From Melampsora larici-populina 98AG31 (Eukaryota; Basidiomycota; Pucciniomycetes; Pucciniales; Melampsoraceae): a stretch of 64,000 nucleotides of DNA. The position numbers and the translations under genes are program-made. The notes below the pieces were generated by a model, which saw only the letters and a list, made by a program, of their open reading frames with translations, ran no database searches and had not been told where the DNA came from. The stretch is from assembly GCF_000204055.1 (NCBI RefSeq), contig NW_006768774.1, positions 1,379,819 to 1,443,818 on the forward strand, given 5' to 3'. Of this stretch, positions 1 through 64,000 are shown piece by piece (the stretch's first letter is position 1; each line of letters starts with the position of its first letter).

Positions 1-357
1 ACACCGACTTCATCTCTCACAAACCCAAACCAAGTATCTAAACCCAAACAAACACCATACCAATCTTTACCCAAAACAACATGTCCGATTTGTATTTCTA
101 ATTCGACTCATCAAAACCCATTTAACAATCCGAATCATCAAGTTCATCAATCATTCCAACCTAATTCATTAAATTTGATTCAAACTGTCGAATGTCAAGT
201 GAAAGTACCTTATGTTGTGGATTGTTGTGATGGTCTTTATTGTTATTCTTGTTTAATTAATTCGATTTTGAAACATAGATCTTCACATTTAAATCAGAAT
301 TGGGAATGTTGGAGGTGTGGTGAGATTGTGAAAAGTTTAAAAAGGTTTCATCCTTAA
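1..357 (+). CDS. PEX2: Peroxisome biogenesis factor 2 (RING E3), 3' end only
   Basis: Frame 1 is open from the window edge to TAA at 355-357, so this is the C-terminal end of a gene starting outside the window. It encodes a cysteine-rich RING-like tail: a CPIC pair, a long Asn/Pro-rich loop, then VPYVVDCCDGLYCYSCL, and finally WECWRCGEIVKSL near the end. The order CxxC, CxxxxCxxC, CxxCG followed directly by the C-terminus is the pattern of PEX2. PEX2 sits in the peroxisomal membrane with PEX10 and PEX12 and ubiquitinates the import receptor PEX5. Oddity: where the family usually has a Cys-x-His ligand before FCYxC, this protein reads CDGLYC, so the expected His is missing. The upstream membrane domain cannot be seen. 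The call rests on motif recall and could be another RING protein. Confidence 0.7.
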   Translation, partial: TPTSSLTNPNQVSKPKQTPYQSLPKTTCPICISNSTHQNPFNNPNHQVHQSFQPNSLNLIQTVECQVKVPYVVDCCDGLYCYSCLINSILKHRSSHLNQNWECWRCGEIVKSLKRFHP

Positions 358-726
358 AAGTTTGATCATTACTTCATTCACATCTGGGTTGATGGTTTTA
401 AATTATTATTATTATATGAAGAAAAAGATTTGTAATTTTACAAAAATCTAATTGAATCCTTGTTAAATATTGTTCAAGAATAAAAGGTTGAAAACATTCA
501 AACAATTCAAGAATGAAAGGGTAATAGTCAAATTCTCTGTTCCTTGATTTACTTCTTATTTTTCCATTTTTAAGATCTTTATTCTCACTTGAATCTTGAG
601 AGACTCAGTAGAATTTTTTTCAACCTCATTACATTCACATGAACTCACATAGATTAAGAAATCGTACAAATTCATCAAACACCATGAAGGACCCCATTTT
701 TTTCAAAAAAAAAAGAACAGGTATAC
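358..726. other. Intergenic, convergent 3' ends
   Basis: AT-rich spacer between the stop of the PEX2-like gene and the stop of DPH1, which face each other. It holds only A/T runs that could serve as 3' UTR and polyadenylation signals. No further gene is seen. Confidence 0.6.
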
Positions 727-2671
727 TTATACAGCTTTTGGTCTTCGAGTCGATTTAATACCTTTTCCATGCCTTGGTGTCCAATCACCCAGTGAGTCAT
801 CAGCATAAAAGTCCATCTGTGAGTAGTTGAGATTCATTTCCATTCCAAAAACTTTGTTAGACTTCATTCCGCATCAAGAGATCCAAGAAAATCACAACAA
901 GAGTTTAAACTTACGGGATAGTTTTCTAAAAGACCCACTCCATCTTCATCCATGCCAGTAAACCCTTTAGCTTCTCCTAAACTTACTTTAGCTTCGTAAG
1001 GACTCAAGAGTGGTACCTCAAACGATTCACCCCAATCAATGCTAAGACGAGGACAAGAAGTTTGAACAAAGATTCCAATGTGATCTTTGAATAAACTTAA
1101 TTTTTGTGGTGATAGTTCTGATATGAGTATAGGCACTGGAACTTGATGGTGATTACCAGTTCTGGTTCGTAAACCGGTTGAAATGGACTGAAATGCAATT
1201 GAACCAAGATTAGCACTCGTGGAATTGATCAAGTTAAGTCTTACTCACATTGACGACACTTAGACTACCTTGACGTCCAAGAGTACCGATGACGATGGCC
1301 CAAGTTTTCGAATCATCAGTCTTCCCGGATCCAGCTTGATCTTCAAGTTCCTTCAAACTCGACATAGCCTTTTGAATCGATTTTCCTCGGATTTGACGCA
1401 TCTGTCGATGATCATATCCTTCTTCAGTGATCCGTTTTTCATAAGGGTCGTATCGATAAGCCGGAATGGTAGGATTTGCAATCATGATGGACTCCAGATG
1501 AAATCTTCCATCACCCACATACCTAAATTTGATAAATTCAATGGCCAGATGACTCGTCAGCTCAGTTAGGTAGGACTAATAGCGAGGAGACTCTTCGAAG
1601 GAACAAGAACGTGGTATCCACACAGTATTGCATCAACATCCGAGTTCAGCTTGGGCGCTGTGCATCCTAGAATCTCACCAGGGCTAAGAGGTTTTACTTG
1701 AGGAACTGTGACCCGGAACTCGATCGGAGTCTGAATGGATGACGATCTTCCGCGATGAATCTCGTGAGAGTCAGGACCTTCAGTGATTTTCAGCCGCTCT
1801 GAGAGCTGGGGTGATGGTGATAGCTGTTCCAAATCTGTTTTCAACCCTTGAACAGCAGCTACAAATTGAACTGTCCCGACAACGGCCAAATGAACGACTT
1901 TCGTGAGTGTTGTTGATGGTTCGTCCGGGTCCTCTTCCAGAGCGATTTCAATTTGAGTATGACCTTGCCTTGTTGGAGTTGAGCATTCAGCATGAAGTGA
2001 AGAGGTTGGAGGAAGGTGTATAGGAAAATTGGCTCGGACAGTGTCTAGAAGGTGACTTCTATCGATACCAATCTCCACAAAGACGTATAAAGTCTTAATT
2101 GAGGTCTGATCAACAGGAACTTGAAAATATAAACCAAGCATCAGAACAAGATGCTATGTTTCAATAAGAGAGTATGTAAAAGAGACCTACTTAGACAAGA
2201 ATGACCATAATGTACCAACATCTCACATCCTAAACTTTTAGCCGTATAATCATCAACACAACAAGCACCATAAGTTACATCTCCCATTACCACTACATCT
2301 TCACAATCAGGACAAAACTTTCGAAACAGATCAGAAAGTACTAAAGACCATTGAAGTAAACCTTCAGGCATTTGTAATCCTAAGACTTTAATTTTATGAC
2401 GAATGACTTGAGAAATCGTTTTAAGAACTTCAAAATTGTAATTTTTGGGTAATAGTTCAGATATCGCTAAATTTAATATTGGATCTTCTGATATTGAAAT
2501 CGGGATTTGATGAGCACGTGTGATCATTGGTTTTTGATTTGAGCCGGAATTCTGAGCTGGACCTGATTTGCCGACAAACCGTCTTCGGGTTGGTTTTTCT
2601 GGAGTAGAACTACTTCCTTGAGCATTTTGATTGACTTCATCCTTGCTTGATGAGCTGAGTGGGTTGGTCAT
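727..2671 (-). CDS. DPH1: Diphthamide synthase subunit DPH1 (5 exons)
   Basis: Exons on the minus strand are 2671-2191, 2119-1624, 1522-1249, 1187-915 and 816-727, all with GT-AG borders, giving about 537 residues. The enzyme works with DPH2 in the cytosol on the first step of diphthamide synthesis, transferring a 3-amino-3-carboxypropyl group from S-adenosylmethionine to a histidine of elongation factor 2. Family motifs are [22 protein letters not shown] (cysteine near residue 139), [13 protein letters not shown] (near 310), [23 protein letters not shown] and [10 protein letters not shown] (near 461). The three separated cysteines are the expected 4Fe-4S ligands. The first junction restores the family sequence SCLIPVD and the last exon begins [12 protein letters not shown], as expected. 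The protein is longer than the yeast and human enzymes because of a Ser/Pro-rich N-terminus and a loop near residue 200. It diverges from the eIF2D gene. Confidence 0.95.
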
Positions 2672-2892
2672 TTTAATGGTTGAAATCGTTGAAGTTGCAG
2701 AGCTGGTTCTTCAAATTTTCTTTTTCCGATATCTGAAATTGGCTACATACACAGCCGGTATGGTGTAAACCCATACCGAAGCTCACAGAACTCTATCGAA
2801 ACACATAATTTCTTCAACTTGTCCATTCGATCAATTCATCTTTCTCGTCTTTTTCTTTCTTCAGAAACGTTCTTTCCAATCGAACGAAAAAA
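2672..2892. promoter_or_regulatory. Shared divergent promoter of DPH1 and eIF2D
   Basis: This 221-bp gap separates the ATGs of two divergently transcribed genes, so it must hold both 5' UTRs and core promoters. It has T- and C-rich stretches on each flank and no obvious TATA box. Both neighbours act on translation, so shared control is plausible, but that is inference from position only. Confidence 0.5.
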
Positions 2893-5275
2893 ATGTTCAA
2901 ACGACCTCATCAAACTAAACCTGCTGCACCTATTTCCTCATCTGCAAGAAGGAAACTCATCAATGAAGCCATCTCTACGTTCTTTACCAATCTTTTACCC
3001 GCTCATAAACAACTTCTTCAGCAACTTATGCCAGAAGGTTTGCGGATGGCTAGAGTATCTACTCATCTCAAGAATCCTTTATTGTTATACACAGATTTAG
3101 AAGGAGAGCCTTTATGGCTTAAGTTGGATAAGGGCGAAGGAATCTTGGTCCCTTCACGTGAGGCAATTTGATATACTCGAAACATCTCAACTTTTCGTAA
3201 AGGAATTTATTGACCGCTATGTTCCGAAATTTCCGGTCGGGTTATGTATATATCTAGTATACACAATTTTGAAGTTTCCAAGCTTGCTTCCGATCCTTCC
3301 TACCAATCAGGCTGTCCTGGAGAAACTCACGGGTGGCGCAGACCTTATGATCCCCGGGGTGTCTCAGTCGACTAAGCAAACTCTCAAGGGGCTTGCTTCC
3401 CGTACTCTTGTAACTATATCAGACTTTGATAGCGGAGCTCCTTGGGCGGTGGGCTATTTGGAGATCTCTGGGGACGAACTGGCCAGCTTGGCCACTGGGA
3501 AAGCAGTTGTCACTGTGAGTGCCTGCGCGTGTTCCCTATCCAAGACTGCTACAAAGAACTACACTTACTTTCGAGATTTGATTTGTATGTCCTCCCTAGA
3601 TTCATGCGAAAGACGACTTTTTGTGGCAGAGTGGTTCGAAACGTCCGCCTTCAGAATTAAAACTTGATACCAGTCCGGACGTAACAGACGAAACGATACC
3701 TGAAGATCCTTCAAAGGCAGATCTTTGTAACGAAGTCCAGTCCCTCGAACTTGAACCCAAAGTCGTCCCACAGAAATCGCCGGATCTCAAGCTTCCTCCC
3801 GATGGTGCGCTCATCCGATTCGTCTTTCGCGCATCGATTGTGATCCGTTCTCTGACCTTCACCTATCAATGCTGCAGAAGTGGATGTTGTTCTTCAAAAT
3901 GCACTCCGACTCTGTATGGTGAATGAACCGCCTTGCACGTTACCTATGCCAGCCTCTGCATTTTACTCGAATCACATCTTACCCTTACGTCCGCATGACT
4001 GTCCCAAAAACGTGGGCGTTAAAGATTCTTCATTCAAAACTTTACACAAGTGGCTCAAGGCGATGCAAAAGAAAGAGTTTTTAGTCGTCAAAGAAGAACG
4101 TAAGGGAGGCGAGCTAATGGTCTGTAGCTTAAACCTCAAGCATGATTCGTGGGCTCCTTTACTTTTCATTCATCTATGCTTTGCGTTCCTATGACTGGGA
4201 ACTCACCTCTCTGGCCTACATACGCGGGATCGCAGTCTGGACACCGTTTCCAAATATCGTACAATAGCTGATGCAGAAAAACAAGCCGCAAGACAAGCAG
4301 GAGCCGGCTCAAAGTCTCCAGGAGTGATTGTATTATCAGAGACTGCACCCGTAACATCAATTGTCATCAGTCAAGTCTTCAAGGCGGCAAACCCTGCTCA
4401 AAAACGCCTTTTCGAGTGTTTAAATCTTGAGTGAGCTGCTGTCTCCACCATCCGATAAAATTTCCATCTCATAGTGATAGGTGTTGACCATGTTTGAAAC
4501 AGTCCTCAAGGGCTCCATGATCGGCAAACTATCCGGGTCGCCTTGAATACGTCACCCACGTTGAAAGGATCAGCCCAGCGGTTGATTGTTGCGGATCCTA
4601 TTCTAGCAGAAGCCATTGGGTCTGATAAGCCTTCCGATCCTTGTACGCGAGAGAAGCTATTCTCCGGTTTGATAGATGCTCTGGACCATTGGTGGAGGAT
4701 GAGCAAAGGATCAGAAGTCATCGTAGAGAAGCAAGTATATTCTATCGATACTACCAGCAATTATCAAGCTGCTGACTTCTTTTTCTTTGATTGCCTTGCG
4801 ACTGATGTTGAACTACGGTTAATAGGAAAGGACCTGTGCCTATGATCGACATGTCTCTCAAGAGAGGCGGTTCTAACAAGTATGCTACTAAAATTGCAGG
4901 TATGATTCCAGATTTTCTCTACTTTGATGTAGTCAGTACTGACCTCGTGCTCTCATGATAGGCTTGGAACTATATGAGATCGATCCTGTACGACTAGCAA
5001 AACAGCTCAGGACTATGTGCGCTGTCAGCACAAGTAGTAAGTGATTTTTCAGAGAGAGATAGAGGAATAGCACGTTCTTCTGGCTGATGGTCATTTTCCT
5101 TCCTCATCTCCAAGTACTTCCTGCTACGACCTCACCGTCACTTCAATTACCTAAAACCTTATTGAAAGAAGGTGCGGCTGTAGTACTTCACTGTCAAGGT
5201 GATCAAAGAAATATCATACGAAAGTATCTCATCGAGAAGGTTGGGGTACCTAAGGAGGCTATACTTGAGAAATAG
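2893..5275 (+). CDS. TMA64: Translation initiation factor eIF2D / Tma64 (9 exons)
   Basis: Exons: 2893-3157, 3258-3514, 3600-3804, 3878-4148, 4236-4430, 4503-4730, 4826-4899, 4962-5036 and 5115-5275, giving 576 residues, close to human eIF2D. The protein delivers initiator tRNA to 40S ribosomes without GTP and helps release or recycle 40S subunits. The N-terminus MFKRPHQTK and the PUA segment LEKLTGGADLMIPGV (near residue 113) are followed by a charged linker, the winged-helix/SWIB-like part (VADPILAEAIGS) and a C-terminal SUI1 domain (residue about 475 onward, SNKYATKIAGLELYEIDP). All junctions are GT-AG except exon 6/7. There the only in-frame solution with the family sequence VEKKGPVPMID is a GC-AG intron with donor GCAAGT at 4731. 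The ATG follows an A-rich stretch and matches the family N-terminus. Confidence 0.92.
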
Positions 5276-7002
5276 GTTAGTAGTATGATTTCTAATCTTT
5301 TCATTCCTCGATCTTGTCTTGATTCATGCGTCTCGTGTTCTTGAGTATGATAGGGAATTGAGCTTAAAACTATTCACGTATCTGACTTGGGAAATCAATC
5401 TGACGGGTAGTTAGAGTCATGGTCCACATTTGTTGTACTTTGGATCTTTGTGATGTACATTGAGGGTAGACATCTCATGAGGCTCCTTGATCGTTGAGCA
5501 TCGAGGTGATTGATTGTTTAAATTATTCCAGCGCTCAATCTTCATTGGCAGGATCATCCCTTGTATCATCACGACCTAACAGTAACTGATCATGCTGTGC
5601 AAATATGAAATTGAGCTGTTGCCATATGCAAGAATGCCTACTCTATCTTGATATCTTTTGCACAAAAGCACACAGCCACCGAAATTAATCACGAGCTGTG
5701 CCGGATGAAACTCTAAGTGGCGATAAAGGTCAAGAGGCAGCTGACTCAAACCCTGATGTTTTGAAATTTGCATTGGTTTTCAGTCGTCTGGGAAAATCGG
5801 CAGGTTCAACTCATCCTAGGACAAAGGTTGTCCGCAGTGTACATTTGCGGATATTTTGCATATGTCATCGTGACTTTTATTTGGTTCGTGCCTTCCAACA
5901 TGAGTAGCAATCAAAGCGATCTCTGTTTGCCCGTCTCAAGGCACTCCTTTCATTATGAGTAGGTGCAGATGTGCGTGGGCAAGTCACAGCCATTGTTGAG
6001 TTTCTGAAACTTTCGCTCTGAGTTACGGCGCGATAGCATCGCGACGCAACTGATGAGATCCTCAGCAACCAGAACCACAGATACAATCATGGTGATCTCT
6101 TTCTTTCTCAAGTTTGTATACAGATGTGCATCTCACAACATAGCGAAAGCTGAGGGCAAATTTCCAAACCGTGAAGTCCCTCAAGACTCACCCTCGCGAG
6201 GCAAACTCGTGCCTCGGACATCACTTGTTATGTTAAAACCGGGGCACGATATGACTGTTATTTGCTTACCACACCGGTGCTTTACCAAATCTCTTTGTTC
6301 TCATGAGTTCTTTCGGCACGACGATCGACTAGAAACGATATACAGATATCCGATGGATGAGTCATTTGTGCTTGGGACAGCACTTAGAATTGATGCTCAC
6401 CTAGAAACTCAAGCCACCTCCCGATAATTCGTTGCTCACCTGATGTGATATCAAACTTGACAAAGGTATCCTTTTCTACTTGTTGTCAAGCAAATGAAGC
6501 TAAGGCGTGATGGGGATGAGGACGGCCTTCGGACATGAGGCATATAGCTGAGTTGACAACGCATAGCTGTTGTTCATCAGCAACTTCTGCATCTTTCCTG
6601 GCTCAACTAGCGGCTGAACATTTCGTGACTTGCTTGTCTACAGAGTTTCTCTAGGACCGGAAGCCCAATTTCTTAGGCCTAGCTGTCTGTCTGTTTTATG
6701 GTCTCGTTTGATTAAACCTCCCCTTCCTCTAACTCCTTCCTTTTCCTTTTCCTTTTCATCTCATCTTCATCTTTCACAATTCTATTTACTTTTCTGCTGG
6801 ATCAACTTCGATAATACTGCTTCTTTGCTTCGGACCTTCTTTCTACAAATTGGATTTGATTTCTTGTTCTTCTTTCATCTATCTTTGATTTTTGATTTTT
6901 CTTCAGAGCAGGCCCTCGTTTTTTCGAGATCGATAGTCTTTTATACTAACTCGCAGGCCATTGGAGGGAATAACCAACAAAAACTTTCTGACGAAAATCA
7001 AC
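5276..7002. other. Intergenic; CT-rich leader before the next gene
   Basis: No recognisable gene. A 124-codon ORF (6053-6427, plus) has no motif, no plausible introns and biased composition, so I do not call it. From about 6700 the plus strand is rich in CT runs (TCCTTTTCC-type repeats), typical of fungal pyrimidine-rich promoters and leaders, just ahead of the secreted protein at 7003. Confidence 0.5.
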
Positions 7003-9143
7003 ATGCTCATCACTTCTCGATTTTTCTTCTTTGCTCTGTTTGTCTGGAGGGCCGCTGCGCAGAACGGCGGATCATTCGGCAACTCGTTCAATATTGGAGG
7101 TGCCGGCGGTAACAACGGGAACAAGAAAGGTCCAAACAATAACTTTAACAATGGCGTCAACTTGAGCAATAACAATAATAATAACAACAACAACAACGGT
7201 CAAGGCGGTAATGGCGGTAATGGTGGTAATGGCGGTAATCAAAATGCTGGCAAGAGTTCAGATCCCAAAACTTCGACGTGTTTAGACCCATCGGTCATCC
7301 AGAACAACCCCAAGTCCAACGGAATCACAGATCAATCAAATCCAGATCATTTTGCTCCCAGTTTAACATCTACCAACAATTTTGTACGTCTCATTTCTTT
7401 CGATGTGGCTCAAATGATCATATTTAGTGTTTTAGAGCGTGACATGATAATAATGATATTGCTTTTTGATGGGTACAGATCAATTTCTGCGTTGGACAGA
7501 CCATTACGGACGGAAAACAAGTCGAGCAAGGATCATGCAATCCCACTCCGATCGGTAGCATCCCTAGCAAGCAAAACATGCCATCTGTGAAAATGTTCGT
7601 GTCTACTATTCACTATGTTTTCTCTCTATTTAGAATAGAAAAAAATACTACAACGTGGAATGTACGAAACTCGTTCAGACACTGAGATTATTTTTTTCGG
7701 CTTTTCTTAATCTAGAAAGAGTCCTACTTCTACACAGAAAATACAAGCTAATCAGCCGATTGAGATTAAGATTTCAGTCAAAAATCTCGAGACTGGTAAG
7801 CCTTTAAATTCTGAGCCAAGTTGAACTCACATTTTCAAAACTTTCCTAATACATCATCTCTCATCAGGCTTTTTTACGTCACCTTCAAACACTTATTTCG
7901 GCGCACCACAACAATTGAACTCGGCAGGTTTAATCAAAGGACATCTTCATGTGACTTGCCAACAGATGAGCGAAGATGATGACGCCCCTGATACCTCAAA
8001 GGTATGTAAGATGATCCTACCTGTCCGGTGTTAAAGATAGTCGCTTATGAAGTTGTTTCTTCAAGGTTGTCTTTTTCAAAGGAATCTCAGATACTGCAAA
8101 CAACGGGATCCTCACTACTACCATCCCCCAAGGATTACCCGACGGAAAATGTAAGTAATATCAATTACATTGCATTTCTTTGTAAATTCGTCTTGATTGA
8201 TGATATGATGTGTTCTGCTCTTTGACTTCAACAGACCGTCTCGCAACCATCACCTCAGCCATGAACCACCAACCCGTTGTAGTTCCGGTGGCTGGTCGTG
8301 GCTCAATTGAAGATATGTAAGCTGTTAAATTCGATTTTGCGTTTATTTTTGCATACACTGATGACGATCTTTGTGGATGTGAAACCGAACGCTCTTAGAA
8401 TCTATATCGTTGTAGGAAATGGAAACGATGGAAACTCTAACAACAATAATGGATCTCCTAACCCAAACAATGGTAATTAGAATCTTAAAATATCTGTCTT
8501 GAATTAAGTAAAGAAAACTGACATCGGATCTCGTATATAATAGGTAATGGTAATGGTAACGGTAACGGAAATGGTAACGGAAATGGAAATGGAAATGGAA
8601 ATGGAAATGGCCATACAAATGAAGATGTGAAAGGTCCTGGAAATGGCAGCGGCAACGGCAGCGGCAATGGAAGCGGGAATGGCAGCGGCAATGGCAGCGG
8701 CAATGGCAGCGGCAATGGCAGCGGCAATGGAAGCGGCAATGGAAGCGGCAACGGCAGCGGCAACGGCAGCGGCAACGGCAGCGGCAACGGCAGCGGCAGC
8801 GGCAACGGCAGCGGCAATGGTAGCGGCAACGGCAGCGGCAACGGCAGCGGCAATGGAAGCGGCAATGGTAGCGGCAATGGCAGCGGCAATGGCAATGGAA
8901 ACGGCAATGGCAACGGAACCGGGAATGATGACCATAAGAAAGATGGAAAAGGAAAGTCAGACAAAGACAAGGGTGGCCAGTCTGTAAGTAACCCATCTCG
9001 ATTTTCAATGCGTTGAACTGAGGTCGAATCACTATACTCACTCACACTGAAGAGGTCTTCGTCTTCCTTCACCATAGTCAAGCGCCGGGGATAATGGACG
9101 GAAAAAGGTTTGCAAACCTAAACGTAGAAGAGCCAAGAAATGA
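7003..9143 (+). CDS. Secreted Asn/Gly-rich repeat protein (9 exons)
   Basis: Proposed exons: 7003-7383, 7479-7594, 7716-7795, 7868-8001, 8066-8150, 8235-8316, 8399-8472, 8544-8983, 9078-9143; about 485 residues in one frame. The ATG at 7003 opens a signal peptide (SRFFFFALFVWRAAAQ), probably cut after AAAQ. A tract of Asn and Gly follows, then a conserved-looking globular domain of about 190 residues with INFCVGQTITDGKQVEQGSC, NTYFGAPQQLNSAG, GHLHVTCQQM, TTTIPQGLPDG and NHQPVVVPVAGRGS. I recall similar secreted proteins in many basidiomycetes but no reliable function. The C-terminal third is Gly-Asn repeats, then about 25 Gly-Asn-Gly-Ser units, ending in a basic tail (KKVCKPKRRRAKK). The exon 2/3 junction has two possible solutions. 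Cell-wall or extracellular location is inferred from the signal peptide and composition. Confidence 0.75.
8544..8936 (+). repeat. Coding minisatellite: GN then GNGS repeats
   Basis: Inside exon 8 of the secreted protein the DNA repeats GGTAAT/GGAAAT hexamers and then a 12-bp unit of the type GGCAACGGCAGC about 25 times. Units differ mainly at third codon positions (AAT/AAC, GGA/GGC). Because 12 is a multiple of three, gain or loss of units keeps the frame. The repeat also leaves long open frames on other strands and frames, which I regard as shadows. Confidence 0.9.
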
Positions 9144-12100
9144 GAGAGTATGAATGATGTTTTGAGCCACAAGGCAAGAATTTATCTAATAAATCATCCT
9201 AGTCGATCCTTTGAAGAGGTTGTTTTGAAATACTTCTTTCTATCTTGTGATCGTTAATTATCTATTCTACTATTTGCAAACCCAATCAAAACGTTCTTTT
9301 CTATCTCTCTTTCTATATTCTTAGCCGCCTCATACGGTCATCATAACGTTAAGAGAAATCAATCTGCTTACCAGAGTTTGAAGTCAACTAACCTATGTAA
9401 AAGGTATCATGTTTATTTATTGTAAGCTTCATCTATACCATTCTCCCGATCGTTTTTTCTCCATGAACATCTTTATAAGATAGGTGCATAGATTAGATCT
9501 TTTTACAAATCTTTGAAACTACGAAGATTTCTTTCTCAGTTGTACATAGGATCATCTTAGGATCATATTCAAATTCTTTCTTAATTTTGTTTCTGCGAAA
9601 TTGTGCTCTGGGAGATCCTAATTGTGAACTTGCAATAGAATTATACCTGTTGATTTTCTTTTTGAGTACATTGAGCTTCACCTCAATGAACCTGGGTATC
9701 ACCTGTGCCACCTTTATTTCAGACATCTGTTGATATCCGTGAATGTAGAGGGGTTCCGATACAAAGTATTCCATTGGCGGTATTCTTAGAATCAAATCAA
9801 GACACACTATGGAAATGGAGATGGCACAAGATGTGGAATTCGTTTCCTCATGTCTTGACAGAGGCGTGTTATACTTGGAGGCGTCGTCGATTTTCAAGGT
9901 CATGTACGTGGTGCCGGCACCAAACTGTGTCAGAATAACTGAAACATGATATCTTTGCAAACTCAAGTGAGTGAAGGAGATCAAATCCTATACCTAGTGT
10001 ACATATGAAGTAGTGCTGCTGTAGGAAGCTTGAGGCAGCATAGATGTACACTTGATTGTTGCTGAACTAAACCCTCTGACTTCGAGATCACAATAAACAC
10101 TAGATTTGAAGAAAAATGCGAGGAGGAATTCAATTGATGTACTTGAAGTATGCTACAGATTTGAAGAATCATGACTACGTGAAGTAAAAAATCGATGACG
10201 TTTGAAAGGTTTGCAACAAAGGTTAAGGAGCTGATCAAATTGTATAACTATAAGTATTCCTGACTCTCATAGCAAGAAATCTTGTCGAGGCGATTGAACT
10301 GCTATCAGCTATTGAAAGCAGTTTTGGTACTCACAATCAGCCTATCAAATCTGAATTTCTTGACCATTGCTTAGAGTGCCTCCTGAGCTTAGGGCTTCGG
10401 GAAGTATGTCGTAGCCTCAATTATTTTAGCTAGAGTTGAGCCACGACGAACGGCTCTTCGAGCGAGCTAACAGACCAATGATAATCAAAGAGCTCTGTCC
10501 GACTCATCCCTTATCAATATCAACCAGTGGATCGGTTTCCGGAAGCCCAGCGGCTCGTCTTTCAAACGTGGCAAGCTGAAGTAAAGCCTTGAGTTACTTA
10601 TCTGATCATCGCAGCTAGGCGAACTGCACTCGAGAATGTGCAGCCCACATTCACATTGCTAGGAGCAGGTCGAGTCAATGAACCATCACTTCCTGGCCTG
10701 CCAGTGCAACCACTTCAGCAAAGAACGAAAAAGATTTCAACCTCTGCAAATTAGTCTCTTCGAGTTCAGTTTCAGACGTCCCTACGGCTATGACGCAGCT
10801 GCGCAAACATGACTAACGAACAACTACCGCATGAGAGGCTACTTAACACCAGCCCCACCAACCGCAGAGACGTCCCCCGGAGGCGGAGGGGTCACTTTGT
10901 TGAGTTGGGATGACAGGAAGCATCCATGAAAGCGTCCACAACTCCCATCCTCAGTGACTCCTACCACTTATCTTATAAGTGTACAAACTTGGTAGAAACA
11001 GCCACTGACTACCTTTTCCGTAACCTGGTCCTGAGTGGCAGTCAGAGGGTTCTTCACGGCACTATAACTCAAATAACAACACTCCAAGCGATAAGAAACT
11101 AATCGTCCACCCACCACGAATTAACTATAGTCGTTGTAGGGTCCCCCTCAGTGCCGCTCAGTGTCTCTATCAGATTTGACTGAATCGCGATCCAGTTGAT
11201 CCAGGTTCGAGGGTACTTGAAGGAATATATCATATGTTCATACCTCTAGCGAGAGGATTGTGAGACTCTGTGAGTGGAAGTAGTTCCCCTTAGACCCCTC
11301 CTTCAGCGTTGCCCTTTTTCGTACCTTCCTCCTAGTGCGAAGGGCAACTTCCCCTCGGCTGGAATCTTGTAGTCTAATGAATCGTGGCTTTCCATTTGTG
11401 TGGACATAGTACAGCGCAATTGCCAAAAACTTGATCACAATTCAGGGCCGATTTGCTTGAGGTTTGCTGGAAAATGACTTTAGATAAGGTTTATTTACAA
11501 TCCACGATACCCCCCCCTTTTTCACAAATGTTATTGTACTCAAAACACCGCTCAACAAGTAGGACGGAACGACAATTTAACACGTCATGATTCGCAGAGA
11601 CAAATTCCGTGGTGTAGATAGACTTAGCCGGGTGAACCAAGCCAAGTACACCAGGCGATCACGGACATGCGAGAATTGGCTGTGTCAAAGAGGCAGCGTC
11701 AAGTCAGCTAAGTATGCACCCTTGACTCGCAGCCTGGAGGCAGGCGTCCCTCGAAGTGCCCTCACACCTCCTCACACTGCCTTCCTTGGCCGTTGGACAG
11801 CCAAGAGTCCTCCACGAGTGAAAGCCTGAAAGCCCTCGTAGGAGTAAGGCTGAACAGAAGCAGAAGAAAGGCGGTTTCACGCGACCGACCCGACCTCCCA
11901 CCCCACCGAGATGACCAAATTGCTCATCATAATCATGATGAATCATCACCCGATCAGACGAGATCGGGTAAGGTTTTTAGTGATCCTTGATTTTTTCCCT
12001 TTCCCTATGATTGGTCCCTACCCTTATGTACATATATCAAGAGCAAATTTGTGTGAATTGATTTGTAAATAAATCATCTTTAGCTTGACTAAATCGGTCG

Positions 12101-13004
12101 TCATTTCTCGCTTCTTGATCATAAAATTGAAAGGGCTGTGCCTGTGAAAGTGAATCACAATCACGATATGCGAGTCAGATTTCTGACATTTTTAGGGTGT
12201 GTTCAAAAGAACTGGTTGATCAATGATTTTTGAACTAAAACAAAACAAATATATAAGGGCTACTCTGGGGATACCAACCCAAACCATTCTCCCTTGGTTG
12301 ATCAAAAGCACCATTATTATTATTCTCATAGAACTTGCAACAAACTCTGATCTGAATCCAATCAACCTGCTGCTTAACTCATATTAATAATTCCGGTTCA
12401 AAAACAACATCTCAGCTGATAATAATTGCGATTAGGTTGTCCTTGTGGTTTGGCGATCGTAGCTGGACTGACCTGAAATAGTAACCAAGATAGTTGATAG
12501 GGTAAGTTGTATTTTCAAGTTAGAATACATGCATGTTAACTTTTAAAATTAACTGACTTGAAAAATGGATTGGTAATTTTTTCACTAAAGTAGACTTAAA
12601 TTTTGAAAATTAAATCAAAAGTGTTCCTTTAGTTCCTTTTTAATCTTGATTTTAAAATTAAATTAGAATTTAAATTTTAGAACCCCAGTCTGAGAGTCAA
12701 CTCGTTCGACTCAGTCCTTGTTCTTCTTCTCTTTTTAAAATTAGATTGCAATCTCTTCAAGTTTACCAATTCGGTCATCAAACGTCACAACTTCAGTCTA
12801 AGCTTCTCACATTCAAATTCATCAACAATCTATCAAACTATAGTTCTTACTTCTAAACAGACAATCAAACAGAATCAATCTATTCCAATCCAATCTCATT
12901 ACAATCTTCGAAACTTTTATCCATCTTCATATCTCTGTCTTACAATCATTCACCATCTTTTCAAACCTTTACCATCTAACTCATCACTTTACCCTCTCAA
13001 CAAT
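9144..13004. other. Gene-poor stretch
   Basis: No gene supported. A 163-codon minus-strand ORF (9493-9984) has no recognisable motif and might be an exon of an unknown gene. From about 10440 to 12000 the DNA is less AT-rich than its surroundings and looks like transposon debris, but I found neither paired repeats nor coding motifs. From 12500 to 13004 the plus strand becomes rich in CT and ATC runs, the probable promoter and 5' UTR of the gene at 13005. Confidence 0.45.
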
Positions 13005-13722
13005 ATGTCTTCAGTCTTAACAACCTCCAACAACGACCTCAGCCCAATGGATTTAACTCAACATCCTAATACTCCAAGTTCACCTACCGAGTCTGAACAT
13101 AGCTCAAAAGCTGTCGAGATAGAACCGGAATTACTTGCTAGAGTAGCTGCACTTCAACGTACTGCGTTCTTAGGACTCGGTCAACAGGATTGGCCATTTT
13201 TGGCTCAAACCGCTCGTCTTTTGCAACTTCGAGACCAAGCCCCTGCGGTCTGTGCTGGCGAAGCTGCTGTCTTGATGTGTGACAAATCCGCTCCTCGTTG
13301 TTGGCGCGCTCGAGCTGCGGTCTATAGGGCTGAAGCATTGATGCGACTTGGTTTTGGGGCTGAGGCGAGAAGAGCTTTGACGAGCGCCGGTCGAATGTTG
13401 TCTGATTGGAGCGATATCCATACAAAATTTGAAGCTGAAGAACGTAGAGAAAGTTATCAAACCTTGGAAGCGCTGGTCGCTTGGAACGTCTCGATGGGTA
13501 AACTCAGTTGAGTATCACATGCCACATGATAACTCTTCCACGTTCCATTCACTGTCGTAAACGTTCGCTGATTTCGTGACTGTTGCTTTTTACACAGATT
13601 GGGGTATGGTCGACGGCGAAGAAGAAGAAGATATCGAAGAACCGATTCGTTCGGGACCATTCTTTGCTGCTGGCTGGCCCCTCTCTCATTCCCTCTCGGC
13701 ATTAGATTTGAAGTGGTGTTGA
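13005..13722 (+). CDS. Small hypothetical protein, helical, acidic tail (2 exons)
   Basis: Exons 13005-13497 and 13598-13722 with a GT-AG intron give 205 residues. The N-terminus is Ser/Thr/Pro-rich and probably disordered. The middle (residues about 40-150) is Ala/Arg/Leu-rich and looks helical, with CWRARAAVYRAEALMRLGFG resembling a TPR-like helix pair. Exon 2 opens with DWGMVDGEEEEDIEE and ends PLSHSLSALDLKWC. It has no signal peptide or membrane segment. I do not recognise the family. A long pyrimidine-rich leader, the conventional intron and the clean frame support a real gene. A role cannot be stated. Confidence 0.7.
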
Positions 13723-15653
13723 ACTTCATAGATCTTTTAGTCTTTCTCATCTTAGAGAGTCCAGTTTCGTTTCATCTTAACTTATCCATTTCGCATTGTG
13801 ATGTGACATATTTAATTTTCCATATCAAGAGATTCTTTAGGCTCATCAGTCCAATTTAATTGCATTTAATTTTGATCGATTTCATCTTTCCGTTTCTTAT
13901 CTTTCATTCTTATCATTATCATATTCTTTCCTTCATATCTTTTTGAACAGATTTCTTGTCAATCTTTTTTGGTTTTGGTTTCTTGATTTTCTGGGTACTT
14001 GCAGGATTTTTTGATTAGCCTACTCTTTTTTCCATCTCATATGTTTTTCTTTTCGTTCTTAGGTCATCAAAGAAGCTACTTTCCTTCACACATCCATCCA
14101 TATAGCATTTTGATAAAAAAACAAAGACAAAAAAACAGTTTCCAATTGTAGATATTGCTTGTTGTGAGTTTTGGCTAATATGTGTTCTTTGTTGTTTGTT
14201 TTCACTTTTTTTGAATTTGATTCCTTGAAGCTCTTTTATCCTCTGAAAAACGCTGACACAGAGTGTTCAGATCTTACAAAGTAGAAGATGCTTTATCAAG
14301 CTAGACTTGTTTTTGAGCTCCTTTTTAACATTGATGTTGATTAATTTTTTGGGGGATTTTGCCTAATTTGCTAATTCTAGTTGTAATATAATTTGGCCAT
14401 CGGCTCATTTCTTGCTGCATATAATTCATACTCATCCAGAGATTTAAAATCGCAACTTCCCTTTTACCTTTTTTTCTAAATATCCCTTTGGTTAAGAAGA
14501 GCCCCAGAACATAAAAGTATCAATAAAATGTGAGTTCGCAATCGTCTCAACAAACTATACCACATCAGTGTACACAACCTCGAAGAAGCACGCGATGATT
14601 GGACCCTTATATATAACATTCTTTGATGACTGAAGGTCAAGTATCCTTTGGCAAAGACGGTCAACAAGAAGGTCAACCACTTGATGTGCTGTTGACTTTC
14701 TTTTGCCGGACAACTGATGGGCGCAAGAGTTTTGGAAGCGCTCGTTGACCGTCAAGAGAAACCGATTTGTTTATCCTTCCAAAAACCTCTGCGAACATGA
14801 TTCATAAATGCCTTCTTCCTTTGGCTTGAACCACTTCTCTTGAACTCATCATGTTGCATTTGAGATTGGTTTGTGAACAGGCCCTCATTTATAAACTTCA
14901 TCAGAATACTTTGTTTGTGTCAGAATTCACGATCTCTCTGTTTTTGCTTTCGAGACGTATGCAATAACCCATTCTTTGCTTTTGATCTCCTCAGGTTCGT
15001 TTTTACCGATGTTCCAGCTACATAGATCCATCATTTTGGAGCTTCGAGACCGTTGAGCGATTACGTATGTCCGAAGTGGGTTGCTCCTTTCCTTCCTTCA
15101 CGAATAGAAACCGGTTTGTTCATCCTTCCAAAAACCTCTGCCAACGTGATTTATAAATGCCTTCTTCCTATTAGATATACCACTTCTCTTGAACTCATCG
15201 TGTTCCATTTGACATTGGTTGGTGAACAGGCCCTCATTTATAAACTTCATCAGAATCTTTGGTTTGTGTCAGAATTCACGATCTCTCTGTTTTTGCTTTC
15301 GAGACGTATGCAATAACTCATTCTTTGCTTTTGATCTCCTCAGGTTCGTTTTTACCGATGTTCCAGCTACATAGATCCATCATTTTGGAGCTTCGAGACC
15401 GTTGAGCGATTACGTATGTCCGAAGTGGGTTGCTCCTTTCCTTCCTTTGAAATTGAACTATGCATGTATGTATGCACAAATTAGATGAATGGTATCGATC
15501 ATCCATGTATCAATATGAGAGTGGGCTAGCACTTGAATCAAAATGACATGTATGGAGAAGATTGGATTAGATTTTGTACCTCGACTTCACTTTGGAATCC
15601 TGAGCACTTGAAAACTACATCAATCCCAGTGTTCCAGTTGCCATCGATTCGCC
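13723..15653. other. Intergenic with a tandem duplication
   Basis: T-rich 3' region of the preceding gene, then DNA dominated by the 349-bp tandem duplication listed separately. Nothing coding is recognised. The last 200 bp lead into the first tannase gene and resemble the sequence upstream of the second copy near 30850-31010. Confidence 0.5.
14755..15448. repeat. Tandem duplication, period 349 bp
   Basis: The block beginning GAAACCGATTTG and ending near TCCTTTCCTTCCTT occurs twice head to tail. Matching landmarks are offset by exactly 349 bp (for example 14773 and 15122, or 15062 and 15411). The copies differ at scattered positions such as CGATTTG versus CGGTTTG. No ORF spans them. Confidence 0.9.
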
Positions 15654-18388
15654 ATGAGATTCTCCATGCGATGGCTTATATTTTCAGTCGCCGGGATTTT
15701 GTACGAAAGTCAATTATCAGCTTGCGCTTCCTCTCTACCGTCGAAGAATCAGCACTCGATCTCGCCGGCTTTACCCGATTACAGACCTGGGTGGCAGATG
15801 GATCCTCTGGCTACTCGCTGCGCCGATTTGAAGCATCTGGTTCCAGCTGCCATCCAGGAATATGCAATCGAAGTCTATGTTTCAGACCTGCACGGTTAAG
15901 TCACGACCCATCTATTATTTATACCCGTCATTTATTTGAAGCTAATGCTGCATTAGCTTTATATCGATTTCTTCGAAACATAACAGGACCTGGTAATTTT
16001 TCGGATCCAGATTCGAAAACAGTAGGATACAGAGCAGTGGTCATCAACTTACCGAGGTTCTGTAGATTTGGTGAGGCCAATTTAATTGTCTTTGTTTGAT
16101 TGAGATGAACTTTACATCCTGTTGATCCATGAAAAGAATTTGTACGCAAATCATCATCAGGAGGCCATTTTAACACATCGAAAATTAGCCGGGTCCAATT
16201 TGAGGTTTGGCTACCTGTGGAGGACTGGAGTGGTAGATTTGCATTTGTTGGGAATGGTGGAGGTCAGCAACTTGATCATTTTACAAACTCATATCTCCAA
16301 TGTGAATCCTTGATGCGATTCGTCCCAATATTCAGATTCAGGCGGAGTCAATTTCCCTGAGTAAGGACCGATTCCTCTCAGATCAGGATAGTGTGTTACT
16401 CATCTGCGTTATTGTTGCTTTTGCGTGGCTCGGTTCATGATAGCATGGTAAGCCATCACTCAACTCTACCCAGTTTCAAGCATTCGATAAGCTCATAAAT
16501 TTCGTCCTCTCTGGCACGAATCTGTCGATGCTCGTCACTTCTTAGGGAATCCCGCTGTCAAAATACAAGTTTGCTGTCGCATCGACAAACACTGGTCATA
16601 ATGGCACAGTAACCGATGGTACCTTTGCTATCTCTAATCCAGAATCACAAAACGACTTTGGGTACCGTGCCGTTCACCTCAGTACTATATTTTCAAAGGT
16701 GGTCGTTCAGAATTTTTACGCCAAAAAAGCTAAAAAGAGCTACTGGATTGGTTCGTCCTTTCGTGAATTTCTTGATCCTGGGATAATCTGTCACTAGCGC
16801 GCTAACGAACGAATTGAATTCTATTTAGGCTGTTCTTCAGGGGGTAAACAAGGGCTGAAAGAAGTACAAGCCTTTCCTGAAGACTTTGATGGCGTACTAG
16901 CAGGTGCAGCAGCGCAATGGTGGACTCATCTGTAATGTTCTGCTCTCTCATGTGTGCCGCACACTATAGCTGTTTGACTCTATGGACACTGTATAAAGGA
17001 ATGGCTGGACGATGGAATCTAATCTACGCAATGCACCGACGACGGACGGGTTCATGAATGCGAGCGATTGGGCCCTTATTGAGGAACATACCCTGAAAGA
17101 ATGTGATATGTTAGACGGCGTACAAGACAGAATAATTGGTAATCCGCTAGTCTGCAAGCCAAACTTTGATTCACTGCGATGTTCCCAAGACCAGCTGCGA
17201 AACGCGAGTAGCAATCTTGCCATACCGTCATGCCTGACCTCACAACAGATATCTGTAGCACGATCTGCTTTTGAGGATTGGGTCGATCACGATGGAGAAT
17301 TCCTGTTTCCCGGTTTTACTTATGGCTCTGAGACATTTGGACCTATGGGGATGTTCATGAATGAAATAACATTGCCACTTGCCATGGATTTTTTCAAATA
17401 CCAAGTATTGGTGAGTTGGATTACAAGAGTCACACATCTTCTTTCAATGTATACCAGATGATTTTCCGAGGAATTTTGACCTGTTATGGGACTCCGTATC
17501 AAGAATTTCACTTCCATCAATCTAGAGTACAAATTCACCCACGAAAGCCTCCTTGAGATGCGTCCTATTGCCGATAAAACAAACCCTGGGCAAACCAATG
17601 CAATTGATGGAAATATTTTGCCTTTCATCAATCGTGGAGGCAAATTGATGACATACACTGGAATGGCCGGTCAGCTCACATCTGTGTCCCCTTCCAAATC
17701 GATCACTGCTGATGACATGGTTTTTCATCATTCTAGATCCTCTCATTCCCAGCCGTTCTGTAAGTCACTCTGGCATATACCATCTTTTAAATCAGGAATT
17801 GTAAGACTTTGGAAGATGATCACTCTTCTTACGTTAACGTTCTTGGTGATTTGTGGACCGTGTTGCAATAGTCAATATGGTATCACGATCAGGTCAAGAA
17901 GACACTAGGACGAGACCCAAGAGAGTCCTACAGATTATTTCCAGTACCTGGTAAGTCTTATCTTTCCTCTAATCACCCCTTTCAAGAACCCAAGATCACC
18001 TAATCCGTTTGATTAGGAATGGGTCACTGCGGTGGTGGACCGGGGCCTACAAACATAGGCGCAGCCAGCCAAACCGAGCTACCTAGGAATTCAACTTTAC
18101 AGTCATATTCTTTTCTTCCAGAAGACGATATGATGTTAGCATTGATAGAATGGACCGAAAATGGGAAAGCACCTGATCATCTCGTTGCAACAAAGTTTGT
18201 GAATGGTTTGAAGGATGAAGGGGTACAGTTCCAAAGGAAATTGTGTCCATGGCCATTGGTCTGTCTCAATCCTTTCATCCTCATGGATCCCTGCTCATCC
18301 AGATTTGTATATATTTTTGTAGGTTGCAAAATATAATGGCTACGGTGACTCAAACTCTCATCATAGTTATGAGTGCAAAGATCAGTAA
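15654..18388 (+). CDS. Tannase/feruloyl esterase family secreted esterase, copy A
   Basis: Proposed exons: 15654-15894, 15987-16070, 16161-16262, 16336-16346, 16546-16750, 16829-16931, 16999-17410, 17504-17719, 17872-17950, 18017-18258, 18323-18388; about 586 residues. The N-terminus is a signal peptide (MRFSMRWLIFSVAGI). Family landmarks of secreted fungal tannases/feruloyl esterases are FEVWLPVEDWSGRF, VASTNTGHNGTV, the nucleophile elbow IGCSSGGKQG, FPEDFDGVLAGAAAQWW, ADKTNPGQTNAIDG, the catalytic-His motif PGMGHCGGGPG and a final CPWPL-VAKYNGYGDSNS. Such enzymes cut ester bonds of plant phenolics or cell-wall polymers, which fits a plant-associated fungus. Exon 4 is uncertain: the family-like extension VNFPE after GG cannot be joined to the next exon in frame by a GT-AG intron, whereas an 11-nt exon closes the frame. 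All exon lengths equal those of copy B. Confidence 0.85.
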
Positions 18389-19587
18389 ATGAATACTCTG
18401 TGTTATACAAAACTTAAACAGGTAAAATACGGTTTGAGTCAGTGACAAATCTGATGCTTGTAAATTATGGATCTTGAACATAATGTATGTAGCTACTTCA
18501 CCATCACCAGTGGTAACCTAGCAGAGAACCACATGCCAGACCATTTGTTGATGGATTGGGGCAAATAAGGACATGAGATAAAACATGGATGAGATGGAGA
18601 GAATATGATGGATTGGAAAAGGGAGAGAGGAAGTTTTTCACCTCTATGTAGAATTCTTCTAATTTGCAAATTGTTTTTTTCCTTATCTGAACTTTTTATC
18701 ATTGTTATCCAAAATTCCATTTCCTCATGTCCAGATCATCTATCTGTTCAAATAGGTTAGCAAGTAGTATATTTCTTTTCATGGTCACCTTTTTAGTCAC
18801 TTCTTATTGATCTCAGGTTCAAGTGTTTATGATCTCTCACTCCCGCTGTAATCCTCAACATGCTCTGACTTGAGCTGCTATAAAAGGTTCAAGGGTTCAT
18901 TAGGGAGTGACAAGTTAGGAGATTTTTGCTTGGAATTTGTACAAGACAGACAAGTTTTTAAAATTTTACAGTGTTTTTTTTTCTGTGAATATATGTTTGA
19001 CAGCATCTTGGACACCTAAAAAGATCCCCTGAATTCTTTATGTTTATAGTAAATTTTACAGTCTTGGAGAAGATGTTGTAATGTAAAGATACCTTAAAAA
19101 ACACAAATTGAAACCCCCTATCATCTCTCATTCTCACCACATTCCTGAATGTGCTCTGAATTGAGCTGCTATAAAAGGTTTGAGGGTTCATTGTCTCTCA
19201 CTCTCACTGTATTCCTGAGGATGCTCTGACTTGAGCTGCTATAGAAGTTTCACAAAGGAGAGCTAATGGGAATGTAGATGTCAAGAGTCCTACAATAAAT
19301 ATGAGAATCTATACCATGGGGGCGTCCTGTGCCCAAAAATAGGCAACCCAGTCTGAAAAGCACCAGGGCAAATTTTGGCCCATGGACAGGGCTCTCTGTT
19401 GCCAGCCTGCAAGCTTTAGATCGTCAACCCCGCAGGCCTCTCTCAGCAGCAGTAGGGGAACCCCAGGACCACACTGGAGCCACATGTGCCATTTTCCATC
19501 TTAAAATAGCCGGAAGAACGGCTATGGCTATTTCCCCCATCTTCCTTTTGGTGTAATATCCAAAAGTCTAAAGGCACCACACCAAAA
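18389..19587. other. Intergenic with short repeats, transposon-like
   Basis: No gene seen. It contains three copies of a roughly 70-bp unit (CTCTGACTTGAGCTGCTATAAAAGG-like core, at about 18833-18900, 19124-19191 and 19194-19252), the last two in tandem. From about 19330 the base composition changes to that of the zinc-finger element that follows. Confidence 0.5.
19124..19252. repeat. Two tandem ~70-bp repeats (third copy at 18833)
   Basis: Each unit starts with TCTCTCA, carries TGCTCTGA and TTGAGCTGCTATA, and ends near GGGTTCAT. The upstream copy at 18833-18900 is more complete. TATAAAAGG inside the unit resembles a TATA element, so these may be promoter remnants of a repeated element. Confidence 0.7.
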
Positions 19588-20331
19588 ATGCCCTCTGATC
19601 CATCACAATCTTGTCAATCCTATGCCAAAGACACACAACACCATCAGCGGATGAAAATTTCAGATGTTGAGTCAGTTTCTTCAGACCCCGCAAACCCCCA
19701 TTTTCCATGTCAAGCGTGCAACACCCAAGGCATGTTGAATTACAAGCATCACATCAAAACATCTGCACATCAAATCAAAGTTCAGTGATTTGTGTCCCGA
19801 CTGGCCACCAAAGACCAAATGCTGGTTGGCTTGGAAGCACATGGCCCCAACAACACAACCACAATGTCCACACCTTTGATGCAGTCAGGCCCTCTCTTTG
19901 AACCCAATCCCACCCCATCAGACACTCTATGTGATCCACCTTTGCCTCTCAGTCATCTTCAATTGCTGGACACATCCAAGTCTCTGGGCAATGGTTTTGG
20001 AAATCATCCAAATGCCAAAGATGATACAGATGGTCATATTTGCTTTGACATGCTGAGTCAGGCCCTGGAGAGCCTGGAAAATCTCAAACTTGAAGACAAC
20101 AAGAGCAAATACTGTGAAGAAGAGGAAACACAAGACCCCAATCTCACAAGAGCCAGAGCTCAAGAGGCCATTGGTTGGCATCCATTCAAAAATAAGGAAG
20201 TAAGTGAGATGAACCCCCATGCATGCATATAGTATGATAACTGACCAACTCAACTGTGTCACTGAGCAGCAGGTACATGTCAAGCTCCCTGAATGGGCTA
20301 TATTGAGAGAACTCACACCATGTCAATATCC
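19588..20331 (+). pseudogene. Zinc-finger transposon protein fragment
   Basis: From ATG 19588 the frame reads MPSDPSQSCQSY and then a C2H2-like finger (FPCQACNTQGMLNYKHHIKT), followed by an acidic Pro/Ser linker. It then reaches TRARAQEAIGWHPFKNKE, where a GTAAGT donor follows at about 20200. A short exon after CAG at about 20270 reads VHVKLPEWAILREL before a stop. I recall this layout (finger, linker, W-x-PF-K-KE, LP-W-x-LR) from N-terminal parts of rust transposon proteins. The segment normally lying between KNKE and LPEW seems to be missing, so it is internally deleted. An in-frame TGA at 19786-19788 also interrupts the ORF. The transposon superfamily is uncertain. Confidence 0.55.
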
Positions 20332-22220
20332 TTGTAGCGCATTGACATGCACGCACAGAGAGTTTTGAAACAAATCTGAAAGTCTTTTGGTTGGATTTAA
20401 ACTGAGATTGTTGTTGAGCACCCTTTTTGAATAGTGATTTGTTTATAACAATTACAGAATCCTTTGTCTTCAGCTGGGGTAAACTGACTGTCAACTTCCC
20501 AGTTGAGTTGTGGCACCTCTTTGATGGGTCTATACCGGGTCCAAGGAAAGATCTGTGTGTGTGCATGTTGACGTGCTACAAGTATCTTTCCACGGTGTCA
20601 AGGTGTGCCTCAAAAACAGGCTTGACATCTCTTTGTGCGTGTTCTGATCAAAATCTCTTACTGAGCAACTTTTATATTAAAAAAATATTTAAAAATAAAT
20701 AAATAAATAAACATATTCACCAAACAAAAATTAGAAAAACAACCTCAAATATAACTAATGTACATTATATCTTTCTGGTTTCCTTTTTTCATACTTTCCC
20801 TGTACTTCTATTTTTACCTTTTTATTTTTTATTTTTTCTTACATCTATTCAATTGCTAGTGTCCCCAGAGCCCACGGAGGCACACATAGGTCCATTTCTG
20901 TGAAGTGTGGAAGCAAGTGTGTGGACAGGAGGAGTATCACAACACCCTGTGACACATTATCAAGAGGTGTCACAGATAGTTAGCGTTTGGAGTGGTGGAA
21001 AGAGATAGTCAAAGTTTTTCTCTCTATTCCACCACTCTCATACTTCTCTCTCTCCGGATGCTAGAGATCCTCAGATTCCTTGAGATAGATCTCTTTGCTT
21101 TTCAAAAACCCGCCCCCCACCCGCATTGAGAAGTCCTTCTTCTCACGGGCTGTTCTTGTTCCAGAGGCAGGGAATGGAGAGGTTGGTAGGAACCAACCCT
21201 TCTACAGTTTCCCAGCCTCTGGGACCACCCCAAACCACAATCATGTAGGATGCGGGTCCCAGGAGTAAGGGTCCTGTGTTCTATAAGAACGTGGTAGGAT
21301 GGCACATAGAAGTTTGGATGGACATCAAACTACGTTGAGTTCCTACAGGGACATGAAGGCCACGACTAGTGTGCACCTTCCTAGTCCACACCCAATAAGA
21401 AATGGACATTGATTATTTACCCCAATTAAATATTAAAACTACTGAACCTTTATTCAACAACATTTATTGATAAAAGTCAATTACAACTTTTGGCGGCTTT
21501 CATTTATTCTCATTTATTTCATTTTTTTGATTTTCCTTTTCTTATATATACTTCACCTTTTTTTCTCTATGTACAAGTGAGGCCGGGAAAGATACGACAC
21601 CAGTTTACTCTGCTGGCCCCAACTGGTGTACTGGGCGGAGTAAACTGGTGTTGTACCTTTTCCGGCCCCACTTGTACATCTGTTTAAATTTATCTTACTC
21701 TCATCATGGCTGTTGCTCTTTGTATCACAGCTGATCATATGGATGGATCAAACAGGGTGGTTATGACTCAAGTTATCTATATAGTGGGTATTGACACATG
21801 CATATTCATGCACACTCATCATTTCAAGAAAACCAATATATGGTTTTCAGAGGGCCCAGGATATGTGGTTCACTTGTGAGTTTGAGCTCCACCAAAGCAC
21901 CGCCAACATAGATGCCTCAGATTGAGAGATCCAAGGTATTGTTGGATGCAAATACTCAGGCGGATCTTATCTGAGGTTTCTGTCCAAGGTATCATTATGC
22001 GCCAAAGATTCCCTCAGATAAAAACCTCAGAAAGCTCTTGTCCAAGGTTTCAATTCCAAGAATTCCACACAGCAGATATGATATATCAAATATTGACAGA
22101 TACCTGGTATTGTCTGTGACCCAACTATCTGGAAATTTTGGGCTTTCTCTTGGTTGTCTTGAGTATTTTGGGAAACTCTAACTAACAAGTTTCTTATTAC
22201 TAAATTTAGAAACATCCGAG
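20332..22220. other. Non-coding transposon debris with a fold-back element
   Basis: No coding motif. It contains A/T-rich low-complexity DNA (20670-20860), a stretch rich in short palindromes (21050-21330), and the fold-back element listed separately. The final 200 bp precede the ATG of the dioxygenase relic. Confidence 0.4.
21569..21679. mobile_element. Fold-back MITE with ~44-bp inverted arms
   Basis: The left arm starts ATGTACAAGTGAGGCCGGGA and runs to about 21614; the right arm is its reverse complement, ending CCGGCCCCACTTGTACAT at 21679, with a short central loop. Only a handful of mismatches separate the arms. Non-coding, short and nearly palindromic, it fits a MITE. Because the ends are themselves palindromic (TGTACA), the target-site duplication cannot be fixed by eye. 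Confidence 0.75.
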
Positions 22221-23666
22221 ATGGCTAATAAACGACAAAAACATTGTTGCAAATCAACTGAGATCAAACACAAACAGGATCATCGAGATCACTTGTTATT
22301 GAGGAGTACTGAGAAGAAATCAAACATAATTCTTCACACTCCAAAAATAATTGAGACTCCAAATGAATCAACATTATCTGACCAATCCAAAGCCCAAGCA
22401 GAGTACAAAGAGAAAATCAAAGAGAAGTTTGGTCTCCCTCCTGATACAGACTTTATTCACCAAGCAGATCATGGTCAAAACAATATACTCAAGTTGAAAT
22501 ATGGAATTGTTGTCATACTCAATATGTCAAGGACAAAGATGATTGCTGTGATCTGTTTCAATGAACAACAATACACTGAAGATGATGGAAAGCGTATTCA
22601 GACTGAGGCTAGTGAGAGACTCTTCAAGCAATTTGAGAAATCAATGTCAACAATGTATCAACATGGAACTGCACAAAATAAAATCAGAACTAATGGATCA
22701 ACAATCAGAGTCAAGAGAAACAGAAGAGGTGATATGTTTGCAATTGGAATGAGACCTGGGTATCTCAAAGGAGTTGCTGGAGGTAAGTTTGTGATACTGC
22801 TTATCAGTTATTTCATTTCTGATTTTGTGGGATCTCAGGACTGTATCACATCATTTGAGTGACAGCTCATTCAGTGCTACTTATGGACAAAGATCTCAGA
22901 TGTCAAAAAAATCTTCCATATATCCAGCAATTTCTAGCTGGACAATTCTCTTCTCTTGCTCTTGGTGCCTTTCAATCCAATGTTGAGCTCTGTGCTAAAT
23001 ACAGTAATTTTTCATGGGCTTCTATATTTTTCTTCAATTCACTCAATGGAAATGTGTTTGGAGCCAACTTTGGCATGACTCACAACAAATGGAACAACAC
23101 GGCTCACAAGGATCCCCATGCAACTGGGTATTCTTTTGGACTATTTGTTTTGATTAAACGCTTGACAGGAAAGCTTTATTGATGTGGTAAGAAATCATGA
23201 CTTGAAATTTTGATTACCAAGCAGAATCAAAACAAAGGGTCCATTGTTTATTCACTTCCAGGAACAAAATTATAAGAGAAGATCAAAAAGAATAAATGGT
23301 GTTGTTGAGATGGTTTGGGCCACCAATGTCAAACACCAAACCACAGAATCCACCACTCACGATTCCGCTGGCCAATGTATCAACCCAAAAGATGCCATAA
23401 TCACTTGATTTGTGTCATCATGTCAAGTTTCAAAGTCAATTGTTTCACAGATCAATGGAAATAGAAAGTTAAGAGGTAAAATGAATGAAGAAGAGTCGCA
23501 AAGCTTTTGTAAAACAAAGGTGAAAGATTATATCATCAACATTAAACATAAATGCCAATTACTCAGAAAAATAAATAGAAACAGGGAAATAACAATCTTG
23601 TATCTACTTATAAGAATTCTTTTGAAATTTGATCTCAGTCATTCTTCATCACAAAATTTCACATGA
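22221..23666 (+). pseudogene. TET/JBP-like 2OG-Fe(II) dioxygenase, decayed
   Basis: ATG 22221 starts exon 1 (to 22782), exon 2 begins at 22839 and a further exon at 23262. The order YGIVVILNMSRTKMIAVICF, GMRPGYLKGVAGG-LYHII, then NTAHKDPHATGYSFGLF, GVVEMVWATNVKHQTTEST and SSCQVSKSIVSQI is the pattern I know from the large rust family of TET/JBP-like 2-oxoglutarate oxygenases. AHKD supplies the HxD iron motif and KHQT the distal His. Active members of the superfamily oxidise methylated cytosine or thymine in DNA. This copy is broken: TGA at 22856-22858, a frame change near 23180, loss of most of the segment between TGKLY and GVVEMV, and TGA at 23406-23408 where an Arg is expected. The tail beyond 23470 is low-complexity. 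No start-proximal signal peptide; a nuclear role is inferred from the family. Confidence 0.7.
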
Positions 23667-24252
23667 AATTTACTCTAAGTTTTTCTCAACTTCTTTGTCA
23701 GTTGGTAATGTTGCTGAGAGGAAATCAACCTGAATGACCAACTCATCATTCAACAGTTCAAATTTTACCTGAAGCTACTGCTGTGTTGCAGCATTGATTT
23801 CCAACAAATGTACAAAGAAGTGCTTGGGGATCAATGATGCCTGTCAATCAGCCCTACTTGTACGTGGCAAGAGTCAAAGGCTGTGCCTACAGACTGACAG
23901 TAGTGCTTCTACCAGGCAAGATTCTCTGTCTACACAGGATTCAGACAAAAGGACAGGAGCTAGTCAAGTTGGCTGATGGGCAGTGTCTCAAACCATCTTC
24001 TCAATGATCCTGATGTTTCAATAATTTCATGAATTCCAACTCTTTCAAGTGGTTGAGGACTTGTATGCAGGTATGAAGTTTGATCTCTGTATCACCAAGC
24101 TGATACCAAAACGTCTCTTTTAGATTGTTGTAAGATTTTTGTTTGATGGACAAAGCACTACTCCTTAAGATGTGTTGATTAAAAGTTCTGGGTTTTCTTC
24201 AAAGCATTCACATCCAATCTCTAGATGTGGGAACAATTTGTGATGCACAGTT
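23667..24252. other. Intergenic, no gene seen
   Basis: AT-rich, CpG-poor DNA between the dioxygenase relic and the left end of the Mutator-like element. It has no ORF with motifs and no obvious inverted repeat. Confidence 0.4.
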
Positions 24253-24332
24253 AAGGGTGCGCTCACTAAAGGAATTTCTGACCAGAAATCACTTTCTGTA
24301 AATTTTTTAGGACACCACTATTTATCGCCTGG
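24253..24332. repeat. Left terminal inverted repeat of the MULE
   Basis: Begins AGGGTGCGCTCACTAAAGG, then AATTTCTG, CCAGAAATCAC and the CACTATTTATCGCCTGG block. It matches the right end in the outer 45 bp and in the inner block, with a longer spacer at the right end. Confidence 0.75.
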
Positions 24333-24860
24333 TTAAGAAAAACCCATCGCCCGACCCGTTTGGGGCATTACCCGAGATTGACCGACAAAATTTCAGATAC
24401 TCAGCCAACATTTGGCTGAGTCGGACCTGCAGGGCTACTGCAGGGCTCATACCACCAGCGTAGTCCCACGCATAGGCCCCTTTGGTCATCTTTGGCGCCC
24501 CTTATAACCTCAAAAGGGCACATAGACGGTTTCTACCGTCATGAAACTTCCCAAAAGGGCTATTGCTGCTATTTACGCCCGAGAGCGCTCAAGCCGTGAC
24601 CCAATAGGGGTGGGCTGAGCACAAGAGCACAAAGAGAGAAAATATCAAACTCCCTTAAGAGGTCTACTCCAGCCTTACAACACGTTTTTGTCCTTGTCCA
24701 TCCACTTTCAAACTTCTTCATTCACACACACACACAACCTTCCACAAACACTGCATAACTTCTTCATCAATCAACTCAGATCTTCTCATTGCTTCCAACC
24801 ACTGCATACATACAGCTGTATCAGTCACCGCCAAACCTTAAGTCCTTGAACCACGTTGTA

Positions 24861-27800
24861 ATGTCAAACCTTCCGCATCCAAGCTTCACCCGGATGGAAG
24901 AAACTCCAAACAACGACTACCCTCATCCCCACACTCCCAATAACCCCTACCCCCATACCAATAATTACGCATACCCCCCTCCCCAAGGACCCCCTCATCA
25001 TAATCAATATCTACCACCTCATCACCCTTCCGGCTATTGGTTTCCACCTCCCGGCTCATATCCACATCCTGGGATGTTCCCTACCTCGGCCACTTTTGGA
25101 TATCCTCCACCTGTTGTTCCTTCTGGCCAACTTCCAATGGGAATTAACCAAAGTAGTTGGCCTTATTATCAAGCTCCGATGTTTCCCAACACAATGAATC
25201 CACCAAACACAATTCCTTACTTTCACCCAGTACACCAACCTGTCCCAAACCATCAATCAATGATTGATACGACTAATACTCCCTCTACTACCTCCTCTGC
25301 AACACCTGCAATCACCATCACACCAGCTTTGACTCCAAACACTTCGAACATCCAAACACCTACCATCATCTCGACAACTGCCATCGCTCCATCTTCAGAG
25401 AACCCGGCCCCTGTTCTCAATGTAACCAACGTGGTCGAGGCAATTGAGGAAGAGGAACAAGTCCCCCACGAAAGAGACGCCGAATGGCCCCCGATTGGTA
25501 GGTCCAATCGTCAGCCTACTCACACATCACGTCTTCTTACTGTTTCTTTCACTTCTTCCTCTAGGGGCTGTACTAATTCGGATGCTTTGCTCACCAAAGG
25601 TGGGAAAGGCATTCCTCGAAATGCAGAATGGTTTAATGTACATGTATGCAGTTGCACGGCATCAAGGCTATGCATTTTTGATCAAGAGTCATAAAACAGA
25701 GAATAAGAACACTGTTTGGATTTACTTACAATGCTCACTTGGTTTTAAGAAAGCTGGCCACAAACCACCATCACAAGCTAAGAAACGATCAGCATCATCG
25801 AAGAAGACGGGTTGTTTGTTCGAGGTTTCCCTCAATTACCGATCCAGCAGAGATCGCTGGATAGTCAGTCAAGATCTGAAGAACCCTTTGAAGCATCGCC
25901 ATAACCACGATCTGTTTGAACAACCTCATGATCTCTCTGTTTACCGCCGATTCACTCCCAAAAACTTAGATCAAATTGACCTATTGGGATCTGCTGGATG
26001 TCGAGCATCCCAAATTAGATCCCTGCTCAACATCGAACCGGGATCTCAACCCCTCGTCCGTGACATACACAACGTCCGAAGTCAAACGAGAACCAACTGG
26101 CTCAATGGCCGTACTCCGGTCCAAGGACTTTTTGACTTGCTCACCGAAAGCAACTGGGCACATTGGAGTTTGACATCTGAAACAGGCACCTTGCTCAACC
26201 TCTTTTTTGCCAGTCCTTCTGCGATCTCCCTCCGTTGTTGATTTCCAACAGTTCTCGGGCTAGACTGTACTTACAAAACAAATCAATTTAACATTCTGCT
26301 ACTGCACATTGTAGGTACGACCAACACTCATAAGTCTTTCACAGTCGCCATGTGTTTCATGAGCAGTGAAAAGGAGCCTCAGTACGAGTGGGCTCTGAAC
26401 CAGCTCAAAAATGTCATCTTTAACAACGAGGACACTTCCACAACTGTACAACTACCTCAGACTTTTGCCACTGACGCTGAACCGGCACTTTTCAACGCAA
26501 TTGGAACGGTTTTTCCAGATGCCACACACATCCTGTGTGTATGGCACATCAATCAGAATGTCGCTAAAAATTACAAATCCAAGTTCACTGATTCAGAATG
26601 GCCAGAGTTTTTGAAGTTATGGAACTTATATGTCTCATCTGCAACTACAGCTGAATACGATTCAAACCTTGAAGCACTTACAAAGGTAGCAGTTGCCCAT
26701 GACGTTTTCGATTACTTACAAAACACATGGATCTATCGCAAAGAGAAGTTTGTGACCTTGTGGACATCGCAGACGCCTCATTTTGGCAATTCCTCAACAT
26801 CTCGGGTTGAAGGAAGTCACTTCTGAGCAAAGAGATTCCTTGATGGCCGTAATAACGACTTCGTCACGTGCTTCAACTCGTTCAAGCGGTTCGAAGAACA
26901 CCAAATCAGCGAAATCAACATCTCTGTCGGCATTGAGCAGACAAAAACATTGCAGGGTCTTCCTGATTTCTTCAAAGATCTCCATGGACATGTTTCGCAC
27001 TACGCCCTCAAGAAGCTGAAGGAACAATACAACTTACTGCCTGATTCCATTCAAACGCCTTGCTCACACACTTTCAGAGGCGCTTGGGGCCTTCCCTGTT
27101 CTCATGAAATAGCCTCTCAACACGACCAAGTTGATTACCTTTCACCTAACCTAGTTCACACCCAGTGGCACCTCTTCATGGAAATTCCACTGGCGATTCA
27201 TGAAGGACTATTGATGGCTGCAAGAACCAAATTCAAACATATCTTGGAATTACCTGAACAAACTCTGCGGAAACTATACGGTGAAATCACGTTACTTGAA
27301 ACCAACCGTTACAGTCTCATACCAATCTTGAATGCCGTGGTGAAGAATGACAACCGTGGTCGACCAAGAGCTAACAAAGGTAAAGCCAGTCAAGGCAGTC
27401 AAGGCCGATGGAAATCACAACATGAAATCGACGAAGCAAGCAAAACTACTTGTGTTAGCAAATGTAGCTATTGCAAAATAGCAGGTCACAAAATCACCAC
27501 TTGCCCATCACGTTCCTCTCAAACTGCCAAAGATCAACAACATGATTCATCTCAACATAATTCATCTTCTTTGCTAGCGATAGCCTCTCTTTCTGTTTCG
27601 GGATCATCAGGTCAAGCGTTAGCATCGACGTCTCAAGCTCATAAGGAAATGGAAGAGTTCCGAATGGATCACGATCTCTTTGTTGATGAGGAAGAAGTTG
27701 AAGAACAAAAATTTGAAGACGAAGCAATGCATGAATTGAATGAATCAGACTCGGACATCAGCTTAGAACATTCATCTGACTCACAATCCGAAATGGAAGA

Positions 27801-29429
27801 CGACGAAAACCTTTGTCCCTTTTGTGACAACCCTCTCCCGAAGGCACCATCACACAAGCTCACTGAACTTAAGGCTCTCCTCTTAGCGATGCCTAACATC
27901 CGCAAAGGAATTGGCCGTCCAGGAGCAATGTCCCTCCCTGTGAGTACCAATCTTTTTTTTTGTGTGTCCTTCAAATAATCTGTTACCAACCCATCTGTTA
28001 TGTTTCAGTTCACGCAAACTGCAGAATTCTGTGGTCTCCATCACGCCAAAACAGACCTGATTCCATTTGGGGTCAGCAAGGGATGGCCAACAGCAATCGA
28101 TTTTATTGGATTATCAGAGTATGTCCAATCATCTATCTAAATATTTCTTCTCATTCCTCAAATATGGACTCATCCCTTGTCTGCCTTTTTTCTACCACAG
28201 CCGGATTAAGAAGCATTCAATGACTTTGAGCCAAATCATTCTCAGAGTCAATAAGTCAGATTTCTTTGAGGAGGCCAAGAAAACATGTGCAGGCGGCCGC
28301 AAGAAAGGTATTGATGCTCAAATGGATCAATTTGCGGTTGAACAACCTGGATAGTGAGTTTTACATCTATTCCCGGGTAAATTTTTTTCTAACCTCAGTC
28401 TTCTTGTTCCAGTTATGGATATCAAGGGTATGAGATCATAATTAGGACACTCGAGTTGCTTTTCATTACCGATCTCACCTCAGAATCACATCTTGATGGC
28501 GCAAGGGCCTCCCCCCTCTCTCCTCAAATGTTTCTTCGACAGGTTCTCATTCCGGAAATCTCCATCTCCTTGATTGCAGAAGATATGAATGTGAATCGAA
28601 GTGATCCCAACGTGCGAGCAACTCTGGAGGCTAGTCGGGCTTTTGGAGCCGCTGTCTTTCCACTTCCAGACGACATTGGAACCCACGATGGTGTGAAAAC
28701 TTCGACAACTCAACATCAAAAGCGCCAAGCTTCATCTAAATCTAGATCATCTGCAAGCGCCAAAAGCACGCTGACAAAACCTGAGGAACAAAACCCGAGG
28801 AACAAAAAGTATTGAAACAACTGCCTAGGACAATTATTCCATTGATCAAGTCCATATTCAATCCGCCTGCGTATGGTAACTGTGGTTACTATGCTATTGC
28901 TGCAGCGCTCAATATTTACACTGAGGAGGCGTACATATCAGTTTGTAGTAAATTACTTGAAGAACTCGTTGCCCACAGGGCAGAGCACAAAGACCTTCTC
29001 TCAACTTCTAAAAGCCAAAGTGGAATGAAAACCAGACGTGCTGCCAAATCTTACGTGACCGAAGTCATCAAGGACCTACTTGTTCGACTTGGACCCCAGG
29101 GGCCCATATGCACTCAGGAGTACTGGTTACGCATGCCTTACTTAGGCTACGTTATAGCCAGTGCTTACAACCATCCCGTTGTACTTTTCGATCCACTCGA
29201 GGGAAATTGCAGTTCATTTTTTCCGTACCGCACACCACCTAACGACAAGGAACCTATCATCCTTGCATTCGTCAACAGTGACCATTTTGTGAGCCTTGGA
29301 ACCGGGGGTAAATCAATTCCATTTCCTCATATATACGGGCAGTCCCCAACCATCAGCAAAACCCAAGTACCTGAGTGGATTGCTAAGTATCAAGACAAGA
29401 TGGATATGTGGATTGGACAAGGCCAATGA
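24861..29429 (+). pseudogene. MULE transposase fused to OTU-like protease domain
   Basis: Proposed exons: 24861-25497, 25565-27939, 28009-28118, 28201-28353, 28413-onward. Exon 1 is a Pro/Tyr/His-rich leader. Exon 2 has a FAR1/WRKY-like part (YMYAVARHQGYAFLIKSH, QCSLGFKKAGH, CLFEVSLNY), the transposase core (LDCTYKTNQFN, FATDAEPALFNAIG, THILCVWHINQNVAKNY) and a SWIM zinc finger (CSHTFRGAWGLPCSHEIA). After an acidic linker, a knuckle-like CPFCDNPLP precedes the last part, an OTU-like cysteine protease: YGNCGYYAIA with the nucleophile Cys, and NSDHFVSLG with the His. Damage: in-frame TGA at 26239-26241, another at 26824-26826 (after VEGSHF), and a frame change near 28800 caused by a 14-bp tandem duplication. 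The OTU part continues in another frame to 29429. MULE proteins cut and paste the element; the role of OTU in such elements is unknown. Confidence 0.8.
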
Positions 29430-29827
29430 ACTCTTTTCTTGTTTTTTTTTTTCAATTTTTTGTCTCCTGTATGCTGTCTACCTGACATCCTTGAACTTAT
29501 CATTCTTGAACTTATACTTACTATGACTATGACTATGATGTTTTGTATACAACGTTTTTGAACTTGTCTTCTACTACTAACTTGTATGCCCGCCGTTTAT
29601 GAATATGAAATCCACCTGATGCTTATGCTATGCTTTCTTTACCATGCGCCACTCAATTTGTGCAGTGAGTCGAGTCTGAATTGAGAGCAAAGAGCATTTC
29701 ATTGAATTGTGAGATTCTACAAGTACAAAATTGGCTTTGGAAGAGGTTGCCCGCTTTTTAAAAAAGCGGGCTATAATGAACGCTTTGCCCGGTGTCCGAC
29801 CCGAAATGGGGCGACGGGGCTCGGACA
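29430..29827. other. 3' region of the MULE with a short hairpin
   Basis: Non-coding sequence between the OTU stop and the inner terminal block. It contains a near-perfect hairpin at about 29749-29772 (GCCCGCTTTTT ... AAAAGCGGGC) that could act in 3'-end formation or at the element end. Confidence 0.5.
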
Positions 29828-29950
29828 CCAGGCGATAAATAGTGGCGTCCATTTTTTAATGCAAAAATGAAACATGCACCACCAAATAGACACTTTAAAT
29901 TTTGCAGAATGTGATTTCTCACCAGAAATTGCTTAAGTGAACGCGCCCTA
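29828..29950. repeat. Right terminal inverted repeat of the MULE
   Basis: Complement of the left end: the inner block at 29828-29845 and the outer part from about 29905 to 29950, ending ACGCGCCCTA. About 55 bp of unmatched sequence lies between the two blocks, so the right end is longer than the left. Confidence 0.75.
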
Positions 29951-30032
29951 ATAAAGCTAGTTTCACAAAGAGATGCTGTTGAGAAGACATGTCTTCCGGA
30001 CATTGGGTGCTTTGGATGATGAGCAGGAGCTG

Positions 30033-30392
30033 ATTTTTCTCAGATCAGGAGAGTGTGATACTCATCTGTGTTATTGTTGCTTTTGGGTGGTTTGGTTCAT
30101 GATAGTATTAGCATGGTAAGCCGTCACTCAACTCTAACCAGCTTCGAGCATTCGATAAGCTCATAAATTTTGTCCTCTCTGGCACGAATCCTTCGATGCT
30201 CTTCACTCGCTAGCGAATCCCGCTGTCAAAATACAAGTTTGCTGTTGCATCGACAAACGCTGGTCATAATGGCACGGTAACCGACAAACTTTACCCGTCC
30301 CTCTCCCTCGCGAACACTCAGGCTCAAGAGTGTTTGCGAGAGAGAGGGACGGGTTAAGTTTGAGTAACCGATGAGACCTTCACTATGCTTCT
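30033..30392 (+). pseudogene. Tannase relic, copy C (fragment)
   Basis: Intron and exon sequence equivalent to 16370-16640 of copy A recurs here (CATCTGTGTTATTGTTGC, GATAAGCTCATAAATTTTG, then CCCGCTGTCAAAATACAAG and the GHNGTV codons). It stops just after GTAACCGA, resumes behind a 79-bp insertion for about 20 bp, then similarity is lost. The expected acceptor TTAG is CTAG here. It is a truncated third copy lying directly beside the MULE right end and 0.6 kb upstream of copy B. Confidence 0.85.
30285..30363. mobile_element. 79-bp fold-back MITE with 8-bp target duplication
   Basis: The insert interrupts the tannase relic. Arms of about 35 bp (CAAACTTTACCCGTCCCTCT at the left, complement of CAAACTTAACCCGTCCCTCT at the right) flank a loop of about 8 bp. 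The host octamer GTAACCGA is present on both sides, at 30277-30284 and 30364-30371, while copies A and B have it once. An 8-bp target duplication is the hallmark of hAT-type transposition. Confidence 0.88.
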
Positions 30393-31013
30393 AGACGGCA
30401 CCATTATTTTCTGCGGCGGCAGAATTTCAGTTGAAAATGACTGAACTTCTTTTGCCAGCTTTGTCAAATTTGACTTGACCACTCCTGATCTGCATTTTGG
30501 CCGCGCCTTGTCACATATGATGTCAGTCACCAGTGACTGAAATACATACCTCCTGACCAATTGTTACTGCAGCCTAACATTAATCAAAGATCATTTGACT
30601 ATTGAGAACATGGATTGCCAAGGATTCGCTGAAGAAGAGGTCACGAAGACAAGGGATCGTCGCGGGAAAACCCTCATTGTTTCAAATCTATCAACTTGAA
30701 AAAAGTAAAAGACTCAACAAAACCCGAAGCCTTTGTTTCGCGTTGGGTGTGATTTTCAAGAAAAACACCTTAATTGTACATGGAACAGCTGTAGCTGTGC
30801 AAACTTGAACGCTGGTGCTCTTTCCTTCACGCACTCTGTAAACTGAAACAAATACAACTGGTCATCCATGAATCAATAGGAGAGCTGGCCAGCACTTCTT
30901 TAAAATGAAAGGTATATGAAGGATTAGAATGGATTTGCCATCTCAGCTTTTGTTCAAATCATAAACACTTGCTGATAAGATCGAATTCAGTGATCCCAAT
31001 ATATTGTTGTACA
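30393..31013. other. Upstream region of tannase copy B
   Basis: No gene seen. An 18-bp perfect palindrome (TCAGTCACCAGTGACTGA, about 30524-30541) is present. From about 30850 the sequence resembles the region upstream of copy A (CTAGCACTT/CCAGCACTT), so part of the promoter was duplicated with the gene. Confidence 0.5.
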
Positions 31014-33742
31014 ATGGAATTTTCCATTCGATGGCTTTCATTCTCACTCGCGGTGATTTTATTCGGTTGTCAATTCTCAGCTTGGGCTTCCTCTGTACCT
31101 TCGAAGAGTCAGCACTCGAGCTCGCAGGCTTCACGTGATCGCAGTGCCGAGTGGCAGGCGGGTGATGCCGCTACTCGCTGCGCCAATCTAAAGCATCTGG
31201 TCCCAACCGCCATCAACGAAACTACAATCGAAGTCTACGTTTCAGAATTGCACGGTGAAGTCATGCCCCATATGTATAATCTTCTACCCTTTGGTCTTTT
31301 GAAGCTAATACCACATGGGCCTGGTATCGATTTCTTTGGAATATAACAGGGCCTGGTAACTTTTCAGATCCAGATTCACAAACGATAGAATACAGAGCAG
31401 TGGTCATCAACTTACCAAAGTTCTGTAGATTTGGTGAGCTTAGGTTCAGGTCGAGATAAGCTTCACATCATGTTGATTTAAGAAACCTATTCGTATTTAA
31501 ACCATCAGGAGGCCATTTTAACACCTCGAAAATTAGCCGGGTCCAATTTGAGGTTTGGTTACCTGTGGAGGACTGGAGTGGTAGATTTGCATTTGTTGGG
31601 AATGGTGGAGGTAAGTGATCATTTTACAAACTCATATCTCCAGTGTGAATCCTTGATGCGATCCGTCCCAATATTCAGATTCAGGCGGAGTCAATTTCCC
31701 TGAGTAAGAACCGATTCCTCTCAGATCAGGAGAGTGTGATACTCATCTGCGTTATTGTTGCTTTTGTGTGGCTCGGTTCATGATAGCATGGTAAGCCGTC
31801 ACTTAACTCACCCAGCTTCAAGCATTTGATAAGCTCATAAATTTTTTCCTCTCTGGCACGAATCCATTGACGCTCATCACTTGTTAGGGAATCCCGCTGT
31901 CAAAATACAAGTTCGCAGTCGCATCGACAAACACTGGTCATAATGGCACAGTAACCGATGGTACCTTTGCTATCTCTAATCCGGAGTCACAAATCGACTT
32001 TGGGTACCGTGCCGTTCACCTCAGTACTATATTTTCAAAGGTGGTCGTTCAGAATTTTTACACCAAAAAGGCTAAAAAGAACTACTGGATTGGTTTGTCC
32101 CTTCGTCATTTCGTTGATTCTTAGATAATCTTGTCACTAGCGCGCTAACGAACAAATTGAATTCTATCTAGGCTGTTCTTCAGGGGGTAAACAAGGGCTG
32201 AAAGAATTACAAGCCTTTCCTGAAGACTTTGATGGCGTATTAGCAGGTGCAGCAGCGCAATGGTGGACTCATCTGTAATGTTTTGATCTCTCATCTGTGC
32301 CGCACACTATAGCTGTTTGACTCTATGGAACCTTTTTGCAGGAATGGCTGGACGGTGGAATCTAATCTACGCAATGCACCGACGACGGACGGGTTCATGA
32401 ATGCGAGCGATTGGGCCCTTATTGAGGAACATACCCTGAAAGAATGTGATATGTTAGACGGCGTACAAGACGGAATCATTGGTAATCCGCTAGTTTGCAA
32501 GCCGAACTTCGATTCACTGCGATGTTCCCAAGACCAACTGCGGAACGCGAGTAGCAATCTTGCCATACCGTCATGCCTGACCTCACAACAGATATCCGTA
32601 GCACAATCTGCTTTTGAGGATTGGGTCGATCACGATGGAGCATTCCTGTTTCCCGGCTTTACTTACGGCTCTGAGACATTTGGACCCATGGGGATGTTCA
32701 TGAATGAAATAACATTACCACTTGCCATGGATTTTTTCAAATACCAAGTATTGGTGAGTTGGCTTACAAGAGTCACACATCTTCTTTCAATGTATACCAG
32801 ATGATTTTCCTAAGATTTTTGACCTTTTGTGGGACTTCGTATCAAGAATTTCACTTCCATCAATTCAGAGTACAAATTCACCTCAGAAAGCCTCCTTGAG
32901 ATTCGTTCTACTGCTGATCAAACCAACCCTGGGCAAGCCAATGCGATTGATGGAAATATTTTACCTTTTATCAATCGTGGAGGCAAATTGATGACATACA
33001 CTGGAATGGCCGGTCAGCTCACATCTGCGTCCCCTCCTAAATCTATCATTACTGATGACATGGTTCTTCATCATTCTAGATCCTCTCGTTCCCAGCCGTT
33101 CTGTAAGTCACTCTGGCAGATACCATTTTTTAAATCAGGAATTGTAAGACTCTGCAAGACGATCACTCTCCTTACGTGAACGCTCTTTGTGTTTGGCGGA
33201 CCGTGTCGCAATAGTCAATATGGTATCACGATCAGGTTAAGAAGACACTAGGAAGAGATCCAAGAGAGTCCTACAGATTATTTCCAGTACCCGGTAAGTC
33301 TTACTCTTTCCTCTTATGACCCCTTTCAAGAACCCAGGATCATCTAATACGTTTGATTAGGAATGGGTCACTGTAGTGGTGGACCGGGGCCTGCAAACAT
33401 AGGTGGAGCAAGCCAAAAGGAGCTCCCTAGAAATTCAACGTCACAGTCATATTCTTTTCTTCCAGAAGACGACATGATATTAGCATTGATAGAATGGACA
33501 GAAAATGGAAAAGCTCCTGATCACCTTGTTGCAACAAAGTTTGTGAATGATTTGAAGGATGAAGGGGTACAGTTCCAAAGGAAATTGTGTCCATGGCCAT
33601 TGGTTCGTCTTAATCCATTGATCCAGACGTATCATCAGACATTCCTGCATATTTAACTTGTGGTTCGTCTTGATAGGTTGCAAAATATGATGGGTATGGT
33701 GATACAAACTCTCATCATAGTTATCAGTGCAAAGATCAGTAA
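31014..33742 (+). CDS. Tannase/feruloyl esterase family secreted esterase, copy B
   Basis: Exons parallel copy A with identical lengths: 31014-31254, 31350-31433, 31509-31610, 31679-31689, 31888-32092, 32172-32274, 32342-32753, 32847-33062, 33215-33293, 33361-33602, 33677-33742; about 586 residues. The signal peptide is MEFSIRWLSFSLAVILFGCQ. Catalytic landmarks are intact: IGCSSGGKQG (Ser nucleophile), GMGHCSGGPG (His) and the FEVWLPVEDWSGRF and VASTNTGHNGTV signatures. Differences from A are mostly substitutions such as SPPKSIIT for SPSKSITA and YDGYGDTNS for YNGYGDSNS. No stop or frameshift is seen, so both copies appear functional. Exon 4 carries the same uncertainty as in A. Expected to be secreted and to hydrolyse plant phenolic esters, by family. 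Confidence 0.85.
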
Positions 33743-34993
33743 ACAAACAATCTACACTCTACAAAAGTTTAGCTTTGGATAAAACCCTCTAAACTCTTGT
33801 GGTTGGATCAGGTCAACGATGTGATTTCAGATAGTGTATACATTGTGGAGAGGTCAAGGGATTATAAACGCTCTGGATCCTACAGTAAAACATCAGTACC
33901 TATCATCTTGTATCCCTTTCATCTTAGCAATTCACTCAAGCCAAGCTACAAGGGTGCATGTGCGATAAATGGAATTAGATCCGCTAGATGTATTTTCGTC
34001 TGTTCTGTTGTGGATTGTTTCATCTCTTTACTCTGCCTTAGTCTTATGCTGTTTTTCTGTGTGTGCTACGTTCGTGAATTTTATTGCAATACTAGTTGTG
34101 TGAAACACGAATTTGATTGTGTGACATTGTTTGCGGCAAAATTTGTTATGTCAAGGATTGTGTTTGATAACTGGTTATCTCTGTGATGATGGTTATGATG
34201 AATCTACCTTTTTATTAGGATAGGAAGATATTTTGGAGAGTGGAAACTTTTGATGTACACTGATAAGTTTAGATGTACACTCATCATAAGTTGTTTACGG
34301 CTTAAACTTCTTTGATTGTATCCTTGTTGAATCAAAAATCTTCTTCCCCGTATTCATGTGCAAGAGATCCATTATCTGTTCTGATCAGTCTTGTTAAATT
34401 TTTGTCCTTGAGGAGAACTTTCAACCTGGAAGTTAACTTGATGCGATTGTAGTTATGGTAAGATGCCACCACAACTTTTGGCTGAGGTTATGATTTACCT
34501 TTGACAATTTTTCGTGGACCCCCCGCATTGAGGTCAATAACTTGTAGTAAATAGGACAGCATTCATGGTTCACAGACATATTGACCTCTAGACTAATTAA
34601 GAGGCAACATTGGAAGCTATGGTCAAGTGATGAAAGCGATTCTAAAACCATCAGCCTCCATTGTAAGTGAATTTAACACTAATGATGCCATGTCAAATTG
34701 ATTCTATGCATACATATTCATTTCAAAGTGAAACCAATCAGATGACGTGAGTGTTTATAAAAAAGCATAGAAAAACAATCAATCAAAATGCAAGTCTCAA
34801 CAAGTACAAGTTCTCAGTGTTTTAATATTCTCAAATAAATAACCAGAAGTGAAAAATTAATGCTTAAACAAAAAAAAATGTGTATGAATCAAGTGTTCAG
34901 ATAAAGATCAGCAAGATGATAGATGTCTTGAATTAATCGCATTTAGATCTTAAAGTCTATATGAAATCATAAGAAATAACGAAGATGAATTCT
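33743..34993. other. Intergenic, no gene seen
   Basis: Region between tannase copy B and the 3' end of the sulfate transporter. A 129-codon ORF (33797-34186) has no recognisable motif. The stretch becomes strongly AT-rich towards the transporter stop. No repeat or RNA gene recognised. Confidence 0.45.
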
Positions 34994-37495
34994 TCAAATC
35001 GGTAAATCTTCGTCATGTTCGTCTCTTAGCATTATGTCTACTTCTGCTTGACTGTTAGTTTGTGAACCGATTTTTTGGGCTCGTTTAAGAACTTCATTCA
35101 CATTAGGCAAGATCCGATCTGTCAGGGTGAAAAGAAGAATAACAATTTAAGCAAAGCTTTGAAAATACATTTCCCTCGTCTTGCGCTCAAAGAAGAACAA
35201 AAGAGGGGTGCTGTCTTTACCTTTTCCGACTATCGCCAGAATTCCAGCCTTTTCAAATCGTACAAGTCGATTTGGTATCACATGACAAATCCAAACCTCT
35301 ACATCTCGCATTTTGTATTCAACGACAATCTCTTTGAAGATCTGTAATGCTGAAGCATCAATCTTTTCTACATCACCAAGATGAAAGACTAGCATTCTAG
35401 TTTGATCTCTTTCTCTTTCATCAGAAGGATGTCGTCTACGATATCCGTCTGTAGCCAAAAAAAAACATCCAAAAACATCTTAGTTCAACCGTCTTAGTTT
35501 CAGTATAGCTCATTCACATACACATCTCTAGTCGTCTCAGTTTTTCTTTCAGGCGACCGGCGTTAGCGAAGCTGAGTGATTCTCGGATTTTGACAATTAG
35601 TACTCCCGGAATTTCATCATCTGTTTCAAGTTCGGCTTCGGCCTCATGTCGAAGTGGATCAATAGGCTCCCAGCTTTGAGAAATAGGATCTTTTCCTAAT
35701 ATCCTAACTCTAATAGCTGTAGCATCTTTGATAGTCAACACCATACTTACAGCCACAGACATGATGATACCTGTCTTGACTTCATATACCAAAGTGATCA
35801 AAAAGGTAAACTAAAATCACGGAACCAAGATCATCAGTCACCAAACCTCTCATAACGAAAACCAGAAAATAGATATACTGACAGTCATCAACGCTAGTTC
35901 CGTCCAACCTCTAAGTTTCCAAAAGAAAGCCAGATCTTCTGGAAGTTCTGAGATCAAATGGAAAACTACCATTGTGACCACTACGGCTAATACACATTTC
36001 GGCAAGAAGAATAGATAATCGAGTAAGAAGTAAGTTGCAAAGAGAATCGTCAAGCCGGTGATGACCGAAGCCATTGGAGTTCTTGCACCAGTTGAGGCGT
36101 TAAGTCTGCTACGGGTGATTGAGCCATATGCTAGGCGAGTGAAGATTCATATGAGCGAAATGGGATAAGAGTGGGTTATGTGTATTCAGGTAGGAAATAA
36201 GGATTGGACCACGTGCCTGGCATATCACCACTCACGAATGAGGTCACGATGTTGGCTGCACCTAGTGCTACTAATTCTCGATTAGGACTGATAGGATAAT
36301 GAAACCGAGACGATTCTCCTTTAGCCGCCACGATCGAATCCACAAATCCACAGATACAAATCGTGATGGCAGTCCCAAGAGTATCTTTAAGGAGATGTTT
36401 ATCAATTCCACGCCATGGAAGACCTAATTTAACTTGACTTGCATGTATACTTCCTACTACTGCTACACCGTGTTGATCCCAATTGAAGATATCCGTAAGT
36501 GCAGCGGCTAAACCGGCGATGATAAGAATATCTGGTACATATTTCAATAGAGGTAGTCTGGAGCGACAATAGACAGTCGTTTTGAAAGACCGTATGGCGA
36601 TCAATGCACAAAAGCTGACTAGACTGATTAAACAACTCATTCGATGACTCGATTTGAGGTTAGAGAGGGTCCATATCAATTTTTCAACCGCTCCTTCTGA
36701 TGAGATCCCTTGAGCATGTTCAAGAGCTGAGAGTCCTAAGATAGGAATCAATTGTTCGATTGCAATCACAATTGCTATAGCAGATACGAATCCGCGTAGA
36801 AGAGCACGAGAAAGGATCGCGTCCAAAAATCCTAAACGGAAAAATCCAAAAAGGAAAGTGATCAGACCACTTTCAAATGTAACAATCGTTGAGATTGTGA
36901 CGGCTAGTTGAAGAAGTTCATCATCTGAAGGTGCGAAATCCGAAGGTGAATGTAATTGTCGATGTTGGACGAGTTGTTTGACAAGTTGGCCTACTAAGAG
37001 TGATAATGCAGCTTCAGGTCCCACTGATACATGACGACCAGTACAAAGTAAAGGATATGTGATCGCAGGGATAGCAGCCGAGAAGAGACCTACGATCGAT
37101 GAAGTTAAGTCATCAGAAGTCATCATTAGCCAAAGGTGATCGATTAAAGGTCTCCAGAAGTTCAAGAAACACGTACCATTGACAGATGGGATCCCAGCTA
37201 ATTGTGAAGCATAACCAATTGATTGAGGAATAAGTAAACAAGCCAAAGTGACACCAGCCACTGCATCTTGAAGGAAATCATCACTAGAATAAGACGGGAT
37301 CCATTCGAAAGCAGGAATATAATATCGTAGTCGTTTATAAGCTATTTGTAACTTTGGATTTGAAGTTGTCTTGATAATAACGAAGATATGAGTTTCAGTT
37401 TATAATGTGATTTAAAAAGGATACGAGTTCATGAATGTTCAAGTACTTACTGTTGGAGAGAGTAAAGAGCTTTGTTCGTTTGGTGGACTGGTCAT
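34994..37495 (-). CDS. SulP-family sulfate/anion transporter with STAS domain (7 exons)
   Basis: Minus-strand exons: 37495-37451, 37369-37177, 37089-36217, 36130-35883, 35810-35522, 35448-35221, 35118-34994; 666 residues. It belongs to the SLC26/SulP membrane transporters, which move sulfate or other anions across the plasma or organelle membrane. Landmarks: LLIPQSIGYASQLAGIPSVNG (start of the transport domain), VGPEAALSLLVGQ, SRLNASTGARTPMASV, PGVLIVKIRESLSFANAG and LVFHLGDVEKIDASALQI (STAS fold). The small first exon (MTSPPNEQSSLLSPT) is chosen because it joins in frame to TTSNPKLQIAYKRLRYY, typical of fungal members. The exon 3/4 junction fits the family best (GDMP-AYGSITRSR) with a GC-AG intron, donor GCACGT at 36216. 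Hydrophobic segments occur throughout residues about 55-480, and the soluble STAS follows. Confidence 0.93.
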
Positions 37496-38306
37496 AGTTC
37501 TTTATTTGATGAGAATCGGTTTAGAGATCAAGATTCAAACTCAACATTCTTCATTTGAGGATGGAAGTTTAATTGACTTTACAAGTTACATGTGCACATA
37601 TTGCAATACTGTCACAATTGCATCGAATGCTCATGGTCTACTCTCACGTTCCCAATCCATCTCCCTACAACTTCAAGTGGTACCACCTCATGACATTTTT
37701 CGTCCCAATTCTGCTCGCTCTTCGTCGACTTGTAGCCCACTTTTGTGATACTCAAAACGCACCTATCAAACACGAGGTCATGCTGATTCATAATGGAGAT
37801 CCCTTTGGACGTCATGATGAAGCAATCCATTGTCACGTAAATATTTTGGAAATGGAAAGGAAACTTGGTACGATTCACACGAGAATTGGAATGTCTCGAG
37901 GGTACATCCAGGGAAATGAACCGATAAGTGATGCAGATGATAGAATAGCAGATGGTAAAATCAAGATGAAGGGTGAATGCAGGGGGGTTGTTCACTTGGC
38001 TTTCGAATCCCTTATCGTAGCATATAGGGAAAAGCTTATAGGTGGAGTTTCCAAGCACTTGCTTCGAAAATGCTTGGTCAACTAGGCAAAAAGGTCAAGA
38101 TGACTCATTCTTCCGAGCTTGCAGGAAGATCAATGTTTACATTTGCTATATAAGTAAGACACACCTCCAATCCCTCTACCTTCTCTCAAACAATTATCAG
38201 TCAGTTTCACCACGTCTTATCATCTCCCCGTAAATACCCTACAATCGAAAGGATATCTTTCTAATTTCTGTCAATACTATCATCTTTAAATTTTTACTTG
38301 TTCATA
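37496..38306. other. Divergent intergenic region
   Basis: Promoter space for the transporter (minus) and the secreted protein at 38307 (plus). A 170-codon plus-strand ORF (37573-38085) overlaps a 148-codon minus-strand ORF; neither shows motifs or introns and I treat both as chance. A pyrimidine-rich stretch with CAATCCCTCTACCTTCTCTC lies just upstream of 38307. Confidence 0.5.
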
Positions 38307-39691
38307 ATGTTCTCTCAAAGCTTGATGCGTTCTATCATTCTTACTCTTCTTGCTAGCTCTGCAGTTGTTTTATCACAAGGCACCGCTGCCAAGACCAATG
38401 GTACAAGCGGCAAACCCAGTGGAACCGTTCCCAGCCAATCACCCTCGCCTTCAACCAACAAGACAGGCTCTGCTAAGCCTAAGTCAGACTCTCCAAATCA
38501 AAAAGTGATCGTCTGTACTGCCGGTTGGGCTCCAGTTGGTGACTCGAGCAAGTCGCACAAACCGCCTGTCACTAGCGCTCCTAAAACCAACACTCCAACC
38601 CCTGGGAAACCTTCGAATAGCTCAAAGATCCAAGCTCCTCGCCGTCGAGCTACAGACCCAGCCAAGGCACCTGCAGCCGACAACCACAAATCATGTAAGT
38701 CACATCTTCAATTCTTCGTCATCATACGCATTCCGAAGGTGGATGATTGACAAACCGGTTTGACCTCATAGTATGTGATACTGCAAAAGAGCGATATACA
38801 TGTTCCACGGCGAATTGCAAGCCCAGTGGTAAGCGCGATCTTCACCTGAGCTTCATTCACGTCACCATTATTGAGTTTTTCTTCATTTAGGTGGTAAGAA
38901 TCTCGCCGAAGCAACTGGATGCAAAGGTGATTCCAAGAAGGCTCAATGTTTGGCTTACAGGCCTGGTGTTAAAGGTGGTCAGATCAGTTTAGAGGCCCAT
39001 ACACCTCACCCCACTGAATCCGAAGGTTGGATCGGTACGTTAACTCTTTGATCTATGACTTCCAAAATCCATCTCTCTATGAAGACAACCTATATTGACA
39101 CACAAATCGCATTGTTTCACAGAGTGCGCAGCCTTACATAAAATCGACCCGAAAGCTGGTCGCAACCAAAAAGTTGATACCATTGCTTGTCAAAAGCTCT
39201 CGATCCCCATGGGTAAGTCAAACATCTTTATAAAGGACTGTAACTTTTTCAAACACGAGCTCGACGGGGGCTGACGAAGCACTTCTTCCATTTTCACAAA
39301 AATCATAGAATGCACTGGCTGTGAAAAAATGAACAGTACCAAGGTTGAGAAACCAGCACCACGTACCATTGATCCTTCACACAATGCGACCAAAACAAAC
39401 CCCGCTGCAAAACCCAAAGCAAGTGGAGTTGGAGCTCCAGCAAATGGCACTAAATCAGAGACTGGAGGGAAACCAAAGACTGGTACAGGTAGTAAGACTA
39501 ATGGAACCACCATCACTCCTCCATCATCAGGAGGTGCCACGAAATCTGATCCTAATGCCAAACCGAAACCTAGCGCAAGTGCAGGTGCAAGTAGTAAGAC
39601 GAATGGAACTGACTCTACTCCTCCAAGCAAAACTCCAAAGACCACTCAACCTTTAAATTCTCAACCAGCCAAAAATGCAGCTCGACAATAA
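38307..39691 (+). CDS. Secreted cysteine-containing protein with Lys/Pro/Thr-rich tails (5 exons)
   Basis: Exons 38307-38694, 38772-38828, 38891-39034, 39123-39212 and 39309-39691 give 353 residues. The N-terminus MFSQSLMRSIILTLLASSAVVLSQG is a clear signal peptide. Residues about 25-125 are Thr/Ser/Pro/Lys-rich. The middle (about 130-235) holds at least nine cysteines in a compact region (CDTAKERYTCSTANC, GCKGDSKKAQC, ECAALHK, IACQK, CTGCE), split over short exons. The C-terminal 120 residues are again low-complexity, rich in Lys, Pro, Gly and Thr, with several NGT sequons. I do not recognise the family. The architecture suits an extracellular or cell-wall protein, and in a rust it would be listed as an effector candidate; that is inference. 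Confidence 0.82.
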
Positions 39692-41396
39692 ACTTTTTTG
39701 GACTCTAAATTCAAATCATCCATCAATGTCTCGACGATCTTTCCATTCATTTCAATTCAATTCAATTTGAATCCTTCACTTTTTTTTCCTTTTCAAACGT
39801 CTGTTGACGAATGTTTTTGTAAAACTTGTGATTCAAATTTAATCTTCCTACCTTTCATTTTGTTTTTGTTCGGAAATAAGATCTCATTCATAAGCTAGTC
39901 ATAGTATATCAGTTCTGTATAGAGAAGACATGGTCTCATCGCATACTAATACTAATCAAATCACTAGACTTTACATGTTTTTCTTTTCCAATCTCACTTT
40001 TGTTTCTTCACTTTTGTACTCAATCTTGATTCTTTTAGTAGTCTCTTGTTTTGTTTGTACAATGAAATCCACCAGTCCTGGATTGCACTTCAACTCACGC
40101 TGAGATTCGAGTATTGAGAATGGATGACAATGTTTTCCCTAGAACCACTCAATCAACTTGAGGGTATTAGAATATTCAAATGATCCATATGAGATTTCTA
40201 AACTAACAAGTAGAGAGAATAATGAAGAGCCTCAATTTTTGGATCCACATTGTATTCACTCTCAACTATTTACAAATTTACGATGAAATCCATCGAATCC
40301 ATACAATCAATAAAGACGAATCTAGATGAGTAGAAATCATTTCCAACACTAAAATAGAACGTACGCTTCGTGATTCACAATTGATTTCTTCAAGAAGCAA
40401 AACAAACGGATCAACATAATTTCCTTAACACCCTGCGATTTCTTTTTACCATGTTTTGGATTTGGTTAGAGTTTTAAGATCCTAGTTGTGATCATTGGAT
40501 TATTCTTGTTCATTTTTTGGATTGGGAATTGATGATGCAGAAGTATTTAACGAAATGATCCGTTACTTAATAGGATGGGGTTGTTGAAAGGTGATCCAAT
40601 GTGAGTTTAATTTTTGTATAATGATCTAAATTTTTAAACATTTTTATCATCTGAAGTTAATCCTGATTCCTCCAACTTATAGTACTCATTTGAAAAGGTT
40701 TGAAAAATAATTATATATATATAGCTTAAACAAAACCCCTCTGGTTTGCTTAGACTTGACTCTTGTTACGTCAATATCTCTGAAGATTAGTTTCCAAGAT
40801 ACGACGGCACAAGAGGGTGGTTTCGTTCAGGAACTGATTAAGAAAAAAGATGAGATTTTGGAAAGTTCAATGATCAATTTATTTGCACATCACCAAAGTC
40901 TCTTTCATATTGAATCTTTTGTTCAATTTGTTTTTGATTCCGGTTTCTATTTTTTATGGTAAATTTATTAAAGTAGAATGTTATTCTGTTTGTGTATTTA
41001 ATAAAGGAAATATCAGGACAAGAGTTGAGTGGATAGGATTTCAGGAAAAGGGCATTTTTGAATGTCTGCTCTGCGCTGTGCTGAAGATTGGGATTAATTT
41101 TATGGGCGTGTCAGTGAGTGAGAGTGCGGGTAGTGAGAGTCAGGCTGCGCGCATGTGATATTTCCGCAGAAAGATTGGGTGAGTGAGGTGCAGTTGAATT
41201 GAAAAAGAATCGATCACCAATAAAGAAACACAGCAAAGTACATACAACAACATACAACATCTCGATTTGAATTTACTCATCAAAATCAAATTCAATCTCA
41301 ACAATACCCTACTACTTCACCTTCACCATCTTCTTTACCTTTACCATCACCATCACCATCACCAACATCAACATCAACACTATCAACAAGACTATC
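39692..41396. other. Intergenic, AT-rich
   Basis: The 3' region of the secreted protein and a long AT-rich spacer. An ATTATATATATATAG run at about 40711 could be a TATA element. From 41270 the plus strand carries ATC/ACC trinucleotide runs, the probable 5' UTR of the kelch gene. No gene is recognised. Confidence 0.5.
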
Positions 41397-44300
41397 ATGA
41401 CGAATCATATCACTTCATCAAGACCTTCATCATTCATTCATCATTCACTTTTCATCATCATCATCATCATCAATCAACACTCTTCTTATTCTCAATCAAT
41501 CTCAACCAACATGCCTTTACCACCCATGGAATGGATCAAACTCAAAACAACAGGTTCAAGTTCACCTCCACCTATCTCTCATGGTTGTTTAATCGGTCCT
41601 ACTTTCACTTCTCAATCTTCACCCGTCAACACTCCTGGTTCAGGTTCAGCTTATCTTTTCGGTGGTCGTTCTTCTACTGGCACGACTACCAATAATTTAT
41701 TCGTTTTAGATTATACTACTTCTATCTCTCCTGCTTGGTCTCAACCTACTTCTTCTCCTTCAAATACGATCTTTACTTCAACTCCTAATCCTAGATCTCA
41801 TATGATTTGTGGTTGGGATGCTGCTTCGAATTATCGTAATCAACTTTCAGTCTTTGCTGGGAGATCAAGTGATGGAACACCACTTAATGATTATTGGTTC
41901 GTCGTTTTTCATTCAACACATTCATCTAACACTGATTGATCTCCTTTCCCAATCATCTAGGTACTTTGATCCAGCAAATTCATTTTGGGCAGAACCTATA
42001 TCAGTCAATCCTAATAAACCATCTCCATTATATGGTGCAATAGGTGGTATCGATCCAACTTATGTACCAACTGCACCTTCAACATCGAGCGCTTTGATTT
42101 ATATGGGTGGCTCAAATTCAACCTCAAGTGCTTCTTTATCGCCTTCTGGATTAATCATCGATGGTCAATTAGGTTCAAATACTAATACAATCACTCTCAC
42201 TGTCAATGATCTTGGCGGTGGGGTGGGTGGAGATCCTGGGTCAAATAATTTAGTTAAAGGTAGATGGGGTATGAGTAGTACCATCATGTCAGGTAAAGTT
42301 TTGATTTCGGTTTGAATTGTGTATGGGGTGCTCACTTGAACTTTAAACTGATATTCGATTGTTGAATCAAACCAGGTTCAAAGCTAGTCATGTTTTCAGG
42401 ATGTAATACTAAACCATCAGACGAATTTGTAGATTCACCTAATCCAACTTGTGCACTTACCAATGGAGGCATCTTGAATTTCGGATCCAACTTTTCACCT
42501 GTGACTTTAAATACCACTAGTACTTCATCATGGCAATCATTCAATTATTGTCCAGCTCCAAGGATAGGTGGTACGATGGTACCTAATCGAAATACATTTG
42601 ATAGTTCTTATTCACAACAAGTGATTATGATTGGTGGTAGACCTGATTTAGAAAATTGGAATGATCAAGGTGGTTCAAATTTAGGTGAAGTGGATGTCTT
42701 AGATTTATCTTCAGGTACTTGGTCAAGAGTAATTCCAGCACAAAAAGAAGGTGAAAGGTTTACACAAAAAGAAGGTGTGATGGCTTTAGCTTTAGGTCAT
42801 AATGTGGGTGCTACTTCTTCTTCTAATGGAACCACTGATATCTTAGTTTATGGTGGGATTGATGTGAGTACGGGTCAAGCTTCAAATGAATTATGGGTAC
42901 TTCGATTACATGGTGGAAGGATGACAGGGAATGGAACGACATTAGGTGTACAGATGTCTTATTTACCTTCATGTGTGACTCCTACACCTAAAAACTCGCG
43001 TACTTCATCTCGAAATCCAAATCATTCAACCGATGATCAAAGTGGAACCGGACCCAGTTCGAATTTAAATGTTTCGGAAGCTCATACGTTTATGACCACT
43101 GTTGCATTAGGTTTAATCCTTTTATCTGTGACTGCTTTGAGGTATGAAGATCCTGGATTATTATCATTTAGGAGGATGTGGCGAATGCCAAGGTTATGGG
43201 CTCTGTTGACTGCATGGGTGGGAGTTTCGGCCGGTGTGGTTGTTTTGATATTTGGGGTCATTGCAGGATTCACTCATACTCGAATGTCGACTAGTAGTAG
43301 TAATAGTAGTAGTAACAGTACATCAAGCACGCCTTCTACTCGTCGAATGCGACGTAGTTTTTTTCACGATTCATCACCTAATCATGTTACCCCACTCAAA
43401 GTACTTACTACTTCAACACATAGCAAATTAGGATTAGCCTTAATGGTAGCAGGATGTTTTGCAGTACCATGTTTATATATCATAGGATGGATTTATGGAA
43501 AATATGAAGAAGAATATCAATCGAGAAAACCACAGTATGGAGAAAGAAGAAGATTAAAAGTTAAAGAATCGAATCAAATGAAAGATACCACCTCGATTTT
43601 CGATCCAAGGTATTGGGCTGAACAAATTCGAATTGCAAGATTAAACAAAACAAGAAAGATTGATAGAAGAAGTAAAAGAGAAAGTCAAATTGAAGGTATC
43701 CAAAATGGAAATCCAACTCGAATCAGTCAAACTCATCAGAATGGAATGATGGTTGGTGATGAAAGTATGGTGACTTCAGTTGAAAAATCGAGTTGTGGGA
43801 TCGGATTAGAAAGTCCGATTGGATCACCTAATGAAAAAGACATTCAAAATCTTGAAAGGATCAATGATTCAACACATGGAAAGAATGAATCGACTTCTAC
43901 TGCTCAAACTCGAATTGAATCGATTCCAAAACAAGAAGATGATCATCTAGAATTACAAGAATCGATCTTACCACAAGAGATTCCGATTACACCAGATGAG
44001 ATTGAAGCTACTGTTTCTGAACATTTTGATGCATCTTTTCAGGGTGAATCGAGTGCTAGATTAACTCCATTAGCCATCAATTCAAATGTGATTGATATGA
44101 AAGACAATTCGATGACTGATCTTTCAAAACATTCAACAAGACCTGTTTTGAGAGCTTTACATAATTTTTCAAATACCCTTTTACCTTTCAATAAAACCAA
44201 AGTAGAGAAAAAGATGAAATCATCAACAGAAAAAGAAACTGGAACACAAGCATCATTCGAAGTAGTTAATAGACGATCAGCACTTTCGAAATCTAGATTA

Positions 44301-45319
44301 GGTTCATCACATGGAGAACGAAAAGGATTTAATCGAAGACTTTCACTTGACCTTTCGATTGAAATCGATCGAGATCAAAGCCGAGTAGAAGCCATTGAAT
44401 CACATCGATCTAACTCGATTGAAAGGATCAATTCTTCAGATGATGATGATGAACACCATCACCACCATCATCACCATCATCATCCACCAGGAGGAATAGC
44501 AGTTGAAGATTTAATGAATGAACCAGTTTCAAATAGAGTAACAGAAGAGATAGTAGAAGAAGAAGAAGAAGAAGATTCGATTTATCAAAAAGCCATCAAA
44601 CCACGTAAGAAGTTAAGAAGATTAGGAGATATGTTTTTTCATACGATTTTATTTTTAAGTAATGTGTTCTTGATCGTTAGTTATTTTACAATGGTTAGAT
44701 CAAAGTTTAAATGGATTGGAGGAGTTTATTTGATAGGTTGTATTGGTTTATATTTCGGTATGGGATATTTGGCTTGGAATGGAAAACCTTCGTCTGAGTC
44801 TACTTTGGTGATCTTTATGTCGATTATTAAGAATGGTAGAAGTGGAAGTGGTAATCCTTCTGGACCTGGAACTGGAACCAATGGAGCTAATGAAAGAGGT
44901 GAGAAAGATGTTTCCTAAAGACATGTACATCTAGATACTGACGTTTTGATTGAAAATTGGGTTTCTGAACAGACGGATCGAACCCACCCGCTCAATTCTC
45001 AAGTTATGCACAACAACAACATTTACCATCCCCATCAGTGATCGGAACAGTAGCAGCCACAGAAGTAGGCATCAATGCACAAAACTTACGACCTAGATCA
45101 TTAGCATCTACACTGATGTATCCGTTTGGATCAGATCCGGGTGATCCATCTCATCCTTCTCATCATCCGTTTAGAAGTTATTGGGGAAATGATCGATTGA
45201 ATGAAGAAGTCGTTCAGGAAGATGAAGAGGGTAGAGAGGATGATGAGTATTGGAATGAGAGAGAGGTTCAGATTGTGACGACTGCTCCTAGAAGAAGGTT
45301 GGCTGTGGTCAATGGTTAA
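41397..45319 (+). CDS. Kelch-repeat membrane protein (4 exons)
   Basis: Exons 41397-41896, 41961-42292, 42376-44898 and 44973-45319 give 1233 residues. A hydrophobic stretch after the N-terminus (SLFIIIIIINQ) suggests a signal peptide or anchor. Residues about 40-480 carry kelch blades: AYLFGGRSSTG, SVFAGRSSDGTPLNDYWYF, IMIGGRPDLENW and ILVYGGIDVSTGQASNELWV. They predict a beta-propeller outside the membrane. Three hydrophobic segments follow (about residues 513-531, 548-575, 627-652), then a long polar region with Ser- and Glu-rich parts and a ten-His run at about 965. Two more membrane segments lie at about 1029-1048 and 1055-1080. The last exon is acidic. I recall kelch plus membrane proteins of this kind in fungi but no firm function. 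Inferred role: surface sensing or polarity. Confidence 0.85.
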
Positions 45320-46924
45320 GATGGTTCATTTTTTGATTTTGATACTAGATTGGATTCTTCATACTGGATTGGGTTGGGGATGACCCTGGGGTTTGGTTTG
45401 GTTGATAAGGAAAATATGGTCAGGTTGAGATGACCCTGGGGTTTGGTTTGGTTAATAAGGAAAAGATGATCAGATTGAGATGAGGGTTTTTTGTTTTGTT
45501 TTTTTGCAATCAGTTTTTTCTATTTCTTCTTTTTTTCTTGATGACGATGACGATGATGATGATGATGAAAACTTTTGGATTTATATATACTCAAAACTCT
45601 TTGTTTTTACTGATTACTTTTGGTTTTCCTTTTGTTTATTTATTATATGTACCTACTCTCAACTCTCTACCTCCTCTTCTCTCTACTTAAAACTTGATGA
45701 TGGTTTACTTGGTTTTTCTTTTTATTTTTCTCTTTTTCTTTTTGAAACTTGCTTGAATTATTTAAACATTCTTTTTATTTTTTGGTTTTTCATTTTTTTT
45801 TTGGTTTTTTTTTTACGATCTTCTTTGGATTTCTCTTTTTTGTTTCTTTGATTTTTTTTTTGGAAAATCTTGACCAAAAAAAAATCATAATAATAAAAGT
45901 TTTTAAAAAGTTTTACTTGAGTGATTGTTATGAATTGTATTTGTATATGAACGTACATAACATGAAAGAAAACAAAATTGGGGTTTAGTGTTTTTTTCTT
46001 CTGACATGTTTTGTGGAGTGTGGTTTATTTGGATTTAACATTTTTTTTTTGAATAGTGCTGATGTTGTTGAGCAAATCTCAACTTATAAAAGAATAGGCA
46101 GTTGAATGATTTCTTTGCTTTTTTTCATCTACACCAGTACACAAGAGCATGCTGGCAGGATGCAGCTGCAATGGATGAAATGTACATGCAAATGTTACCG
46201 TTTATGCAACATACTGCACCTGTCATAAAGCTATAGTATTAGCATCTTACACAGCCTTAACACAGCCTGAGTGTGAGCCATGTGGGTAACATTAGAAACC
46301 AATCCATGGGTTTGGTTTTAAATCCGATGGTTAAATTCATCATGAAGCTCTTGAACCATTTTTCATCTTTTAAAGACCAATCCGGTTGTGATTAGACTTG
46401 ATCGTGTCAGAATTTTTACATGTCCTTTTAGGATTTAGCAGACCCTTTGATAGTTTAACTCCGAAACAAAATAATCTAAAGTCTTCTAAAACTTATCTTC
46501 TACATCGTGGTACACCGGTACTCCGATTTGATAGATTTCACACTTCTTGTCGTCATAGGAGATTTGAAGAAAAGGTGATGGATGATATGAACCGGTCGGT
46601 TGATAGTATAGAGTGATACTAAAAATGGATGATCAGTCATGAGGTCGGTCGGTGATCAAATTGGATGAAGCTTCATTATCAAAACCAAATTATTGATTGA
46701 ATAGCAGTGATATAAATAGTAGCTCAGTCTTTCAGTCTTCTTTCATCGACTACTACTTGACATTTTTCATCGAGCCTCCCTCTTATAAAGAGTTCTTCAG
46801 TCTTCTTCTATTAAAGATTATTACTTAAAACGATATACCAACTAGGTATGTAGATAGATATTTAAATTCAAAGGTTTTAGAATTTAATTTACTGAATTTG
46901 TACACATCTTCTCATCAGATTCAA
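45320..46924. other. Intergenic with a 50-bp tandem repeat
   Basis: Holds the tandem repeat listed separately, T-rich 3' sequence (45480-45860) and CpG-poor DNA around 46100-46330. No gene is recognised; ORFs in the T-rich part are Phe/Leu runs caused by composition. The last 150 bp form the probable promoter of the kinase gene. Confidence 0.5.
45381..45480. repeat. Two tandem 50-bp repeats
   Basis: The unit TGACCCTGGGGTTTGGTTTG... ending GTTGAGA occurs at 45381-45430 and 45431-45480 with five visible differences. It lies just downstream of the kelch stop, so it is in the 3' UTR or terminator. Confidence 0.9.
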
Positions 46925-48479
46925 ATGCTAATCAATTCAACTTCAACTCATCAATCTTCTACTAAAAGAAGATTATCGAATTTATTAAATCAAACAACTC
47001 GTAAACTATCGGATCTATCGACTTCTCTTATCAATCGTCAAGATCGTTTCACAAACTCAAACAACTCAAAACATTTTATCATCTCAGATTTATCATCATC
47101 TTCATCTTCTTCAAATACAATCAGTCCATTAAACGAATTATCATCACATCGTCGTAAGATCTTAGGATCAGTACCAGATCGATGGCCCATGTATAGTAAT
47201 CAGATGAGTGATTATGAAATCCTAGAACCTATTGGATTTGGTGCTTCATCAATCGTTAGACTATCAAGATTCAAACCAATTCAAAATGAACTTTGTGCAA
47301 TCAAGATTATAGATTTAGATAGATTAACACAAAAAGATGTAGAATCTTTGAGACGTGAAACTCAATTAATGTCATTAGCTAAACATCCTAACATACTTAG
47401 AGTTAGAGGTGAATGGATCAATGGTAGTCAACTTTATATTACCACTAGATTGATGAAAGCAGGTTCTTTATCTGATATTATTTCATATAGATTTCAAGAT
47501 GGATTACAAGAATCGATCATTGCTACAGTTTTGATTCAAGCTTTGAGTGGATTACATTATCTTCATTCTAATGGTTGGATTCATCGGGATATCAAAGCGG
47601 CTAATTTGTTGATTGATGATGATGGAACGGTCTTGTTGGCTGATTTTGGTGTTAGTGTCGATCCTGGTGTGATTGATCAAGTGGTTTCGAGTACTCCTCC
47701 TAAAATCGGTTCTTCACCTCGATTCATCCCTGAACCTTTCATCACACCTGCTAATTATGGTTTCGTAGGTTCGGTTCCATTCATGGCACCTGAACTTATT
47801 CAAGGTTCAGATTATAACGATAGAGCCGATATCGTAAGTCTTCATCTTTCATTTGATCAACTTCTTCATACAGTGTTTTTTCTAATGAACTTTTCTTTCT
47901 TTGATGGGTTAGTGGTCATTTGGAATCACAGCACTAGAACTAGCCAATGGAAAAGCACCTCACTCACTCTTTCCTCCTTCAGATGTATTATTAAAAACAG
48001 TAGAAGATCCATCTCCAACCTTAAACCGAAAGCCAATTGGAATGGATTACAAATATTCGAAAACTTTTGCAAGTTTTATCGATAGATGTTTACAAAAATC
48101 ACCTAATCTTAGACCATCTTCTTTAGAATTACTTTTGTATGAAAAGTTTTTTAATAAGGCTAAACGTAAACAAATCGTCATTAAGGAAATCTTGTTGGGT
48201 TTACCTCCATTGGAATCTAGACAGGAAAGAAGATGTGGTACGGGTTCGGGTTGTAAGAGATTGAACCCTACGATTGGTTGGGATTTTTCGACGACTGATT
48301 CGGATCTTGAACTGGATTCTACTTCTACTTCTCATGAAACTAAACCGATTGAAATCATTAATGAAAAAGAATTGATCACTTCTTCTAAATCTAATGAAGA
48401 AGTTCAAACCCATTCTATTTTAGATGAGAGTTTCTTTAATCAAGTAGTGCTTAGTCCTACTGAAATGATAAAACCTTGA
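46925..48479 (+). CDS. STE20-family Ser/Thr protein kinase (2 exons)
   Basis: Exons 46925-47833 and 47913-48479 give 491 residues. The first 95 residues are Ser/Thr/Asn-rich. The kinase domain shows the P-loop IGFGASSIVR (near 105), the lysine in CAIKII (near 126), HRDIKAANLL (near 220), DFGVS (near 240), GSVPFMAPE (near 283) and, across the intron, DRADI-WSFGITALELANGKAP. The APE and WSFGI motifs and HRDIKAAN place it in the STE20/GCK group, closest by motif to the SPAK/OSR1/Fray branch. Between DFGVS and the APE motif is an unusually long activation segment of about 38 residues rich in Ser/Pro. The C-terminal 150 residues are unique and Ser/Glu-rich. Such kinases relay stress, polarity or ion-balance signals. 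The substrate cannot be told. Confidence 0.9.
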
Positions 48480-50049
48480 TGAATTTGGAATCATATCATT
48501 AATGATCATATCCTTTTTGGTTTCTTTTTGTATATCCTTTTTTTTGGAAAAAGATCATGGTTTTTTTGTTATCTTTTTTTACCCTTACCTCAGCAAAAAA
48601 AAAATCATTCAAACTTTTTTTCTTTCTTTTTTCTTTAGATTTTTCAATGGTTTTGATTCTGTATTACCAAAATTCTTTTTTTTTTGATTCTATTCTTTTT
48701 CGTTTTCGATATGTTTTTATTAATAGTTCTTTTTTTGATACTTCTATGTTCAAAGCTTTCTTTGTTTTTACGTATGATCAAATCTTTTTAAATTTCTTAA
48801 ATGATCATGTATTTTTTTTTTTTGATTTTTTTTACATCATTCTTTTTTTGGGATCAGCTTCTTTTTTTTGCGTTGGAAAATATATAGAAAAAACCAATTG
48901 ACTTGAAGGATGATTTTATCTTTTAAAGGTATCTGTTTATGCAAAAGTTTGATTCATTTGGGTGTTGTGAAGGAGTACAGCTTGGGGGAGATTTCTTAAT
49001 GGAGAAAAACAAAGATGAAGAATTGTATAGCTGGATCAATTCACAAGAAGATTGTCATTTGTAATCCAAGAATGTCTGACAAGGTCTAGAGTTCAATGGC
49101 AAGTATGACACATACCATCAAATGTGTAACATCAGGTAAGGCTTATTATCAAGAGGTGTCAAAAGGCATTGGTAGGAAGTCTTTGAGTAAAAACTGATGG
49201 AAGTTGGATACTCTGGTGGGGTGCTTGAGTAGCACAATTTTTTGATATTTATCACATGGAGATATTGATTTCATCACATACACAATCTCATCTCTAGACC
49301 AGATTCATATTTCCAAAATGAATTTAATCTCTTCACAACTTGTGATTATCTTTTTTTGGTTTGGAGTTCATACAAGTCAACTCAAACAAGAGTATATATG
49401 GTACAGATGTGGGTATAATGTTAATAAAGTCTTTGGGTTAGTTAGTAAGTACTAGATTTCCAGCAATGATCACGTGATTCCAATCAAAACTTTGATCTTG
49501 ATATATTGTGCTCAACATGTATGTCTTGAACTCTGGATTTTTTTACATATCAAAAAATTAACACTTTTTACATTTATCCATAATGTACAAATCTCATCAC
49601 AAATGTAAGGCATCATTGACTAAATAGTCCTCTCATGGATAATGATCACTACTGATCTTTGGTAAACTATACTAGCTACTACTTGGATGACCAGCTTCCA
49701 AACAAAGATGTCAAGTGCTTTTATGATGAAAGAAGAGCTGATGGTGGAGTAAATCAATTCTTGTAGGTTTCAGATTGTGGAATATTTGTGGTAACAAATT
49801 ATTTTTGTTAGATTTTTCCAAACTCATTCTCATCAAAAAATAACTATACAGTAGGTAATGTATACTGTGTGCAACATTGTGCCAGCGTGTTGCGTACAGA
49901 AATGCCAAGCAACAGAAACACCCAGCCAAGCAAAGCAACACAATGGGTCAGGCCATTGCCCAGTGCATTGATTGTCGGGGTGTAAAATCATACCCCATTG
50001 TGAGCAATGCAACCCTGCAATAGGTGAGCCCCAGCAGCTCCCCAACAGG
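48480..50049. other. Intergenic, T-rich then CpG-poor repeat-like DNA
   Basis: T-runs follow the kinase stop. From about 48950 the DNA lacks motifs. The segment 49860-50049 is the pre-insertion target of the retrotransposon; it has alternating CAAC/GCAA words similar to those beyond 59827, so the retrotransposon landed in older repeat DNA. Confidence 0.45.
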
Positions 50050-50054
50050 GAATC

Positions 50055-50804
50055 TGTCAGCCCTGAGCCCTGTGTACAGGACCATGGACTAACAAACACA
50101 CATGTAAACACATTTAATACATATGTAAATAATATGTAAATATATGAAACTTGTTTAAAACCATAAGAATTACAACTCATGGCTCAGTTTCAAGAGTCAC
50201 TTAAGTAACAAGACTTTTAACCTCATAGTAAAACCTAACCCAAACCTAACTCAAAAGAAAAGCAAACCTAAGTGCCAACCACAAGTTGACGCCTAGGTCT
50301 GGAATATATAAACCCCTCTTCTTCCCACTCTGGAAGAAGAAGAACTTCATATCATTACACAACTCATCATCACAACTTACTTGATTCTTCACCAAGAATA
50401 TTGAGTACAGTGATATTGTTGTACTTTGATTGTCATAGTTCTTTTCTGTCTTTGTTCAGGTCATTGTAAAACCTCAAGTAGTGTTCTGAGCTTGTGGGAC
50501 CAATAGCTAACAGAACAAGCTTGGAATTTACAAAGGGCACCTCATTAGAGAGTCTAAAGTACCCAGCGGCACCTCTGATTCTTCAGAGTCTAAAGTACTG
50601 CAGGCTTGGTAGTTGTAAGATCAACCCAAGCTCAGAGTAGGATCCTTAGAAGGACTACTTAGCCATCCCACTGGCCACAAATCCTCTCATTAGAGGTCAA
50701 CTAACTGTAGTCTTCGCTTGGGTGTAACAAGTGAAGGCTTCATCGTTGACTACTCTTTACTTTTCTTAGTGAAGAGTTAGCCCAACAGTTGCTGACTCCT
50801 CACA
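50055..50804 (+). repeat. 5' LTR
   Basis: Starts TGTCAGCCCTGAGCC, ends GACTCCTCACA. A TATA-like ATATATAAACCCC at about 50308 probably sets the transcription start. From that point to the end of the LTR no ATG occurs. Confidence 0.95.
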
Positions 50805-50825
50805 ATTTGGGGGCCTCATCCGGTT
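50805..50825 (+). other. Primer-binding site candidate
   Basis: Right after the LTR comes ATTTGGGGGCCTCATCCGG. The TGGGGGC...TCCGG word resembles the complement of the 3' end of a proline tRNA, with one extra base and a mismatch. tRNA assignment is tentative. Confidence 0.5.
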
Positions 50826-52635
50826 TTTGTTCCTACAGACCTTTTTCTGTCCAGTTCTCATTTTTCTTTAATTTTTTACTTTACTTCAATTTTATATAAC
50901 AAAATCAAGAAATATAAAAAAATCTATTTCATTTCATTTCTTTTTCATTTTACAATTTTCTCTTTTTCTAATTTTTGAGATCACATTTGATTGAGATCAC
51001 AAGTATTGACCAGCTTTTATTTCAAATTGTAATTGAAGTCATCAAAATTCTTCTTTAGAAGACACTACTCAATTACCATCAAAGACACCCCATTTTTTGA
51101 TTCAATTGAGATCAATCAGTGGGATACTTATTTACACACTGAGAAAAGAAAATCAACAAGCCATTACATACATATATAGCATCTTTTATACTACTTTGTC
51201 TTTTAGTAATTGTGCTACATATATATTACAGTCTGTGTGCAGTAGTAATTCCCCATTTTGTTGAATTACTTGTCCAATATAGTAGACAGAGCACGTGTGT
51301 GGTTTATTACACAGTGTGTGAAGGAAGTGTAGTGTAATTTACATACACCTTGGAATTCCATTCTCAGACAATTCAGAAGTCGGGATAGCAACTTACATAA
51401 GCATATTAGCTTTATAACAGTGTCAAGTGTCAACAATTGACAGCTTTGAGTCAATTGTCACAAACTTGTGTCTTAGGGTGGGAGGGTAATCTTCACTAGC
51501 CCACTAAATCAACAAACCATAGTGGCAATCATCAAAACCACAACGTCAACCTCCCTTACGCAACATTGACCATCATTATTGGACATTTGAAGTCTACAAT
51601 TATCGGACAAACACAATCAACAACAAACCATATCAAGTTGAGATAGAGAAAACTACAAACGGAACAAGCTCATCTTCATTTCACATTATTCAAACATTTT
51701 CAACCAGAGAAGATTATTGAGGCAACTCTCTGTTGGTTTACTCATTTCATTTTTTTTCTTCTCTCATTATCGAAGAAGAAGTTGACATCAAAATTTTCTT
51801 TCTCCATTAGGGACCTTTCCTTGTTCTGGAAGTTTCCGGACGAAAGCACCCTAAAACCACGATCAGAAGCTATAAAAGCATTAGACTGTCTCCTTCAAAC
51901 AATCTTTCCCTCAACGATTTCAGCTCTTTAATCGTATCAAGACTATCAAACTTTTTCGTTCGTATTTCTCTACTCGACCTAATTATCATTTACTCATTTA
52001 CTCATTTTATCATTTTTTTTGTTTTTGATCATTTAATTCCTTTAGACTGCAATCAAAACCAGGCCTACAAGCCATCAAAGAGTACTTACAACAGTCAGTA
52101 GTTGTCTGATTGATTCTACTTTGTGACTATCTGACTCAAGTTGTGATTTGTTTTTCTGATTTTTTTTTGAATTCCATTCTTCATATTTTTTTTGTTTTCA
52201 TACTCCTAAGTGGGTCCTTTAGAATCAAACGAAAGATCTTTGTTTCAAGACCTCACTAATCGCATTCACGACGTAGCCAGCGAAGTTGGGACCTACTCTC
52301 CCTGTAGTACTCCAGCCATTAACGGGACCATCGCCTCAATCGACGGACAGTCCGTTATTTCCGAAACAACACCATTACCACCTCGATTCCAACCGGAAGC
52401 GACTGAAACCCCAACACCATTGGGTAATATACTTGATTACATACAAGACCCAGGTTAGTCATATTGATTTAAAAAGTTATAAATACTATTGTTAACATAA
52501 TTTTTTCTTTATTTAAAAGACCAGATCGAAGCAGTCAACCATTTAGAAAACCAAAGTGAGCATTGGTTTCTTTTTAAATCTACCATATCCAACTTGTTAT
52601 TTTTGATTTATCTTGATTAAAATCATTCTTCTACC
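50826..52635 (+). promoter_or_regulatory. Long ATG-free 5' leader of the retrotransposon
   Basis: Scanning the plus strand from before the TATA box (about 50180) to 52635 I find no ATG triplet, although the DNA is A/T-rich. The first ATG is the polyprotein start at 52636. The part from about 51490 onward is richer in CpG than the first half, has a second TATA-like motif (GCTATAAAAGC, about 51868) and GT/AG-bounded segments, as if derived from another gene. The leader overlaps the candidate spliced exons 52211-52453 and 52520-52555. Confidence 0.75.
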
Positions 52636-53389
52636 ATGTCCGATCGCCCTCGAACTCGCAGTGAATCGCGAAAACGAGCAAGCGGCCCAAATGCAGGTAC
52701 CGAGCGCCCCAGCGATCCCACCAGAGCGAGTGAACCAATCGGTCGAAGTTCAACCGATGGCGGTAGAACCAGCGAGCGCGGCAGGTCAACGACCCGAGGT
52801 AAGAGGAGAGGTCCTTTTACCTCAACCCCATTACGTGCAGGTGCTGATTATCCTGCTATAGGGAGTACCAATCGAGCCAGTGCCCCAACCCCAAGCACCA
52901 GTGCGATTGGATCCAGAGGTCACGTACCTCTGGAATTCCCTGCACGCTCAGTATCTGAGGTGGGAGGGAGCGAAGGCAATGGATCGAACCCTTCCAGACA
53001 CGAAACGCATCTGGAAGGAGTCGGTTTTCGAGGCTCGCCGAGCTTGGCGAAAGCTAGTGTTCAACCACAGCTACTCGGACGAGGGCATAGCCATGGAGGT
53101 GAGCAAATGGCTACGCCCTGGTACCCAACGATGGCGCCCGATTTGGATCAACCCCTTCGAATTCAGGGAGTTGACGGACGAGGAGATTCAAAAACTCCAA
53201 CCTCATCAAAAAAATCCGACTCACCTCAACAAGAAGAGACGATCCGACAATCGATCCAATCATTGGGAAAACGATCGCAAGAAGCAATCGTCAGTCTCGA
53301 ACTCCGAAGCTGTGATGAAGGCTCAAGCAGCTATGGGTCACTACCTGATCAGGCAAGAAACCCGCGGCCGCTTCAACCACGGCAATTAA
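52211..53389 (+). CDS. Candidate overlapping spliced ORF in the retrotransposon
   Basis: Segments 52211-52453, 52520-52555, 52662-52798 and 52862-53389 join in one open frame through GT-AG introns and end in TAA at 53387-53389. Read together they give a protein-like sequence: NHLENQMNREN across one junction, then VTYLWNSLHAQYLRWEGAKA, RRAWRKLVFNHSYSDEGIA and WRPIWINPFEFRELTDEEI, with many Trp and Tyr. The coding frame differs from that of the polyprotein, which is also open over 52636-53389. No ATG precedes the first segments. The first one is created by splicing: A at 52555 joined to TG at 52662. Initiation there would give about 221 residues. I do not recognise the product; it may be a captured host gene or an accessory protein of this retrotransposon lineage. 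Introns are inferred only. Confidence 0.5.
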
Positions 53390-56300
53390 CTCTCGAAGAT
53401 GAGAGGGTAGTAAGTTTATTTCGTTCCATTCTTGATCAAGATCTAGTGGAAAGATGGACTAATAAGATCGATTTGGCCATTCAACCAGTTGTGCATAGGT
53501 CCATTAAGGATAAGGAGTGCATTGCTTATTTTACTGAATGTGTGAAGAAAGTACATGAGAATGTTAAAGTAGTCCATAGTAAAGTAGCTTATGGTTTGAA
53601 TAACTATAACTCTATTCTGTCAGACCTTGTTCATCATCTTGAAATACAACACCAAGATTTAGTTAGTGAAAATGCGAAGTGCCACAGTGAGTTATTGGAT
53701 TTGTTTGACATCCAAAAAATTCCTTTAGATAGAGAATCTTTAGTTGAGATGTGCAACATGGTAAGTAGTGAGATTGGAATGCTACTGGATGAGAAACTCG
53801 GACTTGCTTTGAAAAACCAAAGCAGCCCTTTACTATCAGAACCAGATAGCTTGGAGAAAAAAGTGTTAAATACAAAGATTGATCAGCACTTTAATAAACA
53901 CTTTAGTGAGTTAAGTCATCAGATGAAGAAAGCCCTTGATGAAAAATTTGACTTGTTGTTGGGAGAAACACTTGATCAGAAATTTGATCAACTATTTGGA
54001 AATTTGAGCAATAAATTGGAAGGGGGAATCACAAACAAAGACTTGCTTGAACAACAATTACAAGCTGAGAAAATTTTACATTCCAGGTTGGATTATTTGG
54101 AAAATTATCTTAAGGATATGGATCAAACAGGAAAGATCCAGAGAGAGCAGATATTAAAGGAAGTTGTGCAGATTAAAGATGCTGTGAATTTAAATCCTAG
54201 TGCAGGAAAAGCACAAGGTATGGTGTTGGGGGAGACCCCTTCGAGGAACTTTCAAAAAGAAAGTCTTTGGAGAAAAGATGAGGAGATGGTTGCTTCACCT
54301 GCAACTGGGAAGAATCCTGAGGATGTGAGACACTTACTCAGTGATCTGAAAGAGCAGATTGCAGCTATTGAGCGTGGAGGGAGAGAACCCTCATTGGTAG
54401 TCAAAGAGAACAGTGAGGCACAGGAATACAAAGCGGCTATCAGCAAAGCTTTGCGCCGGGACTGGCCTAAAGACTGGCCCACATTTGATGGGGAAGGTGA
54501 ATACAACCATCAAGAATTTATTGATTGGGTTGACAGAACGTCCAAAGCCATGCAAATGCCGGATGAACTTATTGTAGCTAAACTGGGCATTGTGTTCCAA
54601 GGAGTGGCCAGACAATGGTTCATAGATTTGTCAAAAGATGAAGATCTTCAGACCTGGGCGGAATGGAGAACAGCCATGCATGAAAGATTTGGGAATCAAG
54701 CGTGGAAAAATAAAATGCAAAAATTATATATGTCTGACCAGTTTATACCAAGGTCAAATGTGGATTGTGTTAAGTGGGCAAATAAACAGAAGCAGCGGGT
54801 GCAAGCTTTCCTGCCCACAGCCACACAAGAAGAGCTTGTTGAAAAAGTCTTGTGGCAGTTACCAGGAAGCATGAGGATCTTTGTCACAAGCAAACTCAAA
54901 GAGCCAGCCAGATGGACTGACTTTTTGCTTGCTTTAGAGGACATTTGTAAAACATTGTCAGAAAGAAGGAATACCCAAGCAGTAATCAAGGGTAGACCCT
55001 TTATTCCAAGGACAGCTGAACCTCCAACCAACAGCAGTGCAAGAGCAACTGTTGGATCAGCTGACAAGAAAAGCGGTAAAGCATGTCACACATGTGGGAG
55101 CACAGATCCTACACATGTGTGGAAAACTTGTAAAGGTAAACACAAAGCTATAAATGAGGTTGATACTGAAGAGACACATGATCAAGACATTGCAGAAGTA
55201 GGCATGGAGTTTGTGGAATATGTTAGTGACGAAGAAGATATCTTTGGGTTACTGCAGGACGGAGAAGTGGAAGTCATTGAAAGTAATTTTTGCACTGACA
55301 TAGATATTTCTCAGTTACAAGCGGAAGCAGACATGCCCATAATTGGCCATACTAAAGACGGTATACAACACATCTCAGATGCCAAGCTGCTCAAATCAAA
55401 ACCATCAGCAGGCAGAGCTCACACATTAGGCTTCCATAGTCTTACAAGGGTGATTGTCGAAGGTGTAGAAGCGGAGATGCTTTTGGACAGCGGAGCATCT
55501 TGTTCTGTGGTGGGGAGCATTTATTTGGGCACCATTGTTCCTGATTGGAAACACAAACTTATGCCATGTAATGATAACATGAAATTCTCCGGATGCGGAG
55601 GAAGTTTGTTTCCTTTAGGTGTTATTAACTTGAAAGCAATATTTCCCCATAAACAAGGAGGGGTCCGCATTGACGCAGAGTTTGTGGTTATGGAAAACTC
55701 ACACACAAAGTACTTCATCCTTGGAGATGATTACCTTGGCGCGTATGGTATTGATATTTTCCACAGCAGAGAAAAGTATTTCACCATTGGAAATGATGTT
55801 AAGAAAAAGAAGTTTGGACTACCACTCCAAAGACCAATTTTAGCAGGACTAAGGGTCACTCAGTCTGAAGACCAGCCTGAAATTGAACCTGTGGGGACAC
55901 AGATGTCTCAAATGCAGAAGGTTGAAGAAGGAATCAAAGAAGCAGCTTTCTCACCTAAGCTTGAGCCAGAGCAAAAAGGAAAGTTTGTAAAGCTTATTCA
56001 TGAGTATTGTAACGAATTTGGGCTAGGAGATTCCCCTTTAGGAAGCATCAAAAGCCATCCCGTCCATGTTCAACTCAATATTGAGAAGCCTTACCCGCCT
56101 ATTCTGAGGAAAGCAGCTTATCCTGCTAGCCCCAGGAATAGAGTAGAGATTGAAAAGCATATTGAAGAGCTGCTGCAATATGGAGTTATCCGTAAAGTAG
56201 GAGAAGATGAAGAAGTAGATATAACTACACCAGTCATAATAGCCTGGCATAACGGTAAATCAAGGCTATGTGGTGATTTTCGAGCATTGAACACATACAC

Positions 56301-59043
56301 AGTGCCAGATAGATACCCACTTCCTCGTATTGAGTATGCGCTCACGAACCTTGGAAAGGCTTTGTATATTACACTCATGGATGTAATGGAAGGTTTCCAT
56401 CAGAATATAGTAGCAGAAGATAGCAGAAAATTCCTGAGAATCATCTGCTATCTAGGTATTTTTGAATATCTGAGGATGCCATTTGGAATCAAGAATGCAC
56501 CAGCATTTTTCCAGAGGATGATGGACATAGAGTTTTCTCAAGAATTGCGGGAAGGCTGGGTCATCATATACATTGATGATATCATCATCTTTCATGATAA
56601 CTGGGAGGATCATATCAAAGGAGTAGAAAGGATCCTACAGAAAGTACGAGAGATGGGTATGACTATTTCCCTTAAAAAGAGTCATTTTGGTTTTAACAGT
56701 GTAAAAGCTTTGGGCCATATTGTGTCCGGTTTATGGATTGACATAGACCAGAACAGAGTAGCAGCAGTTCTGAACAAGCAATGTCCACAGAACATTAGTG
56801 AACTGCAAGCCTTTTTGGGATTTGCAAGCTACTATAGGAATTACTTGCAAGATTACGGGAAAATCTCCAGTAGTTTATACAAACTTCTAGGCAAGGGTGT
56901 TGCATTTGAAATGACCAAGGAAAGGACAGAGGTGTGGGCCACTATCAAACAGATGATTAGTAGTGCTCCACTATTATTGCAACCAGATTTCACTAAACCT
57001 TTCAAACTCTATGTAGATGCTTCTTTTGATGGTTTAGGAGCAGCACTTCATCAATCCAGGATCATTGATGGGAAGTTGCAAGAGGGACCAATTGTGTTCA
57101 TATCACGCAAACTGAAAGACAGTGAAACCAGATATGGGTCTCCACAACTTGAAGCTCTGGGATTAGTCTGGGCGCTTGAGAAACTCCACTATTATTTGGA
57201 TGGAGCGTACTTTGAGGTCATCACTGACTGCACAGGAGTCAGGTCTTTGATGAATATCAAAACTCCAAATAGGCATATGCTTAGATGGATGCTTGCAATC
57301 CAGGAATACCGGCCTTATATGACCATTACACATAGACCTGGAAAAATGCACAACAATGCAGATGGATTGAGCAGAATGGCTTTACCCAATGATGAATCCA
57401 ATCCAGCATGGGAGCCTGAGGAGGTAGAACTCGACATCCCAGTGATGGGATTGAGTTTGGCTGAACTTAGTGATGAATTTTTTGAAGAAATTCAGAAGAG
57501 TTATAATAACGATCCTAACACTACAAAGTTGATTAAGATTATGAGTCAAGATAAAATAGATATGTCTTTAGTTACCAGTTTGGATTCTCCATGGAAGGAA
57601 CTTTACGCTGAAGGAAAATTTTCTTTGCAATCTGGATTACTCTATTACAGAGAAAAGCATACCTCTGTAATAGTACTTGTGGATAAAGCTCATAAAGAAC
57701 AAGTGCTCAAAGTATGCCATGATGAGATACTTGCAGGACACATGGGTGAAGATAAAACACTAGAAAAAGTTTGTACTACGGCATGGTGGATCAAGAGAAA
57801 CCTGGATACCGAGATGTATGTTAACAGCTGTGAAAGATGCCAGAAGGCTAATAAAGCTACTGGAAAGAGGTATGGCCTATTACAACACATCCAAGAGCCA
57901 ACATACCCGTGGGAGATCATTAATATGGATTTTGTCACAGCACTTCCACCAGCAGGAGTAGAGAACTATAATGCTTGCCTGGTTATTGTTGATAGGTTTC
58001 CAAGACGAGCCAGATTTCTGCCGTGTTACAAGGAGTCCACAGCAATGGATATAGCGCTTCTATTTTGGGAAAGACTGATTAGTGATGTGGGACTTCCAAG
58101 AGTCATCATCAGTGATAGAGATCCTAAGTTTACTTCAGAATTTTGGAAAGGACTTTACAGTCTAATGGGCACCAAATTAGCATTCTCTACCGCACACCAC
58201 CCACAAACAGACGGGCTTGCAGAGAAAATGATTCAAACCTTATCAGAAATGGTAAGAAGGTATTGTGCGTTTGGACTTGATTACAAAGACAAAGACGGGA
58301 TTACACATGACTGGAAAAGCTTACTTCCTGCCTTGGAGATAGCTTACAACAGCAGTATACACAGTAGCACAAAAAAGAGTCCTTTTGAAGTGGAAAGAGG
58401 GTTCTGTCCTAGACTTCCCAGGGACAAATTTCGGAGTAGGGATGTGGATATTCACCCTACCTCTTTAAGTTTTGCGACAATGCTAAATAGAGCAAGGGAA
58501 TATGCTACTAGGTGTGTCAGAGAGTCAGTAGAATATAACAAAGAGAGATGGGATAAGTCGCATCAAGAGCCTGAATTTTCTGTTGGGGAACAAGTCCTGC
58601 TTTCCACTGTAAATTTCAATAATATCCAGGGACCTAAGAAATTACAAGATCAATTTGTGGGACCTTTTGTGATATCAAAACTAGTTGGCACAAATGCAGT
58701 TGAACTGATATTACATGGCGAGTTGGAAAGGAGGCATCCTGTGTTTCCAGTGTCCTTGATTAAGAAGTACACTCCACCTGAGGCTAGTGATATTAGACAA
58801 ACGAAGACAGTACCAGTAGTGGTCATACCTCCATATGAGCCAGAAGGAGAGAAAAAATTTCTAAAGATACTTAAAGATAAAAGGGTCAAAGACAAGGATG
58901 GTAAGGACACCATCTTATACCTGGTGAGATATAAAGGTAAAGGAGCGGATGGAGACGAATGGCTCCCAGGGGATAAAGTACCTAACTCAAAAGTAACTCT
59001 TAGAGCTTTTAGAGCAGCTAAGAGAGATACAGCAATTCAGTAG
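52636..59043 (+). CDS. Gag-Pol polyprotein of the chromovirus
   Basis: One 2135-codon ORF. ATG 52636 is the first ATG of the transcript. Residues 1-250 are Ser/Pro/Gly-rich and overlap another ORF; the Gag-like part follows, with coiled segments (300-600) and a zinc-knuckle-like CHTCGSTDPTHVWKTCKGKH near 817. Then come the protease (LLDSGASCSVVG, near 950), reverse transcriptase (CGDFRALNTYTVPDRYPLPR near 1211, YIDDII near 1311), RNase H (LYVDASFDGLGAAL near 1459) and integrase: HHCC finger (GHMGEDKTLEK, CERCQKANKATGK) and the DDE triad in NMDFVTALPP, SDRDPKFTSEFW and HHPQTDGLAEKMIQ. A chromodomain ends the protein (LYLVRYKGKGADGDEWLPG, near 2100). The chromodomain usually guides integration to heterochromatin. 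No catalytic residue is visibly lost, so the element may be active. Confidence 0.93.
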   Translation: MSDRPRTRSESRKRASGPNAGTERPSDPTRASEPIGRSSTDGGRTSERGRSTTRGKRRGPFTSTPLRAGADYPAIGSTNRASAPTPSTSAIGSRGHVPLEFPARSVSEVGGSEGNGSNPSRHETHLEGVGFRGSPSLAKASVQPQLLGRGHSHGGEQMATPWYPTMAPDLDQPLRIQGVDGRGDSKTPTSSKKSDSPQQEETIRQSIQSLGKRSQEAIVSLELRSCDEGSSSYGSLPDQARNPRPLQPRQLTLEDERVVSLFRSILDQDLVERWTNKIDLAIQPVVHRSIKDKECIAYFTECVKKVHENVKVVHSKVAYGLNNYNSILSDLVHHLEIQHQDLVSENAKCHSELLDLFDIQKIPLDRESLVEMCNMVSSEIGMLLDEKLGLALKNQSSPLLSEPDSLEKKVLNTKIDQHFNKHFSELSHQMKKALDEKFDLLLGETLDQKFDQLFGNLSNKLEGGITNKDLLEQQLQAEKILHSRLDYLENYLKDMDQTGKIQREQILKEVVQIKDAVNLNPSAGKAQGMVLGETPSRNFQKESLWRKDEEMVASPATGKNPEDVRHLLSDLKEQIAAIERGGREPSLVVKENSEAQEYKAAISKALRRDWPKDWPTFDGEGEYNHQEFIDWVDRTSKAMQMPDELIVAKLGIVFQGVARQWFIDLSKDEDLQTWAEWRTAMHERFGNQAWKNKMQKLYMSDQFIPRSNVDCVKWANKQKQRVQAFLPTATQEELVEKVLWQLPGSMRIFVTSKLKEPARWTDFLLALEDICKTLSERRNTQAVIKGRPFIPRTAEPPTNSSARATVGSADKKSGKACHTCGSTDPTHVWKTCKGKHKAINEVDTEETHDQDIAEVGMEFVEYVSDEEDIFGLLQDGEVEVIESNFCTDIDISQLQAEADMPIIGHTKDGIQHISDAKLLKSKPSAGRAHTLGFHSLTRVIVEGVEAEMLLDSGASCSVVGSIYLGTIVPDWKHKLMPCNDNMKFSGCGGSLFPLGVINLKAIFPHKQGGVRIDAEFVVMENSHTKYFILGDDYLGAYGIDIFHSREKYFTIGNDVKKKKFGLPLQRPILAGLRVTQSEDQPEIEPVGTQMSQMQKVEEGIKEAAFSPKLEPEQKGKFVKLIHEYCNEFGLGDSPLGSIKSHPVHVQLNIEKPYPPILRKAAYPASPRNRVEIEKHIEELLQYGVIRKVGEDEEVDITTPVIIAWHNGKSRLCGDFRALNTYTVPDRYPLPRIEYALTNLGKALYITLMDVMEGFHQNIVAEDSRKFLRIICYLGIFEYLRMPFGIKNAPAFFQRMMDIEFSQELREGWVIIYIDDIIIFHDNWEDHIKGVERILQKVREMGMTISLKKSHFGFNSVKALGHIVSGLWIDIDQNRVAAVLNKQCPQNISELQAFLGFASYYRNYLQDYGKISSSLYKLLGKGVAFEMTKERTEVWATIKQMISSAPLLLQPDFTKPFKLYVDASFDGLGAALHQSRIIDGKLQEGPIVFISRKLKDSETRYGSPQLEALGLVWALEKLHYYLDGAYFEVITDCTGVRSLMNIKTPNRHMLRWMLAIQEYRPYMTITHRPGKMHNNADGLSRMALPNDESNPAWEPEEVELDIPVMGLSLAELSDEFFEEIQKSYNNDPNTTKLIKIMSQDKIDMSLVTSLDSPWKELYAEGKFSLQSGLLYYREKHTSVIVLVDKAHKEQVLKVCHDEILAGHMGEDKTLEKVCTTAWWIKRNLDTEMYVNSCERCQKANKATGKRYGLLQHIQEPTYPWEIINMDFVTALPPAGVENYNACLVIVDRFPRRARFLPCYKESTAMDIALLFWERLISDVGLPRVIISDRDPKFTSEFWKGLYSLMGTKLAFSTAHHPQTDGLAEKMIQTLSEMVRRYCAFGLDYKDKDGITHDWKSLLPALEIAYNSSIHSSTKKSPFEVERGFCPRLPRDKFRSRDVDIHPTSLSFATMLNRAREYATRCVRESVEYNKERWDKSHQEPEFSVGEQVLLSTVNFNNIQGPKKLQDQFVGPFVISKLVGTNAVELILHGELERRHPVFPVSLIKKYTPPEASDIRQTKTVPVVVIPPYEPEGEKKFLKILKDKRVKDKDGKDTILYLVRYKGKGADGDEWLPGDKVPNSKVTLRAFRAAKRDTAIQ

Positions 59044-59057
59044 AAGGATAACCTTCT

Positions 59058-59071
59058 CTGGTGGTGGGGAA
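59058..59071 (+). other. Polypurine tract candidate
   Basis: CTGGTGGTGGGGAA immediately precedes the 3' LTR. Purine-rich sequence at this place primes plus-strand DNA synthesis in LTR elements. Confidence 0.65.
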
Positions 59072-59821
59072 TGTCAGCCCTGAGCCCTGTGTACAGGACC
59101 ACGGACTAACAAACACACATGTAAACACATTTAATACATATGTAAATAATATGTAAATATATGAAACTTGTTTAAAACCATAAGAATTACAACTCATGGC
59201 TCAGTTTCAAGAGTCACTTAAGTAACAAGACTTTTAACCTCATAGTAAAACCTAACCCAAACCTAACTCAAAAGAAAAGCAAACCTAAGTGCCAACCACA
59301 AGTTGACGCCTAGGTCTGGAATATATAAACCCCTCTTCTTCCCACTCTGGAAGAAGAAGAACTTCATATCATTACACAACTCATCATCACAACTTACTTG
59401 ATTCTTCACCAAGAATATTGAGTACAGTGATATTGTTGTACTTTGATTGTCATAGTTCTTTTCTGTCTTTGTTCAGGTCATTGTAAAACCTCAAGTAGTG
59501 TTCTGAGCTTGTGGGACCAATAGCTAACAGAACAAGCTTGGAATTTACAAAGGGCACCTCATTAGAGAGTCTAAAGTACCCAGCGGCACCTCTGATTCTT
59601 CAGAGTCTAAAGTACTGCAGGCTTGGTAGTTGTAAGATCAACCCAAGCTCAGAGTAGGATCCTTAGAAGGACTACTTAGCCATCCCACTGGCCACAAATC
59701 CTCTCATTAGAGGTCAACTAACTGTAGTCTTCGCTTGGGTGTAACAAGTGAAGGCTTCATCGTTGACTACTCTTTACTTTTCTTAGTGAAGAGTTAGCCC
59801 AACAGTTGCTGACTCCTCACA
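59072..59821 (+). repeat. 3' LTR
   Basis: 750 bp, identical to the 5' LTR as far as I can compare by eye except C at 59102 versus T at 50085 (CCACGG versus CCATGG). Confidence 0.95.
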
Positions 59822-59826
59822 GAATC

Positions 59827-62496
59827 TGAATGAGATATCCTGGACCTTGAACCCTTCCTGCATCTACAGGCGTATTGGAGCAATCCCTCACACAAACAAC
59901 CTCTTCTCAATGAAATCATGGCCAGGTTCAGCAGACCTTTTGAATACTTTGACCAGCCCCATCAAGCACTTACACTCTTCAACTTCAAGATCATTCTTGA
60001 AAACTTTCTTAATCATTCATTCACGTTCAATCAATTGCTGCCTCTGACTCTTGATTATTGTTTTTTTCAATTCCTTTTTTGATTCTTCATATGCTTTCTT
60101 CTGTATTTATGAGCATATGCTCTCATTTCTCTTTATGCTATACCTACATTTGCAATTCTAAGTGAATGGTTTTGATTCATCTGGCAGCTTGATCCTTTAA
60201 TGTATGCAATGGGAAAAACAGGGTGAGAAACTGTAGCAACAGCTCTTTGTGTTGCACACAACACAACAAGATTTGTGATTGCCTGTTGTGTTGTGCGGTT
60301 TGAGGTATGAAATATTTTTGCTGTGTTGGTTGCAATGACCTGTTGCCCACAATGCAACACAACACAACAGTCCAACATTGCTCTGGCTTTGTGGCCTGAG
60401 GCCCAATCTCAGGCATTGTGTATTTTTTTTGGGTCTGGATTAAAAAAAGGTGTACAAGGGTCAAGTTGTGGTTGCCCACGGGTGAATCACATAACTTATT
60501 GGTTAGGTGCTCAATTTGTTGACCAATTCCAGTTGATCTTATAACCACTGCACTACAGGAGCATGCCTGGGACCAATGTATAGCCTGACTGGTACCTTAC
60601 AAGCTTAAGTATCTAGCCTAATCCCAGGCCCAAATTTTGACCTACTGGTGAAAAAAAACTTGACCAATGCCTTGGATGATCCCACATATGGATTGAGTAA
60701 GCATCTTCTGCTGAGTAGACCTGTCTACTTATTGATCTGAGATACTGTCATTATGGTAGTGAGCTTTGAGCTCAAAATTGAACTTTTGTCTAGCTGGTCA
60801 AGAGGTAGTACATAGTACACTTGATCTACTGTAAAGTTTCAAATTTAGTAGTCACAAGAAATTCTATTCACCCACAGTCCCTCTCATTGAGACTTGAATT
60901 ATTAGTACCATAGTATATTTTATTAGTTCCACCCCTTAGGGTTTCACGGGTTTACTGAATTCCTTTTCTCTCACATCAAATCTTGCAAAACATCAGACTC
61001 CAGAATTATAGTACATTACAATTTTATTCAATTAATTTTTCTAAAACAAGATAATCAAATATTTACAAACCAATTCCCTTGAAAAGCCTTGAAGGAAACC
61101 TCTGGTCAAATCATCACCTTTCACATCACAAACATCAAAAATTTGCACCTCAAAACCCCCCTTTTTGTTTCACACCCATCTGGGCAGTAATTAACAAAAA
61201 CACCTTTTTTGGTCACACACATACATGGTTTTTCACCAAAAAAATCTCCCAAAAAACCACTTTTTTGTCACAAACTTACATAGGAACATACCTGGGTCTT
61301 AATAAGGGCCAGCTAAAAATCTTTGTTGTCTCCAAAATCCAATAGAGTTATTATTTATAGATGTTTTGGGATTTCAAAAGAGTGTTTCACAGCAAAGACA
61401 TAAGTAGTATTCCAAGATTCTAATGATTTTTTTCTTATATTTCTCTCTTTCATGATCCTCTTTCAAAAATTAGAAGTTTAACAAGATAAATCATACATCT
61501 GTTTTATCTCCCTTGCCTGAAATCTGTGTACATTCTCAAGGACACAGAAAGATATTTTGGGTTCTCCTACATTTTTTATCACCAAAGCTCTCTGGCTGGT
61601 TAGGCTGGCCCTGGTCCAACTGGTTGAGGGGCTCTGACAACACTTACTTTGGCCAAGGAAAATGTCAAAAGTAGGGGGTTTCACCACATTTGACTCAAAT
61701 TTTCAGTGTTTTTGTAGCTTATTGCACTGTATCTCTGACTTGACTATGCTGTGAAGTACATAGCTAGTTATGTAAAGCCACAAAATCAACCCATGGCCCA
61801 AATACCCACAAAATTCAAGTGATTTGGCTTGGAAGCCTTGTCAAACTTTGTGGAGATTGAGTGGATATGGACACTTCTCTCTTCTCCTGATAATGCTATG
61901 TGCTGCAAGCTCAAATTAATATTCTGGATTTCTTCAACGCCCAAGAATTTCACTTTGATAACTCAATTTCTTGGTGTCTTCCCAAAAAGATAATTCACAC
62001 AACATGTTGAAGTAGATGGCATTATGAATCAGCAATGAATAGGATATTGGATAAAGATCAAAGAGTTAAATTATACCTTGTGTGAAACCGCATTGAAAAA
62101 CATCAGACGATTTAGCAAGGCAAAGAAAAATCCTCAAAAAAAAATGAATAAATGGAATTAAACACCTTTAAAAAAGAAAATAAAAAGACTATTGACAAAA
62201 TCATGATAACCCAGTAGAGAGAGAGAGAAAGAAAGAAGAAAAAAAAGGAAATTTCAAATTAAATTAAGCTCTTCTTCAAAAAAAAGAATCAGAGTCTTAA
62301 TTTAATTGAAAGGAAGAATGGAGATGAGAAAATTGGTAAGAGGTACACTTGAAAAGGATGAAAAGTAATGTACGTTTAGCAAGATAGAATAAAAAAGAAA
62401 TGATCCCAAAAGAAGAGAAGAAAAATTGGTGAGATTTATGATTCTGAATGGAATGATAGTTAGATAGTGAAAGGTTAACCAGAGATTTCATCTGGC
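59827..62496. other. Repeat-like, gene-free region
   Basis: No coding motif. It contains a CAACA/TGTTG-rich inverted-repeat segment at about 60240-60380, listed separately, and AT-rich DNA with long A-runs (62100-62280). On the minus strand at about 60555-60530 a TAGTGCAGTGGTTA word matches a tRNA A-box, so a SINE is possible, but no good B-box was found. Several short Phe-rich ORFs are composition effects. Confidence 0.4.
60240..60380. repeat. Inverted repeats rich in TTGTGTTG/CAACACAA
   Basis: GTTGCACACAACACAACAAG (60250s) and CCTGTTGTGTTGTGCGG (60280s) can pair, and CAATGCAACACAACACAACAG recurs at about 60350. The segment may form hairpins and looks like the end of a degenerate DNA element. 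Confidence 0.55.
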
Positions 62497-63254
62497 TTAT
62501 GCTCCAACCATCTTACTTCCGACCTAATTAAATAAAATCGAATGATGAAAATCAAGTCAATGACGATGATCATAGCCAGGCGAGAAGAGTGATTTCAAAG
62601 GGAGATTAACTAACCGTTCTTTCGCTTTCTAGTTTAGCTTTATTCTTCGCAAAAGCTGCCTCACGGCAAGAAGTCATGTTGAGACTGTTGAATGATAGAA
62701 ATCAAAAGTTAGCCAAAGGCATTTAACTAAAAAAGGATGAATGAGGTCAGAGGTCAAGAGAGAGGCTTACCAAGCATGATCTTCTGGAAGTCGATGACGA
62801 GCACAGAATTGAAAAGTACAATGTGGACAATCACCAACCAAACCTGTATGAAGACAATTAAAATCCAAAAAACACCACCAAGTCCAGCACTCAGGCCTAA
62901 ACTCGAATCCAAGAGAAAACAGTTAAAACACAAAGACTTACGTAATGCAGGTTGAGAACACTGAGATTCATTGACACTATTCTTGGCATGTTGACATCGT
63001 TTCTTGGGAGCACCGCCTCTGAGTCGCATAGCCACCTCAGCCGTGATGAAATCGACTTGATGGTTTTCGATTTGACCATCCCAAGGTTTACCGGACCTTG
63101 AAAGACGAAGTGAAGAAACAAATGAGTTGGGTAGATTGGCATATTCACAAACGGCTTGTAAGATTTCATTTGGATTTCTATAGTTTGATGAGTTTTGTAA
63201 AATCATAGTTGCTGAACCTGGGAATGGTAAACTGAGTAAGATTTGAGGAGCCAT
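62497..63254 (-). CDS. Ubiquitin-like / AN1 zinc-finger protein (4 exons)
   Basis: Minus-strand exons 63254-62942, 62843-62771, 62684-62615 and 62523-62497 give 160 residues. The first 80 residues look like a divergent ubiquitin-like domain ending MRLRGG (residues about 76-81), the processing signature of ubiquitin precursors. Directly after it, APKKRC begins an AN1-type zinc finger: RCQHAKNSVNESQC, then VGDCPHCTFQFCARHRLPEDHAC, matching the Cys/His spacing CxxC...CxxxxHxxxxxHxC. The tail CREAAFAKNKAKLESERT-VGSKM matches fungal AN1 proteins that I recall (TMC1-like). AN1 proteins bind ubiquitin or proteasome factors and respond to stress. Splice junctions restore ALR-LVGDC and HAC-LNM in frame. 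Whether the ubiquitin-like part is cleaved after GG is open. Confidence 0.88.
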
Positions 63255-64000
63255 TGAAAGAAGAAAGGATTGAGGGATTGGTTGATGTAGTTGATTGATT
63301 AGGAGGTTAGGTGATATAAGACAAGTGAAGATCTAGTAAGTGATGTTGATGATGAAAGGTGATTTATAGACTGTGTAAAGGTGTAGTAAGACGAGCTTGA
63401 GAGTGAGATGGTTGGAGTAAAGAAATGCTTTGAGCAATTGGAAAGTATTTATAAGAAGATTGATATGAAATGAAAATAAGAACGATGAGTTGAAGATGAA
63501 GAGTATCGAGATCTGAAGAGGGCTTTATATATGAAATGAAGTTTCAAGTTTTATCGAGAGTTTAATTAAAATAAGTTTTAAGTGAGTAGTTAAGGTAAAA
63601 AAATGTGTGTAGGTAGGGTAGGTTTTCAAAGGGGATACAACGGTCAAACCACCCAAATCAATCAAATTATGAAATTCAAGTTTGAATGGAATTTGATTTT
63701 GGTTTGATCAAGAGGATGATCAGGATAAAAGAAAAAAAGAAGTAAAGTTAAAAAAGAGAAAATTGATATATAGGTGGTTTTAGGAGTGAGTTCTGATTGT
63801 TGTTGTTGTTGTTTGTAATTTGAAGATTAATGATTTGAGAATTGGAGGAGATCCTTGTTGTTTCTTGTTAATTTCTTGATGGATTTGATGATGTGATCAA
63901 TGGATGTTCTAATGAGCAGCTTTTATCTGTCTAAACTTCAAGATTGATGATTTCTGAGTAAAAGTAGAATGATGATTTCAGTGATGGTCAATGATGATTT
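63255..64000. other. Upstream region of the AN1 gene
   Basis: Promoter side of the minus-strand AN1 gene, AT-rich, with GATG and GTTGTT trinucleotide runs. No further gene starts are supported up to the window edge. Confidence 0.5.

What the first reader, a model, noticed from the sequence alone, without database searches (positions are those of the whole stretch)
50180..53389. ATG-free 2.4-kb leader and a splice-made start codon that would switch the reading frame of a retrotransposon
Seen: no ATG on the plus strand from about 50180 (upstream of the TATA box) to 52636, although dozens would be expected at this base composition; 52636 starts the 2135-codon polyprotein. The candidate intron 52556-52661 (GTGAGC...CGCAG) contains that ATG. 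Splicing removes it and joins A(52555) to TG(52662), making a new first ATG that opens a protein of about 221 residues in another frame, through one more GT-AG intron, to TAA at 53387. Inference: full-length RNA would make Gag-Pol and spliced RNA an accessory protein, a retrovirus-like use of intron retention. I know of no described rust chromovirus doing this.
Basis: partly seen in the sequence, partly recalled or inferred. Interest (0 to 1): 0.88.

Follow-up and report, generated by a model that had tools for sequence, protein, structure and literature searches.

The report
Start codon made only by splicing
In a group of rust-fungus jumping genes, some 2,000 DNA letters ahead of the main gene are nearly free of ATG start codons, and a conserved second protein has no ATG at its beginning in the DNA: cutting out an intron is predicted to create one, so spliced and unspliced RNA would make two different proteins from overlapping code.

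Summary
In detail: no ATG from 50180 to 52635; 52636 opens the 2135-codon Gag-Pol ORF of a young LTR retrotransposon. Two more coding exons lie upstream (52211-52453, 52520-52555), and the likely initiator is an earlier splice-made ATG, A52093|TG52211, giving 314 residues. In 20 of 20 insertions read, exon 1 follows AG|TG and a donor-like GT preceded by A lies 87-140 nt upstream. Leaders of eight close copies hold 10 ATGs against 211 expected, while CAT is normal. Exons 1-2 have dN/dS 0.03-0.06 between divergent copies. The overlapping Gag frame is open in none of 2000 synonymous shuffles per copy. A 72%-identical protein from elsewhere runs unbroken across three of the four joints, so such RNA gets spliced. 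Not shown: RNA across the start-making joint, translation, function. Host: very probably Melampsora larici-populina.

The parts
50055..50804 (+). 5' LTR (TGTCAG...CTCACA), flanked by target-site duplicate GAATC
   Evidence: repeat of 59072-59821 with one difference (50085); GAATC before the 5' LTR and after the 3' LTR
50305..50311 (+). TATA-like box (TATATAA) near which transcription would start
   Evidence: the word GGAATATATAAAC is in 7 of 8 close copies (not in L022, whose 5' end does not align); start site inferred
50180..52635 (+). ATG-free stretch: leader plus two accessory-protein exons
   Evidence: (0 against 25.9 expected, counted from 30 bases after the TATA word)
52046..52093 (+). 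predicted non-coding mini-exon ending in the A that gives the start codon its first base
   Evidence: donor end conserved; its upstream boundary (intron about 51960-52045) is a weaker inference
52094..52210 (+). intron B (GTCAGT...CTCCTAAG); removal would make ATG from A52093 and TG52211
   Evidence: A|GT donor and AG|TG acceptor in 20 of 20 insertions read; not covered by P0001
52211..52453 (+). accessory exon 1
   Evidence: third-position changes dominate, dN/dS 0.03-0.06 between divergent copies (exons 1-2 together)
52454..52519 (+). intron C
   Evidence: absent in P0001
52520..52555 (+). accessory exon 2
52556..52661 (+). intron D; contains the Gag ATG, so splicing would remove the Gag-Pol start
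   Evidence: absent in P0001
52636..59043 (+). Gag-Pol ORF, 2135 codons; RT, RNase H, integrase; weak C-terminal chromodomain match
52662..52798 (+). accessory exon 3, overlapping Gag in another frame
52799..52861 (+). intron E (63 nt; stop in the accessory frame if kept)
   Evidence: absent in P0001
52862..53389 (+). accessory exon 4 with the conserved Trp-containing helical domain and basic tail; stop TAA 53387-53389
59072..59821 (+). 3' LTR

Best explanation
This is an LTR retrotransposon with Ty3/Gypsy gene order whose unspliced RNA is predicted to be translated into Gag-Pol from its first ATG (52636), and whose spliced RNA is predicted to be translated into a conserved 314-residue accessory protein from an ATG that is absent from the DNA and would be made when intron 52094-52210 is removed and A52093 joins TG52211. 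Shown by sequence: the ATG-free leader, the four-exon accessory frame under strong protein-level selection, the Gag ATG inside intron D, and the same layout in divergent clades. Shown by a protein from another source: joints C, D and E are closed in a relative. Inferred: that intron B is really removed, that ribosomes scan to the first ATG in each RNA, and that each RNA gives one protein. The ATG purge has a simple reason on this model: any ATG in the roughly 2.3-kb leader would be met before both starts. Removing intron D destroys the Gag start and removing intron B makes the accessory start, so splicing would act as a switch. In clades I-II the B donor is GTCAGT, GTCAGC or GTCGGT, a poor match to GTRAGT, which may leave part of the RNA unspliced (inference). 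What the accessory protein does is unknown; its basic tail and its place on spliced RNA fit a nuclear or RNA-binding regulator (guess).
For: Leader: 10 ATG against 210.7 expected over 8 close copies, CAT 423 against 430.9; six more distant loci (L049, L056, L057, L059, L061, L062) 2 against about 102; L063 2575 and L064 2623 bases without ATG before Gag, about 26 expected each. Start joint: AG|TG acceptor in 20 of 20 insertions read, one donor-like GT 87-140 nt upstream in each, preceded by A in 20 of 20; introns C and E by contrast have G before GT in 8 of 8 and 7 of 8 close copies, intron D has A in 8 of 8. Protein: intact spliced frames in W, L022, L026, L027 of 8 close copies, and in L049 and L056 of 4 distant loci spliced; codon-position differences in exons 1-2 are 5/7/44 for W against L026; dN/dS 0.03-0.06 in exons 1-2 and 0.13-0.22 in the overlap for the five divergent pairs. 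The Gag frame over the overlap is open in 0 of 2000 synonymous shuffles in each of four copies, while it is really open in W, L022, L026. The next ATG after the exon-1 acceptor is the Gag ATG in 18 of 20. P0001 is continuous across joints C, D, E at 72% identity. Joint D is not ATG in the clade III-IV loci read, so it is unlikely to be the initiator.
Against: No RNA read was mapped. P0001 starts inside exon 1, so it says nothing on joint B, and its tail matches another repeat, so it could be a processed copy or a chimera. Copies in one genome are related, so 20 of 20 is fewer than 20 independent events; the search patterns were written from what I had read, required AG|TG, and the donor pattern was widened after seeing GTCAGT and GTACGT. 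L047 has 17 ATGs in its upstream stretch against 22.8 expected. L021, L024, L025 stop early and L023 shifts frame in the accessory protein; L059 and L061 carry stops. L026 and L027, with intact accessory frames, hold 1 and 2 leader ATGs. Gag over the overlap shows dN/dS 0.78-1.17, so it is kept open rather than conserved. The shuffle test for ATG absence inside exons 1-2 is weak alone (zero in 92-152 of 2000; L027 really has 1).
Confidence: 0.82

Rival explanations
1. The initiator is the reader's joint, A52555|TG52662, giving a 221-residue protein; exons 1-2 are untranslated leader.
For: The joint makes ATG in the clade I copies and in L049 of clade II, and would be the first ATG in an RNA that loses intron D but keeps intron B.
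Against: Exons 1-2 show dN/dS 0.03-0.06 between divergent copies and are in frame with the rest; the joint is not ATG in the clade III-IV loci read, while joint B is in all 20 read.
Confidence: 0.08
2. The accessory protein is made from RNA that keeps intron B, by starting at the GTG that spans the acceptor (52209-52211 region in W).
For: An in-frame GTG spans the acceptor in W and in L022, L026, L027; non-ATG starts are known in other systems (recalled).
Against: The A before the donor would then have no reason to be kept in 20 of 20; introns C-E must be spliced anyway.
Confidence: 0.05
3. The ATG purge serves only Gag-Pol translation by scanning over a long leader, and the second frame is a decaying captured gene with no part in it.
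For: ATG depletion ends at the Gag start: accessory exons 3-4 carry 8-10 ATGs in four copies.
Against: Strong selection on the second frame, conserved splice sites and splice-made ATG across clades at 24-39% protein identity.
Confidence: 0.05

Closest known systems
Errantiviruses such as Springer (Drosophila, Ty3/Gypsy)
   Same: Gag/Pol from unspliced RNA and a further protein from spliced RNA, with a donor just after the 5' LTR (PMC13097621, passages seen)
   Different: Their spliced product is Env, which lies after pol (position recalled). Here the extra gene lies before and over gag, has four introns counting B, and its start codon is predicted to be made by splicing
BARE1 (barley, Ty1/Copia)
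   Same: Splicing of part of the RNA changes what is translated (PMC3735527, passages seen)
   Different: BARE splicing makes a stop just after Gag so that only Gag is made; it makes no new protein
Ogre, CRR and Bagy2 (plant Ty3/Gypsy)
   Same: Spliced LTR-retrotransposon RNAs (named in the BARE paper's discussion, passages seen)
   Different: There splicing lies between ORFs, removes RT, or gives env; the passages seen mention no splice-made start codon
Complex retroviruses (Rev/Rex logic; recalled, no call)
   Same: Unspliced RNA for Gag-Pol, multiply spliced RNA for a small basic protein
   Different: No sequence relation was found or sought; the export or feedback function is untested here

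Membership tests
Ty3/Gypsy LTR retrotransposon (Metaviridae) | Two LTRs and a target-site duplicate | tested here: met
   750-nt LTRs with one difference, GAATC on both sides
Ty3/Gypsy LTR retrotransposon (Metaviridae) | RT, RNase H, then integrase | tested here: met
   RVT_1 1207-1363, RNase H matches 1427-1558, H2C2 1682-1740, rve 1758-1856 (rve below its cut-off)
Chromovirus | Chromodomain after integrase | tested here: inconclusive
   Chromo E 0.011, 16 bits against cut-off 25.1; chromodomain chains best at E 0.016
Env-class retroelement (errantivirus type) | Spliced ORF lies 3' of pol | tested here: not met
   accessory exons lie at 52211-53389, before and over gag
Env-class retroelement (errantivirus type) | Product is an envelope-like membrane protein | tested here: inconclusive
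   no Pfam family above cut-off for exons 1 and 4; exon 4 predicted helical with a basic tail; membrane spans were not computed
Element with regulated splicing (Rev/Rex-like) | Spliced product promotes use or export of unspliced RNA | not testable with these tools
   needs experiment

The most novel reading that the evidence does not exclude
A fungal retrotransposon lineage has evolved complex-retrovirus logic on its own: fully spliced RNA, and only it, carries the start codon of a small basic regulator that favours unspliced RNA, which alone keeps the Gag-Pol start. Selection has cleared nearly every other ATG from over 2 kb so that splicing alone chooses the protein.
Probability: 0.15. Interest if true: 0.92.

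Novelty: new variant of a known kind. Interest (0 to 1): 0.8.

Why it matters
Spliced accessory genes in LTR elements are known. A conserved gene whose start codon would exist only after splicing, tied to a 2-kb purge of ATGs and overprinted on Gag, is a clean natural test of ribosome scanning and of splicing as an on/off switch. It also suggests why gene finders and transposon annotation would miss such proteins: there is no ATG to find. The prediction is precise to the base and can be settled with RNA data.

Tried and rejected
Hairpin hiding the B donor: looked striking by eye in L064, L049, L024, but over 17 loci the fold was not generally better than shuffles or the same leader, so dropped; RNA fold of 52030-52260 has z 0.24. 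Fold of exon 4: AlphaFold2 mean pLDDT 72.3, pTM 0.53; 0 PDB matches at E 0.001 or better, no PDB sequence relative (best E 0.19), no Pfam family above cut-off: an orphan domain by these searches. L047 looked at first like an intron-less copy in tblastn; reading it showed ordinary introns. The first pattern search was too loose to be useful. Not in the count of start joints: L046 and L050 (exon 1 lies kilobases from exon 4), L051, L058, L060 (exon 1 not found in the held stretch), and further sites whose DNA was not fetched. Papers: ten searches, of which two listed nothing. I saw listings, and passages of eight papers; in what I saw, no paper describes a splice-made start codon in a retrotransposon or this rust family. 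The library holds open papers only, and I recall without a check that some insect errantivirus env starts lie near the splice joint.

Full report
What is there. Window 50055-59821 is an LTR retrotransposon: 750-nt LTRs that differ at one site, target-site duplicate GAATC, and one 2135-codon ORF at 52636-59043 with RT, RNase H and integrase in Ty3/Gypsy order and a sub-threshold chromodomain match at the end. One LTR difference means a recent insertion (inference).

The ATG-free leader. ATGs occur at 50179 and then at 52636, with none between. From 30 bases after the TATA word to the Gag ATG, W has 0 ATG against 25.9 expected. Over the eight close copies (W, L021-L027) the count is 10 against 210.7 expected, whereas CAT, the same word on the other strand, is 423 against 430.9. 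For L022, which lacks the TATA word, the count starts where it begins to align. Seven of the 10 ATGs are in the four copies with broken accessory frames (L021, L023, L024, L025), three in L026 and L027, none in W and L022. The first 2400 bases of the ORF hold 42, 36 and 28 ATGs in W, L022 and L026 against 50.3, 41.8 and 37.3 expected. Six more distant loci (L049, L056, L057, L059, L061, L062) hold 2 against about 102; for L059, L061 and L062 I began the count just after an upstream ATG, which favours a low count. L063 and L064 have 2575 and 2623 bases without an ATG before Gag, about 26 expected in each; L063 is counted from after an ATG at base 47, L064 from the start of the held stretch. L047 is an exception, 17 against 22.8, in a stretch that aligns poorly with its relatives.

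The second protein. Exon 1 is 52211-52453, exon 2 52520-52555, exon 3 52662-52798, exon 4 52862-53389; the introns are GTCAGT..AAG (B), GTTAGT..AAG (C), GTGAGC..CAG (D) and GTAAGA..TAG (E). tblastn finds parts of exon 1 and exon 4 in all eight close copies, and the motif search places all four exons in each. Spliced in silico, four of the eight (W, L022, L026, L027) give intact proteins of 311-314 residues; L021, L024 and L025 stop early and L023 shifts frame. Of four distant loci spliced, L049 (clade II) gives 303 residues and L056 (clade III) 312; L059 and L061 (clade IV) carry stops. In exons 1-2 the differences between W and L026 by codon position are 5, 7 and 44, and dN/dS is 0.03-0.06 for the five divergent pairs of intact copies; it is 0.31 for the near-identical pair L026-L027, with very few changes. 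This stretch lies wholly upstream of the first ATG, so as DNA it has no start codon, yet selection treats it as protein.

The start codon. Exon 1 follows an AG|TG acceptor in 20 of 20 insertions read (11 in clade I, 3 in II, 4 in III, 2 in IV). Each has one donor-like GT 87-140 nt upstream, and the base before it is A in 20 of 20. Joining gives ATG. The donor words differ (GTCAGT, GTCGGT, GTCAGC, GTAAGT, GTAAGC, GTGAGT, GTACGT), so the A is kept while the rest changes. In the eight close copies the base before GT is G in 8 of 8 for intron C and 7 of 8 for intron E, and A in 8 of 8 for intron D. Limits: the copies are related; the patterns were written from what I had already read, demanded AG|TG, and the donor pattern was widened after I had seen GTCAGT and GTACGT; five loci in which exon 1 was not in the held stretch or lay far off (L046, L050, L051, L058, L060) and the sites that were not fetched are not counted.

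Mutual exclusion. The Gag ATG sits in intron D in W, 26 bases before its end, and lies inside that intron in the clade II-IV loci read. After the exon-1 acceptor the next ATG is the Gag ATG in 18 of 20; L021 and L027 carry one earlier. So an RNA that loses introns B and D would have the accessory start and no Gag start, and an RNA that keeps both has the reverse.

Overprinting. Over 52662-53389 two frames share the DNA. The accessory frame has dN/dS 0.13-0.22 in the five divergent pairs; the Gag frame 0.78-1.17. Yet the Gag frame is open in W, L022 and L026 (not in L027), and in 0 of 2000 synonymous shuffles of the accessory codons for each of the four copies. Gag's N-terminus here is thus kept open but free in sequence; the accessory protein is the constrained partner.

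Splicing seen elsewhere. A search of 5.8 billion proteins with the spliced protein gave one hit at E 0.001, P0001: 305 residues, 72% identity, source code lgn (meaning not given), longest contig 1444. It runs without a break across joints C, D and E. It is not in this genome (longest match 75% identical, in pieces). The same source holds P0004, a kinase that is continuous where this genome has two exons, so that source does hold spliced sequences. P0001 starts inside exon 1, so joint B is not covered, and its last 46 residues match another repeat; it may be an RNA, a chimera or a processed copy, each of which needs a spliced RNA first (inference). A profile search added P0002 (M. larici-populina 98AG31) and P0003 (M. 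americana, E 0.005), where exon 1 of clade III appears to be read through an unspliced acceptor as K-V (my reading).

Host. P0002's longest contig is listed with 39377 bases; contig C204 of this assembly has 39377 bases and encodes residues 29-202 of P0002 at 98%. The host is very probably Melampsora larici-populina, poplar leaf rust. The neighbouring kinase has M. americana as best named hit, 72%, and no hit named M. larici-populina among the 120 listed, which I cannot explain except by a missing gene model.

What the protein may do. No Pfam family above cut-off, PDB sequence relative or PDB fold match; exon 4 is predicted helical, with a confident core at about residues 21-100 of the exon and conserved Trp and Arg/Lys-rich parts. 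A regulator of the element's own RNA is a guess from position and charge.

Verdict. Shown: ATG purge, selected second frame, conserved layout for a splice-made ATG, Gag start inside an intron. Inferred: splicing of intron B in cells, start choice, function.

Noticed in passing
window about 46934-48464 (+): A FRAY/OSR1-type protein kinase gene in at least two exons lies about 1.6 kb upstream of the element.
   Followed up: partly
window 62754-63254 (-): ORF with a stretch ending LRLRGG followed by a basic stretch, like a ubiquitin-type fusion; the likeness is my reading.
   Followed up: no
P0001 residues 259-304; G000 C103 and C7: The tail of P0001 matches a different repeat of this genome, so it joins accessory exons to another element.
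   Followed up: partly
window about 51960-52045, and L063/L064 upstream of donor B: A further leader intron and a mini-exon before intron B look conserved (GTATTT..TTTAG in clade I; A|GTRAGT..CTAG in clade III).
   Followed up: partly
L047 (C94): Clade II copy with ordinary splice sites but an ATG-rich, poorly aligning upstream part: recombinant or old.
   Followed up: partly
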